From positions 1 to 53,921 of the forward strand of contig JAFGSN010000206.1 in the NCBI GenBank assembly GCA_016934575.1: DNA of 53,921 nucleotides. Reading direction: 5' to 3'. The stretch comes from Vicinamibacteria bacterium. GTDB taxonomy: Bacteria > Acidobacteriota > Vicinamibacteria > Fen-336. Each line of letters starts with the position of its first letter. The first letter of the stretch is position 1. A program made the translations under genes and the position numbers. Below the pieces are notes generated by a model. That model was not told where the DNA came from. It made no database searches and saw only the letters and a program-made list of their open reading frames with translations. This document shows positions 1 to 53,921 of the stretch, piece after piece.

Positions 1-172
1 CCGGCCCAAGGTATAGGACTCAATTTACGCCGTCAAACTGACGGAGCTGCCGGCGACGCCGGACCTGGCGCACGCCTCGAGTCCGATATCGCCCGCCACG
101 ACTCACGACCTCGCCGGTGTTCAACGAGACGCCCGTCTGGAGCGACGGGCCGCCGCGCGTATGATCCTCGCC
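1..172 (-). pseudogene. Decayed class III nucleotide cyclase fragment (left end cut by window)
   Basis: Read on the minus strand, this segment aligns base by base with the cyclase catalytic domain of the gene at 19627-21384 (about residues 378-425 there). A 78-base stretch aligns without gaps at roughly 77% identity by hand count. The reading begins with the motif PSLQTGVSLNTGEVV, then a 7-base insertion shifts the frame, and an in-frame TAA stands where the intact copy has an Arg codon. It is therefore a broken copy of a cyclase gene. The rest lies beyond the left edge or has been deleted. Whether it came from this operon or from another paralogue cannot be told. Confidence 0.72.
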
Positions 173-280
173 AGTCCCGAGGATCTTCAGGCTACACTAC
201 TGCTGGCGCGACGTGAGCGGCGAGAGACACATGGAAGTGGACCCCGACTCGCTCCACGAGTCGGCCGCAAGGGCAAGGAC

Positions 281-2593
281 ATGGACGACGCGGACAGCGA
301 GATCACGGGACCGAGCACCGGCTTTCCCGAGGTCGACCGTCTTATCGGCGGAATTCTCGCGGGCGACAACGTCGTCTGGGAGGTCGATTCGGGCGCTCCG
401 GTGGACAGCTTCATCGCGGGCTTCATCTCGAGCTGTGCGCGAGAGAACGCGCCCCTCGTCTACGTCAGCTTCAATCGCTCGCCCCAGACGATCGTCGGCC
501 GCTACGCCGCGCTGATGCAGACCGACCGCTTCATACTGATCGACTGCTTCTCGTCCGGCAAGGGCGACAACGATGCGGTTTTTCTCGATTACTTCAAATC
601 CGCGCCCGATACCGCCATCCAGGTGGAGACCCCCGGCGATCCGGTCAAGCTTCAAGAAGCGCTGGCGAGCATCGAGGCCAAAATCGGACCCAACGTACGC
701 TACGTCTTCGACAGCCTGACGGGCATGCTCGACCTGTGGCGCGACCAGGACGTCGTGCTGCGCTTCTTCGGCCACTTCTGCCCGCGCCTCTACAACCTGC
801 GTACGATCGCCTACTGGATCCTGGAGAAAGAGGCGCATGGCGAGCCCTTCCTGGCCAAGCTTCGCCACATCACTCAGGTCGTCATCGATGCCGCGGTGCG
901 CGCCGGCGATCGAACGCTGGCGGTCCGCATGGCGTCCGGACGGCGTTCCGTCGACCTCGGCGCACACCACCACTTCGACGTCGTCGGCGATCGAATCGCG
1001 CTCGTGCCGGAGACGCGCGAAGGGCGCGAGTTGTCGCTGCTCACGAGGATGGGCGAGGCGCTCTCGAGCGCCCTCGAACCCACCGTCTTCTTCGAGCGCA
1101 CATTGCAGGTTCTGGCCTCCGAGCTGGGCATGCTGCGCGGAACCCTCTCTCTTCATGACAAGGCGGCCGACAAGCTCAAGATCGTCGCGGCCCACGGACT
1201 CTCGCCGGCCGAGCGCGCCCGCGGCCAGTACGCCGTCGGCGAAGGCGTGACGGGGCGCGTCCTGGAGACGGGCAATCCCGAGATCGTGGCCGACATCGCC
1301 AAGGACGCGCGTTTCCTGAATCGCACGCGCGCCCGCGCGGGCGGTAATCTCGAGAGCGTGGCCTTCATCTGCGTGCCGGTCAAGTGCGACGATCAGATTG
1401 TCGGGGCGCTCAGCGCCGACCGGCCCTTCGCTCCCGTGCCTGTGCTCGAACAGGATCTGCGCTTGCTGCAGACCGTCGCCGCCATCATCGCGCAGGTGGT
1501 CAAGATCAACCGCATCGCGGCGCTGGACAAGGACGCGCTGATCGTCCGGGACGAGCGCATGCTCGACGAGCTGCGCAAGCGCTACCGGCTCGACGACTTC
1601 GTCGGCCAGAGCGACGCCATCCGCGGCGCTCTGGCGGTAGCCGCGACCGCGGCCAAGTCGCGCGCCGCCATCCTCGTCACGGGCGAGACGGGCACCGGCA
1701 AGGAAATGATCGCCAACGTCATCCACTACCGGAGCGGCCGCGCGGAAGGCCCCTTCATCAAAGTCAATTGCGGAGCATTGCCCGACACGCTGCTCGAGTC
1801 CGAGCTTTTCGGCCACGTCAAAGGCGCCTTCACGGGCGCTTTGCAGAGCCGCAAGGGCCGCTTCGAGGCGGCCACGCGCGGAACGTTGTTCCTTGACGAA
1901 GTGGCCGAGATGAGTCCTTACCTGCAGGTCAGGCTGCTGCGCGTGTTGCAGGACGGGACCTTCGAGCCTCTGGGCAGCAATCATACCGTGCGCGTGGACG
2001 TGCGTATCGTCGCCGCGACAAACAAAATCCTGCGCGAAGAGGTGCGACAAGGCCGTTTCCGTGAAGACCTCTACTATCGTCTGAACGTCATCCCCATCGT
2101 CCTGCCCCCGTTGCGCGAGCGCCGCGAGGACGTCCCGCCCCTCGTGCATCATTTCCTTGGAGTCTTCAGCCGCGAGAATGAAAAGGCGGTGACGCATCTC
2201 TCACAGGAAGTGCTCGATCTGCTGATCGAGTATCCCTGGCCGGGCAACGTGCGCGAGTTGGAGAACTGCATCGAGCGGGCAGTGATACTGAGCCCGGCCG
2301 AGACGCTTTTGCCGAGCACTTTGCCGTCCGAGATCCTCCATCACCGCCGTGAACGCGCGCATCGCCGCGCGGAAGCCGCGGCGGACGAGAACGACGTCCG
2401 TAGGACGATCGCCAACTACTGCCGCCGATCAGGCGATCTCGCCGCGCTTCGCGAAACCCTGCTGAATGCGGTCGAAGAAACGATCATTCGGCGCGGCGTC
2501 GATTCCGGCCTGAGTCAGCGCGAGCTGGCCGTGCAGCTCAACATCAGCCGCATGACGTTGCGCAAGAAGATGCGCGAGCTCGGCGTTAAATAG
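281..2593 (+). CDS. Sigma-54-dependent activator: KaiC-like domain, GAF, AAA+, Fis-type HTH
   Basis: A 770-residue enhancer-binding protein that would open sigma-54 promoters. Residues 9-245 form a KaiC/RecA-like domain that keeps the FDSL strand (143-146) but has no P-loop: the usual GxxGxGKT place reads [16 protein letters not shown] domain follows (about 252-415). The AAA+ domain (441-665) has Walker A GETGTGKE (468-475), the sigma-54 contact loop GAFTGA (515-520) and Walker B FLDE (537-540). A Fis-type helix-turn-helix ends the protein (745-766). The start is set at 281, after AAGGG seven bases upstream; an upstream in-frame ATG at 161 lies in cyclase remnant sequence. It replaces NtrC next to glnD-glnB-amt, but has GAF/KaiC input instead of a receiver. 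The domain calls are firm; the nitrogen role is inferred from neighbours and from the sigma-54 promoters at 2751 and 12152. Confidence 0.93.
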
Positions 2594-2624
2594 CCAAGCC
2601 CGCCTTCCACGCCTGGGCCAAGAC

Positions 2625-2639
2625 GTGGCCAATGGCCAC
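2625..2639. promoter_or_regulatory. Perfect 7-bp inverted repeat, candidate activator-binding site upstream of glnD
   Basis: GTGGCCA and TGGCCAC flank a single central A. The site lies about 125 bases upstream of the -24 element at 2751, a usual distance for a sigma-54 enhancer. The one-base centre rules out a normal transcription hairpin. Assigning it to the activator at 281-2593 is inference; I did not find an identical copy upstream of glnN. Confidence 0.4.
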
Positions 2640-2750
2640 CTCAGTGACCAGGACGCAAGCGAAAAGCCCAGACTGAAAAACACAGCCAAACGCCGCTAAC
2701 TGCCTGTGCCACAGACGCCGAGATCCGCCAGTCGAGACGGGGCGTACGGC

Positions 2751-2766
2751 TGGCATCCGTATTGCC
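2751..2766 (+). promoter_or_regulatory. Sigma-54 (-24/-12) promoter of glnD-glnB-amt
   Basis: The sequence TGGCAT-N5-TTGCC matches the sigma-54 consensus TGGCAC-N5-TTGCW at most positions. The invariant GG (2752-2753) and GC (2764-2765) doublets have exactly the required spacing of 12 bases. Transcription would begin near 2777, about 45 bases before the glnD start at 2821. Confidence 0.6.
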
Positions 2767-2820
2767 TTGGTATCTTGTCGTACCCGACGCGGGTCATCTC
2801 ACCGGAGAGTGCGCCTGGTC

Positions 2821-5863
<3,043 letters not shown>

Positions 5864-5892
5864 GCTTTGAATGTTTTCAGGGAGGAAAAACG

Positions 5893-7224
<1,332 letters not shown>

Positions 7225-7269
7225 CACTCCGTTGATGAAACATCAGTTACAGGGAGAAGGGGGAAGCGT

Positions 7270-7578
7270 ATGAAACGCCTGGAATGGATGGTTCGAGTCG
7301 GCATCCTCGTGACGGCGCTCTCGCCCGCGCATGCCACTCATGAGGAGAAGCGCCCGCCCGCGGTCTCGGCCGGCGAGCACGCGCTCACGCGGCAAGCTGG
7401 GACACAGGCCGCAGCGCTGGACGGACAGGGCGTGCTGGCTAGCGGAGTGAGATTCCGACCAACGCCCGGGCTCTGCATCGCCGCGAGATTGGGCAACACG
7501 AACGGCTTCGATCGCAACGTGCCGCCCAGGCAGGAATCGCGCCTGTACGCTGGCGCCAACGCGGCGATCGACTTCTGA
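7270..7578 (+). CDS. Small secreted protein with outer-membrane-type C-terminus, unknown function
   Basis: A 102-residue protein with a good ribosome site (GGGAGAAGGGGGAAG) and an apparent signal peptide ending near PAHAT. The mature part is polar and ends NAAIDF. A terminal Phe with alternating residues (GVRFRPTPGLCIAARLG) resembles the last strands of an outer-membrane beta-barrel. It is much too short for a barrel, so it may be a remnant of a porin-like protein or a small secreted factor. It sits between amt and the KaiC-like/PPDK fusion with an 8-base gap to the latter, so it is part of the nitrogen transcript. I do not recognise a family. Confidence 0.6.
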   Translation: MKRLEWMVRVGILVTALSPAHATHEEKRPPAVSAGEHALTRQAGTQAAALDGQGVLASGVRFRPTPGLCIAARLGNTNGFDRNVPPRQESRLYAGANAAIDF

Positions 7579-7586
7579 TCTCCGCC

Positions 7587-10229
7587 ATGCACGTCGACGC
7601 GCAGCTCAGCACCGGCCTGGCCGGACTGGACCGCGTTCTTCGCGGCCTCATTCCGGGCGACAACCTCGTCTGGCAGGTCGAATCGATCGAGGACTACGAT
7701 TCGTTCGTCAAACCGTTCGTCGCCGCGGCTTCCGTGCTTGGAAAAAAGATCGTCTACTTTCGTTTCGCGCGCCACGCTCCTCTCGCCGCCACCGATCCGG
7801 CCGTCGAGGTCCGTTCGCTCTTCCCCGAGAACGGATTCGAGGCATTCATCGCCGAGATTCACCATGCAATCGAACGCTCCGGAGCGGGCGCGCACTACGT
7901 CTTCGATTCGCTCTCCGATCTCGCGGTCGACTGGTATAGCGATCAGATGCTCGGCAATTTCTTCATGCTGACCTGCCCGTACATTTACGACGTCAAGGCG
8001 ATCGCCTATTTCGGACTGCTGCGAGGCCGCCACGCCAAGGATGCCAGCGGCCCGATCATGGACACGGCGCAAGTCGTCATCGACGTATACGGACATCGCG
8101 GCCGCCTTCATGTTCATCCCCTCAAGGTTCAGCATCGTTTTTCGCCGACGATTCATACCCTGCACGAGCGCGCGGCCGGCGACGATTTTCGTCCCGTCAC
8201 CGAAAGCGCCACGATCGCGGAGATCATGGCCGGCGTCGACTGGTCCGGACTCGACGCCGCCGGACGCGGCCTCGGCGTCTGGAACGTCGCGTTCACCGAA
8301 GCCGAAAAGGCCCTGCACGAGATCGAGCGCGGCGTCCGATGCGCGGGCGACACGGCCGAGCTATTGCGCCGACTGCTACGAATGGCCGTCTCCCGCGATG
8401 AGCGCATGCTCGACCTCGCCGAGCGCCATCTTCGCCTCCGCGACGTTCTCGCGATCCGTAAACGGATGATCGGAACCGGGCTTGTCGGCGGAAAAGCGGC
8501 CGGAATGCTGATCGCTCGCAGCGTTTTGAAGGGACAGAACCCCGCCTGGGCGGATCGGCTCGAGCCCCACGATTCGTTCTACGTCGGCTCGGACGTCTAT
8601 TACACATTCGTCGTCCGCAACGGCGTGTGGTGGGTCCGCGAGAAGCAGAAAGATCCCGCCACGTTCCTGGACGGCGCGGAGACCGCGCGACGGCAGCTCT
8701 TGACCGGCGGTTTCCCTCCGTCAGTATGGCGGCAGTTCGTCGACATGCTCGACTATTTCGGACAATCGCCGATCGTCGTCCGTTCGAGCAGCCTGCTCGA
8801 AGACAACTACGGCAACTCCTTCGCCGGCAAGTACGACAGCGTTTTCTGCGCCAACCAGGGTCCCCGCCAGAAACGGCTTGACGACCTCCTGGCGGCCGTG
8901 CGAGCGATCTACGCCAGCACGATGAGCGAACGCGCCCTCACATATCGAGCGCATCGCGGCCTTCTCGAACGCGACGAACAGATGGCCCTGCTCGTTCAGC
9001 GCGTCTCCGGCGGCATGCACGGCCGGCTGTTCTTTCCTCAGGCCGCGGGCGTGGCGCTGTCGTACAATCCGTATGTCTGGAGCGCGGACATACGACCCGA
9101 GGCCGGCGTCGCGCGCGTGGTTTTCGGGCTCGGGACGCGCGCCGTCGAGAGATCGGACAACGATTACACGCGCATTATCGCCCTGAACGCGCCGCATCGT
9201 CGCCCCGATTCGAGCCCGACGGACGCGCGCCAGTACGCGCAGCGCCGCGTCGACGCGATCGATCTGGAGGCCAACCAGCTCGCCTCCCTGGACTTCGCGG
9301 ACGTCGTCCGCCAGAAGCCGAGAATCCGCCTCGAAACGTTCGCCGCGCGTGAAGCTCGCGCCGTCCACAATGACGCAGGGCGCGGACAAGGCGAGGAAAC
9401 GTGGCGGCTCACGTTCGAGGGGCTGATCGACGATACGCCGTTCGTCTCCCACATGCGCGAGATGCTCGAGATGCTGGAGAAGGCATACGGCGCGTCTGTC
9501 GACGTCGAGTACGCCGTGAATTTCGATGATGAGAAGGCATGCAAGATCAATCTGCTTCAGTGCCGGCCGCTTCAAATCAAGAAGGGCGGGACGTCGGTCA
9601 AGCCGGAGGAGAAAGTCGATGTCGAGGACGTGCTCCTGAGAGCGCACGGCGCGGTCATCGGTCATAGCCGCATCGTGCCCGTCGATCGGCTCGTATACGT
9701 CGTCCCCGAGGCATACTCTCGCCTCGCCACGGCCGACCGCTACTCAGTGGCCCGCCTCGTCGGCCGTCTGGCGCGTCTTCCCCGTTCCCGGAACGACCCC
9801 GACGGCATTCTGGTCCTCGTCGGTCCGGGACGATGGGGCACGACGACGCCGTCGCTCGGCGTTCCGGTGTCTTTCGGCGAAATCGACGCCGCGGGAGCGC
9901 TGTGCGAAATCGTCGTCATGCGCGAGGATCTCGTGCCCGACGTCTCGTTGGGGACGCACTTTTTCAACGACCTCGTGGAGCTCGAGATCCTCTACGTCGC
10001 GGTGTTTCCGGATCGTTCGGGCAACCATATCAATACGCGCGGCCTTGAAGCAACTCCGAATCGCCTTGCCGACTTACTGCCGGACGCCGCGCCTTGGGCT
10101 TCCGTCCTCCGTGTGATCGAATCCGCCGCCGTTCCCGGCGGCATCTGGTTGTCGGCGAACACACCCCAACAACACGCCGAGATTTATCGGAGAAGCCAAG
10201 CGTCTTCGAAAACAGGTGACAATGGTTGA
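7587..10229 (+). CDS. KaiC-like domain fused to PEP-synthase-type ATP-grasp domain
   Basis: An 880-residue fusion. Residues 7-195 are homologous to the N-terminal domain of the activator at 281-2593: both share the pattern TG..LDR..G..GDN.VW.V, then YVFDSL, DW..DQ, IAY and TQVVID. Again there is no P-loop ([12 protein letters not shown] at its place). Residues 298-663 match the PEP synthase/pyruvate phosphate dikinase N-terminal nucleotide-binding domain: GGKAAG (302-306 region), RSSSLLED (399-406), NSFAGKYDS (410-418) and [10 protein letters not shown] (654-663). The phosphohistidine domain and PEP TIM barrel of real dikinases are absent. A distinct C-terminal part (about 695-860) contains [13 protein letters not shown]. 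It could bind ATP or be a sensor rather than make PEP. The start has a weak ribosome site but directly follows the upstream gene. Confidence 0.85.
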
Positions 10230-10278
10230 TGCTCAGTTACCGCGCATTCCTTCGGAACGCGGAGTCGGTGGAGGAATC

Positions 10279-11913
10279 ATGGGAAAAACGAAATATATTT
10301 TCGTGACGGGCGGCGTGGTCTCTTCTCTCGGCAAGGGTCTCACGGCGGGCGCCATCGGCATGATCCTGCGCCGCGGCGGGCTTCGCGTCCGTCTCCAGAA
10401 GCTCGATCCCTACATCAACGTCGATCCCGGCACGATGAATCCATTCCAGCATGGAGAAGTTTACGTGACGGACGACGGCGCCGAGACCGATCTCGATCTG
10501 GGACACTACGAGCGCTTCACGGGCGTGCCCGCTTCACGCGCCTCGAATTACACGACAGGCCAAATCTATATGTCGGTCGTCGAAAAAGAGCGGCGCGGCG
10601 ATTTCCTGGGCGGCACGGTTCAGGTCGTTCCTCATATCACGGACGAAATCAAGTCATGCATCCGCCGCTTGGCCGATCCCGAGGTCGATGTCGTCATCAC
10701 CGAGATCGGCGGCACGGTCGGCGACATTGAAGGCCTGCCGTTTATCGAGGCCATCCGCCAGATGCGCCATGACGAGGGGCGCAGCCGGGTTCTCTACGTC
10801 CATCTGACGCTTGTGCCTTACCTCCGCGCGGCCGGCGAGTTGAAGACCAAACCCACGCAGCAGTCCGTGAGCTTGCTCCGCGAGATCGGCATCCAGCCCG
10901 ACATCCTCATCTGCCGCGCCGAGCAGCCCTTGACCGAGGACCTGCGCCGCAAGATCGCCCTCTTCTGCAACGTCGAGGATCGCGCGGTCATCGAGGAGAA
11001 GGACGTCGACAGAAGCATTTATGAGATCCCAGAGGTTCTGATCCAGCAAGGCTTCCACGAGGTTGTCGCCGACTTTCTCGGCTTGCCGCTTCGTCCTCCG
11101 GAGATGGCCGACTGGCGCGCGATGCTCGGAAGAATCCGCCGGTCTTCGGGCGAGGTCGGAATCGCCGTGGTCGGAAAGTACATCAAGCTCCAGGACGCAT
11201 ATAAATCGGTCTACGAAGCGCTGCATCACGCGGGCGCGGAGGTGCCCGGAGGCGAGACCGGCACGCATGTAAACGTCGAGCGTATTGAAGCCGAGTCGAT
11301 CGAGCAGGACGGACCGGAACGGCTGAGCGGCGTCGACGGCATTCTGATTCCCGGCGGTTTCGGCACGCGCGGCGTCGAAGGCAAGATCGCCGCCGCGCGA
11401 TTCGCCCGCGAACAAAACATCCCGTATCTCGGCATCTGTCTCGGCATACAGATCGCTGTGATCGAGATCGCGCGCAACGTCCTCGGCCTGGCGGGCGCCA
11501 ATTCGATGGAGTTCGATCCCGACACGCGTCATCCCGTGATCGCGCTTCTCGACAGTCAGAAGCGCGTCACGCGCATGGGCGGCACAATGCGTCTAGGCGC
11601 CTTTCCGTGCCGCCTTTCCCCGAATACCCGCGTCCGTGAAGCGTACGGCGGCGCCGAGGAAACGCGGGAGCGCCACCGCCACCGTTACGAGATCAACAAC
11701 GCCTTCCGCGCGGCGTTCGAGCAAGCCGGCGTCCGCTTTTCCGGCTTGTCGCCGGATGGCGATCTCGTGGAGATGCTCGAGCTTGAAAACCATCCATGGT
11801 TCGTCGCATCGCAAGCCCACATCGAGTTCCAGTCGCGACCTGCAGCGCCTCACCCGCTCTTCAAGGCTTTCGTCCAGGCGTCAATCCGCCGCCGTCAGGC
11901 GATCGGTCGTTAG
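10279..11913 (+). CDS. pyrG: CTP synthase (glutamine-hydrolysing)
   Basis: A 544-residue CTP synthase, which makes CTP from UTP, ATP and glutamine. The amidoligase domain begins [19 protein letters not shown] and contains [20 protein letters not shown]. The class I glutaminase domain has the nucleophile in GICLGIQ and the His/Glu pair in [11 protein letters not shown], where the common HPE is HIE. The start at 10279 follows GGAGG and gives the normal family length; an ATG at 10216 would overlap the previous gene. The product needs glutamine and UTP, the same metabolites handled by GlnD, so its place in a nitrogen island makes metabolic sense. Confidence 0.97.
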
Positions 11914-12151
11914 TTGACGCCCTTGCGCATCGGGTGACGTCGACGGCGAATACTTGTCAGTGCTGAAGAAGGTCGTCGAACACATCGTCCAATCCATCTA
12001 ACTCAACTCAATACGGACTTGGCTCGACTGTATTCCATGGGCCATCCACTTGCCCACTCACGGTCCATCAAGGCCGAAGCCTCAAACCGCACTCCATCTC
12101 CAATTCGTTAGGTATCAAGAGATTAGCCGTGCGTACGATCTTCTAGAAGAG

Positions 12152-12167
12152 TGGCACGCCATCTGCA
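12152..12167 (+). promoter_or_regulatory. Sigma-54 (-24/-12) promoter of glnN
   Basis: TGGCACG-N4-CTGCA fits the sigma-54 consensus TGGCACR-N4-TTGCA with one mismatch in the -12 box. The GG (12153-12154) and GC (12165-12166) doublets are 12 bases apart, as required. Predicted transcription start is near 12178, with a leader of about 27 bases carrying GGAGGAG before ATG 12205. The 290-base stretch 11914-12204 contains no gene and is less GC-rich than its surroundings, as expected for a regulatory region with upstream activator sites. Confidence 0.68.
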
Positions 12168-12204
12168 ATATCAGTTCGCGTTATTCACGAGGAGGAGCAT
12201 TCGT

Positions 12205-14388
12205 ATGAGTTCGACAACTGTACGCCAAGCCGCGATCTTTGCGGTGACTTCTTGTCGGTCGATCGAGAAACCTCTCAGCTTTCTCGAAACGCCGGCCAAG
12301 GAGATCTTCGGATCGAACACCTTCGGCGACGCGGTCATGCGCGACCGTCTGCCAAAATCGGTCTATCAGGCTCTTCAGCAGACGATCCGCAACGGTCGTC
12401 GTCTGGATCCGGGCGCGGCCGACGTCGTGGCCACTGCGATGAAGGACTGGGCCATCGAGAAAGGGGCGACGCATTACGCTCACGTCTTTTATCCATTGAC
12501 CGGCCTGACGGCCGAGAAGCACGACAGCTTCCTCGCGCCGGACGGCAACGGCGGCGCGATCGCCGAGTTCACCGGCAGACAGCTCATCCAGGGCGAGCCT
12601 GACGCGTCGAGCTTTCCCTCGGGCGGGCTCCGCGCCACGTTCGAGGCGCGCGGATACACGGCCTGGGACGTGACAAGCCCCGCCTACCTCATGGAAAATC
12701 CCAACGGAACGACCCTGTGCATCCCGACGGCTTTCTGCGCCTGGACCGGCGAGTCGCTTGACAACAAAACGCCGCTCCTGCGCTCGATGCAGGCGCTCAA
12801 CCGTCAGGCCCAAAGGCTGCTAAAGCTCTTCGGCGAGGACGAGAGCGAATACGTCTACGCGACGGCGGGGCCGGAGCAGGAGTATTTCTTGATCGACCGC
12901 AATTTCTACTTCGCTCGGCTCGATCTGACGATCTGCGGCCGCACGCTCTTCGGAGAGCGGCCCGCCAAGGGACAGGAGTTCGAGGATCAGTACTTCGGCA
13001 CGATCCCCGAGCGCGTCCTGGCCTACATGCATGACGTCGACCGCCAGCTCTACAAACTCGGCGTGCCGGTGAAAACCCGGCACAACGAGGTCGCGCCGAG
13101 TCAGTACGAGATCGCTCCGGTCTACGAGAACGCCAATGTCGCGGCCGACCACCAACATGTCGTCATGACGATACTGCGAAGCACGGCCGCCAAATACGGG
13201 CTCGTGTGTTTGCTCCACGAGAAGCCGTTTGCCGGAATCAACGGATCGGGCAAACACCTCAACTGGTCGCTCGGAACGACAAAGATGAACCTGCTCGAAC
13301 CCGGACACACGCCGCACGAGAACATGCAATTCCTGGTGTTCTGCCTGGCGGCGATCCGCGCCGTCCATCGTTGGGCGAAGCTGTTGCGAATGACCGTCGC
13401 TTACAGCGCCAACGATCATCGCCTCGGCGCGAACGAGGCTCCGCCGGCGATTGTCTCCGTCTTTTTGGGCGACATGCTGACTGAGATTTTTGAGCGAATC
13501 GAGAACGGCGGCGACAGCCGCGCGAAAGCGGCGGGCATGCTGGAGATCGGCGTCGATACGCTCCCGCCTCTGCCAAAGGACGCGGGCGACCGCAACAGAA
13601 CGAGCCCGTTCGCTTTCACCGGCAACAAGTTCGAGTTCCGGGCCGTCGGATCGAGCCAGTCCATCGCCGCGCCGCTCATGGTCCTCAATACGATCATGGC
13701 CGAATCGCTCGACGATATCGCCACGAAGCTCGAAAAGTCCGCCCGCGGAGATCGCGCGAAGATAGCGGCGGCGGTCAAGGAGGTTTTGAAAAGCGTCTTC
13801 AAGGAACACAAAGCCGTCATCTTCAACGGCGACAACTACGCGGCCGAATGGCATGCCGAGGCGGCGCGGCGAGGATTGCCGAACTACCGCAACACAGTCG
13901 AGGCTCTCGAAGCGATCGCCGGGGATGAGGCCGCCGCGGCTCTGTTCGAAAAGTACGGCGTGCTTTCCAAGCGCGAGTTTCGGTCGCGAGTCGAAATCGC
14001 CGTCGAGCGGTACGCGAAGGACATCAATACCGAAGCGCGTCTGTGCCATGACATCGCACGCTCGATCGTCCTGCCGGCCGCCTACCGTTACCAGGGCGAG
14101 TTGGCCTCGACGGCCGCCGCCATGAAACAGGCCGGGCGCGAAGCGGATCTGTCGTCGCTCGACCGGATGACGGGTCTGGTCTCGGCGCTCGAAAAAGCCG
14201 TCGCCGATCTGGAGCTTGCCGTCGACAGCAAGGGAAACGGATCGCCCATCGAGCGCGCCAAGCGCTGCCGGGATTCGATCATCCCGTCGATGACGCTCGT
14301 GCGCGAAATCGCCGACCGGCTCGAAGGGATCGTGGCCGACGACCTCTGGCCGCTGCCGACATATCAGGAGATTCTGTTCATTCGCTGA
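12205..14388 (+). CDS. glnN: Glutamine synthetase type III
   Basis: A 727-residue glutamine synthetase of the GSIII class, which condenses ammonium and glutamate with ATP. Class signatures are [27 protein letters not shown] and [18 protein letters not shown], plus the long C-terminal helical region of this class. The length fits GSIII (about 700-730) and not GSI or GSII (about 350-470). The start at 12205 is chosen for GGAGGAG seven bases upstream; an earlier in-frame codon at 12151 falls in the predicted promoter. No adenylylation enzyme is seen nearby. Regulation is probably transcriptional, through the sigma-54 promoter at 12152. The ammonium assimilated here feeds the glutamate synthase genes that follow. 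Confidence 0.96.
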
Positions 14389-14410
14389 ACCAAGGTTGCA
14401 GTAAGAGCAT

Positions 14411-15532
14411 ATGACACCCGAAACCACCAAGGCGGCATACGTGCGGCGCGGTGAAAAAGACATGTCCGGCTGCGCGATCGTGGGCGTCATGTCCGAGGCG
14501 GGTCGTCGATTTCCGGGCGACATCGCCATCCGCGCCATCGGCGCCATGCACGAGCGCTCCAACGGCCTGGGCGGAGGATTCGCCGCTTACGGAATCTACC
14601 CGGACCGTTCGGATCAGTACGCCTTTCATATCATGTTCGATCATCCGGGCGCCGAAGAGGCGACCCGCGCCTACGTCGAAAGACATTGCGTCATCGTCCA
14701 GGACGAGGCCATCCCGACGCGCGCTCTGGAGGTCATCGGCCCGCGCCCGATCCTGCAACGCTATTTCATCGATCTGCGACCGAAGGCGCGTGAGCGTTAC
14801 TACGGCCTCACGGAAGAGGACATCGTCGTGCGCATCGTCATGCACATCAACTGCGAGATCGAAGGCGCCTTTGTTTTGTCGTCCGGGAAAAACATGGGCG
14901 TTTTCAAAGGCGTGGGCTATCCGGAGGACATCGGACGGTTCTTTCGGCTGGACGAATATGAAGCCTACTCGTGGCTGGCCCATGGACGGTTCCCCACCAA
15001 TACCACCGGCTGGTGGGGCGGCGCGCACCCTTTTGGCCTGCTCGACTGGGCGGTCGTGCATAACGGCGAGGTCTCCTCTTACGGCATCAATCGCCGCTAT
15101 CTCGAAAACTACGGTTATCATTGCGCGCTCCACACCGACACCGAGGTCATCGCCTACCTGTTCGACCTTTTGATGCGCCAGCAGAGTCTTCCGCTCGAAA
15201 TCGCGGCCATGGCGATGGCCGCGCCGTTCTGGTCGCGCATCGAGCGCATGGGCGAAGAGGCGCGCGAGCTGGCGCGCACCGTCCGCATCGTGTGCGGCGG
15301 CGCGTTGCTGAACGGCCCCTTCAGCATCGTCGTCGGGCACAGGGGCGGCATGATCGGCTTGAACGACCGTACCAAGCTGCGTCCGATGGTCGTAGCACGA
15401 CACGACGATCTCTTCTTTATTGCCAGCGAAGAAGCCGCCGTTCGTACGGTATGCCCGACTCCTGATCATGTCTGGCACGCGGAAGGCGGCGTCCCGATCG
15501 TCGGCGCGCTCAAGGAGCAAGCGGTTGCGTAA
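14411..15532 (+). CDS. Glutamate synthase, class II glutaminase subunit (archaeal-type split enzyme)
   Basis: A 373-residue class II (Ntn) glutamine amidotransferase subunit that releases ammonia from glutamine. The likely nucleophile is Cys21 in MSGCAIVGVMS, which would be exposed after removal of a short propeptide. The core motifs GRFPTNTTGWWGGAHPFGLL, AVVHNGEVSSYGINR and HTDTEVIAYLFD are those of the free-standing glutamate synthase glutaminase of archaea and Thermotoga-like bacteria. A second possible start is ATG 14462, directly before the nucleophile segment; neither start has a strong ribosome site. The gene is followed by four overlapping genes encoding the rest of the enzyme and is 22 bases after glnN, so it shares that transcript. 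Confidence 0.9.
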   Translation: MTPETTKAAYVRRGEKDMSGCAIVGVMSEAGRRFPGDIAIRAIGAMHERSNGLGGGFAAYGIYPDRSDQYAFHIMFDHPGAEEATRAYVERHCVIVQDEAIPTRALEVIGPRPILQRYFIDLRPKARERYYGLTEEDIVVRIVMHINCEIEGAFVLSSGKNMGVFKGVGYPEDIGRFFRLDEYEAYSWLAHGRFPTNTTGWWGGAHPFGLLDWAVVHNGEVSSYGINRRYLENYGYHCALHTDTEVIAYLFDLLMRQQSLPLEIAAMAMAAPFWSRIERMGEEARELARTVRIVCGGALLNGPFSIVVGHRGGMIGLNDRTKLRPMVVARHDDLFFIASEEAAVRTVCPTPDHVWHAEGGVPIVGALKEQAVA

Positions 15533-17048
15533 ATGGCTGACTCAACCCGATTTCATCGTCGAGCGCGACGTGGCGCGCTGCATCGGTTGCCGCGTTTGCG
15601 TCCGCCAGTGCGCCAATGCCGTGCATTCGTACGACGATGAAGACGGCACGATTCTCTCCGAAAGCGACGCGTGCGTCGGTTGCCACCGATGCGCCACGCT
15701 TTGCCCCACGGGCGCCATCGCCGTCAAAAGAGCGCCGCTCGAGTTCCGGGACAACGCGAACTGGACGGCGCGCGCCATCCGCAACGTCTACAAGCAGGCC
15801 GAGGGCGGCGGCGTGCTCTTGGCGGCGATGGGCAACGACCAGCCCTTTCCGATCTACTGGGATCGAATGCTTCTGAACGCCGCGCAGGTGACGAATCCCT
15901 CCATCGATCCTCTGCGCGAACCGATGGAGCTGACGACACACCTCGGACGCACGCCGGATCGCGTCGAGATCGAGCCGCGTCCGGGCGGCGGCGTGCGTCT
16001 CAAGACACGGCTGGGACCGCAGCTCAAGCTCGACATCCCGGTGATGTTCTCGGCCATGTCGTATGGATCGATCAGCCTGAACGCCTCGATCGCCCTGGCG
16101 CGCGCGGCGCGCGCGGCGGGAACTTACGCCAACACGGGCGAGGGCGGGCTGCATCGCAGCATTCATCCTTACGCCGATAACATGATCGTCCAGGTCGCCT
16201 CGGGTCGCTTCGGCGTGGACGCGGATTATCTGAACCGCGGCGCGGCGGTCGAGATCAAGATCGGCCAGGGCGCCAAGCCCGGCATCGGCGGACATCTGCC
16301 GGGCGAGAAAGTCGACGCGGAGGTCTCGCTGACGCGCATGATTCCGGAAGGGACGGACGCGCTTTCGCCCGCGCCGCATCACGACATCTATTCGATCGAG
16401 GACCTCAAACAACTCGTTTTTGCCATCAAGGAGTCCACGCGATACGAAAAGCCGGTCTTCGTCAAGATCGCGGCCGTACACAACGTCGCGGCCATCGCCT
16501 CCGGATGCGTCCACGCCGGCGCGGACGGAGTCGTCATCGACGGATTCCGCGGCGGCACGGGCGCGGCACCGCAGGCGATCCGCGACCACGTGGGCATTCC
16601 CATAGAGCTGGCCCTGGCGGCGGTGGACACGCGTCTGCGCGAAGAAGGGATTCGCAACCACGCCTCCATCATCGTCGCCGGCGGTTTTCGATCAAGCGCC
16701 GACATCGTGAAGGCCGTCGCCATCGGCGCGGACGCCGTCTATGTCGCCACGGCGGCGCTGGTCGCGATGGGATGCCATCTGTGCCAGAAGTGCCACACCG
16801 GCCGATGCAACTGGGGCATCGCCACGCAGGATCCGGTCCTGACCAAGCGGCTCAATCCGGACGTCGCGATCAGACGATTGACGAATCTGCTCCGAGGTTG
16901 GTCGCACGAGATCAAGGAGATGCTCGGCGGAATGGGCATCAACGCCATCGAAAGCCTGCGCGGCAACCGCGAGCACTTGCGTGGCTTGGGGCTGACGAGC
17001 GGCGAGCTTCAGGCGCTCGGCATCAAGCACGCGGGGGTAGGGGCATGA
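15525..17048 (+). CDS. Glutamate synthase, ferredoxin/FMN synthase subunit
   Basis: A 507-residue central synthase subunit in which ammonia and 2-oxoglutarate form glutamate. Two 4Fe-4S motifs open the protein (CIGCRVCVRQC and CVGCHRCATLC). The FMN-binding glutamate synthase barrel follows, with GGLHRSIHPYADN, GQGAKPGIGGHLPG and GADGVVIDGFRGGTGAAP. The cluster-binding motif CHLCQKCHTGRCNWG lies near the end. I place the start at TTG 15525: AAGGAG (15512-15517) lies seven bases before it, and the gene overlaps the upstream stop by only 8 bases. An upstream ATG at 15420 would force a 113-base overlap and add a basic, unconserved leader. Confidence 0.9.
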   Translation: MRKWLTQPDFIVERDVARCIGCRVCVRQCANAVHSYDDEDGTILSESDACVGCHRCATLCPTGAIAVKRAPLEFRDNANWTARAIRNVYKQAEGGGVLLAAMGNDQPFPIYWDRMLLNAAQVTNPSIDPLREPMELTTHLGRTPDRVEIEPRPGGGVRLKTRLGPQLKLDIPVMFSAMSYGSISLNASIALARAARAAGTYANTGEGGLHRSIHPYADNMIVQVASGRFGVDADYLNRGAAVEIKIGQGAKPGIGGHLPGEKVDAEVSLTRMIPEGTDALSPAPHHDIYSIEDLKQLVFAIKESTRYEKPVFVKIAAVHNVAAIASGCVHAGADGVVIDGFRGGTGAAPQAIRDHVGIPIELALAAVDTRLREEGIRNHASIIVAGGFRSSADIVKAVAIGADAVYVATAALVAMGCHLCQKCHTGRCNWGIATQDPVLTKRLNPDVAIRRLTNLLRGWSHEIKEMLGGMGINAIESLRGNREHLRGLGLTSGELQALGIKHAGVGA

Positions 17049-17482
17049 AGAGAATCTTCGCTCGGGAAGAGTACTGCCTCGGTTGCCGGTTGTGCGAGAT
17101 CCACTGCCTGGTCAAGCACTCGAAGTCGAAGCGGATTATCAAGGCCTTCAGGCGCGAGCAGGACACGGCCGCTCCCGCGTGCCGGGTGGAGGAGTCGGGA
17201 CGAGTGTCGTTCGCGCTCCAGTGCCGCCATTGCGAAGACGCCCGTTGCATCGAGGCCTGCATCACCGGGGCCATGCATCGCGATCCAACCACCGGCGCTG
17301 TCATCTGCGACACCGAGCGCTGCGTGGGCTGCTGGTCTTGCATCATGGTCTGCCCGGCGGGCGCTGTTGAACGCGGCCGCTCGCGGCAGGTGGCCTCCAA
17401 GTGCGATCTCTGCATGGGAGAGGATACGCCGGTATGCGTCATGCATTGCCCCAACGAGGCCCTGGTCTATGAAGAACGCTGA
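17045..17482 (+). CDS. Four-cluster ferredoxin subunit of the glutamate synthase complex
   Basis: A 145-residue ferredoxin-like electron carrier with several Cys clusters: CLGCRLCEIHC, CRHCEDARCIEAC, CVGCWSCIMVC and CDLCMGEDTPVCVMHC. This spacing is that of the HycB/DmsB-type poly-ferredoxin fold with up to four 4Fe-4S centres. The ATG at 17045 overlaps the upstream stop in an ATGA arrangement. It would pass electrons between the FAD subunit encoded next and the FMN synthase subunit. The same open frame extends further upstream, but that part lies within the synthase gene and is not conserved. Confidence 0.9.
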   Translation: MKRIFAREEYCLGCRLCEIHCLVKHSKSKRIIKAFRREQDTAAPACRVEESGRVSFALQCRHCEDARCIEACITGAMHRDPTTGAVICDTERCVGCWSCIMVCPAGAVERGRSRQVASKCDLCMGEDTPVCVMHCPNEALVYEER

Positions 17483-18797
17483 CATCAGATACCTGATCCT
17501 GGGCAACTCGACCGCCGCCGTCGGCGCGATTGAGGCCATCCGCAAGATCGACGCGGACGGCGCGATCGTGCTGATCGGCCGCGAGCCGCGGCACGTCTAC
17601 TCGCGCCCGTTGATCTCATATCTGCTGGCCGGAGAAATCGACGAGTCGCGCATGGACTATCGCCCGCGCGACTTCTATGCGCGCCATCAGGTTGACGCGC
17701 GTCTCGGCGTCCGCGCGCTACGCGTCGATCCGCGCCTCCGCACGGTGAGAGTCACGCCCGTCTCCGCCGATGGATCGGAACGAAACGACGCCACGGCCGA
17801 AGAGCTCCGCTTCGAAACCCTGTTGATCGCAACCGGCGGCGCGCCCGTTGTTCCGCCCATAGAGGGACGCGACGCATCCGGCGTCTTCACCTTTGCCACC
17901 TGGGACGACGCCGATCGCCTGACGGCCTGGATCGAAAAGCGCAACGCGCAGCACGCCGTCGTCGTCGGCGGCGGCCTCATCGGGATCAAGGCGGCCGAGG
18001 CTCTGCGCGCCCGGGGAGCGCGGGTGCTTATAGTCGAGCGGGAAGACCGCGTTCTCCCGCTGGGGTTGGATCGCCACGCCTCTTCCATGGCCGCGACGGC
18101 TCTACGAGACGCCGGCGTCGACCTCGAGTGCGGGACCATCATCGAGCGTATCGTCGTGGCTGACGGCGTCGTATCCGGAGTGACGTTCCACAATGGCCGT
18201 GAATCGTCATGCGACCTGGTTGTCATGGCCGCCGGCGTCGCGCCGGACGCGAGCATCGTCCATGGAACGGCGATACGCGTCGATCATGGAGTTCTCGTCG
18301 ATGCGCGCTCCGAAACGTCTGTCCCCGGGATCTATGCGGCAGGCGACGTGGCTCAGGGAATCGATTCCCTGAGCGGGGCGTCGCGCCCGATTCCGATCTT
18401 TCCCCACGCCTACAGACAGGGCGCGGTGGCGGGAACGAACATGGCGGGCGGTCAGGCGACGTTCAACGATGCATTCGCGCAGAACGCCGTCGATGTCTGC
18501 GGGTTGTCGACGATCTCGATCGGGCTCGCGACCGCCGAGGGCGGCGACTTCGAGGTCCTGACGACCGAGGACCAGACGGCCCGAACGTACAAGCGCGTCG
18601 TGTTGCGCGACGGCCGAATCGTGGGCGCGCTGTTCGTCGGCGACATCGATCGGGTCGGGATCTTCACGGGACTGATCCGCGAGAAGATCGACGTCACAAG
18701 CTTCAAGCACCTGCTCTTGAGCGGGCGTTTGGGCCTGATCACCTTGCCCGAAGGGTACCGGCGGCGCGTCGTGAGCGGAGAGGCGGTTGCGGTATGA
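17469..18797 (+). CDS. FAD-dependent pyridine-nucleotide oxidoreductase of the glutamate synthase complex
   Basis: A 442-residue flavoprotein of the nitrite-reductase/NADH-oxidase type with two dinucleotide-binding folds. The FAD fold starts YLILGNSTAAVGAIEAIRK, with Ser/Ala in place of the classic GxG glycines at part of the motif. The NAD(P)H fold is VVVGGGLIGIKAAEAL. The C-terminal FAD motif is GIYAAGDVAQ. It lacks a redox disulfide. It overlaps the ferredoxin gene by 14 bases, with GAGG at the proper distance. It would bring electrons from NAD(P)H to the ferredoxin and synthase subunits; the nucleotide preference is not clear from sequence. Confidence 0.88.
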   Translation: MKNADIRYLILGNSTAAVGAIEAIRKIDADGAIVLIGREPRHVYSRPLISYLLAGEIDESRMDYRPRDFYARHQVDARLGVRALRVDPRLRTVRVTPVSADGSERNDATAEELRFETLLIATGGAPVVPPIEGRDASGVFTFATWDDADRLTAWIEKRNAQHAVVVGGGLIGIKAAEALRARGARVLIVEREDRVLPLGLDRHASSMAATALRDAGVDLECGTIIERIVVADGVVSGVTFHNGRESSCDLVVMAAGVAPDASIVHGTAIRVDHGVLVDARSETSVPGIYAAGDVAQGIDSLSGASRPIPIFPHAYRQGAVAGTNMAGGQATFNDAFAQNAVDVCGLSTISIGLATAEGGDFEVLTTEDQTARTYKRVVLRDGRIVGALFVGDIDRVGIFTGLIREKIDVTSFKHLLLSGRLGLITLPEGYRRRVVSGEAVAV

Positions 18798-19552
18798 GCG
18801 TCCGAGAGAGCAACACCGTCGAAATCGACGCCCGCGGACTCGATCACCGCGTGCTCAATGAACGCGTCCGGGCCGCGTTGGAGAAGGACGTCCCGGAGAT
18901 CGTTCTCCGAAACGTCTGCGGCCAACGCTATATCGGAGCCGGATTGACGAACGATGCGGCGATCACGATCCATGGCGTCCCCGGCAACGACCTGGCTTGC
19001 TTCATGACGGGTCCGCGCGTTTCCGTCCACGGCAACGCTCAAGACGGCGCCGGCAACACGATGAGCGCCGGATCGATCGCCGTCCACGGTCACGCCGGCG
19101 ACGTTCTCGCGTACTCGATGCGCGGAGGCCGCGTCTTGGTGCGTGATCGCGCGGGTTATCGCGCCGGCATCCACATGAAGGCCTACGGCGATCTGTCGCC
19201 GGTCGTCGTGGTGGGCGGCACGGTGCGCGACTACGCGGGCGAGTACATGGCGGGAGGCACTCTGGTCGTCCTCGGGATCGGCCGCTCACGCGACGAGCCG
19301 TTGGCGGGCGATTTTCTCGGGACCGGCATGCACGGCGGCGATATCTATTTGCGCGGCAGCGTCTTCGACTGGCAGCTCGGCCGCGAGGTCGGACGCGTCC
19401 CGATCGATGACGCCGCATGGGAATGGCTCATGGCGCTCAACCGGGAGTTCGCGCGCGTTTTTGGCATCGCGGACCTCCGGTTCGATCGTGAGGAGTTCAC
19501 GCATCTAAAACCGGTTTCGCACCGGCCGTACGGTCGGATCTACGTGCACTGA
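18794..19552 (+). CDS. Glutamate synthase GXGXG-domain subunit
   Basis: A 252-residue right-handed beta-helix subunit with the repeated Gly pattern of the GXGXG domain (GAGLTNDAAITIHGVPGND, GNAQDGAGNTMSAGSIAVHG, GDIYLRGSV). In large bacterial GltB this domain closes the chain and helps form the ammonia tunnel; here it is a separate protein, as in archaeal-type enzymes. The ATG overlaps the preceding stop (ATGA), completing a run of five overlapping genes. The gene ends the nitrogen island and converges with the minus-strand signalling operon; the 74 bases between them show no clear terminator. Confidence 0.9.
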   Translation: MSVRESNTVEIDARGLDHRVLNERVRAALEKDVPEIVLRNVCGQRYIGAGLTNDAAITIHGVPGNDLACFMTGPRVSVHGNAQDGAGNTMSAGSIAVHGHAGDVLAYSMRGGRVLVRDRAGYRAGIHMKAYGDLSPVVVVGGTVRDYAGEYMAGGTLVVLGIGRSRDEPLAGDFLGTGMHGGDIYLRGSVFDWQLGREVGRVPIDDAAWEWLMALNREFARVFGIADLRFDREEFTHLKPVSHRPYGRIYVH

Positions 19553-19626
19553 CGCTCACAAACAGCCGCGCCGCATCGAATCTTGAAGCGTCCGAATGCG
19601 GACTCGCCGCCGGCGGTCACGACGCA

Positions 19627-21384
19627 TCAGGATGCCGCGCTCGATCGCAAAGCGTCCAAGAACGATTCGATCTCGGGCGGCACCGACGTAAAACCTATAC
19701 GGAAGATCTCGGGAGAGCCCGCTTCGGCAAGCACCTTGGCATAGAGATCCGCCTGGATCTCGTTTCCTTCGTGGTCGAAAAACCGTATGCGCAGGTTCGT
19801 GAGAGGCGCGGGCGGGCGCTCGGCGGCGATGTCGGCCTGGTTTTCCGCCAATCGGACCAGCCGCGCGTTTTCACGGCTGCCGGCGACGTGCTTTCCCTCG
19901 AGCACGGCATATGTGAGCGACGCCGGCTCGGCGATCGCCGTGAAATTCTCCCGGTGTCGAGGAAGTCGCATGTCATGGCTGCCAGTGACGCCCAGCAACT
20001 CATGGAACGTGATGGGATCCTGGACTCCCTTGACGTCCATCGTCATGCGCGCGCCGACCTCGACGTCCGCGCCCGCGGCCTCCAGGCACGACTGTGAGAT
20101 GAAAACCTGGCCTCCCAAGGTGCAGGACTCGATACGCGCCGTGAGATTGACGGGACTGCCGACGACGCCGTACTTGGCGCGCGTCTCGGATCCGATGTTG
20201 CCCACCACGACCTCTCCGGTGTTGACCGCGATGCCCATCTGAAGCGACGGCAGGCCGTCGCGCTCATTTTCCTCGTTGATCCGCGCCATGGCCTGCTGCA
20301 TCTCGATGGCGCAGGCCACCGCTCTGCGGGCGTCGTCCGCGCGTTGCGTCGGAGCGCCGAAAAGCGCCAGAATGGCGTCGCCGATGAACTCGTCGATGGT
20401 TCCCTTGTGCTCCGCGATGATCCGCGTCATAGCGCCTAGAAACCGATTGAGCAAGCGCACCACCTGTTCGGGGGTCAGACGCTCGGAGACGGATGTGAAA
20501 CCGCGCAGATCGGACATGAGCAGCGTTAGGACGCGTTTCTCGCCGCCGAGAGTCAATCCAGCCGGAGTCTCGAGCAACTCCGCCACGACGTCGTCGCTCA
20601 GATAGCGGCCGAAGGTGCGGCGAATGAACTGATTGCGACGCTCCAGCTCTTCGGCCAGACGGCGAATCTCCTGCATGGCGCGCTTGAGCGAGAGCTGCGT
20701 CTCGACGCGCGCCAGAACGACGGGCATGTCGAGCGGCTTCGTGACGTAATCGTTGGCTCCCAGATTGAGCGCCAACACGGTGTCTTCGCTCTGATCCTTG
20801 GCCGTCGCCATGATGATCGGCAGATCGGCGACGCTATACTTTTCACGCAGCGTCTTCAGAACGTCGAGTCCGCTGATGCCCGGCATCATGATGTCGAGCA
20901 AGATGAGGTCGTACTTGTCCTCCGCGACCATTTCCAGGGTGCGATAGCCGTCCTCGGCGGTTTCCACGACGTAGCCGCGCTTGCGCAAGCGCCGCGAGAG
21001 CATGTCGCGGTTCATTTCATTGTCGTCGACGACGAGCAATGACGCGCCGCCGTCGATCGAGCGCGCGGGAGCGTCTTCTAACGTGATCGTCGTCTCGACC
21101 GGAGGTTCGCCGCCCGCGCCGTCCTGCGCTTGTTCCGTCGTTCCCGAAAATCCAGGCTCCTTCGGATCGCGAACGTGGCGGTCGATCAGTTCGGCCAGGA
21201 GTCGCGCCGCGGCGCCGATCTTCTGCAAATCCGGAACGAGACGATCGAGGCCGGCGTCGCGCGCCTCCTCTTCGAGCATCTCGCCGTAACCGATGATCTG
21301 ATTGATGGGGGTGCGCAGATCGTGGCGCAACTCGCGAGTGGCGGAGATCGTGACGTCGTGAGCGCGCCGCTTACGATCCGTCAT
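19627..21384 (-). CDS. DHp-receiver-class III nucleotide cyclase
   Basis: A 585-residue cytoplasmic signalling protein. Residues 15-75 are a histidine-kinase dimerisation/phosphotransfer segment with His21 in RHDLRTPINQIIGYGEML, but no ATPase domain follows. A receiver domain spans about 114-235 with phospho-acceptor Asp164. After a coiled stretch comes a class III cyclase (about 280-430): metal ligands Asp292 and Asp336, and transition-state residues Asn413 and Arg417. The purine-recognition position usually held by Lys in adenylate cyclases is Glu332, so product specificity (cAMP or cGMP) is uncertain. The C-terminal ~130 residues are unassigned. It lies 6 bases after the hybrid kinase gene and is its probable output. 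Confidence 0.9.
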   Translation of the reverse strand: MTDRKRRAHDVTISATRELRHDLRTPINQIIGYGEMLEEEARDAGLDRLVPDLQKIGAAARLLAELIDRHVRDPKEPGFSGTTEQAQDGAGGEPPVETTITLEDAPARSIDGGASLLVVDDNEMNRDMLSRRLRKRGYVVETAEDGYRTLEMVAEDKYDLILLDIMMPGISGLDVLKTLREKYSVADLPIIMATAKDQSEDTVLALNLGANDYVTKPLDMPVVLARVETQLSLKRAMQEIRRLAEELERRNQFIRRTFGRYLSDDVVAELLETPAGLTLGGEKRVLTLLMSDLRGFTSVSERLTPEQVVRLLNRFLGAMTRIIAEHKGTIDEFIGDAILALFGAPTQRADDARRAVACAIEMQQAMARINEENERDGLPSLQMGIAVNTGEVVVGNIGSETRAKYGVVGSPVNLTARIESCTLGGQVFISQSCLEAAGADVEVGARMTMDVKGVQDPITFHELLGVTGSHDMRLPRHRENFTAIAEPASLTYAVLEGKHVAGSRENARLVRLAENQADIAAERPPAPLTNLRIRFFDHEGNEIQADLYAKVLAEAGSPEIFRIGFTSVPPEIESFLDALRSSAAS

Positions 21385-21390
21385 GCGACT

Positions 21391-23706
21391 CTACGTTCCC
21401 GCGGCGCCTGAATCGGCCGGCCGGCCGCGCAACAGACCGCGGATCTCGCGCGCCAGCTCCTCGCGAGTGAAACGGCCTTTCTGGAAAATCTTCTTGACGC
21501 GCCCGTCAAGACGCAGCTTGTCCTCGGACGTCAGCTCCTTGGCCGTCACGACGACAATGGGTATTTCGAGCCAGTTCTCGTGGGCGCGCAACTCAGCCAC
21601 GAACTCGAATCCGTCCATCTCCGGCATCATCAAGTCGAGCAGGATGATGTCGGGCTTCCGCTTGCCGAGTCGGTCGAGACCGACACGACCGTTCTCAGCC
21701 TCGTCAATCGACCACCCTTCCGGCTCGAGAATGCGCCGGACCATCTCCCTGACGACGACGTCGTCATCGACGACCAGAACGACGGAGCGACGATCCGTCC
21801 TGCGGTACTTGCGCAAGAGCGAAACCAGATGCTCGCGGTCGAAGGGCTTGGTCATGTAATCCGCGGCGCCCAGGGCATAGCCCATTTCCTTGTCATCCAC
21901 CATGGAGATCATGATGACGGGGATCGGCAGAGTGCTCGGATCCGACTTGAGCGCTTTGAGAACCGCCCAGCCGTCCATTCCGGGCATGAGAACGTCGAGG
22001 GTGATGGCATCGGGCTTGATCTGTCGCGCGATCGCCACGCCGTCATCGCCGTTCGTCGCGGTGACGACCCGGAAACCCTCCTTGATCAATCCGCGCTCCA
22101 GAAGCTCGCGTGCGTTCTGTTCGTCGTCGATGACAAGGATCGTGACAACGTCTCCAGCCGCTTGCGCCGCGCCCGCGGCGGCAGCCATGGGCCGGGCTTT
22201 CGCGGCCGTCGCGGCCTCGGCCGGCGAATGCGTCGACGGCTTGCGGCCCGCCGTCTCGCGCGGAAGACGGACGGTGAATGTGGAGCCCTTGCCGTAATCG
22301 CTCTTGACCGTGACGTCGCCGCCCATCATCTGCGCGAAACGACGGCTGATGACCAGCCCCAATCCGGTTCCGCCGTACTTGCGCGAGGTCGAGGCGTCGG
22401 CTTGCGAAAAAGCTTGAAACAGGCGGCTGAGCTGATCGGGCGTCAGGCCGATTCCGGAGTCCTTGACGTCGAAAACAACGAACTCGGTCGATTCCTCTCG
22501 CTCGATGCGGACGGAGAGCGATATCGTTCCATTCTCCGTGAACTTCGTGGCGTTGGAAAGGAGATTGAAGAGCACTTGACGCACGCGCGTCACGTCCGCG
22601 TACATCGCCGGCAGATCGTCGGGGCAGGTCACCTCGAGGACGTTGTGGTTCTTCTCGATCAGAGGCAGGATCGTGCTCTGGACGTCGCCGATAAGCGCGC
22701 GGGGATCGAAAGACTCGAGTACCAGCTCCATCTTGCCGGCCTCGATCTTGGAGAGATCCAGGATGTCGTTGATGAGCGCCAGGAGGTGCTTGCCGGCGGC
22801 ATGGATTTTTTGCAGATCGGGAATGAAGTCCTCCTGTCCGCCGTCCTCGGCCTCTTCCTGAAGCATCTCGCTGTAACCGATGATGGCGTTGAGCGGAGTG
22901 CGCAACTCGTGACTCATGTTCGCCAGGAAGGCGCTCTTCGTGCGATTGGCCTGCTCGGCGGCCTCCTTGGCGACCGTCAGATCGGCGTCGCGGCTCTGGA
23001 TCTGGACGAGCATCTCGTTGAAACCGTCGACAAGAAGCCCGAGCTCGTCTCCGCTTTCCTTCTTGGCGCGAATGGAGTAATCCTTCTGCTCGGAAACCAG
23101 CGTCTCGATCTGCACGAGCTCCATGAGCGGACGCGTGATCGAGGCCTGCAACGAGCGCGCGACCGCCAGGCCGCCCGCCAGGGCGGCCGCCATGACGAGC
23201 AGCACGATGACGGCGAAACCCCGCATGCGGTTGCCGGCCTCTTCAAGATCCGATCTCAAGTAGATCGTACCGAGCCGATTGCCCTCCTTGTTCTGGACTC
23301 GGTAATGGAGGTGCAGCATGCCGCTTTTAAAATAGGGCTTCGCAGACTCCCGCGGGGCTTCGACTGCAACAGTCAACGCTGTCGCGTCCCGTGCGTACTC
23401 GGCGAACGGCTCGCCGGCGGCGTCGAAGACGCGTCCCAGGACGATGTTCGGCCGCGTGCTGAGAGAGTCCAGGACGGTCTTTGCGCCCGTGGGATCCTCG
23501 AAGTCCAGATAGGGCGTGATCGTGATGCCGATTCCGCGCGCCACGACCTGGAGGTCGTGCTCCATGGTTTTGCGGAAACTCAAGTGGTCGTAAACAAGAA
23601 TCGTGACCGAGGCCACGAGCAAGGCGCTCGCGGACGAAAACCCGACGATCAGCATCAGCTTGCGGTTGATCGACAGGTCGCGGAAGATCCGTATCAAGGT
23701 CTTCAT
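21391..23706 (-). CDS. CHASE8-type hybrid sensor histidine kinase with two receivers
   Basis: A 771-residue membrane kinase. Helices near 17-38 and 163-185 bracket a periplasmic domain (40-160) that looks like CHASE8, the sensor of YfiN-type proteins. HAMP (about 187-240), the HisKA domain with His266 in [19 protein letters not shown], and the ATPase domain (N-box [25 protein letters not shown]) follow. Two receivers have Asp571 and Asp691 as acceptors. The kinase follows a yfiR-family gene, which in Pseudomonas encodes the periplasmic regulator of a CHASE8 protein, so YfiR probably controls this kinase. The phosphoryl group may go to the DHp/receiver cyclase encoded next. The domain order is clear; the partners are inferred. 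Confidence 0.93.
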
Positions 23707-23740
23707 TCTCTCGTCTTTGCGGCGCTCATGCTCTGCGTCT

Positions 23741-24346
23741 CTACTTGATGATGGTCGCGATACGCAGCAAGCTGGCGTCGAACTCGCTGCCTTCGCGTCG
23801 CGACGAGGCGAGATTGATCAGGATCTGCGGTTTCGACTGGCGGGCGCCGATGCCGACCGAGACGCCCTTCTGGACGTATCCCGGCACGCCGGTCGTGGTC
23901 GTGATCTTGAGCCGCTGGCAGATTCCCACGATCTCGTCGATGTGGCCGTCGTTTCCGGGCGTCACGTACAGCACGTTGATCTTCTTCGACCGGATCCAAG
24001 ACTCGAGCTTGTCGGGGGTCGAGTATATATGACCGAGGAACTGTAACGGCAACCGCTTGACGGTTTTTTCCCGGTAACCATAAAGCGTGTCCATGACCTC
24101 CTCCGACGCTTTGGCGGCGCCGAGATCGCGCGGAACGGAGACGATGCCGATCACCAGCTCCTTGCCCGCCCTGGCTTCAAGTTGCCGATCATATGTCAGA
24201 ATTTTCAGCAAGAGCGTCACCTGCCGATCGGCCGCCACGGCCATCTGAGCACGCGCGGCTCCCGTTCCAATGAGCGCGAAGAGCGACGTCGCGAGCATGG
24301 CCGCCATGAACGGCTCCTTTCGTCGTTGGGCGGCGGAAGGCATCAT
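23741..24346 (-). CDS. YfiR-family periplasmic protein
   Basis: A 201-residue secreted protein of the YfiR (DUF4154) family. A signal peptide with basic residues (QRRK) and a hydrophobic core ends at GAARAQ. The mature part has the family layout: [20 protein letters not shown], the INVLYVTPG strand and [27 protein letters not shown]. Two starts are possible. ATG 24346 overlaps the receptor stop (ATGA) and gives a charged signal-peptide start. ATG 24307 has a better ribosome site (AAAGGAG) but a signal peptide without positive charge. I keep 24346. YfiR binds and represses a CHASE8 sensor in Pseudomonas; here the sensor would be the adjacent kinase. Confidence 0.85.
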
Positions 24347-26706
24347 TGGAACTCGTACGTCGCTTGGATGTAAAAGCGACGCCCAGGGCGCGGATAGTCG
24401 TCGTGGACGGTGTCGAGCGGCGCCGGATCGAAGATCGGTTGGTCGAACAGGTTGTGGATCGTGGCGGACAGCTCCAGCGTGTCGTAGATGTCGGTGGCGC
24501 GGAAGGCGACGTCGATCCAGCCGAAGCCGGGGACGCGACGACGCGAATCGTCCGGCGCGCGCGGACGCTGCGAGCGCAGTTTCCAGATCGGGCTCACGGT
24601 GTAACGCCCGCCGAACGCCAATATGGCGCCCAGCGTTCCAAGATGAGTCGGCAGATCGCCGATACGCAGCCCCGTTTCGGCGTCATGCGGTCGCTGGAGG
24701 GTGTAACTCGCGAAGAAAGTGTTCAATCCCGAGCTCAGGCGCCCCTCGAGCTCGAGACCATGGATGTCATATCCCGGCACGTTGCGCAGCGCGGTTGTCG
24801 CGAACGGCGAAGAGGGCCGCTCACTGGGAATCGCGTCGCGCACCAGGTGCGCGAAGGCCGTCGCCGAAGCGCGCAGATTGTGACGACGAAGGAGCAGAAT
24901 GCCCTCAACGGACTGAGCGGTCACGGCGCGCAAATCGGGATTCGCGGTGAAGCCGGGCAGGCTGAAGTAGAGCTCGGTGAAAGTCGGGGGTCGAAAGGCG
25001 CGCGCGTAGAGGAGCTTGAACGTCAAGTCGCGCGGCAACGCCAGAACCGCGCCGAGGCGCGGGCTCATAAAAGCGCCGGCGTCGTTCAGGACGTCGACGC
25101 GGACTCCGCCGGTGAGCTCGAAGCCGAGTTTCGGACTCCAGGCATCCTGGATGAACGCTCCCAATGAGTTACGCGACGCTTCGAAAACCGCGCCCGGAAT
25201 AGGCTCGAGACCGGCGAGCGGTTCAACGTCGGCAAAGGAAAGATTGCTCTGCGCCTCAAGATCGTGCGTCGCCTCTCTCTCCAGCGTCAAGCCGGTCACA
25301 AGCCGATGGCCGGACACATCGCGAACGAGCAGCGTCTCCGCGGCATAACGCCTCGACTGAAGGTTCGTTTGGAGGTAGATGGCCGAGTCGATCCGGAACG
25401 GAAGCCCGTCGTCGCGCACGCCCTCGAAACCCGGCGGAATGACTTCGAACAGCTCGCGACGGTCGTTCAACGTCAGGCTCAGCCGGCTGCGCAAGCTTCC
25501 GAGACTCGCGATCTCGCGGCTATAGGTCGTGTCGAACGACATTTGCTTGCTGAACAGGCTGTCGTCTCGGCCGAAGCTGTTGGCGTACCCGACATAGCCG
25601 CCTGTTCGCTGCTGATGCGCGCGCCAGTCGATCTTTATACCCCGATAAGCGATGCGATAAAGGGCGTCCAGGGTGGAATAGTCGTCGTTCACAGGAAAAG
25701 GCGCGTGCGATATGGCCGCTTGGCCAAGTGCGATCCCACGGCGATCCGCAAGCGACTGAGCGTCGGCGGGGATAATCACCTGGGATCCGGAGCTGCTTCC
25801 GAGCGCAAATGAAGCCCAAACGTCGATCTCACGCAGGCTGTTGCCCAGCTTCAGACTCTGCTGGTTGGTCCAGTAAGAGCCCAGCCCTGAACCGATCTTG
25901 ATGCCCGTATATTCGCCGGGATCCTCGGTGACGACGTTGACGACCGCCGCCAGCGCGCCGCCGCCGTAGAGCAGCGTCGCCGGGCCGCGAAGCACTTCGA
26001 GCTTCTTGATGTGATTCACCGGAATGCCGAAATTCAGGGACGTCGCGCCGCCGCTTATGGCCTCGTTCAAACGGTGGCCGTTGATCATCACGACGATGTT
26101 TTCGGACACGCCTCCCATTCCTCCGGTCGGCATGCCGCGCGCGATCAGACGCGCGCGCCCCAGGCTGTCGCTCAGCAAGTCGAACCCGGGCAGCAGGTCG
26201 AGCAGTTGTTCGAGTGAGCGGCAGCCGAGATTGGCGATGTCGGCCGACGTCAGCACGCTGATCGCTCCGGGCGCGACGTCGAGCGATTGCTCGCCAAGCA
26301 TGCCCAGCGAGGTCGTCGTTTCGAGCACGTCGGGATTCAGGAGCGAATCGAGGCTGATCTCCTCGAAGTCCTGGAAGAATCCGAGTTCGACGAGCTGCGA
26401 CCCGGTGATCGCGGTGTCGCGTCTCTGGCCACGGTCGCCGCGCCGGCCCTGCTCCGAAACCGAACGTCGTGGAGGCTCGGGCGAGTGAAGCGCGGGAGAG
26501 ATGGACGTTGACTCGCCGTTCTCGCTCTCCAACTGCTCCGCCGGTTCGGGAGTCGTCGTCGTCTCGTCGGCGATCGGCGCCGCGGCCGAAGTCGGCGGGC
26601 TCATCGTGACCAGCCCGGCCGTCAAGACCGCCACGGCCGCCGCAAGGAGGAGCGTCACGTTCGAGTCTATCGTTCGCTCTTTGACGCTCTCGTCCGGCAC
26701 GCTCAC
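24343..26706 (-). CDS. TonB-dependent outer-membrane receptor
   Basis: A 787-residue receptor. An N-terminal hydrophobic segment (18-40) is followed by a Pro/Glu-rich spacer. The plug domain runs about 130-265, with GAISVLTSADIANLG, IARGMP, VVMINGHRLNE and KKLEVLRGPATLLYGGGALA. The rest is a beta-barrel ending [10 protein letters not shown]. The start is GTG 26706, overlapping the stop of the tyrosine-kinase gene by 4 bases (GTGA). Substrate is unknown; no heme or cobalamin motif was recognised. Being translationally coupled to an exopolysaccharide kinase upstream and a YfiR/CHASE8 pathway downstream suggests that it senses or takes up a ligand that controls this pathway. Confidence 0.92.
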   Translation of the reverse strand: MSVPDESVKERTIDSNVTLLLAAAVAVLTAGLVTMSPPTSAAAPIADETTTTPEPAEQLESENGESTSISPALHSPEPPRRSVSEQGRRGDRGQRRDTAITGSQLVELGFFQDFEEISLDSLLNPDVLETTTSLGMLGEQSLDVAPGAISVLTSADIANLGCRSLEQLLDLLPGFDLLSDSLGRARLIARGMPTGGMGGVSENIVVMINGHRLNEAISGGATSLNFGIPVNHIKKLEVLRGPATLLYGGGALAAVVNVVTEDPGEYTGIKIGSGLGSYWTNQQSLKLGNSLREIDVWASFALGSSSGSQVIIPADAQSLADRRGIALGQAAISHAPFPVNDDYSTLDALYRIAYRGIKIDWRAHQQRTGGYVGYANSFGRDDSLFSKQMSFDTTYSREIASLGSLRSRLSLTLNDRRELFEVIPPGFEGVRDDGLPFRIDSAIYLQTNLQSRRYAAETLLVRDVSGHRLVTGLTLEREATHDLEAQSNLSFADVEPLAGLEPIPGAVFEASRNSLGAFIQDAWSPKLGFELTGGVRVDVLNDAGAFMSPRLGAVLALPRDLTFKLLYARAFRPPTFTELYFSLPGFTANPDLRAVTAQSVEGILLLRRHNLRASATAFAHLVRDAIPSERPSSPFATTALRNVPGYDIHGLELEGRLSSGLNTFFASYTLQRPHDAETGLRIGDLPTHLGTLGAILAFGGRYTVSPIWKLRSQRPRAPDDSRRRVPGFGWIDVAFRATDIYDTLELSATIHNLFDQPIFDPAPLDTVHDDYPRPGRRFYIQATYEFQ

Positions 26707-28895
26707 CTCGAGGCGCGACGGCCCGCCTGGGCCGCGGTTTTCACCGTGGAGTCGTTTCTGGACGAAGTGTATTCGCTGCGGAAATACTCACCGTAGTAAC
26801 GACCATAGTAGTAGGAATTGCGCTCCAGATCCACTTTGTTGAGAATGACGCCCGTAAGCTTGCCTCCGACGGCGGAGATCTGATCGATGCCGCGCAGCAA
26901 GGCGGGCCGCGTGCTTCGTTCCGCGGTCACGACGAGCGCCATCCCGTCCACGAACGGCGCAAGCACCGAGGCGTCGGCCATGCCGAGCAGCGGAGGCGTG
27001 TCAAGAAGCACCCAGTCGAAGCGCTTTCTAAGAAGCACAAGGAGATCCTTCATGCTCTGTGAACCAAGCAGCTCGGCGGGATTGGGCGGGATGTAACCGC
27101 AGCCGATGAACTGCAAGCCGCTGATTTTCGTGTTCTGAAGCGCTTCGGCCAGCGGGCAGTTGCCCACGATGAGATCGGACAGACCCGGCGCCTTTTTCAG
27201 GCCGAAGCGCTGGTGCAGCGTCGGTCGTCGCAAATCGGAGTCGATAGCGAGAACGCGGGCGCCGTTCTGCGCCAGCGCCGCGGACAGATTGGCGGTGATC
27301 GTCGTCTTGCCGTCGCCGGCGCCGGCGCTGCTCACGACAAAAATACGCTCCGTTGCCTCGGGCGACGAGAAAAGGAGGTTCGTTCGCAGTACACGATACG
27401 CTTCGGCCGCGGCCGAAAGCGGCTCCTGGAGCAGCACCAATGCGGCGGCCGTTTCGCTCGCGCGCAACACGGGAACGGCCGGTATCATGCCGAGAAACGG
27501 CGCTCCGAGAGCGACCTTGACGTCTTCCGGCGTCTTGATGGTGTTGTCGATGTGCTCGAGAGTCAGAACGATGAGCACGGCGGCGAACAAACCGACAAGC
27601 AAGGCCAGGCCGTAGTTACGCCAGCGCCTCGGAGATATCGTCGCTCCCGGTACTCGCGCCCGCTCGACGAGCCGTAAGTTGGTCGTCTTCAGCTCCGACT
27701 CCAGACCGGTCTCCTTGGCGCGCGCCATGAGATCGTCAAGCAGCTTGCGATGTCCTTCGGCCGCTCGTTCCAGGGCGTTGCATTGCAGAGCCTTTTTATT
27801 GAAAACCAGCGCCTCGCGTTTGGCTTCCTCGACGTTAGCGCGCAGGTGCTTCTCCTTTTGAAGCGCCGTGTTGTGCTCCGCCGCCACCGATCCCAGCAGC
27901 TCACGCGTTTCTCTGGAGATCTTCTCCTCGACGCGTTCGATCCGCGCCCTGAGGCTCACCAAAGTCGGGTGCCGATCGCCCAGGGTTTCGGCGAGATGCG
28001 CCTCCTCATCCTGAAGCGCGACGATCTGAGAGCGAAGCTGCTCGACCACGGAGCTCGAGCGCACGAGCGGGAAGGCGGCCAGCTCCTCCGGCGACAGCAA
28101 AAGCATTTGTTCGTATAGCGACTTCTTCTCGACCAGCTCCGTGCGTGCGGCGACCGCCGCCGCCGTCAAGGCCAACAGCTTCTGCTCGATGATCCCCTGA
28201 CGTTCCGCGAGGTTGACAAGCCCTTCCCGCTCCCGGTACCGCTGAACGGCGCGCTCGGCTTCCTCGGTCAACTTCTTTTGCTCGCGCAGACGCTCGTCCA
28301 GCCAGCCCGTCGCCTGACTCGACGAGGCGAAGCGCAGCTCGAACGATTGCTCGATATATGCCTCCGCGACGCCGTTGGCGGCCTCGGCCGCCATGCGAGG
28401 ATCCGGCGACCGGAAGCGAACGTTGACGATACGCGTGCCGGAGATCGGATCGATTCTCAGCGCTTCACGGAACGCCGCCGACGCCTCGGGCATCGACATT
28501 TCCGTTCTCCGCTTGCGCGCGTCCGCGTCGAAAACCCGGCGCCAGCGATCGAGCAGGGAAGCTCCGGCGCCGCCCAGAAGCTCCGGTCTTCGCGTCAGTC
28601 CCAACCGTTCCACGACGCGCTCCGCGATCCGCTGGCCCCGAAGAAGCTCGAAGTGCGTCTGATAGTAATCGCTTCCGCCCTGAGGCTGCTCGATCAGCTC
28701 TTTGTGGGGCAGGATGTTCGGAGCGCGCAGCTCGATGAGAAGCTGCGCATTGGCCTCGTAGAGCGGCACTGAAGTCTCGTTATGCAGCGTCGTGAAAAGC
28801 AGGGCCACCGCCAGAACGCTGATAATGAGACCGCGCCGTTTGTGGAGAGCGGCCAGGTGCTGCTGAATCTCCTCGAGGACATGTGGATCGGGCAT
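26703..28895 (-). CDS. Wzc-type polysaccharide co-polymerase and tyrosine autokinase
   Basis: A 730-residue inner-membrane protein that would control exopolysaccharide chain length and export. A Wzz-like part has a first helix near residues 21-38, a long coiled-coil periplasmic region (about 190-400) and a second helix near 425-445. The cytoplasmic tyrosine-kinase domain has Walker A SSAGAGDGKTT near 520-530, Walker A' VLAIDSDLRRP and the Walker B strand WVLLDTPP. A Tyr-rich tail (NSYYYGRYYGEYFRSEY) is the usual autophosphorylation cluster. No glycosyltransferase or flippase gene is adjacent; instead the gene leads a five-gene signalling operon. The start ATG 28895 follows GGTGGAG. Confidence 0.93.
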   Translation of the reverse strand: MPDPHVLEEIQQHLAALHKRRGLIISVLAVALLFTTLHNETSVPLYEANAQLLIELRAPNILPHKELIEQPQGGSDYYQTHFELLRGQRIAERVVERLGLTRRPELLGGAGASLLDRWRRVFDADARKRRTEMSMPEASAAFREALRIDPISGTRIVNVRFRSPDPRMAAEAANGVAEAYIEQSFELRFASSSQATGWLDERLREQKKLTEEAERAVQRYREREGLVNLAERQGIIEQKLLALTAAAVAARTELVEKKSLYEQMLLLSPEELAAFPLVRSSSVVEQLRSQIVALQDEEAHLAETLGDRHPTLVSLRARIERVEEKISRETRELLGSVAAEHNTALQKEKHLRANVEEAKREALVFNKKALQCNALERAAEGHRKLLDDLMARAKETGLESELKTTNLRLVERARVPGATISPRRWRNYGLALLVGLFAAVLIVLTLEHIDNTIKTPEDVKVALGAPFLGMIPAVPVLRASETAAALVLLQEPLSAAAEAYRVLRTNLLFSSPEATERIFVVSSAGAGDGKTTITANLSAALAQNGARVLAIDSDLRRPTLHQRFGLKKAPGLSDLIVGNCPLAEALQNTKISGLQFIGCGYIPPNPAELLGSQSMKDLLVLLRKRFDWVLLDTPPLLGMADASVLAPFVDGMALVVTAERSTRPALLRGIDQISAVGGKLTGVILNKVDLERNSYYYGRYYGEYFRSEYTSSRNDSTVKTAAQAGRRASR

Positions 28896-29020
28896 CGCTC
28901 CACCAATGATAAATCAGGAAACGGCCGCTGACGAGCGCGACGGGCCGAAACCACGCCTGCCCGACAACGACGTCGAAATTCGCCCCTGGTCGGGAGGCTG
29001 TCGGGACCCGGGCGGTTCGG

Positions 29021-29968
29021 TCACTCGAACCGCGCGCCCGTACTGACGCGATATTTCGCCACGAACGCCGAGGGCGACATCGGTCGTTGTCCTTCGGGTT
29101 GGAGTTGCGTGATCCGAAGACGCGTCTTGCCGCCGCAGGCAACGAGAATGCCGTCGAAACCGGTCTGGAGAATCGTTCCAGGGACGCCGGTCCCTGAGGG
29201 CGCGGGAGCGGCGCGCACAAGGCGAAGCTCTTGTCCTTCATATATCGCCGTCACTCCCGGCGAGGGATGGTAAGCGCGGATCTGGCGGGACAGCGTCTCC
29301 GCCGCCTGTTTCCAGTCGATGGCCGCCGGCCCCGTCCCGATCTCCGGCGAATCGGACGCACGCGACTCCTCTTGCGACCTCGGCTGCAGCGCGCCCTCCT
29401 CCAGCCCGCGTATGGTGTCGACGAGAAGCTCCGCGGCCAAACGCGCCAGTCGCGCGTTGAGGTCGCCCGCCGTTTCGTCGGTTCCGATAGGCGTCGATTT
29501 CGACAACAAAATGGGACCGGCGTCCGGCTTCTCGGTCAACAGAAACGACGTGACGCCTGTCTCCTTGTCTCCGCTCAGAATCGCGGAAGGAACCGGGAAA
29601 GCGCCGCGGTGCCGCGGCAGAAGCGAAGGGTGGACCTTGAGAGCGCCATGCGGGGCAAGACTGATCAGCGCCTTCGGCAGGGATCGAACAAAACCCACGA
29701 CGACCTGGATATCAGGATCGAACGTCCTCAGCTTCTCTTCGACATCGCGCCCTGTCAGGTCGTCAGGCTCGAGAATTGGCAGGCGCCAGGCGCCGGCGAT
29801 GGAGTCGGGTCCACGACCGCGGTTTCGTTGCGGCTCGGTGACGAGAGCCAGAATCTTGTATCCCGACGCGACGAGCGCTTCGAAGGAAGCGATCGCGAAA
29901 GGATCGGTTCCAAAGAAGACGATGCGCTCGATTTTCGACCCGGCAGACGAGGAAGGATTTCGCACCAT
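29021..29968 (-). CDS. fmt: Methionyl-tRNA formyltransferase-like protein with altered catalytic residue
   Basis: A 315-residue protein of the formyltransferase family, which in Fmt transfers formyl from 10-formyl-THF to initiator Met-tRNA. The N-terminal Rossmann part begins RIVFFGTDPFAIASFEAL, and the signature region is VHPSLLPRHRGAFPVPSAIL. A C-terminal OB-like domain follows (LSRQIRAYHPSPGV, LRITQLQPEGQRPM). The length and two-domain layout are those of Fmt. Of the catalytic Asn-His-Asp set, His113 and Asp149 are present, but the Asn position reads Lys111 (codon AAG, one base from Asn). It may be inactive, may act on another substrate, or may carry a base error. No def gene is next to it. 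GAGGAG lies before the start. Confidence 0.8.
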   Translation of the reverse strand: MVRNPSSSAGSKIERIVFFGTDPFAIASFEALVASGYKILALVTEPQRNRGRGPDSIAGAWRLPILEPDDLTGRDVEEKLRTFDPDIQVVVGFVRSLPKALISLAPHGALKVHPSLLPRHRGAFPVPSAILSGDKETGVTSFLLTEKPDAGPILLSKSTPIGTDETAGDLNARLARLAAELLVDTIRGLEEGALQPRSQEESRASDSPEIGTGPAAIDWKQAAETLSRQIRAYHPSPGVTAIYEGQELRLVRAAPAPSGTGVPGTILQTGFDGILVACGGKTRLRITQLQPEGQRPMSPSAFVAKYRVSTGARFE

Positions 29969-30209
29969 GAGAGCGCTCCTCGATGTGGCGCGACGTCAGG
30001 GCGTCGAGTCGCGGGCACGCCAGGCGATCCTCACACCCTCGTTGTCGCTTGATGTGGTGGAGTATGTCATACAAGATCAGCGCCGAGCAAGAGCAACGAA
30101 GACCCGCGTCATTTCCGCATCGAGAACGCGTGGAACCGATACGTCTCGCAATCTCGAGGGAATGCCTGATTGCGGAGGCCTACATCGACCTTCTGGATCA
30201 AACGAGGAA

Positions 30210-31196
30210 TCAGTCGGAATCGACGAGCGCGGCCGCGAGAAGCGGAACGAGCAGCTCGTGATGACCGGTGAAAGCGTAGCCGCGGCCCACGCCGCGAGTC
30301 GGCCGTTCCACGACGTTGACCGTGGGCCGATAGTGCTGGATGAAGTCGAGGTTGGCTGTCGAGAATCCGCGAAGCGCATGGCCCAGGTTGCGAGCCACGG
30401 AAACGGCCTTGAGAAAGACTTCCGGCAAGAGCACGGCGGAGCCGACGTTGAGATACACTCCCCCGCCCCCGAGCCGGGCCACCTGTCCGGCGAAGAGGCG
30501 GAAGTCCAGATGGGATCCCTTTCCGACGGCGGCCGGATCGCACGCGGGATGCAAATGGACGATGTCCGTTCCGATCGCCACGTGAACCGTGGCGGGGATT
30601 CCCCGCCGCCAAGCGGCGGCCAGAAGACTGTCATGCGGCGGAGCGGGCCGTCGGCGCGCGAGATGCCTTCCGAGCGCCGCCCCGAGACCAAGGCCGCCGC
30701 GCACACCGGCATGAATGGCGCGATTGATCTCCTCTCCGGTCTCGCGCGCCATTCCGAACGCCCCGCCGCCAAGAGACGCCGCCACATCCTCCGAGGTCTT
30801 GCCGGCGACGGCCAGCTCGAAGTCGTGCACGATACACGCGCCGTTCATCGCCAGCCCGGTGACGAGACCGCGCTCCATGAGATCGATGAGAATCGGCGTC
30901 AATCCGACCTTGATGACGTGCGCACCGAGGCCCCAGAGAATCGGCTTGCCTCGCGAACGAGCGCGAAGAATGTCCGCGACGAGCGCACGGAGCGCGTCGG
31001 CCGCGAGCGAGCGCGGAAGCGACTCCCAGAAAGCGACGAAAGACGCGCCACGCCGATGGGGGCGCGCCTTTTGACCGACCGTCACCTTGCTCTTGCGCCT
31101 GGCCAGCGGATAGGTTCGAACGCCGGCGAGATCGAGAGGCTTCGCCGCCGTTCCGCCGCCCTTCTTCCCGCTTCTCGGCGCGATGCTTAAGGGCAC
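30210..31196 (-). CDS. Conserved protein of unknown function (possibly deoxyhypusine-synthase-like fold)
   Basis: A 328-residue soluble protein. Strongly patterned motifs suggest an enzyme: GLGAHVIKVGLTPILIDLM, MNGACIVHDFELAVAGKTSE, VHVAIGTDIVHLHP, YLNVGSAVLLPEVFLKA and FIQHYRPTVNVVERPT. The GA..HD.E pattern recalls deoxyhypusine-synthase-like Rossmann proteins, but I am not certain and give no function. The start is GTG 31196, with GAGGAG five bases upstream, and it overlaps gmhA by 10 bases. Tight coupling to gmhA suggests a sugar-phosphate or heptose-related role. The 241 bases between this gene's stop and the fmt start (29969-30209) hold nothing I can recognise. Confidence 0.75.
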   Translation of the reverse strand: MPLSIAPRSGKKGGGTAAKPLDLAGVRTYPLARRKSKVTVGQKARPHRRGASFVAFWESLPRSLAADALRALVADILRARSRGKPILWGLGAHVIKVGLTPILIDLMERGLVTGLAMNGACIVHDFELAVAGKTSEDVAASLGGGAFGMARETGEEINRAIHAGVRGGLGLGAALGRHLARRRPAPPHDSLLAAAWRRGIPATVHVAIGTDIVHLHPACDPAAVGKGSHLDFRLFAGQVARLGGGGVYLNVGSAVLLPEVFLKAVSVARNLGHALRGFSTANLDFIQHYRPTVNVVERPTRGVGRGYAFTGHHELLVPLLAAALVDSD

Positions 31197-31759
31197 GCGA
31201 TCTCCTCGATGATTTGGCTCAAAACGTGGATGACGAGGCCATGCACTTCCTGAATGCGCGGCGTCTCGTCGTGCATGACGTCGATCTGAAGATCCAGGCG
31301 ATCACGCAGATCGCCGCCCCCGCGTCCGGTAAGGGCCACGGCGAGCAGGCCTTGCGCGCGAGCCGCCTCGAAAGCGCGGACGACGTTCGGCGAGCGGCCC
31401 GACGTCGTGATGCCGAAAGCGACGTCGCCGGGACGACCATGCGCCTCCAACTGCCTGGCGAAGACGAGCTCGAAGCCGAGATCGTTCGAAGCGGCGGTGA
31501 TAACCGACGGATCCGTCGTCAAGGCCAGCGCCGGCAGGGCGGAGCGCTTCCTGAGAAAGCGCACGACAAGCTCGCTGGCGAAATGCTGAGCGTCCGCGGC
31601 GGAACCGCCGTTGCCGAACGCCAGCATCCTGCCGCCGGCATGGATACGTTCCGCAATCCGCCGGCCGACCTCGCTTACGAGCTCGGCGTTTTCATCGAAG
31701 AATCGCCGCGTCAGCTCGGCGCTCGCGAAGGCGACGCGGCGAATTTGCTCCGGAGTCAT
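31187..31759 (-). CDS. gmhA: Phosphoheptose isomerase (SIS domain)
   Basis: A 190-residue SIS-domain isomerase converting sedoheptulose 7-phosphate to D-glycero-D-manno-heptose 7-phosphate, the first step to LPS-core ADP-heptose. The motifs are FGNGGSAADAQHFASELV, LTTDPSVITAASND, FGITTSGRSPNVVRAFEAA and HDETPRIQEVHGLVIH, all as in GmhA. Length is normal. No other heptose gene (hldE, gmhB, waaF) lies in the window. It is coupled to the downstream conserved gene by a 10-base overlap. Confidence 0.92.
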   Translation of the reverse strand: MTPEQIRRVAFASAELTRRFFDENAELVSEVGRRIAERIHAGGRMLAFGNGGSAADAQHFASELVVRFLRKRSALPALALTTDPSVITAASNDLGFELVFARQLEAHGRPGDVAFGITTSGRSPNVVRAFEAARAQGLLAVALTGRGGGDLRDRLDLQIDVMHDETPRIQEVHGLVIHVLSQIIEEIACP

Positions 31760-31812
31760 GACGACTGATTATCTTTCAGCGGCCTTCGTACGCCAAACCC
31801 GTGTCGCTATCA

Positions 31813-32607
31813 TCAACAGGCTCCGCCCCCGACAAGCCCCAGCTCGATGACCACGACGAAGGCCAGCAGGACGAATCCGATCACGGCCAGCGGCCATCTC
31901 AGCCATGGCAACCACGGCCGCTCGTCTTTCAGGCGCACGACCGACGACGCGACGCTCGTGCGCTCGACGTCGCCGTCCTTCGCCGAAGCCAGCACGAGCA
32001 GTCCCTGACGCGCCGAGCGCGGCGCCCCCGCGAAAAGCACACGAAACACGACGCGCGCGGATTCTTCGGCCGGAACGTTCACGAGGCGTTCCGCATCGAC
32101 GACTCTGAGGCCGCGCCCCGAAAGCGCTCGCAGCGCAGCGCGATGCGGACGTCCATCCAGGCTGGTCAGTCTGACGGTCGTCTGCGCCTGCCATTGCATG
32201 TCCATGTCGTCTACGAAGACGCGGAACGCCGGGTCCGCGTTCTTGCCAAGCGAGAGCAACAGGCAACCGCGCCGACTGATGCGAACGGCGCCATGCGCAT
32301 GCTCGAAAAGCAGCACGAGCGGATAGATTCCCGGACGCGAAGGCGCGCGCGAATACCGAAAGCGAAGAGCGTTTTCCCGTCCCGGCGCCAGTCCTTCCTT
32401 GATCCGTCCGCGCCGGACCTGTCCAAAAAGCTCGGCCTCGACCGACAGCGGCCCAAGCGCGGTTCGACAGGCATTGCGAAGCTTCACGTCGACGTCGAGT
32501 CCGTTGTCGCGGCGCCACGCCCGACCCGAGATCGCGATCGGATCGTCGGCCTCGCCGGTCCAGGCGAGCGGCGCGCGCGAAATCATGCACACGGCCAAGA
32601 AGAACAT
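31813..32607 (-). CDS. Secreted or membrane-anchored beta-rich protein, unknown function
   Basis: A 264-residue protein with an N-terminal hydrophobic stretch (MFFLAVCMISRAPLAW, possible signal peptide), a polar beta-strand-rich body resembling two Ig-like/CARDB-type domains, and a C-terminal transmembrane helix (WPLAVIGFVLLAFVVVIELGLV, about 235-257). The layout suggests an extracytoplasmic domain held in the inner membrane. Start ATG 32607 has no clear ribosome site; in-frame TTG codons just upstream are alternatives. It is the last gene of a set with a Ser/Thr kinase and another envelope protein, so it may be part of that kinase's module. No family is recognised. Confidence 0.65.
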   Translation of the reverse strand: MFFLAVCMISRAPLAWTGEADDPIAISGRAWRRDNGLDVDVKLRNACRTALGPLSVEAELFGQVRRGRIKEGLAPGRENALRFRYSRAPSRPGIYPLVLLFEHAHGAVRISRRGCLLLSLGKNADPAFRVFVDDMDMQWQAQTTVRLTSLDGRPHRAALRALSGRGLRVVDAERLVNVPAEESARVVFRVLFAGAPRSARQGLLVLASAKDGDVERTSVASSVVRLKDERPWLPWLRWPLAVIGFVLLAFVVVIELGLVGGGAC

Positions 32608-32645
32608 GGAGAACGCATCCGGCAACAAAGACGAGCGTAACGGCC

Positions 32646-33149
32646 TCACTTCGCAACGGACACGAATTTGACGCCCTCCCGCGAGAAGACGTCGTGAAGC
32701 TTCTTTCCTTGTTCCTTCATGGTTGCGTACACGACAATCGACGCGGCGCGCGCCGCGTTTTTCTCGATCGGCGGAAACGCGCACACGCCTCCTTCCTGAA
32801 CGAAGATCTGGTAGATGGACGACGACTCAAAATGCAAGGCGCTGTCCGTGGCTTGCACGTAGTATTCGATTCTGCGGAGCTTGCCCTTGCGCGGCGCCGG
32901 CAGCGTCGCGCAGTAATTCAGGCCTCCGAATGTCATCTCCGCCATGTTGAAGTATTTCGCGCGCTCGGCGCGAAAGAACACCCGCACCTTGCGCACTTCT
33001 TCATCGTCGCTGACGGTCGCGCACACGGTGAACGGAGATCCCGGCACGGTGCATGGAATCGGCTGGTGTTCGATGCGCGGAGGCTCGTCGGCGCCGCATA
33101 TGGCGCAAGCGGCGCACACAAACGTCAGAACGCCGAGACGGAGCCGCAT
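32646..33149 (-). CDS. Secreted Ig-like-domain protein, unknown function
   Basis: A 167-residue protein with a signal peptide (MRLRLGVLTFVCAACAICGA). The mature region reads like a fibronectin/Ig-type strand set often seen in envelope proteins: CATVSDDEEVRKVRVFFRA, then LRRIEYYVQATDSALHF. Two possible lipobox cysteines (ACAIC) leave open a lipoprotein. ATG 33149 begins two bases after the kinase stop, so translation is probably coupled; a GTG two codons upstream is an alternative. It lies between the kinase gene and the membrane-anchored protein gene. Function is unknown. Confidence 0.65.
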   Translation of the reverse strand: MRLRLGVLTFVCAACAICGADEPPRIEHQPIPCTVPGSPFTVCATVSDDEEVRKVRVFFRAERAKYFNMAEMTFGGLNYCATLPAPRKGKLRRIEYYVQATDSALHFESSSIYQIFVQEGGVCAFPPIEKNAARAASIVVYATMKEQGKKLHDVFSREGVKFVSVAK

Positions 33150-33151
33150 TC

Positions 33152-35464
33152 TCACTGCCAGCTCGCCTCGTTCCGGAAGACGTCGCCCCGTATGGTCCGA
33201 ACCGTGACCTCCATCGACCATGAGGAGTATTCCGTTCGCCACACTCCGGATTGTGAAAGCAGCAGCGCGCGTTGTCCGGGCCCCACCTCCTTGGCTTGAG
33301 GCGGAACGTCGCCGTCCGATTTCCGCCCGTTGATCCTCGTCGATACTCGCATATCAAGCAATTGAATCGACGCGCCGCCCTGATTGATGAGAAACACGTT
33401 GACTGTGTATCTCTGGCCCGGCGAGACCGTCTCCGGCCGTACCTCGAACAGCACCTCTCCGGGAAGATCCAGCATCCTGGCGCCGCGATGGACGACGACC
33501 TCATCCGACGGCTCGAAGCCGCTCGGGACGGAAGAGGCTCTTCGCGACTCGGCCGTCTGCGTGACCGTCCGGCCCGACACGAAACGTTTCGTCGCCGGAG
33601 CCGGCCCTCTTTCGGCCGCGCGCGCCATCGCTCGAGCGCTGACGGCGCCGGTCTTCCCCTGTCCGGCGCGCGCGTTGTGCGGATCCAGCTTGAGCGCCTC
33701 GTCATACAGATCGATGGCACGCGCGTAGTCCTGGGCCAACAGAGCCGCGTCGGCTCGATCGACGATTCGCGCGACGCGATCCTGTTGCTCCAAGCCGCGC
33801 CGACGCGCCGCGTCCGTTTCGGCGCGGAGCCGAGCCTCGCGGATCTCTCGGATGAGCGCGTCGCCGCGCGCATCCCATGGAGCGGCGTTGCGGCCGGCCT
33901 CGGCGTCCGTGAGAGCGCTCGCGATGTCGCCGGCCGAGAGCGCCTCCCGGGCGGCGCGAAAGTGCATTCGAGCTTTCTGTCCGGACAGGGACTTGTCCGC
34001 CAGCCGGCGCGCCCGAACGTCTGCGGGATTCACGCGCAGTTCCTCCTGTGCGCGCGCCAAGGCCGCGTCGTAGTCGCCCCGGCCGAAAGCCGCTTGCGCC
34101 GCGCGCATCGCCGTCGAGCGCTCCTCCTCCTCGGCGAAGGTCGGATGTGGAGCAGGTGGGATCGTATCGGGCGCATGCGCCGTGGATCGCACACGCGGCG
34201 CGGCGCTCGGCATCATCGCCGAGGCGACGGGCGGAGACGGATTCGTCGTCTGCGTGCGCCGTTGTGTCGTGAGTCGCTGCCAGAGCAGAACGCCGGCCGC
34301 GCCTCCGCCAAGAACGACGAAGGCCATGGCGAACAAGGCCGCGCCATGGCGGCGGGAGATCGCGCGGGACGAGACGAATGGACGTCGGTGCGCGGCGGGA
34401 CGAGACGGCGGCATGCGCGCGCGGCCCGGCTCCGCCAAGGTAGTGGATCTGACGGCGACCGGCGCGCCCGATTGGATCGCCGTGGAATCGCCGGCCATGG
34501 ATGCAACGCCTCCGTATCCGTCCCTGCGCGCCCGGGAAGACGCCCCGGTCGGCGGGTCGGTCACATCGAGAGCCTCGATGAGGCGTTGCGCCGAATCCGA
34601 AGTCGCGTGGTCCCGCAGGAACAAGCGAAGATCCAAAACGAAGTCGCGGGCCGTCTGATAGCGCGCCTCACGCCGCTTGGCCAGGGCTTTGCGCAATATG
34701 GGAATCAGCGCCTGATGGGCCGATCCCTTCGGTATGACCTCGAAATCCGGATCCTCGTGCGTGATTTTGAAGAAGATCGCCATGAGGTTGTCCGCGTGGA
34801 AAGGCCGGCGGCCCGTGACGACCTCATAGAGCATGCAACCCGCCGCGAACAGATCGCTGCGACCGTCGACCTTGTCTCCCCGCACCTGCTCCGGCGACAT
34901 GTATTCGGCCGTTCCGACGATGTTGCCGGCGCCCGTGATCGAGGCGGTCGTGATGTGCGCCACTCCGAAGTCCATGATCTTCACCATTCCGTCAGAGGTG
35001 ATGAAGACGTTCGCCGGCTTGACGTCACGGTGGATGACTCCGGCTTGATGCGCATGGCCGAGTCCGGCAAGGACATGAGCGATGACGGCCACTTTGAACT
35101 CAAGGGAAACGGACTGTTCCTGACGCATGACTTGCGAGAGGTCGCGCCCCTTGAGCAGCTCCATGGCTATGAAGGGCGAGTCCTCGTAGCTGCCCAGATC
35201 GTAAATCGTCACGACATTCGGGTGCGTCATCCTGGCGACGGCGCGGGCCTCGCGTTCGAAACGAGTCTTCAGCTCGGAATCGTCGACGATCTGGGCCGCC
35301 ATGATCTTGAGCGCGACGTCGCGATCGAGAACAACGTCATGCGCCATGTAGACCACGCCCATGGCGCCCTTGCCCAGCTTGCGGATGATCTCGTACTTGC
35401 CGATGCGGCCGGCGAGATCCCGATTCGCGGGCGGCGATTGCGGGCTGTCGCCGTTGTCGCTCAT
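33152..35464 (-). CDS. PknB-type Ser/Thr kinase with transmembrane helix and TPR-like repeats
   Basis: A 770-residue kinase. The glycine loop GKGAMGVVYMAHD, Lys53 in VALKIM, HRD (145-147), DFG (165-167) and an APE-like EYMSPEQV segment are all present, so it should be active. One helix near 375-400 (GAALFAMAFVVLGGGAAGVLLW) puts the rest outside the cytoplasm. That part holds helical TPR-like repeats (for example YDAALARAQEELRVNPADVRARRLADK) and a beta-rich end. The start at ATG 35464 is preferred because an upstream ATG at 35524 adds an unconserved leader. It leads a run of three genes with two envelope proteins. It likely senses an envelope signal; the targets are unknown. Confidence 0.9.
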   Translation of the reverse strand: MSDNGDSPQSPPANRDLAGRIGKYEIIRKLGKGAMGVVYMAHDVVLDRDVALKIMAAQIVDDSELKTRFEREARAVARMTHPNVVTIYDLGSYEDSPFIAMELLKGRDLSQVMRQEQSVSLEFKVAVIAHVLAGLGHAHQAGVIHRDVKPANVFITSDGMVKIMDFGVAHITTASITGAGNIVGTAEYMSPEQVRGDKVDGRSDLFAAGCMLYEVVTGRRPFHADNLMAIFFKITHEDPDFEVIPKGSAHQALIPILRKALAKRREARYQTARDFVLDLRLFLRDHATSDSAQRLIEALDVTDPPTGASSRARRDGYGGVASMAGDSTAIQSGAPVAVRSTTLAEPGRARMPPSRPAAHRRPFVSSRAISRRHGAALFAMAFVVLGGGAAGVLLWQRLTTQRRTQTTNPSPPVASAMMPSAAPRVRSTAHAPDTIPPAPHPTFAEEEERSTAMRAAQAAFGRGDYDAALARAQEELRVNPADVRARRLADKSLSGQKARMHFRAAREALSAGDIASALTDAEAGRNAAPWDARGDALIREIREARLRAETDAARRRGLEQQDRVARIVDRADAALLAQDYARAIDLYDEALKLDPHNARAGQGKTGAVSARAMARAAERGPAPATKRFVSGRTVTQTAESRRASSVPSGFEPSDEVVVHRGARMLDLPGEVLFEVRPETVSPGQRYTVNVFLINQGGASIQLLDMRVSTRINGRKSDGDVPPQAKEVGPGQRALLLSQSGVWRTEYSSWSMEVTVRTIRGDVFRNEASWQ

Positions 35465-35650
35465 ATCCCTATTATGACTGCTAAAAATACGGCTGACGTC
35501 ATGAATCTGAAGGATAAAAACCAAGGGTCCGCCAAGGAAACGGTCGGCAGCCCCGCATTACGAAGCCCCGGCGTCACGCGATACACGCGACATTGTGCAC
35601 GGTCAATCCGGCCATGCCTGGCGGCTCGACAGGCTTGACTCGAGAAGACA

Positions 35651-35686
35651 CACGTCCCCCGATGGAGGCCGCCACCGAGGGACGTG
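35651..35686 (-). terminator. Rho-independent-type hairpin after pal
   Basis: Read on the minus strand, CACGTCCCTCGGTGG pairs with CCATCGGGGGACGTG over 15 positions (two G-T pairs) around a 6-base loop. The sequence after it is pyrimidine-rich (TGTCTTCTC) rather than a pure T-run. It begins 14 bases after the pal stop. The rest of the gap up to the kinase start (35465-35650) shows no gene. Confidence 0.6.
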
Positions 35687-35699
35687 GAATGAGGCCGGC

Positions 35700-36236
35700 C
35701 TAGTTCGCCTTGCCGGTGACCTTGAAATGCGCGCGCCGGTTCCGCGCCCAGCAATCCTCGGTCGAATCGGCGCAGAGCGGCACTTCCTTGCCGAAGGAGA
35801 CCGTCCTCAGTCGCGCAGCCGAAACGCCCAGCGAAACGAGATAGTCGTGAGCGGCGCGCGCGCGTCGCTCGCCCAGGGCGATGTTGTATTCGACGGTTCC
35901 GCGCTCATCGCAGTGGCCCTCGACCTTGACGACGAGAAAGTCCAGCTTCTTCAGAGTCTGCGCGTTCTTTTCCAGGATCGAGCGTTCGCTCTCGCGAATA
36001 TCATACCTGTCGAAATCGAAGTGAACCGCCTGCAAGAGGCCCAGGCGGTCGATTTCGTCGGAGGACATCGCCTTGATGCGCGTGTACTCGTCTTCTTGTG
36101 CCACGACGTCGGGCTCTGGAGCGAGCGGGGGGGCTTCCGGAACAACTGGCGCCGGTGGATATGGCTCCGGTTTCTTGCCGCAAGCGGCCAGGGCGACGAT
36201 CGCAACGAGCGTGAGCGCAATGGATGTTTTTCTCAT
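35700..36236 (-). CDS. pal: Peptidoglycan-associated lipoprotein Pal
   Basis: A 178-residue outer-membrane lipoprotein. The lipobox LAAC places the acylated Cys at residue 19. A Pro-rich linker follows, then the OmpA-type peptidoglycan-binding domain (about 72-175), with VHFDFDRYDIRESERSILEKNAQ, VEGHCDERGTVEYNIALGERRA and RLRTVSFGKEVP. The start is ATG 36236 after AAGGTGTG; an in-frame ATG at 36254 overlaps the ribosome site. In the Tol-Pal system Pal anchors the outer membrane during division. No tolQRA genes are in the window; a TolB-like propeller is encoded at 37643-38647. Confidence 0.95.
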   Translation of the reverse strand: MRKTSIALTLVAIVALAACGKKPEPYPPAPVVPEAPPLAPEPDVVAQEDEYTRIKAMSSDEIDRLGLLQAVHFDFDRYDIRESERSILEKNAQTLKKLDFLVVKVEGHCDERGTVEYNIALGERRARAAHDYLVSLGVSAARLRTVSFGKEVPLCADSTEDCWARNRRAHFKVTGKAN

Positions 36237-36311
36237 TTTCACACCTTTCGCCATCGGTTGCCGGACCGCCTCGCGAGCGGTCCCACGAATCGGTCCGAAA
36301 TGATATAACGA

Positions 36312-36479
36312 CTAAGGACTTTTTTCTTTTTCTCCGCTCTCACCCTTCAAGGAGCGTTTGAAATTGCGAATTCCCTCGCCCAAGCCGCGCCCCAGCTCGG
36401 GGATACGACTTGTGCCAAAGAGAAGAATCACGATCGCGAAAATCAGCAATATCTCCCAAAAACTCAAGGTGCCGAGCAT
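36312..36479 (-). CDS. tatA: Sec-independent translocase subunit TatA/E
   Basis: A 55-residue Tat component: one short membrane helix (WEILLIFAIVILLFG), the FGTSRIPELGRGLGEGIRNF amphipathic segment, and a charged tail. ATG 36479 follows AGGAGGAG. An in-frame start further upstream adds an unconserved basic leader and lacks a ribosome site. It stands alone without tatB or tatC, which is common in deltaproteobacteria-like genomes. Confidence 0.93.
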   Translation of the reverse strand: MLGTLSFWEILLIFAIVILLFGTSRIPELGRGLGEGIRNFKRSLKGESGEKEKSP

Positions 36480-36539
36480 ACGACTCCTCCTGAACCGCCC
36501 CGCGCCCAACTCGGCGGCAAGCGATAGTGAGATCATACC

Positions 36540-37388
36540 TCACTTGCGCGCGGAGAGCGCCAGTTCTTCATGGAGACGCCCCCGGCGGTAACCCTCGGAA
36601 TCGACGCTGACTTCCGCATACCCCGCCTTCCGCACGCCGCGTTCCAGCGCCTCGCGCAGGCCTCGATCGTTCAGTCGGGGAAGCTCCGCGACGGCGACCT
36701 CGACGCGCGCCAGGCGACCGAAGTGCCTCACGCGAAATTCGATGAATCCGAGATCGCGCACCGCGGCCTCGGCGCGCTCGACCTTTCGAAGGACCGCCTC
36801 GGTCACGGGCGTCCCGTAAGGGATGCGCGAGGCGAGACAAGGAGCGGCCGGCCGGTCCCATGTGGGCATGCCCATGGCCCGTGAAAGGCATCGCACGTGC
36901 GCCTTGTTCATGCCGGCCTCGGCCAGCGGAGCGCGCACGCGCGCCTCACGCGCGGCGCGTTCGCCTGGACGGAAGTCGGCCTGGTCGTCCGCGATCATGC
37001 CGTGTACTACGTGGGAAAAACCTTCATCCTCGGCCAGACGCGTCAGCCGCCCGAACAGCTCGCTCTTGCAATGATAGCAACGATCGACGGCGTTACGGGC
37101 GTAAAGCGGATTCGCGATCTCTTCCGTGACGATGAACCGGTGACGAAATCCGAAACGTCGCGCCAGCTCGGCGGCCGTTTGTCGTTGCTCTCGATCCAGG
37201 GACGGGGATTCCGCCGTGACGGCAAGCGCCCCGCCGCCGAGCACGCGGTGCGCTCGCACCGCCAGGTAAGCGCTGTCCACTCCCCCGCTGAAAGCGACCA
37301 GCACGGAGCGCATCTCGGCCAGGAGACGGTCGAGAGTCGTTTCGAGGACGGCGGCGTCGCTCTCGATGATCGTCACGAGGCGTCCCAT
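36540..37388 (-). CDS. larE: ATP-dependent sacrificial sulfur transferase LarE-type (ExsB family)
   Basis: A 282-residue PP-loop enzyme. LarE adenylates the pyridinium dicarboxylate precursor of the nickel-pincer cofactor and donates sulfur from its own Cys. The ATP motif SGGVDS, the RCYHCKSELF segment and the PCLASRIPYG segment, which holds the expected donor Cys, are present. The start is uncertain. ATG 37388 has GGAGG very close to it, while GTG 37376 overlaps the upstream stop as GTGA. The usual partners LarB and LarC are not in the window; instead a LysW-like carrier gene overlaps the start. The sulfur acceptor may therefore differ from classical LarE. Confidence 0.85.
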   Translation of the reverse strand: MGRLVTIIESDAAVLETTLDRLLAEMRSVLVAFSGGVDSAYLAVRAHRVLGGGALAVTAESPSLDREQRQTAAELARRFGFRHRFIVTEEIANPLYARNAVDRCYHCKSELFGRLTRLAEDEGFSHVVHGMIADDQADFRPGERAAREARVRAPLAEAGMNKAHVRCLSRAMGMPTWDRPAAPCLASRIPYGTPVTEAVLRKVERAEAAVRDLGFIEFRVRHFGRLARVEVAVAELPRLNDRGLREALERGVRKAGYAEVSVDSEGYRRGRLHEELALSARK

Positions 37389-37549
37389 TCCTCCGTCTCG
37401 CTCGGCGGCGCCAGATCGAGCTCGATCGGAGAGAGGCCGACAACGGCAAGCTCCGCGCCGCATTCCGGACAACTGATGATCTCCCCCTTGTCCACGTCGA
37501 ATTCGTCGATCTCGATCTCCGTTTCACAAGCCGGACACAAGGGCATCAT
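37373..37549 (-). CDS. LysW-like zinc-ribbon carrier protein
   Basis: A 58-residue protein starting MMPLCPACETEIEI. It has two CxxC pairs (LCPACE near 4-9 and SCPECG near 26-31) and the run ELAVVGLSPIELDLAP, which closely follows LysW, the amino-group carrier for lysine/arginine biosynthesis. LysW normally ends EDWGE, with the terminal Glu joined to substrate. Here the end is EEWDAS, so that Glu is missing from the C-terminus. A strong ribosome site (GGAGGTGA) stands six bases before the ATG. It overlaps larE by 16 bases (or 4, if larE starts at GTG 37376). No lysine or arginine genes are near, so a different cargo, perhaps linked to LarE, is likely; that is inference. Confidence 0.8.
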   Translation of the reverse strand: MMPLCPACETEIEIDEFDVDKGEIISCPECGAELAVVGLSPIELDLAPPSETEEWDAS

Positions 37550-37642
37550 CACTCACCTCCAGATGTCGACGTTCTTCGGGACCGCTTCGTCCATCGAAGC
37601 CGCATCACGATGATAACCCAGCCGTTACGACCGCCGGCACGC

Positions 37643-38647
37643 CTAACGCCCGTGCATCCAATCCGGCGAATGGTTGGCGTGCCTGGATGAACGCGCCAGC
37701 ACTCCCGCATGACCTCCGTCGAAGCGCAACAAATGGATCTCTTCCCCCTTTCGCAGGCGCAGCGCCTGCATGGGATGGAATGCCAGATCATACGAGAACG
37801 TGGCGGCGAAGTGGGCGCCGTTCGGAGAAGGCGACAATCCGGCGTAAAAGATCGAGCCCTCATACAACGTCACGCGATTCCTGCCGTCGGCGTCCATGCG
37901 ATCGATGCCGTGGATTTTCTCGAGACTCCAGGGCACGACGAGCCTTCCATCGCGCAGACAACGCGGAGCGCGCCACTTCTTGAATCCATGAGTCAGACGG
38001 GACGGACGGCCCGCGTCATCGGCGGGAATGCGATAAACGTTGTCGTCACGGATGAAGACGATGAAGCGCCCGTCGGGGCTGAATATTGGACTGGTCTCGT
38101 TCAATCCCGGAGTCTGAACAAGAGGCGCTCGTGTCACGTCCACGGGCGAGCTCGACTCGCCGAAAGCAAGAAGATGCAGGTCGGACTTGGCGTACTCGTC
38201 TCGGCGGCTTGCGATAACGATCGCATCCCCCCGCGGATGCCAGGCAGGAGCGCCGTCTTTCCACTTCACGCCGAGAGTCAACATGCGAGTCTCGCCCGTG
38301 GAACGGTCCAGCACGCCGATACGACCGCCCATTTCGAAAGCGACCCGTCGCCTGTCGGGCGCGATGGCGGGCGAGCGGACAGGCTCGGTCATGTGGGTCA
38401 GGGCGCGCTCTTTGCCGGTTTCGAGGCTGTGCTCGTAGAGCGCGTCGACGCCGGCGCGATCGCTGACATAAACGATGGTTCCGTGCAACTCGGAAGGCAG
38501 TGACCGCTCACGAAAAGAGAACACGAAGGCGATCGTGATCGACACGGCAAGCAAGGCGCCGGCGATGAGCCATCGCGCCCGCCGCCGCCGAGCAGGCGAC
38601 GGCGGGACTCCATCGGCGCTCCGGATGGGCGCGGCGTCGGGAATCAT
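37643..38647 (-). CDS. TolB-like beta-propeller with N-terminal membrane anchor
   Basis: A 334-residue protein with one helix near 26-44 (WLIAGALLAVSITIAFVFSF) and then WD40-like PD40 repeats (GTIVYVSDRAGVDALYEHSL, RSPAIAPDRRRVAFEMGG, APAWHPRGDAIVIASRRDE, SPIFSPDGRFIVFIRDDN). TolB proteins have this propeller; the uncleaved-looking anchor with an Arg-rich cytoplasmic front (RRRRAR) is less typical. The start ATG 38647 is preceded by AGGATAC. It is near pal but not adjacent to it, and not in a tol operon, so I do not call it TolB outright. Confidence 0.78.
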   Translation of the reverse strand: MIPDAAPIRSADGVPPSPARRRRARWLIAGALLAVSITIAFVFSFRERSLPSELHGTIVYVSDRAGVDALYEHSLETGKERALTHMTEPVRSPAIAPDRRRVAFEMGGRIGVLDRSTGETRMLTLGVKWKDGAPAWHPRGDAIVIASRRDEYAKSDLHLLAFGESSSPVDVTRAPLVQTPGLNETSPIFSPDGRFIVFIRDDNVYRIPADDAGRPSRLTHGFKKWRAPRCLRDGRLVVPWSLEKIHGIDRMDADGRNRVTLYEGSIFYAGLSPSPNGAHFAATFSYDLAFHPMQALRLRKGEEIHLLRFDGGHAGVLARSSRHANHSPDWMHGR

Positions 38648-38658
38648 GGAAATGTATC

Positions 38659-38838
38659 CTAGTATGCATCCGTACCAAGGTCGAAGCGCGTGCCGAGCGA
38701 TCCGGCCTCATGCAGCATTCGTTCGCTCTTCATGACGGCTTGAAGATAAACGTACGCGACGACGGCGCCCATCAGCGTAAGCGGCGCCGGGGAGCCGGAA
38801 ACCAGGCGAAGAAACGCCGGCGGCTGCCGTGAAGTCAT
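38659..38838 (-). CDS. Small single-pass membrane protein, unknown function
   Basis: A 59-residue protein with a hydrophobic helix (PLTLMGAVVAYVYLQAVM) in its middle and an acidic end (GTRFDLGTDAY). It begins 7 bases after the PBP1B stop and ends 11 bases before the TolB-like start, and fits a three-gene transcript. I saw no known family. Confidence 0.5.
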   Translation of the reverse strand: MTSRQPPAFLRLVSGSPAPLTLMGAVVAYVYLQAVMKSERMLHEAGSLGTRFDLGTDAY

Positions 38839-38845
38839 TCGGGCG

Positions 38846-41248
38846 TCAGTAGCGGTGTTCTGGGCAGAGCTCCAAGGGCTCGGTGCCGGCGATAAACACC
38901 TCGCTGATGACTTTGGGACACATCGGCGTGGCGAGATAACCGTTGTACTTGTCGATCTCAACGAAAACGACGTTGCTCGACGGCACCTGGAAACGGCCGG
39001 TCTTCTTGCCCGCCAGCGCCGTCTTCATGAAGTCGATCCAGATCGGCAGCGCGGCGCGAGCGCCGCTGAGATTGAGAGGCGTGTTGTCGTCGAAGCCGAT
39101 CCATACGACGCACAGCAGATCCGGAGTGTAGCCGGCGAACCACGCATCGCGCATATCGTTGGTCGTTCCGGTCTTGCCGGCGGCATCCGCCGCGAATCCA
39201 CGCCGGCGCGCCTCCGCGGCCGTTCCCGCGTCGATCACTGTCTTCAGCATGTGAGTCACGAGAAAGGCCGATTCCTTCCGGACAACCTGGGTGGGCGGGC
39301 GCGGGTTGTGTTGCTCAAGCATCCGGCCTTTTTCATCCGTGACCCGCATGACCGTGACTGGATCGACCTTGAGGCCGCCGTTGGCCAGCACGTTGTATGC
39401 GACGGCAATTTCAAAAGGCGTGGCCTCGAAAGAACCGAGCGCCACGGCGGGATAGGCGCGCATCTCGGCCGACATCCCCATCTTTTTGGACCACAGATTG
39501 GCGACTTTGTCGTATCCGACCATCTCCGCCACCTTGACGGTGGCGACGTTGAGGCTGAGCGCGAGCGCGCGCCGCAGCGTGACTTGACCGTGATACTCGT
39601 TCTGGTAGTTCTGGGGGGTGTATTCCTTGTCTTCGTAGAAGAAGACCGTGGGAGAATCGTCGACGACGGTCGCGGGCGTGATGGGCGGCAAGGCGAGATC
39701 CTCGAAGGTCGCCTCGAAGGCCGCCAGATAGACGAACGGCTTGAACGTGCTGCCGGGTTGGCGCCGAGCCTGCGTGACGCGGTTGTACTGGCTCGATCCG
39801 TACGACCGCCCGCCGACAAGTGCGACGACCGCTCCGGTCCGCGGCTCGAGCGCGATGAGGCAGCCTTGAACGGGAGTCGCGACCTTGCGCCGGATCATCT
39901 TGTCGACGCCCTGGAGCCCGCGGCGCATGGCGTCCTGGGCCACTGTCTGGAGAAACGGATCGAGCGAGGTGAAGATCGAGAGGTTTTGCGTCGTCAGGTC
40001 CTGTCCGCCGTATCGCTGCGCGAGTTGCTCGCGCACGAGGTCCACGAAGTAGGGGGCCTCGGCGGAGTCCACGCGCGGCCGCTCGACGTGAAGCGGTTGC
40101 GCGAGCGCCGCTTGGGACGTGGCCGCGTCGATGAAGCCCGCTTCGTTCATGGCGCACAAGACGCGATTGCGACGATCGAGCGCGCGTTCGGGATGGCGAT
40201 AGGGATTGTATGGATTGGGCGAGCGGATCATGCCCGCGAGCAACGCGGCCTCGGGCAGCGTCAGGTTGGCCACATCCTTGTGGAAATACATGCGCGCCGC
40301 TTGACCGACGCCGTTTATGCTGAAAGAGCCGATCTGGCCCAGATAGATCTCGTTGAGGTACAGCTCGAGGATCTCCTCCTTCGTCGCGCGGCGTTCCAGC
40401 ACGAAAGCCAGCATGGCCTCCTGTATCTTGCGTTTGTATGTGCGCGGCGCGACGCGATAGCCGCGCTCGTCGGCTTCCCTCAAGAAGTAAAGCTTGACGA
40501 GCTGCTGCGTGATCGTGCTGCCGCCCTGGGGAACGTCGCTCTCCGTGCGCAGATTTCGGATTAGAGCGCCGGCCAGTCGCAGAGGGTCGAGTCCGGGGTG
40601 GCTGAAAAAACGCCTGTCTTCGATGGCGAGAACGGCGTACTTGACATTGTCGGAAATGTCGGCGTAACGAATGCGCCGGCGCTTTTCCCGGCTCTCGTCG
40701 AAGAGGTACGTGATCAGCTCGGGTTCAAGGTCGACGGAATCAAAGAGCGTCTTCGATGAACGCCCGCGGATCTCCTGAACATGAACGGGCTGCTCGACGG
40801 TCTTTCCCTTTTTCGCGGGCGGAGTCCACCTGCCGCCGCCAAAAGTCGCCGCGAGCGGCTCGCCGGTCGGCTCGGGATTCCGCGGATCAAAGCGTGGAAA
40901 GAAAGCGACCGTGCGCTCATCGACCACGAACTCCCCCGGATTGGCGGGGCCGTCGCCCTTCTCTTCGTATTTCAATCCATTGAGCGCGTTGACCAATTGC
41001 GTCATGGTCAGACGCTGGCCGCGATGAAGCGACATGGGCCGCGAAAAGACTCGCGACGGGATCATCCAGCGCTCGCCCTTGAGACGACGTTCGACAAGCA
41101 CGCTGTAACGAAGATACTGATAGATGAGATACGACGTGCCGATCACGAAGGGCAGGGTCACGATCGTCAGGAGCGCAACGACGAGTCGAAAGCGCCGGAT
41201 CGAATAGGTCTGCCCGTCGCGGATTTCGCTGATCCGGTCGCGGATCAC
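38846..41248 (-). CDS. mrcB: Bifunctional peptidoglycan synthase, PBP1B type
   Basis: An 800-residue inner-membrane enzyme that polymerises and cross-links peptidoglycan. A helix near 22-45 is followed by the segment RVFSRPMSLHRGQRLT (66-81) typical of the UB2H region of PBP1B. The glycosyltransferase has Glu210 in AIEDRRFFSHPG and GGSTITQQLVK. The transpeptidase has S500-T-F-K, SLN (565-567) and KTG (692-694). All catalytic motifs are intact. The start is GTG 41248, after GGAGAG. The divergent gap to tetR (41249-41523) has no gene but holds an 8-bp inverted repeat (41355-41362 with 41387-41394). Confidence 0.94.
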   Translation of the reverse strand: MIRDRISEIRDGQTYSIRRFRLVVALLTIVTLPFVIGTSYLIYQYLRYSVLVERRLKGERWMIPSRVFSRPMSLHRGQRLTMTQLVNALNGLKYEEKGDGPANPGEFVVDERTVAFFPRFDPRNPEPTGEPLAATFGGGRWTPPAKKGKTVEQPVHVQEIRGRSSKTLFDSVDLEPELITYLFDESREKRRRIRYADISDNVKYAVLAIEDRRFFSHPGLDPLRLAGALIRNLRTESDVPQGGSTITQQLVKLYFLREADERGYRVAPRTYKRKIQEAMLAFVLERRATKEEILELYLNEIYLGQIGSFSINGVGQAARMYFHKDVANLTLPEAALLAGMIRSPNPYNPYRHPERALDRRNRVLCAMNEAGFIDAATSQAALAQPLHVERPRVDSAEAPYFVDLVREQLAQRYGGQDLTTQNLSIFTSLDPFLQTVAQDAMRRGLQGVDKMIRRKVATPVQGCLIALEPRTGAVVALVGGRSYGSSQYNRVTQARRQPGSTFKPFVYLAAFEATFEDLALPPITPATVVDDSPTVFFYEDKEYTPQNYQNEYHGQVTLRRALALSLNVATVKVAEMVGYDKVANLWSKKMGMSAEMRAYPAVALGSFEATPFEIAVAYNVLANGGLKVDPVTVMRVTDEKGRMLEQHNPRPPTQVVRKESAFLVTHMLKTVIDAGTAAEARRRGFAADAAGKTGTTNDMRDAWFAGYTPDLLCVVWIGFDDNTPLNLSGARAALPIWIDFMKTALAGKKTGRFQVPSSNVVFVEIDKYNGYLATPMCPKVISEVFIAGTEPLELCPEHRY

Positions 41249-41488
41249 GAAGCTCTCCGACGGCCGTCCATCGCCCCGAAGTCAGGTTCAAGCCGAATCA
41301 ATTCATCCAATTGAAAACTCACCACCATTCAGGATCCTTATTATATTGCCACTCGGCGTTCACGCCTTTCCCGTAGCCGGTTGCGCTGAACGCCAAGATA
41401 CTCAAGCACTACCTGCATGCGATAGTATCATCGCGAGTTACCGCGCATATCAGCCCTGTTGGCCAGATTCTTGGGTCGGGAGCAGCTA

Positions 41489-41517
41489 TTGACTGGCCGG
41501 CCAGTTAGGAATATATT
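41489..41517 (+). promoter_or_regulatory. Consensus sigma-70 promoter of tetR, leaderless
   Basis: -35 TTGACT (41489-41494), a 17-base spacer and -10 TATATT (41512-41517). The -10 box ends only 6 bases before ATG 41524, so transcription should begin at or within a base or two of the start codon. No ribosome site is present. The palindromic operator lies in the spacer, so a bound repressor would block polymerase directly. Confidence 0.7.
41492..41505. promoter_or_regulatory. TetR operator 1 (perfect 14-bp palindrome)
   Basis: ACTGGCCGGCCAGT reads the same on both strands. A related sequence (TTGACCGGCCGGCCGATT) lies before the pump operon at 42185. Both share TTGACY-GGCCGGCC. The TetR protein encoded at 41524 is the expected ligand (autoregulation). 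Confidence 0.65.
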
Positions 41518-41523
41518 TTCATT

Positions 41524-42138
41524 ATGAGTCAGGCACGTGATGCCGAAACGACAAAACGCAAGATCATGGATGCAGCGGAGGATGTGTTCTTGGAGAAAGG
41601 CATGGGGCGTTCAGCTCTGAGTGAGATCTCCAGGAAGGCTGGCGTCACGAAAAGCTTGATCCATCATCATTTCGGCTCGAAGGAAGGCCTCTGGAGAGAA
41701 GTCAAAGTCAGGCGATTCAGCGCTTATGCGCAGCAGCAGATGGCCATGCTCGAGGACGCCTCCCCATCAGTGGATCTCCTTCGGGATTCGCTAGCGCTCT
41801 ATTTCCGTTTTCTGCGCGACAATCCGCAGATCATTCGCGTGCTTGCATGGATCTTTCTCGAGAAGGAACCCCACGACGACGCCTGCATGAATCTCGATCG
41901 ACAGTTGCTCAACGCCGGCGTGGCCAAGCTTCGACAGGGACAAGAAAACGGGCGCTTGAGAGACGACCTGGACCCACGAATTATCTTGTTTGTATTCATG
42001 GCGTTAGCGCAGCACTGGTTCCACGATCGTGATCACATGCGCGCTCATTTCACGGATCTTGGCGGGGATGTGGATGAGCTCTATCTCAAACAGGCGACCA
42101 GTATTTTTCTTCATGGAGTATCTAAAGAACGGACTTGA
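41524..42138 (+). CDS. TetR-family transcriptional repressor of the efflux operon
   Basis: A 204-residue TetR regulator. The helix-turn-helix (about 10-57) includes KIMDAAEDVFLEKGMGRSAL and SEISRKAGVTKSLIHHHFGSKEGL, and the C-terminal part is the variable ligand and dimerisation domain (FRFLRDNPQIIRVLAWIFLEKE). It lies next to an RND pump operon with matching palindromes before both transcripts, so it should repress itself and the pump until an inducer binds. Base composition is clearly less GC-rich than the pump gene downstream, a hint of separate origin. The start is at the ATG directly after the -10 box. Confidence 0.92.
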   Translation: MSQARDAETTKRKIMDAAEDVFLEKGMGRSALSEISRKAGVTKSLIHHHFGSKEGLWREVKVRRFSAYAQQQMAMLEDASPSVDLLRDSLALYFRFLRDNPQIIRVLAWIFLEKEPHDDACMNLDRQLLNAGVAKLRQGQENGRLRDDLDPRIILFVFMALAQHWFHDRDHMRAHFTDLGGDVDELYLKQATSIFLHGVSKERT

Positions 42139-42184
42139 GTGTTGTAACAATAGATGGAGTGAAACGTATCTATAGGTGAATATG

Positions 42185-42202
42185 TTGACCGGCCGGCCGA
42201 TT
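42185..42202. promoter_or_regulatory. TetR operator 2, before the efflux operon
   Basis: TTGACCGGCCGGCCGATT shares the TTGACY-GGCCGGCC core with operator 1; the outer bases are less symmetric. It sits 19 bases before ATG 42221. I could not find a -10 box at the proper distance from its TTGACC, so the pump promoter may lie just upstream (TATCTA near 42167), with this site over the transcription start. Confidence 0.55.
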
Positions 42203-42220
42203 TATAGGAAGGAGCCCATC

Positions 42221-43303
42221 ATGATTCAACGATTCTCTGGAAAGATTGTTCTTGGTTGCGCTGTTCTGGCCATGGCTCTGGTGATTGGAGTCTGGCCCGG
42301 CGAGAACACGCCCCGCTCGTCTCAACGAAAGAATCCTCGCGTTCGCGTGAGCAAGGTGGAGAAAACGAGCGCACAACGAATCGTGCGCTTTGCCGGCGTG
42401 ACCCGCGCCTCTCGACGCGCCATGCTCGCCTTTCTCGTGCCCGGGCGAGTCGTGTCGCGCGTCGTGAACGAAGGGGATCACGTCCGGGCAGGCCAGGCGC
42501 TCGGCCGCCTCGATGACTCGTCATTCGTTCATGCGGTTCAGGCGGCGGAAGCGGCGGAAAGCGAAGCCGCCGCTCGACTCGCGCAGGCGGACCGCGACCT
42601 CGCGCGCGTGGAGCGGCTTGCCGCGGCGCGCGCCGCGACACAGGAAGAGGTGGAGCACGTGAAAACGGGCGCCGACGCGGCGCGCGCGGCGCATGCGGCG
42701 GCGACGGCGCGACTTGCCGAAGCGCGGCGTGCGCTCGCCGATGCCGTGCTGCGCGCGCCTTTCGCCGGCACAATCACGGCCGTCGTTCGACAGCCCGGGG
42801 AATGGGTTGCGCCAGGCACGCCGTTCCTCGAGCTGTCCGGAGACGGCGACGTGGAAATCGGTGTCGAGGTGACCGAGGTCGTAGCGCCATGCCTGAAAGC
42901 CGGACAGCGCGTCGTCGCCGAGCTCCCGTTCGCTCGCGACATGCGCGTGGCCGGGCGCGTCGCCTCCGTGGCGCGCGCCGTGATCGGAGCCGGACGTCTC
43001 TTTCCCGTCATCGTGGCTCTTGATCCGACGCCCGGTATCACTGCCGGCATGACCATGGAGGTCCTCTTCGAAGTGAAGGCGGTCGCCGAGCTATCCGTGC
43101 CCATCGCGGCCGTCGTTAGTCCCGGATCGAGCCGGGCCAAGGTTTTCGTCGTGCGAGACGGCCGCGCACGCGAGGTCAGAGTCGAGCTGGGCGAGTTGAG
43201 AGGCGACCGTGTTCTCGTCCAGGGCGACCTCGCGCCGGACGAGCAGGTCGTCGTGGCGGGCCACACACGGCTCGCCGACGGCGACGGCGTGGAGATACTC
43301 TGA
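42221..43303 (+). CDS. RND efflux periplasmic adaptor (membrane fusion protein)
   Basis: A 360-residue adaptor. A membrane or signal segment (IVLGCAVLAMALVIGVW) is followed by the HlyD-type layout: a barrel-sandwich half near FLVPGRVVSRVVNEGDHVRAGQALGRLDD, an Ala-rich coiled-coil hairpin (about 105-175), the second lipoyl half near LRAPFAGTITAVVRQPGEWVAPGTP, then beta-barrel and membrane-proximal domains. The signal segment GCAVLA may be a lipoprotein site, but this is not firm. The start at ATG 42221 follows AAGGAG six bases away. It overlaps the pump gene by one base (TGATG), so they are made together. Confidence 0.93.
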   Translation: MIQRFSGKIVLGCAVLAMALVIGVWPGENTPRSSQRKNPRVRVSKVEKTSAQRIVRFAGVTRASRRAMLAFLVPGRVVSRVVNEGDHVRAGQALGRLDDSSFVHAVQAAEAAESEAAARLAQADRDLARVERLAAARAATQEEVEHVKTGADAARAAHAAATARLAEARRALADAVLRAPFAGTITAVVRQPGEWVAPGTPFLELSGDGDVEIGVEVTEVVAPCLKAGQRVVAELPFARDMRVAGRVASVARAVIGAGRLFPVIVALDPTPGITAGMTMEVLFEVKAVAELSVPIAAVVSPGSSRAKVFVVRDGRAREVRVELGELRGDRVLVQGDLAPDEQVVVAGHTRLADGDGVEIL

Positions 43304-46300
43304 TGAGCTTCATCGATTGGCTGCTTTCACAACGCCGCCTCACGCTCTCGCTCGTTCTGCTTCTGGCGTTCAGCGGCGGCGGCGCATGGTTCACGATGGT
43401 GCGACAGGAGGATCCGCGGCTGCCTGACTTCTGGGGCAACGTCGTCACCGCCTATCCGGCCGCCGACGCGGAGACGGTCGAGCGTCTCGTGCTCCAGCCC
43501 ATGGAAGACGCGCTGGCGGAGGTGTCCGAGATCCAGGAGACGAACGGCACGGCCTACGACGAGATGGCGGTGGTTTTCATCGAGCTGCGGGGCGGTCTTT
43601 CCGATTACTCCGAGGTCTGGGACAGAGTGCGCGAGGCGCTCGCCAAGGCGCGGCGTGAGTTTCCCGAGGGAGCGCTCGAACCGCAGTTGGACAAGGATCA
43701 ACAGGATCAGGACTCGGTCGTGCTGGCCGTGACCGGCTCGCCCGATCCCCTGGAGCTGCTCCGTGGCGCGCGACGCCTTAAGAAGGCGCTCCTGCGCGTT
43801 CCTCACGTCGCGCGCGTCAATTACATCGCCGATCCGGGAGAACAGGTGCGGATCGAGATCGACGACGCCGCCGCCCGTCGCCTTGGCGTCACGCCGTCAC
43901 ATCTTTCAGCCGTGCTCGCGGCGCGTAACCGCGTTCTGCCGGGCGGATCGCTCATGGTCGGAGGCAAGACCGTGCGTCTGCGGCCACTGTCCGAGTTCGG
44001 CTCGGTCGAGGAAATCTCGAAGACCGCGTTTGTCCTGCCGTCGGGGAACGCCTGTCCGCTGGGCGAGATAGCGACCGTTCGGCTCGGCCCGGCGGAGCCT
44101 GCGGCGCATCGTATGCGCTGGAACGGCGAGACGGCCGTCGGTCTGGCCGTCGTGCCGCGCCCGAACATCAATCTCGTCGATTTCGGCGTTTCCGTGCGCG
44201 ACGCGGTCGCGCGGCAGGCCGGAAGCCTGGCGCCCATGCAAGTCCAGGAAGTCACGTTCCAACCGCAGCGGGTCAGCGAGCGGCTCTCCCAGTTGGGACG
44301 CTCGCTCCTGCTCGGCATTCTCATCGTGGCCGGCGTGCTCTTTTTCTTCATGGGAGTCCGTCTCGGCTTGTTGGTGATCTTCGTGATTCCGCTCGTTGCC
44401 GCCGTTTCGCTGGCGGTCTTCTCGTGGGGCGGAGGCGTGCTGCACCAGATCTCCATCGCGGCGCTCGTCATCGCGTTGGGCATGCTCGTCGACAACGCCA
44501 TCGTCGTAGCGGAAGGCGTGCATTGGCATATCGAACGGGGCGTCGCGCCGCATCAGGCGAGCGTGGCGACGGTGCGCGAGCTAGCGGCGCCGCTGGCGGG
44601 CGCGACGGCGACGACGCTGGCGGCGTTCGTCCCCATGTTGCTCGCCGAAGGCCCCACGGCCGTATTCACGCGCTCGTTGCCGATCGTCATCATGTTGACC
44701 CTGAGCATCAGCTATCTCGTGGCGATGCTCGTCACGCCGATACTCGCGGAGATGATCTTGTCGCCGCACCGGACCGACAAGGGCGAAGCCGCGGCAAGCT
44801 GGGGACGTCGGCTCGCGCGTGTCGCCACTCGGCGGCCGCGACTCGTGTTGATTGCCGCGGCGCTGCTCATCCTGGGCTCGCTTTCGGCCTCGCGCTGGGT
44901 GCGGCGGCAGTTCTTTCCCTCGTCCGATCGCAATCAGTTCATCGTCGACGTGCGTCTGCCGGAAGGATCCCATCTCGACCGCACGGACGCCGCGGCGCTT
45001 GAAATCGAGAAGGCTCTTCTCGCACGCGACGACGTGATCGGAGTCGCCGGCTTCATGGGACGCGGCGCGCCGAAGTTCTACTACAACGTCGTTCCCGTGC
45101 CCTGGAGCCCGCATTACGCGCAGCTCATCATTGAAACGCGAAGGTCTGAAGACGTGGATCCGCTTCTGGCATGGATCCGCGCCATGGCCGAAGATCGTCT
45201 CGTGCACGCGGAGGTCGTGGCGCGCCGGCTGGAGCAAGGCCCGCCCGTTCCGGCGCCCGTCATGGTACGGCTCTTTGGGGAAAATCTGGCGTCTCTGAGC
45301 GCGGCGGCAAGAATGGTCGAATACGAGATACGAAGAATCCACGGCGCGGTGGACGTACGACACGACGTCGGTCCCGGTTCGCCGACGCTGCGTTTCGTCA
45401 TCGACGACGCGTCCGCGGCGCGTTTCGGCCTGACGCGCGCCGATGTGGCCCAGACCCTCTACGGCCGCACGCGCGGACTTTCCGTGGGAGAGCTGCGATC
45501 CGAAGAAGATCCCATCCCCGTTGTCGTGCGTTCAACGGAAGGCGAGCTGTTGCCGGCCGAAGCCCTGACCGCCCTGGACGTGGCCGCGCGCGACGGGCAC
45601 CTCGTTCCGCTGGGACAGATCGCGCGACTCGAAACGAGCTGGAGACCCGCCGCGATCCGCCATCGAGACGCACGGCGGGTCGTCACGGTCTCCTCGCAAC
45701 TCGAGCCGGGATTCACGTTCTCCGACGTTCTTCCTCGGCTTGAAAAACGTATGGCCAAGCTCGCATTGCCGGCGGGCGTGGCCTGGAGCTTCGGCGGCGA
45801 CGCCGAAGGCTCCGGTGAAGCCAACGCCGCCATCGTGACGGCATTGCCCATTGGCATGTTGTTGCTCTTCGGCGTTCTGCTTCTGGAGTTCAACTCGTTC
45901 CGGCGCGTCGGGATCGTTTTGACCACGGTTCCGCTGGCGGCGGCCGGGATCGTTCCCGGCTTGCTTGTGAGCCGCCAGCCCTTCGGCTTCATGTCGCTGC
46001 TGGGCGTCATCGCGCTCGTCGGCATCGTCGTCAACAACGCGATCGTGATGCTTGAGGTCGTGGAGTCGCGGCGTCGCGAGGGCGCTTCCGTTGAGTCCGC
46101 TCTCGAAGACGCCGTTGCGCGTCGCATCCGGCCCATCTTGCTCACGACCACGACCACGGTCGCGGGTCTCTTGCCTCTGGCCCTCTCGCCGTCCACGCTC
46201 TGGCCTCCCCTCGCGTGGGCCATCATCTCCGGCCTCACGGCTTCGACTTTGCTTACGCTCGTCATCGTGCCGGCGCTATATCGGCAACTGTTCGGCGGAA

Positions 46301-47631
46301 ATCGCGACGGCAAGCTGCCCGTGGTCGCGACGGCCTTGGCGCTGCTGGTCGGTCTGTTCGCGCCCGGCGTCGGCGCGGAAGAGTCTCTGCGCCTCTCGCT
46401 GGACGAGACGCTGCGCCGTGGCGCGCGCCGTCCGGCGGCACAGGCGGCTTCCGAGAACGCGAACGCCGCCCGCGCGGCGGCGACCGCCGAGCGGCGGGCG
46501 GCTTTTCTCCCTGTCGTCGGCGGCTCATACAGCGTCTCGGAACGGGATCGAGAGCTGTCGCTCGTCACGCCCATCGGTTCGTTCCCGTTTGGCAAGAGTC
46601 GTACTCAGACCTTGGGGGCCGAGATCGTTCAACCGCTCGTCGATCCGGCGCGAATCGTTGGCGCCGGAGCCGCGGCGCAAGAAACGCGCGCGGCTCGTCT
46701 CGTTTCCGAACGGACGAATCGGCACGCAAGCGCCGGAGCCGGCCGCCTGCATCTCGCGCTTCTCGCCACGGATGCGCGTCTCGATGCGACGCGGATCTAC
46801 GTCGAAAACCTCGCGGCACGTCAAAGGGAATTCCGCGACATGGTCGAGGCGGGACGCATGCTTGAAGCCGACGCGCTCAAGGTGGAGCTGGCTCTCGAGC
46901 AGGCGCGTCATGACCTCCTGGCGCTCGAAGAGAATCGGCGGGTGACGTTGATCGCGCTGGCGCACGCCGTCGATTCGGACGGGCGGATCGAAGCACTTCC
47001 TGTTCCCGACTTGACGGGGCATGAACCGCCCGACGTCGAGGCGAGCATCATGCGCGCGCGCGCGGCGCGCGACGACCTGGCCGCGCTCGAAGCGGCCGGC
47101 AAGGCCATCGACGGCCGACGCCACGCCGTTACAGCCGAAGCCTTGCCGCGGATCGACGCGCGGGCGAGCTGGACCTGGACGGACGGCGCGCCTTACGACG
47201 TCAAGAGCTGGGCGGAAGGCGCCCTGCAAATCACCTGGTCGCCCTTTGCCGCAGGCACGCGCGCGGCGCGATCCGCGGCGCTCGCGGCGCGAAAACGTGG
47301 GAACGAGGCGGAGATGCGTGAAGCCCGACGTCAAGTCGAGATCGAGGTGCGCTCCGCAATATCGTCGATCACGACGGCTCAGGCCGCGGTGCGTGTCGGC
47401 GAACGCGGCGTTGAGCAGGCGACGGAGACGCTGCGAGTCGAACGTGAAAGGCATCTCGCCGGACGCGCCACGACGAACGATCTGCTCGCGGCCGAGGCCA
47501 TGCTCCATGATCAACGCACGCGCCGATCCCTGGCGCGGCTCGCGGTCGTGCAAGCATGGATCGACTTGTGGCTCGCCGGCGGCGCGGAGCTGCCGCCTTT
47601 TCGCGAGGCATCCGGAGTGGAAAGCCGGTAG
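43303..47631 (+). CDS. RND efflux pump fused to a TolC-type outer-membrane channel
   Basis: A single 1442-residue chain. Residues 1-1000 are a full RND pump (AcrB/HAE type): 12 helices, two large periplasmic loops, GMLVDNAIVVAEGVHW in helix 4 with the proton-relay Asp, and GIVVNNAIVMLEVVE in helix 10. After a short link comes a signal-peptide-like segment (KLPVVATALALLVGLFAPGVGAE, 1004-1026) with a VGA-type cleavage site. Then follows a ~417-residue outer-membrane efflux protein with its two repeats of coiled-coil hairpins (SENANAARAAATAERRAAFL; MLEADALKVELALEQARHDL). There is no stop or frameshift between the parts. If cleaved after residue 1025 the channel could reach the outer membrane; otherwise it is a tethered fusion. 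Substrate is unknown. Confidence 0.92.
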   Translation: MSFIDWLLSQRRLTLSLVLLLAFSGGGAWFTMVRQEDPRLPDFWGNVVTAYPAADAETVERLVLQPMEDALAEVSEIQETNGTAYDEMAVVFIELRGGLSDYSEVWDRVREALAKARREFPEGALEPQLDKDQQDQDSVVLAVTGSPDPLELLRGARRLKKALLRVPHVARVNYIADPGEQVRIEIDDAAARRLGVTPSHLSAVLAARNRVLPGGSLMVGGKTVRLRPLSEFGSVEEISKTAFVLPSGNACPLGEIATVRLGPAEPAAHRMRWNGETAVGLAVVPRPNINLVDFGVSVRDAVARQAGSLAPMQVQEVTFQPQRVSERLSQLGRSLLLGILIVAGVLFFFMGVRLGLLVIFVIPLVAAVSLAVFSWGGGVLHQISIAALVIALGMLVDNAIVVAEGVHWHIERGVAPHQASVATVRELAAPLAGATATTLAAFVPMLLAEGPTAVFTRSLPIVIMLTLSISYLVAMLVTPILAEMILSPHRTDKGEAAASWGRRLARVATRRPRLVLIAAALLILGSLSASRWVRRQFFPSSDRNQFIVDVRLPEGSHLDRTDAAALEIEKALLARDDVIGVAGFMGRGAPKFYYNVVPVPWSPHYAQLIIETRRSEDVDPLLAWIRAMAEDRLVHAEVVARRLEQGPPVPAPVMVRLFGENLASLSAAARMVEYEIRRIHGAVDVRHDVGPGSPTLRFVIDDASAARFGLTRADVAQTLYGRTRGLSVGELRSEEDPIPVVVRSTEGELLPAEALTALDVAARDGHLVPLGQIARLETSWRPAAIRHRDARRVVTVSSQLEPGFTFSDVLPRLEKRMAKLALPAGVAWSFGGDAEGSGEANAAIVTALPIGMLLLFGVLLLEFNSFRRVGIVLTTVPLAAAGIVPGLLVSRQPFGFMSLLGVIALVGIVVNNAIVMLEVVESRRREGASVESALEDAVARRIRPILLTTTTTVAGLLPLALSPSTLWPPLAWAIISGLTASTLLTLVIVPALYRQLFGGNRDGKLPVVATALALLVGLFAPGVGAEESLRLSLDETLRRGARRPAAQAASENANAARAAATAERRAAFLPVVGGSYSVSERDRELSLVTPIGSFPFGKSRTQTLGAEIVQPLVDPARIVGAGAAAQETRAARLVSERTNRHASAGAGRLHLALLATDARLDATRIYVENLAARQREFRDMVEAGRMLEADALKVELALEQARHDLLALEENRRVTLIALAHAVDSDGRIEALPVPDLTGHEPPDVEASIMRARAARDDLAALEAAGKAIDGRRHAVTAEALPRIDARASWTWTDGAPYDVKSWAEGALQITWSPFAAGTRAARSAALAARKRGNEAEMREARRQVEIEVRSAISSITTAQAAVRVGERGVEQATETLRVERERHLAGRATTNDLLAAEAMLHDQRTRRSLARLAVVQAWIDLWLAGGAELPPFREASGVESR

Positions 47632-47650
47632 TCGTCCGTTCGATGAAATC

Positions 47651-47672
47651 GCGTTTCCGCAGGAAGCGTTTT
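47651..47672 (+). terminator. Hairpin terminator after the efflux operon
   Basis: GCGTTTCC pairs with GGAAGCGT (two G-T pairs) around GCA, directly followed by TTTT. It lies 20 bases after the pump stop. The loop of three bases is tight and the T-run short, so it is a moderate call. Confidence 0.45.
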
Positions 47673-47773
47673 GAGGAAAACCGCGTCAAACAGGGTGACA
47701 CATTGCCAGGTGGCGCGCGTTAAATAGCATGATATGTCCATCGTTTTGGCGTCACATGGAGAAGATAAGTAAA

Positions 47774-50293
47774 ATGATCAACGCGCCAACTATCGCTCTC
47801 ATGAAATCACGCGCGTCATTGGCCGTTCGGCTGATGTTGTGTCTGCTCTTTGCCGGTGACGTCGTCTCCGCCGAACGCGTCGTCACGCTCAGGGGCCGAA
47901 TCGTCGATGCCACAACCATGCAGCCCATCCCCGGAGCGTTCGTGCTCTTCGAAGCGCAAACTGCGACCGCCGACGCCCAGGGCCGCTTCTCGCTCGATGT
48001 TCCGGCGGCCGCGCGCGAGGTGACGATCTCGGCCGAACATTTCGATTCACGGCACGAGGCGGTGTCGGTTTTGGAGGCCGCCTCTCCCGACGCGGAGATC
48101 GCGCTTCTGCCCAAGGGGTATTTCACGGAAGAGATCGACGTCGTCGCGTCGCGGGAGATCACGGCCGCGCAGCCGTCGACCATTCCCGTCAAGCCGCTCG
48201 ACGTCATGAGCGTCGCCGGTGGAGCCGAGAACGTTTTTCGAGTGCTCCAAACCCTGCCGGGAGTGTCGGGCACGGATGAGTTCTCGAGCCGTCTTTCGGT
48301 GCGCGGCGGCGGCCCCGATCAGAACCTGACGGTCATGGACGGCATCGAGATCCACAACCCCTATCGTCTTTTTGGGCTTGTGAGCGCGTTCAATCCCGAG
48401 ACGGTCGACGGCTTCGAGCTGACCGCAGGCGCCTTTTCAGCCAAGTACGGCGATCGTCTTTCATCCATCCTTGTCGTCGACAACCGCGCGGGACTTGCCG
48501 GCCGGCCTTTCGCCGGATCGACGGCGCTCAGCATGACGGACGCGAACGTCATCGCGGAGGGCGGCCTGCCGCGAAACAAGGGCTCCTGGCTCGTGACGGG
48601 GCGCCGCACTTACTACGACCTGATCGTCGAGCGCTTCATCGACAGCGATCTGCCTTCATTCAGCGACCTGCAGGGCAAGCTCGTCTGGGACCTGGGCCAC
48701 GGACACCATCTGACCTTGTTTGGGCTCACGAGCCGCGAGGGGACCGACGCGTCCTTTACCGGCGACGACTATGACGGCGCGATATATGCGAGAACGCGCA
48801 ACGACCTCGTCTCATCGACGCTCTTCATGCCCATCGGCCGGCATGGCTCGTCTCGCACGATCGCCGCGTTCTACGAGAACACGGAAGAGGCGGACTTCGG
48901 CGGACGCTTCAAGGACGAGGGGCGGCGTTCCAACGCTCCCGGAGATGAGGGCTTTGCCCGGACCAACTTCAAAGTCACGTGGTCGGGCGTCGTTCGCGAC
49001 GCCTCGTTTCGCCAGGAGTTAGTCCTGCAGCCAGCCGCGCGCCACGTCGTCGAGGCCGGATTCGAGGCGCATCGCCTCCGGAACGTCGTCGATCTGCGGA
49101 TACCGGGAGCACGCAACCCCACGGAAGCCAACAGCTCCAGCATTCAGGGGGGAATCGGGCTGCCCGACGTTCTGGAATCTCGGCGATCGGACACGCGGGC
49201 GGGCGCCTGGCTGTTAGACCGTTTGCGGCTGTCAAACGCCCTTGAGGTCGAAGCCGGCCTGCGACTCGATCGTTCGAGCATCAATGCGCGAACCGACGTC
49301 TCGCCGCGGTTTTCGTCCAGGCTGGCGCTCGGATCATCAACACGATTGCGCGCCGCCGCCGGCATCCACAGGCAAAGCCCCGGTTATGAGAAGCTCGTTC
49401 AGGCGGATTATCTGATGGAATTCAATGATGACGGGGCGCTCGATCTCGACAATGAGCGTTCCGGCCATCTGCTTCTCGGCGTCGAGCGCGATCTGACTGC
49501 CGGGGTGACGGCTCGTATCGAAGCGTATTACAAGAGCTTCGACCGCCTCATCATCGGCCGGCTCGAGAACGCCGCGCAGACACAAGCGCGAATCTCACGT
49601 TACGATTTTCCCCTGGAGCTCGTCGAGAGCGTCCCCAGCGAGACGATCATCACCACCGATCCGGTCAATGACGGACGCGGCAAGGCCTACGGCTTCGACG
49701 TCTACGTCGCTCGGCGCGCGACATCGCCGCGAACGCGACTGTCAGGTTGGGCGTCCTACACTTACGGAATCGCCGATCGCCGCTGCTATGGACGAACCTA
49801 TCCCTTTGATTACGATCGCCGTCACGCCGCGACCGCCGTCTTCAATTGGCGCCTGTCTGACCGGTTCATGCTGGCCTTGACCGGACGACTCGCCTCGGGT
49901 TTCCCGATTACCCTGCCCAAGGGACTTCGAGTCTCGGCGGTTACCGACTCGGAGGATGGAGACGGCGACGGCGATCGCGAGGAGCTGATTCCGGAGCACG
50001 ACGCGAACGGCCTGCTCGTTTACTATCCCTATCTCGGCGATGTCTCGACCCTGAACGACGGAAGACAGCCGGCCTATGCCCGAGTCGACGCACGCCTCAC
50101 CTATACGCCGGGCTGGGGCGGCGGCCGCGCGCGCCTTTACCTCGACGTCATCAACCTTCTCAATCGTAAGAATCCCGGAATGATCGAGCGCACGCTCGAA
50201 CACGACCCGGACTCCGATCGTCCGCGTATCGTCGAGTCGCGCGAGGGATCGATACCGTTTATTCCTTCCTTCGGAGTTCATGTGCGCTTCTAG
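47774..50293 (+). CDS. TonB-dependent receptor with N-terminal carboxypeptidase-like domain
   Basis: An 839-residue outer-membrane receptor. A signal peptide (SLAVRLMLCLLFAGDVVSA) is followed by a CarboxypepD-regulatory-like Ig domain (TLRGRIVDATTMQPIPGAFV). The plug has RVLQTLPGVSGTDEF, RLSVRGGGPDQNLTVMDG and YGDRLSSILVVDNR. The barrel ends with the classic terminal Phe (FGVHVRF). The start is set at ATG 47774, with GGAGAAG nine bases upstream; other in-frame ATGs at 47729, 47756 and 47801 have no ribosome site. The substrate is unknown. It lacks TonB-system neighbours and is preceded by a 142-base gap with the terminator at 47651. Confidence 0.92.
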   Translation: MINAPTIALMKSRASLAVRLMLCLLFAGDVVSAERVVTLRGRIVDATTMQPIPGAFVLFEAQTATADAQGRFSLDVPAAAREVTISAEHFDSRHEAVSVLEAASPDAEIALLPKGYFTEEIDVVASREITAAQPSTIPVKPLDVMSVAGGAENVFRVLQTLPGVSGTDEFSSRLSVRGGGPDQNLTVMDGIEIHNPYRLFGLVSAFNPETVDGFELTAGAFSAKYGDRLSSILVVDNRAGLAGRPFAGSTALSMTDANVIAEGGLPRNKGSWLVTGRRTYYDLIVERFIDSDLPSFSDLQGKLVWDLGHGHHLTLFGLTSREGTDASFTGDDYDGAIYARTRNDLVSSTLFMPIGRHGSSRTIAAFYENTEEADFGGRFKDEGRRSNAPGDEGFARTNFKVTWSGVVRDASFRQELVLQPAARHVVEAGFEAHRLRNVVDLRIPGARNPTEANSSSIQGGIGLPDVLESRRSDTRAGAWLLDRLRLSNALEVEAGLRLDRSSINARTDVSPRFSSRLALGSSTRLRAAAGIHRQSPGYEKLVQADYLMEFNDDGALDLDNERSGHLLLGVERDLTAGVTARIEAYYKSFDRLIIGRLENAAQTQARISRYDFPLELVESVPSETIITTDPVNDGRGKAYGFDVYVARRATSPRTRLSGWASYTYGIADRRCYGRTYPFDYDRRHAATAVFNWRLSDRFMLALTGRLASGFPITLPKGLRVSAVTDSEDGDGDGDREELIPEHDANGLLVYYPYLGDVSTLNDGRQPAYARVDARLTYTPGWGGGRARLYLDVINLLNRKNPGMIERTLEHDPDSDRPRIVESREGSIPFIPSFGVHVRF

Positions 50294-50451
50294 ATCGGTT
50301 GAACCTGCGACTTGAAGGGTCTCGGCGCCGGCATGCCGCAGATATGAAACGCGCGATCGTCCAGAGGGACTGTTTTCATCATAAAATCAATAAGCGTCTT
50401 CTTCAAAAACGAGAGCGTCATGCCGAAACGGTTCGCTTGTCGGATGTACCG

Positions 50452-50481
50452 TTGACAGTCAATACCGTTCGGACATAGGCT
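50452..50481 (+). promoter_or_regulatory. Putative sigma-70 promoter of the secreted peptidase gene
   Basis: -35 TTGACA (50452-50457), an 18-base spacer and -10 TAGGCT. The -35 box is inside a small inverted repeat (TTGAC-A-GTCAA), which could be a regulator site. The start codon is about 45 bases downstream, after GGAGAG. The rest of the gap 50294-50529 holds no gene. Confidence 0.35.
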
Positions 50482-50529
50482 GATCCACGCAGCGCTTGCC
50501 GCGTTTAGTAGGAACGAGGAGAGCCGAGG

Positions 50530-52635
50530 ATGCTGAAATCCATGCCGACGTTCGCCCTGTATGCGGCGACGCTTCTCATGGCGTCCGCCGCGTCGGCCGC
50601 CGCCAACGACCAGGAGGATCGATCCTTGAACTGGATGCAAACGTCGATCGCCGCGATAGAAACCGAGATCGGCGGCGCCCTGAACGAAGAGCAGCGGTCG
50701 CGGCTCGGCCGCGGTTTGCGTCAGGCGGGACGTTTCTGGCGCGAGACGGACGGCGACGGCGCCGTCTTCGAGGCGTTCGTGAAGCGTCATTTCATCGCGC
50801 AGGAAACAGAGCGCGACGTCCTCTTCACGCGTTTCGAAAGCCTTATCGAGGCGCTCAACGGCCACATGCACGAGATCAACCGCGTCTTCCGCGAGCAGGC
50901 CGATCTCGATCGGGGGCCGATCATGGCGGCGGATGAGATCTTCGCCGGCTATGATCCCGGCGCTCACGTGACCGACGACTTCTTCGAGAACAAGCTGGCC
51001 TTCGCCGTGCTGCTCAACTTTCCGCTGACCACGCTTTCGGAGCGACTGTCGCAGGGAACAAGCTGGTCGCGCCGGCAGTGGGCCGAGGCGCGTCTCGCGG
51101 CTCTCTTCGATAAGCGCGTTCCGGCCGACGTCAACCTGAGGCTGGCGGAGGCCGAGGCGCGCGCCGGGCGGTACATCGCCGAGTACAACATCTGGATGCA
51201 CCACGTTCTGGACGCCGGCGGCCGGCGTCTCTTTTCTCCCAAGACGAGGCTGCTTTCACACTGGAACCTGCGCGATCAGATCAAGGCCGAGTATGCCGAT
51301 CCCGCGGGCCTGCCGCGCCAGCGTCTGATTCAAGCGGTCATGGAACGGATCATCGATCAGACGATACCGAAAGCGGTCATCAACGATCCGCGCGTCGACT
51401 GGAATCCACGCACGAACGAAGTGCGTCTCTCCGCCGTCCAGGACTGGGAGGACGCGCGCGCCGCGGCGCCGGCGGCGGATTCCGCGCCCGAGCCGGACAC
51501 GCGATACGCGATGCTGCTCGAAACCTTTCACGCCGCTAGAATGCTCGATCCCCACTCACCCTTGGCGCCAACGCACATCGCTCGACGCTTCGATGAGGAT
51601 CGCGAGATCCCCGAGGAGCGCGTGCGCGCCATGTTCGAGCAAGTGCTCGCCTCGCCGCTCATGCCGCGCGTGGCCGGGCTGATCGAGAAGCGTCTCGGCC
51701 GGCCGCTCGAGCCTTTCGACATCTGGTATGACGGCTTTCGCCAGCGTTCGCGCCACTCCGAAGCCGATCTGGACGCGCTCGTGCAACGGCGCTATCCGAC
51801 GGCCGCGGAGTTTACGAACGGCATGCCGGGCATCCTTGAGCGCCTGGGATTCGCCTCCGAACGCGCGCGCGCGATCGCCGCTCGCATCGTCGTGGATCCG
51901 GCGCGCGGCTCGGGTCACGCCATGGGCGCGGCCATGCGCGGCGCGAAAGCGCACCTGCGCACGCGCGTCGGCCCGGACGGCATGAACTACAAGGGATTCA
52001 ACATCGCCCTGCATGAGATGGGGCACAACGTCGAGCAGACGATCTCGCTCGACGACATCGACCACACGTTGCTCCAGGGCGTGCCGAACACGGCCTTCAC
52101 CGAAGCCATCGCGTTCATCTTCCAGGATCGCGATCTTGAGATCCTGGGTCTCGGCTCGCCCGATGCGCATGCGCGGCATCTCAAGGCGCTCAACGACTAC
52201 TGGGCCACGTGCGAGATCGGCGCCGTGGCGCTCGTCGACATGGAGGTCTGGCGCTACATGTATGATCATCCGCAAGCGACGCCGGCCGCTCTCAAGCAGG
52301 CGACGATCGGAATCGCGCGCGACGTCTGGAACAGGCACTATGCTCCCGTCTTCGGCAAGCGCGACGTCACGCTCCTTGCCGTTTATTCCCATATGGTAGA
52401 GGCGTTCCTGTACTTGCCCGACTACCCCATCGGTCACATGATCGCGTCGCAGATCGAAAGGCAAGTGCGGCGCTCAGGCAGCGTCGGCGTCGCGGTCGAA
52501 CGCATGGCGCGCCTGGGGCGCATCAGCCCCGACCTCTGGATGACCCAGGCCACGGGAGCGCCGGTCGGACCTGAGACGCTGCTCGAAGAGGCGGAAGAAG
52601 CTCTCGCCGCCGTGACCACGAGCCCGGGAACGTAG
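50530..52635 (+). CDS. Secreted gluzincin-type metallopeptidase (M3/M32-like), unassigned family
   Basis: A 701-residue protein with a signal peptide ending near AASAAAN. The zinc motif HEMGHNVEQ is followed about 25 residues later by TEAIAFIFQD, giving the third ligand Glu, as in M3 and M32 oligopeptidases. The whole chain is helical, which fits those folds. Family members are usually cytoplasmic, so the export signal is uncommon. A possible substrate-channel segment is GMNYKGFNIALHEMGH. The start has GGAGAG six bases before ATG. It shows no operon partner; the promoter at 50452 suggests a single-gene unit. Confidence 0.72.
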   Translation: MLKSMPTFALYAATLLMASAASAAANDQEDRSLNWMQTSIAAIETEIGGALNEEQRSRLGRGLRQAGRFWRETDGDGAVFEAFVKRHFIAQETERDVLFTRFESLIEALNGHMHEINRVFREQADLDRGPIMAADEIFAGYDPGAHVTDDFFENKLAFAVLLNFPLTTLSERLSQGTSWSRRQWAEARLAALFDKRVPADVNLRLAEAEARAGRYIAEYNIWMHHVLDAGGRRLFSPKTRLLSHWNLRDQIKAEYADPAGLPRQRLIQAVMERIIDQTIPKAVINDPRVDWNPRTNEVRLSAVQDWEDARAAAPAADSAPEPDTRYAMLLETFHAARMLDPHSPLAPTHIARRFDEDREIPEERVRAMFEQVLASPLMPRVAGLIEKRLGRPLEPFDIWYDGFRQRSRHSEADLDALVQRRYPTAAEFTNGMPGILERLGFASERARAIAARIVVDPARGSGHAMGAAMRGAKAHLRTRVGPDGMNYKGFNIALHEMGHNVEQTISLDDIDHTLLQGVPNTAFTEAIAFIFQDRDLEILGLGSPDAHARHLKALNDYWATCEIGAVALVDMEVWRYMYDHPQATPAALKQATIGIARDVWNRHYAPVFGKRDVTLLAVYSHMVEAFLYLPDYPIGHMIASQIERQVRRSGSVGVAVERMARLGRISPDLWMTQATGAPVGPETLLEEAEEALAAVTTSPGT

Positions 52636-52670
52636 ACCATCAGTTTCATCCCGGATCGAAACGCCGGCCG

Positions 52671-52688
52671 CGGCCCTGAACCGGGCCG
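52671..52688 (+). terminator. Weak hairpin after the peptidase gene
   Basis: CGGCCC and GGGCCG form a 6-bp stem around TGAACC; the following TCATCTC is only loosely T-rich. A possible but weak terminator. Confidence 0.25.
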
Positions 52689-52770
52689 TCATCTCAAGTC
52701 ACAAGAGAGATCGGAACGTGCGTCATCCACGACGCGATCGCCACGCGTATTCAAATCGGGGCGATTCGCA

Positions 52771-53895
52771 ATGAGAGACCCTGGTCGTGACGTTTCGGCC
52801 TTTCCCATCGGCGCCCGATCCTTTCCATCGTTGTCCATGGCGGCGCTCGGCCTCATGATCTCCGTATTCGTGTCCTGCCGGGCTCGCGGCGGCGGCGAGG
52901 AGCGCATGATGCCGCCGGCGCCCGCCGAAAGGAAGCCCATGAGCGAGTATGTACGGCCCACTGACGAGGAGTTGAAAAACCGCCTGACCCCGCTGCAGTA
53001 CCAGGTCGCGCGCCGCGACGAGACCGAGCGGCCGTTCGCGAACGAACACTGGAATAACAAACGACCCGGAATCTACGTCGACGTCGTCTCAGGTGAACCG
53101 CTCTTCTCGTCCCTTGACAAGTACGACTCCGGCACCGGCTGGCCGAGTTTCACCCGCCCGCTCGAGCCTTTGAACGTCACGACCCGCGAGGATCGACGCG
53201 GCGGCATGACTCGCACGGAGGCGCGCTCGCGACAAGCCGACTCACACCTCGGCCACGTCTTTCCCGACGGCCCCCGGCCGACGGGATTGCGTTACTGCAT
53301 CAATTCAGCGGCGTTGCGTTTCGTTCCGGCGGAACGGCTTGTGGCGGAAGGTTATGCAGAGTATGCGCGCCTTTTCGAGCAAGAACGCGTCGTGGCGGAA
53401 GACTCGGGCCGTCGCGAAACGGCCATCCTGGCCGGAGGCTGCTTCTGGGGCATGGAAGACATCATCCGAGGGCTGCCGGGCGTCGCCGACACCGAGGTGG
53501 GATACACTGGAGGATCCCTGGCGCACGCAACCTATAAAGACGTCAGGACCGGCACGACGGGCCATGCGGAAGCGGTACGCGTCGTCTTCGATCCCGGCCG
53601 CTTGAGTTATGAGGAGTTGCTGGGTTTTTTCTTCCGCATGCACGATCCCACGACGCAGAACAGGCAGGGCAACGATTCCGGAACTCAGTATCGTTCCGCG
53701 ATCTTCTATCTCTGCGAGGATCAGCGACGCCTGGCGGAAAAGGTCATGGCCGAGGTCGGCGCCTCGGGCAACTGGAAACGTCCCCTCGTCACGGAAATCG
53801 CGCCCGCCGGGGAGTTCTGGCCGGCTGAAGAGCACCACCAGGATTACCTCGTGAAGAATCCCGGCGGATACACCTGTCACTTCCTGAGAGACTGA
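52771..53895 (+). CDS. msrAB: MsrB-MsrA fusion, methionine sulfoxide reductase, probably exported
   Basis: A 374-residue bifunctional repair enzyme. The MsrB half comes first (about 60-190): [12 protein letters not shown], the [10 protein letters not shown] strand without the CxxC zinc pair, and the catalytic Cys in RYCINSAAL. The MsrA half (about 215-374) starts [14 protein letters not shown] with its nucleophile Cys, then [31 protein letters not shown] and EEHHQDYL. Together they reduce both diastereomers of Met sulfoxide. The N-terminus has a hydrophobic stretch ending ISVFVSC, a possible lipobox, so the enzyme may work in the envelope. The start at 52771 lacks a good ribosome site; ATG 52837 is the alternative. 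The gene ends 26 bases before the window edge. Confidence 0.93.
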
Positions 53896-53921
53896 GTCGC
53901 GCCGGCGGTCGTTCTGCCCGC

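Follow-up and report, generated by a model that had tools for sequence, protein, structure and literature searches.

We report a gene whose product is probably a polyprotein, in which an RND pump continues through an internal signal peptide into its dedicated outer-membrane channel; signal peptidase I would cut there to give the two products at 1:1. The gene lies on contig JAFGSN010000206.1 of a Vicinamibacteria bacterium, of which we analysed a stretch of 53,921 nucleotides (the window). The families of its components are already known; no description of their arrangement was found in open-licence papers.

One frame for pump and channel

The gene (43303-47631, plus strand) is a single frame from ATG to stop, 1442 aa long. 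The first-pass annotation had described a full RND protein running without a stop into a complete channel protein, and both domains are indeed found in this one frame by Pfam. The features of the locus are listed below (PAP, periplasmic adaptor protein; TM, transmembrane helix; OEP, the outer-membrane channel family).

41524-42138, plus strand: TetR-family regulator (PF00440 TetR_N, 5e-14), upstream of the pump operon
42176-43303, plus strand: PAP (TIGR01730 RND_mfp, 203 bits, cut-off 94.9)
43303-46296, plus strand: RND permease half, residues 1-998, MexK/TriC-like (PF00873; PDB sequence matches)
46282-46314, plus strand: predicted signal peptide n-region, residues 994-1004 (RQLFGGNRDGK, net positive), cytoplasmic, after TM12
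46315-46359, plus strand: predicted h-region, residues 1005-1019 (hydropathy; AF2 helix 1006-1019, pLDDT about 57-59)
46360-46377, plus strand: predicted c-region APGVGA, where signal peptidase I is predicted to cut behind A1025 (46377/46378) by the (-3,-1) rule
46378-47631, plus strand: TolC-type channel half, residues 1026-1442 and the stop codon (PF02321; AF2; Foldseek)

As in tripartite RND efflux systems, the adaptor is encoded with the pump: the PAP gene adjoins the fused gene, and the two overlap at TGATG, the stop codon of the first and the ATG of the second. Two further genes of the window were noted. One (52771-53895) encodes MsrB (SelR) and MsrA (PMSR) fused in 374 aa, a fusion of known type; the other (50530-52635) encodes a 701-aa protein that has a zinc-protease-like HEMGHN motif and matches no Pfam family at 0.001.

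The two halves of the protein

The RND half is a full-length domain: ACR_tran (PF00873) spans residues 5-994 and is matched over profile positions 3-1018 of 1021 (479 bits, cut-off 28). The closest solved structures by sequence are MexK (9xwg, E 9e-125) and TriC (6vej, E 8e-115), while all scores against the NCBIfam models of named pumps fall below their cut-offs (the best is NF033617, 404.7 against 1250); by these comparisons the RND half is a relative of named pumps and not itself a named pump. In comparison with the proton relay of the AcrB type, TM4 (GMLVDNAIVV) has one Asp and TM10 (GIVVNNAI) has Asn instead of Lys. The single TM4 Asp is common to the nearest unfused MexK-like relatives, and NN is found in those relatives whose TM10 motif was located. 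The gene resembles the MexJK and TriABC systems of Pseudomonas aeruginosa in its nearest RND relatives (MexK and TriC) and in the adjacent adaptor gene; in those pumps, however, the channel (OprM or OpmH) comes from a gene of its own, whereas here it continues the permease chain at its C-terminus.

The channel half is matched by OEP (PF02321) in two stretches (103.9 bits, cut-off 22) and by TIGR01844 (TolC family) over residues 1047-1427, the latter with 67.6 bits and thus under the strict cut-off of 225. No match to solved outer-membrane factors (OMFs) was found by sequence at E <= 0.01. The AF2 model, which covers residues 850-1442 at a mean pLDDT of 87.9, has four barrel strands per protomer (1071-1081, 1099-1113, 1283-1295 and 1301-1311) and two long helix pairs, with long periplasmic helices at 1115-1182 and 1314-1385. 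The top Foldseek match of the channel model is E. coli TolC (9tg4, TMt 0.82, E 2e-18), and CusC (TMt 0.76) and OprM (TMt 0.71) match its fold as well. As modelled, the channel half is complete and of the TolC-type fold. It shares this fold and the Pfam OEP family with TolC, OprM and CusC, but differs from them in being the C-terminal part of a permease chain, with a signal peptide that is internal rather than N-terminal.

The frame is intact at the junction

The source genome is a 4.0-Mb draft of 247 contigs (98% complete, 4.4% contamination). Its fragmentation and contamination, together with the separate genes of the nearest unfused relatives, are what would favour an artefact, in which two real genes of a metagenome-assembled genome were merged by a mistake of sequencing or assembly. 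The DNA around the junction makes this very improbable. From 46093 to 46862 all three forward frames are free of stops (frame 1 has its nearest ones at 46046 and 46943, frame 2 at 46092 and 46863), which leaves every frame without a stop within about 200 nt of the junction. ATG is likewise missing within about 270 nt: frame 0 has its nearest ATGs at 46048 and 46840, and neither of the remaining forward frames has one between 45900 and 46700. Correcting one sequencing error could thus not bring back two ordinary genes, which would require a stop and a start signal and not one base change. A missed stop at the junction is thus unlikely, and we rejected a missed stop or single indel as the source of the fusion. 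GC3 is continuous across the linker (0.80 in the RND part, 0.86 in the linker and 0.76 in the OEP part), and the same architecture recurs in many independent assemblies, including the single-contig genome G379.

The channel might also be made alone from an internal start, for which an in-frame GTG (46321) and an in-frame TTG (46336) are present at the junction. No Shine-Dalgarno-like word, however, was found in 46201-46420, and a signal peptide begun at GTG 46321 would lack any positively charged residue, since R1001 and K1004 precede that codon. We consider this reading very improbable, and internal translation initiation was rejected since no ribosome-binding word was found.

The junction resembles a signal peptide

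The junction reads RQLFGGNRDGK-LPVVATALALLVGLF-APGVGA/EESLRLSLDE (here and below a slash within a sequence marks the predicted cut), and the signal-peptide-like segment with a VGA site that had been noticed on first inspection is where it was said to be. It has the features of a signal peptidase I substrate: basic residues (R994, R1001 and K1004), an h-region (1005-1019), V1023 at -3 and A1025 at -1. The hydrophobic core, L1005-F1019, has 15 residues and is followed by the helix breakers P and G of the c-region APGVGA; its AF2 helix has 14 residues (at low confidence), as compared with 25-31 for complete RND helices in the same model. Three signal peptidase I genes (PF10502) are present in the source genome. 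RND pumps have 12 helices and both termini in the cytoplasm, and TM12 of the RND half is formed by residues 969-993; as the C-terminus of the RND half is cytoplasmic, an extra hydrophobic segment is needed to bring the channel half to the periplasm.

We compared 44 distinct fused proteins of the tree set, the window protein included. Sites were scored with simple weights for positions -3, -1 and +1 that were made for this analysis, as was a search for a 12-residue core, and neither is a trained predictor. Position -3 of the best-scoring sites is A in 37 proteins, L in 5 and V in 2, and position -1 is A in 40 and G in 4, so that all 44 junctions satisfy the (-3,-1) rule of signal peptidase I. 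This scheme itself rewards such residues, and a fairer control is the pattern A.A[QEDASGT], which occurs in 33 of the 44 junctions, in 2.3% of 515 RND transmembrane ends and in 37% of shuffled junctions. The contrast in these sequences is strong with transmembrane ends and moderate with shuffles, the latter because the junction region is alanine-rich and part of the A-x-A signal is composition. Stand-alone OEPs of the same class have N-terminal signal peptides of like form (e.g. AxA/Q). Our best reading is that the junction acts as an internal signal peptide maintained by selection, and of the two outcomes first proposed for the protein, processing into two separate proteins or an uncut bridge, the shared site in 44 of 44 junctions favours processing.

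The window site, VGA/E, is weaker than the AxA/Q of most homologues. This could be taken to mean that another protease makes the cut, or that only some of the chains are cut, the processed and the unprocessed form being present together in a regulatory role; such a scheme is very unlikely, as the sites obey the signal peptidase I rule and stand-alone OEPs carry sites of the same kind.

Gln right after the predicted cut is very common in this Acidobacteriota-like class: it stands at +1 in 28 of the 44 junctions and is also seen in stand-alone OEPs. Gln after the cut has been reported as the 'Q-rule' of Bacteroidetes (PMC5837995).

Fusions in related genomes

A search for the same fusion in relatives, as the first-pass annotation had proposed, covered 193 genomes of the same class and a phylum-wide draw of 297 genomes, with 55 regions fetched. 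RND::OEP fusions are present in at least 31 of the 193 same-class genomes (a lower bound, from listed rows and fetched loci), usually in the order PAP-[RND::OEP]; such fusions are not rare. Other classes of the phylum have more of them, and a Sediminibacterium (Bacteroidota) MAG has one (locus L216), which is the one fusion that represents the Bacteroidota in our data. Proteins of about 1450 aa of the fused type, named CzcA, are common in Bacteroidota databases. The adaptor gene is directly upstream in nearly all fused loci and directly downstream in L216. These other fusions of the phylum and of the Bacteroidota (HAE-1/CzcA-like, about 1450-1500 aa) are like that of the window in having one chain, a junction that resembles a signal peptide and a PAP gene next to it; they differ in that their origins appear separate on the RND tree and most have AxA/Q and longer linkers (in homologues the distance between site and OEP reaches 47 residues). 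A plasmid tblastn search for window-like fusions gave no record covering 80% of the query. When genome contigs were searched with the fused protein, nearly all named records matched the RND half alone, and several Clostridia matches had long frames.

In one locus (L152 1229-5974, minus strand, genome G127) a fused RND::OEP gene is broken within the OEP part, with the remainder in a separate frame; this looks like a frameshift that came either from error or from decay.

Two genes at this place in relatives had been named as a finding that would speak against the fusion. This applies only by half: in the nearest unfused relatives of the window RND (L171 and L174-L177) the genes are indeed separate, but they stand in the order OEP-PAP-RND, and the same PAP-[RND::OEP] fusion is found in other, separate lineages. 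Separate genes in the order OEP-PAP-RND are also found in a second unfused MexK-like clade (L168-L170, L172 and L173).

In unfused MexK-like operons of the class, an additional N-terminal domain of some 300-400 aa separates the OEP part of the channel protein from its signal peptide, which is another, different unusual channel fusion. The following genes encode an OEP with this extra domain.

L171 6979-9498, minus strand: ABC_sub_bind match weaker than that of L174
L174 503-2956, plus strand: ABC_sub_bind (PF04392) match above the cut-off
L175 2374-5022, plus strand: OEP with the extra N-terminal domain
L176 3020-5440, plus strand: OEP with the extra N-terminal domain
L177 3474-6335, plus strand: OEP with the extra N-terminal domain

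The RND permeases of one sister MexK-like clade (L165, L167-L170, L172 and L173) are enlarged by about 150 extra residues inside the domain, so that the RND match extends over about 1160 aa, for example:

L168 5196-8780, plus strand: enlarged RND permease

Origins of the fusion

On a tree of 90 RND rows the fused label requires six changes, all six forced by starred branches, although change counts alone do not tell gains from losses. In a tree of the MexK-like subset (29 rows, LG+C20) the window groups with unfused pumps (95/92), apart from another fused clade (L138, L223, L224 and L226-L228; 100/100), and 0% of 200 bootstrap trees unite the fused rows of this subset. A single shared ancestral fusion is unsupported, given the six changes and the bootstrap result. 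RND::OEP fusions thus seem to have arisen several times, and the fusion in the window was likely an independent event; the window is on a long branch, which makes its exact position in the tree less sure.

A bridge across the periplasm is improbable

If the chain stayed uncut, residues 1005-1025 would be a 13th transmembrane helix and the protein a covalent bridge from the inner to the outer membrane, as the first-pass annotation had offered for the unprocessed case. In favour of this, the stretch is indeed hydrophobic, the OEP part would come to lie on the correct side of such a 13th segment, and the linkers of some homologues are longer, reaching the 47 residues given above. The geometry speaks against a bridge. 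Reconstituted MexAB-OprM keeps the membranes at a distance of 23 nm, of which the RND protein takes 7 nm and the OMF 10 nm, with a gap of about 6 nm (PMC4754349), and the helical barrel of OMFs reaches 100 Å into the periplasm, with the equatorial domain partway (PMC4790312). In the AF2 model the first channel strand (1029-1031) begins about 4 residues past the predicted site, and its sole matching short strand is 1229-1231, in the equatorial region (the pairing is judged from secondary structure). Four residues span less than 2 nm where about 18 nm are needed, which makes an uncut bridge implausible for the window protein. Nor would a mere anchor give any reason for the small-x-small site kept in every junction. 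We consider the bridge improbable and rejected it on membrane spacing and linker length.

Proposed processing and assembly

We infer cleavage, trimerisation and assembly of the channel, and efflux of drugs or solutes from the sequence. In the proposed processing by signal peptidase I, Sec would insert the 12 RND helices, leaving the C-terminus inside, and the junction, a signal sequence of N-in orientation, would then initiate export of the channel half. Signal peptidase I would cut after VGA, between A1025 and E1026, and the channel half would cross the periplasm and trimerise in the outer membrane. The PAP, encoded directly upstream, would connect the RND and channel trimers into a classical tripartite efflux pump. 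The 1:1 ratio of the products, recognized at the outset, holds for this scheme; the clash then seen with the trimeric state of both proteins does not, since pump and channel made at 1:1 suit two trimers (3:3).

It is also possible, though rather unlikely, that RND::OMF polyproteins are a recurrent device, evolved several times, by which the pump chain inserts and exports its own channel. The uncut precursor, tethered at the RND trimer, would gather three channel chains, and their release by signal peptidase I would be a step of assembly as well as a means of fixing the 1:1 ratio.

The proposed processing has a parallel in FbcH (cytochrome b/c1 of Bradyrhizobium japonicum), a polyprotein that signal peptidase cleaves at an internal signal peptide to give two membrane subunits. 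Both proteins are one chain with an internal signal peptide, but FbcH belongs to a respiratory complex with both products at the inner membrane, whereas one product of the window gene would go to the outer membrane.

Implications

No description of a natural RND-OMF fusion was found in searches of the open-licence part of PMC, and we know of no bacterial polyprotein described as being cut into inner- and outer-membrane subunits. For annotation, entries of about 1450 aa named 'RND transporter' may hide an outer-membrane channel, and operons apparently without a channel gene may in fact have one. If the cleavage is real, these bacteria would provide a natural system with a fixed pump:channel stoichiometry, and internal processing of a multi-pass membrane protein by signal peptidase I would be a routine device of gene expression, reached several times.
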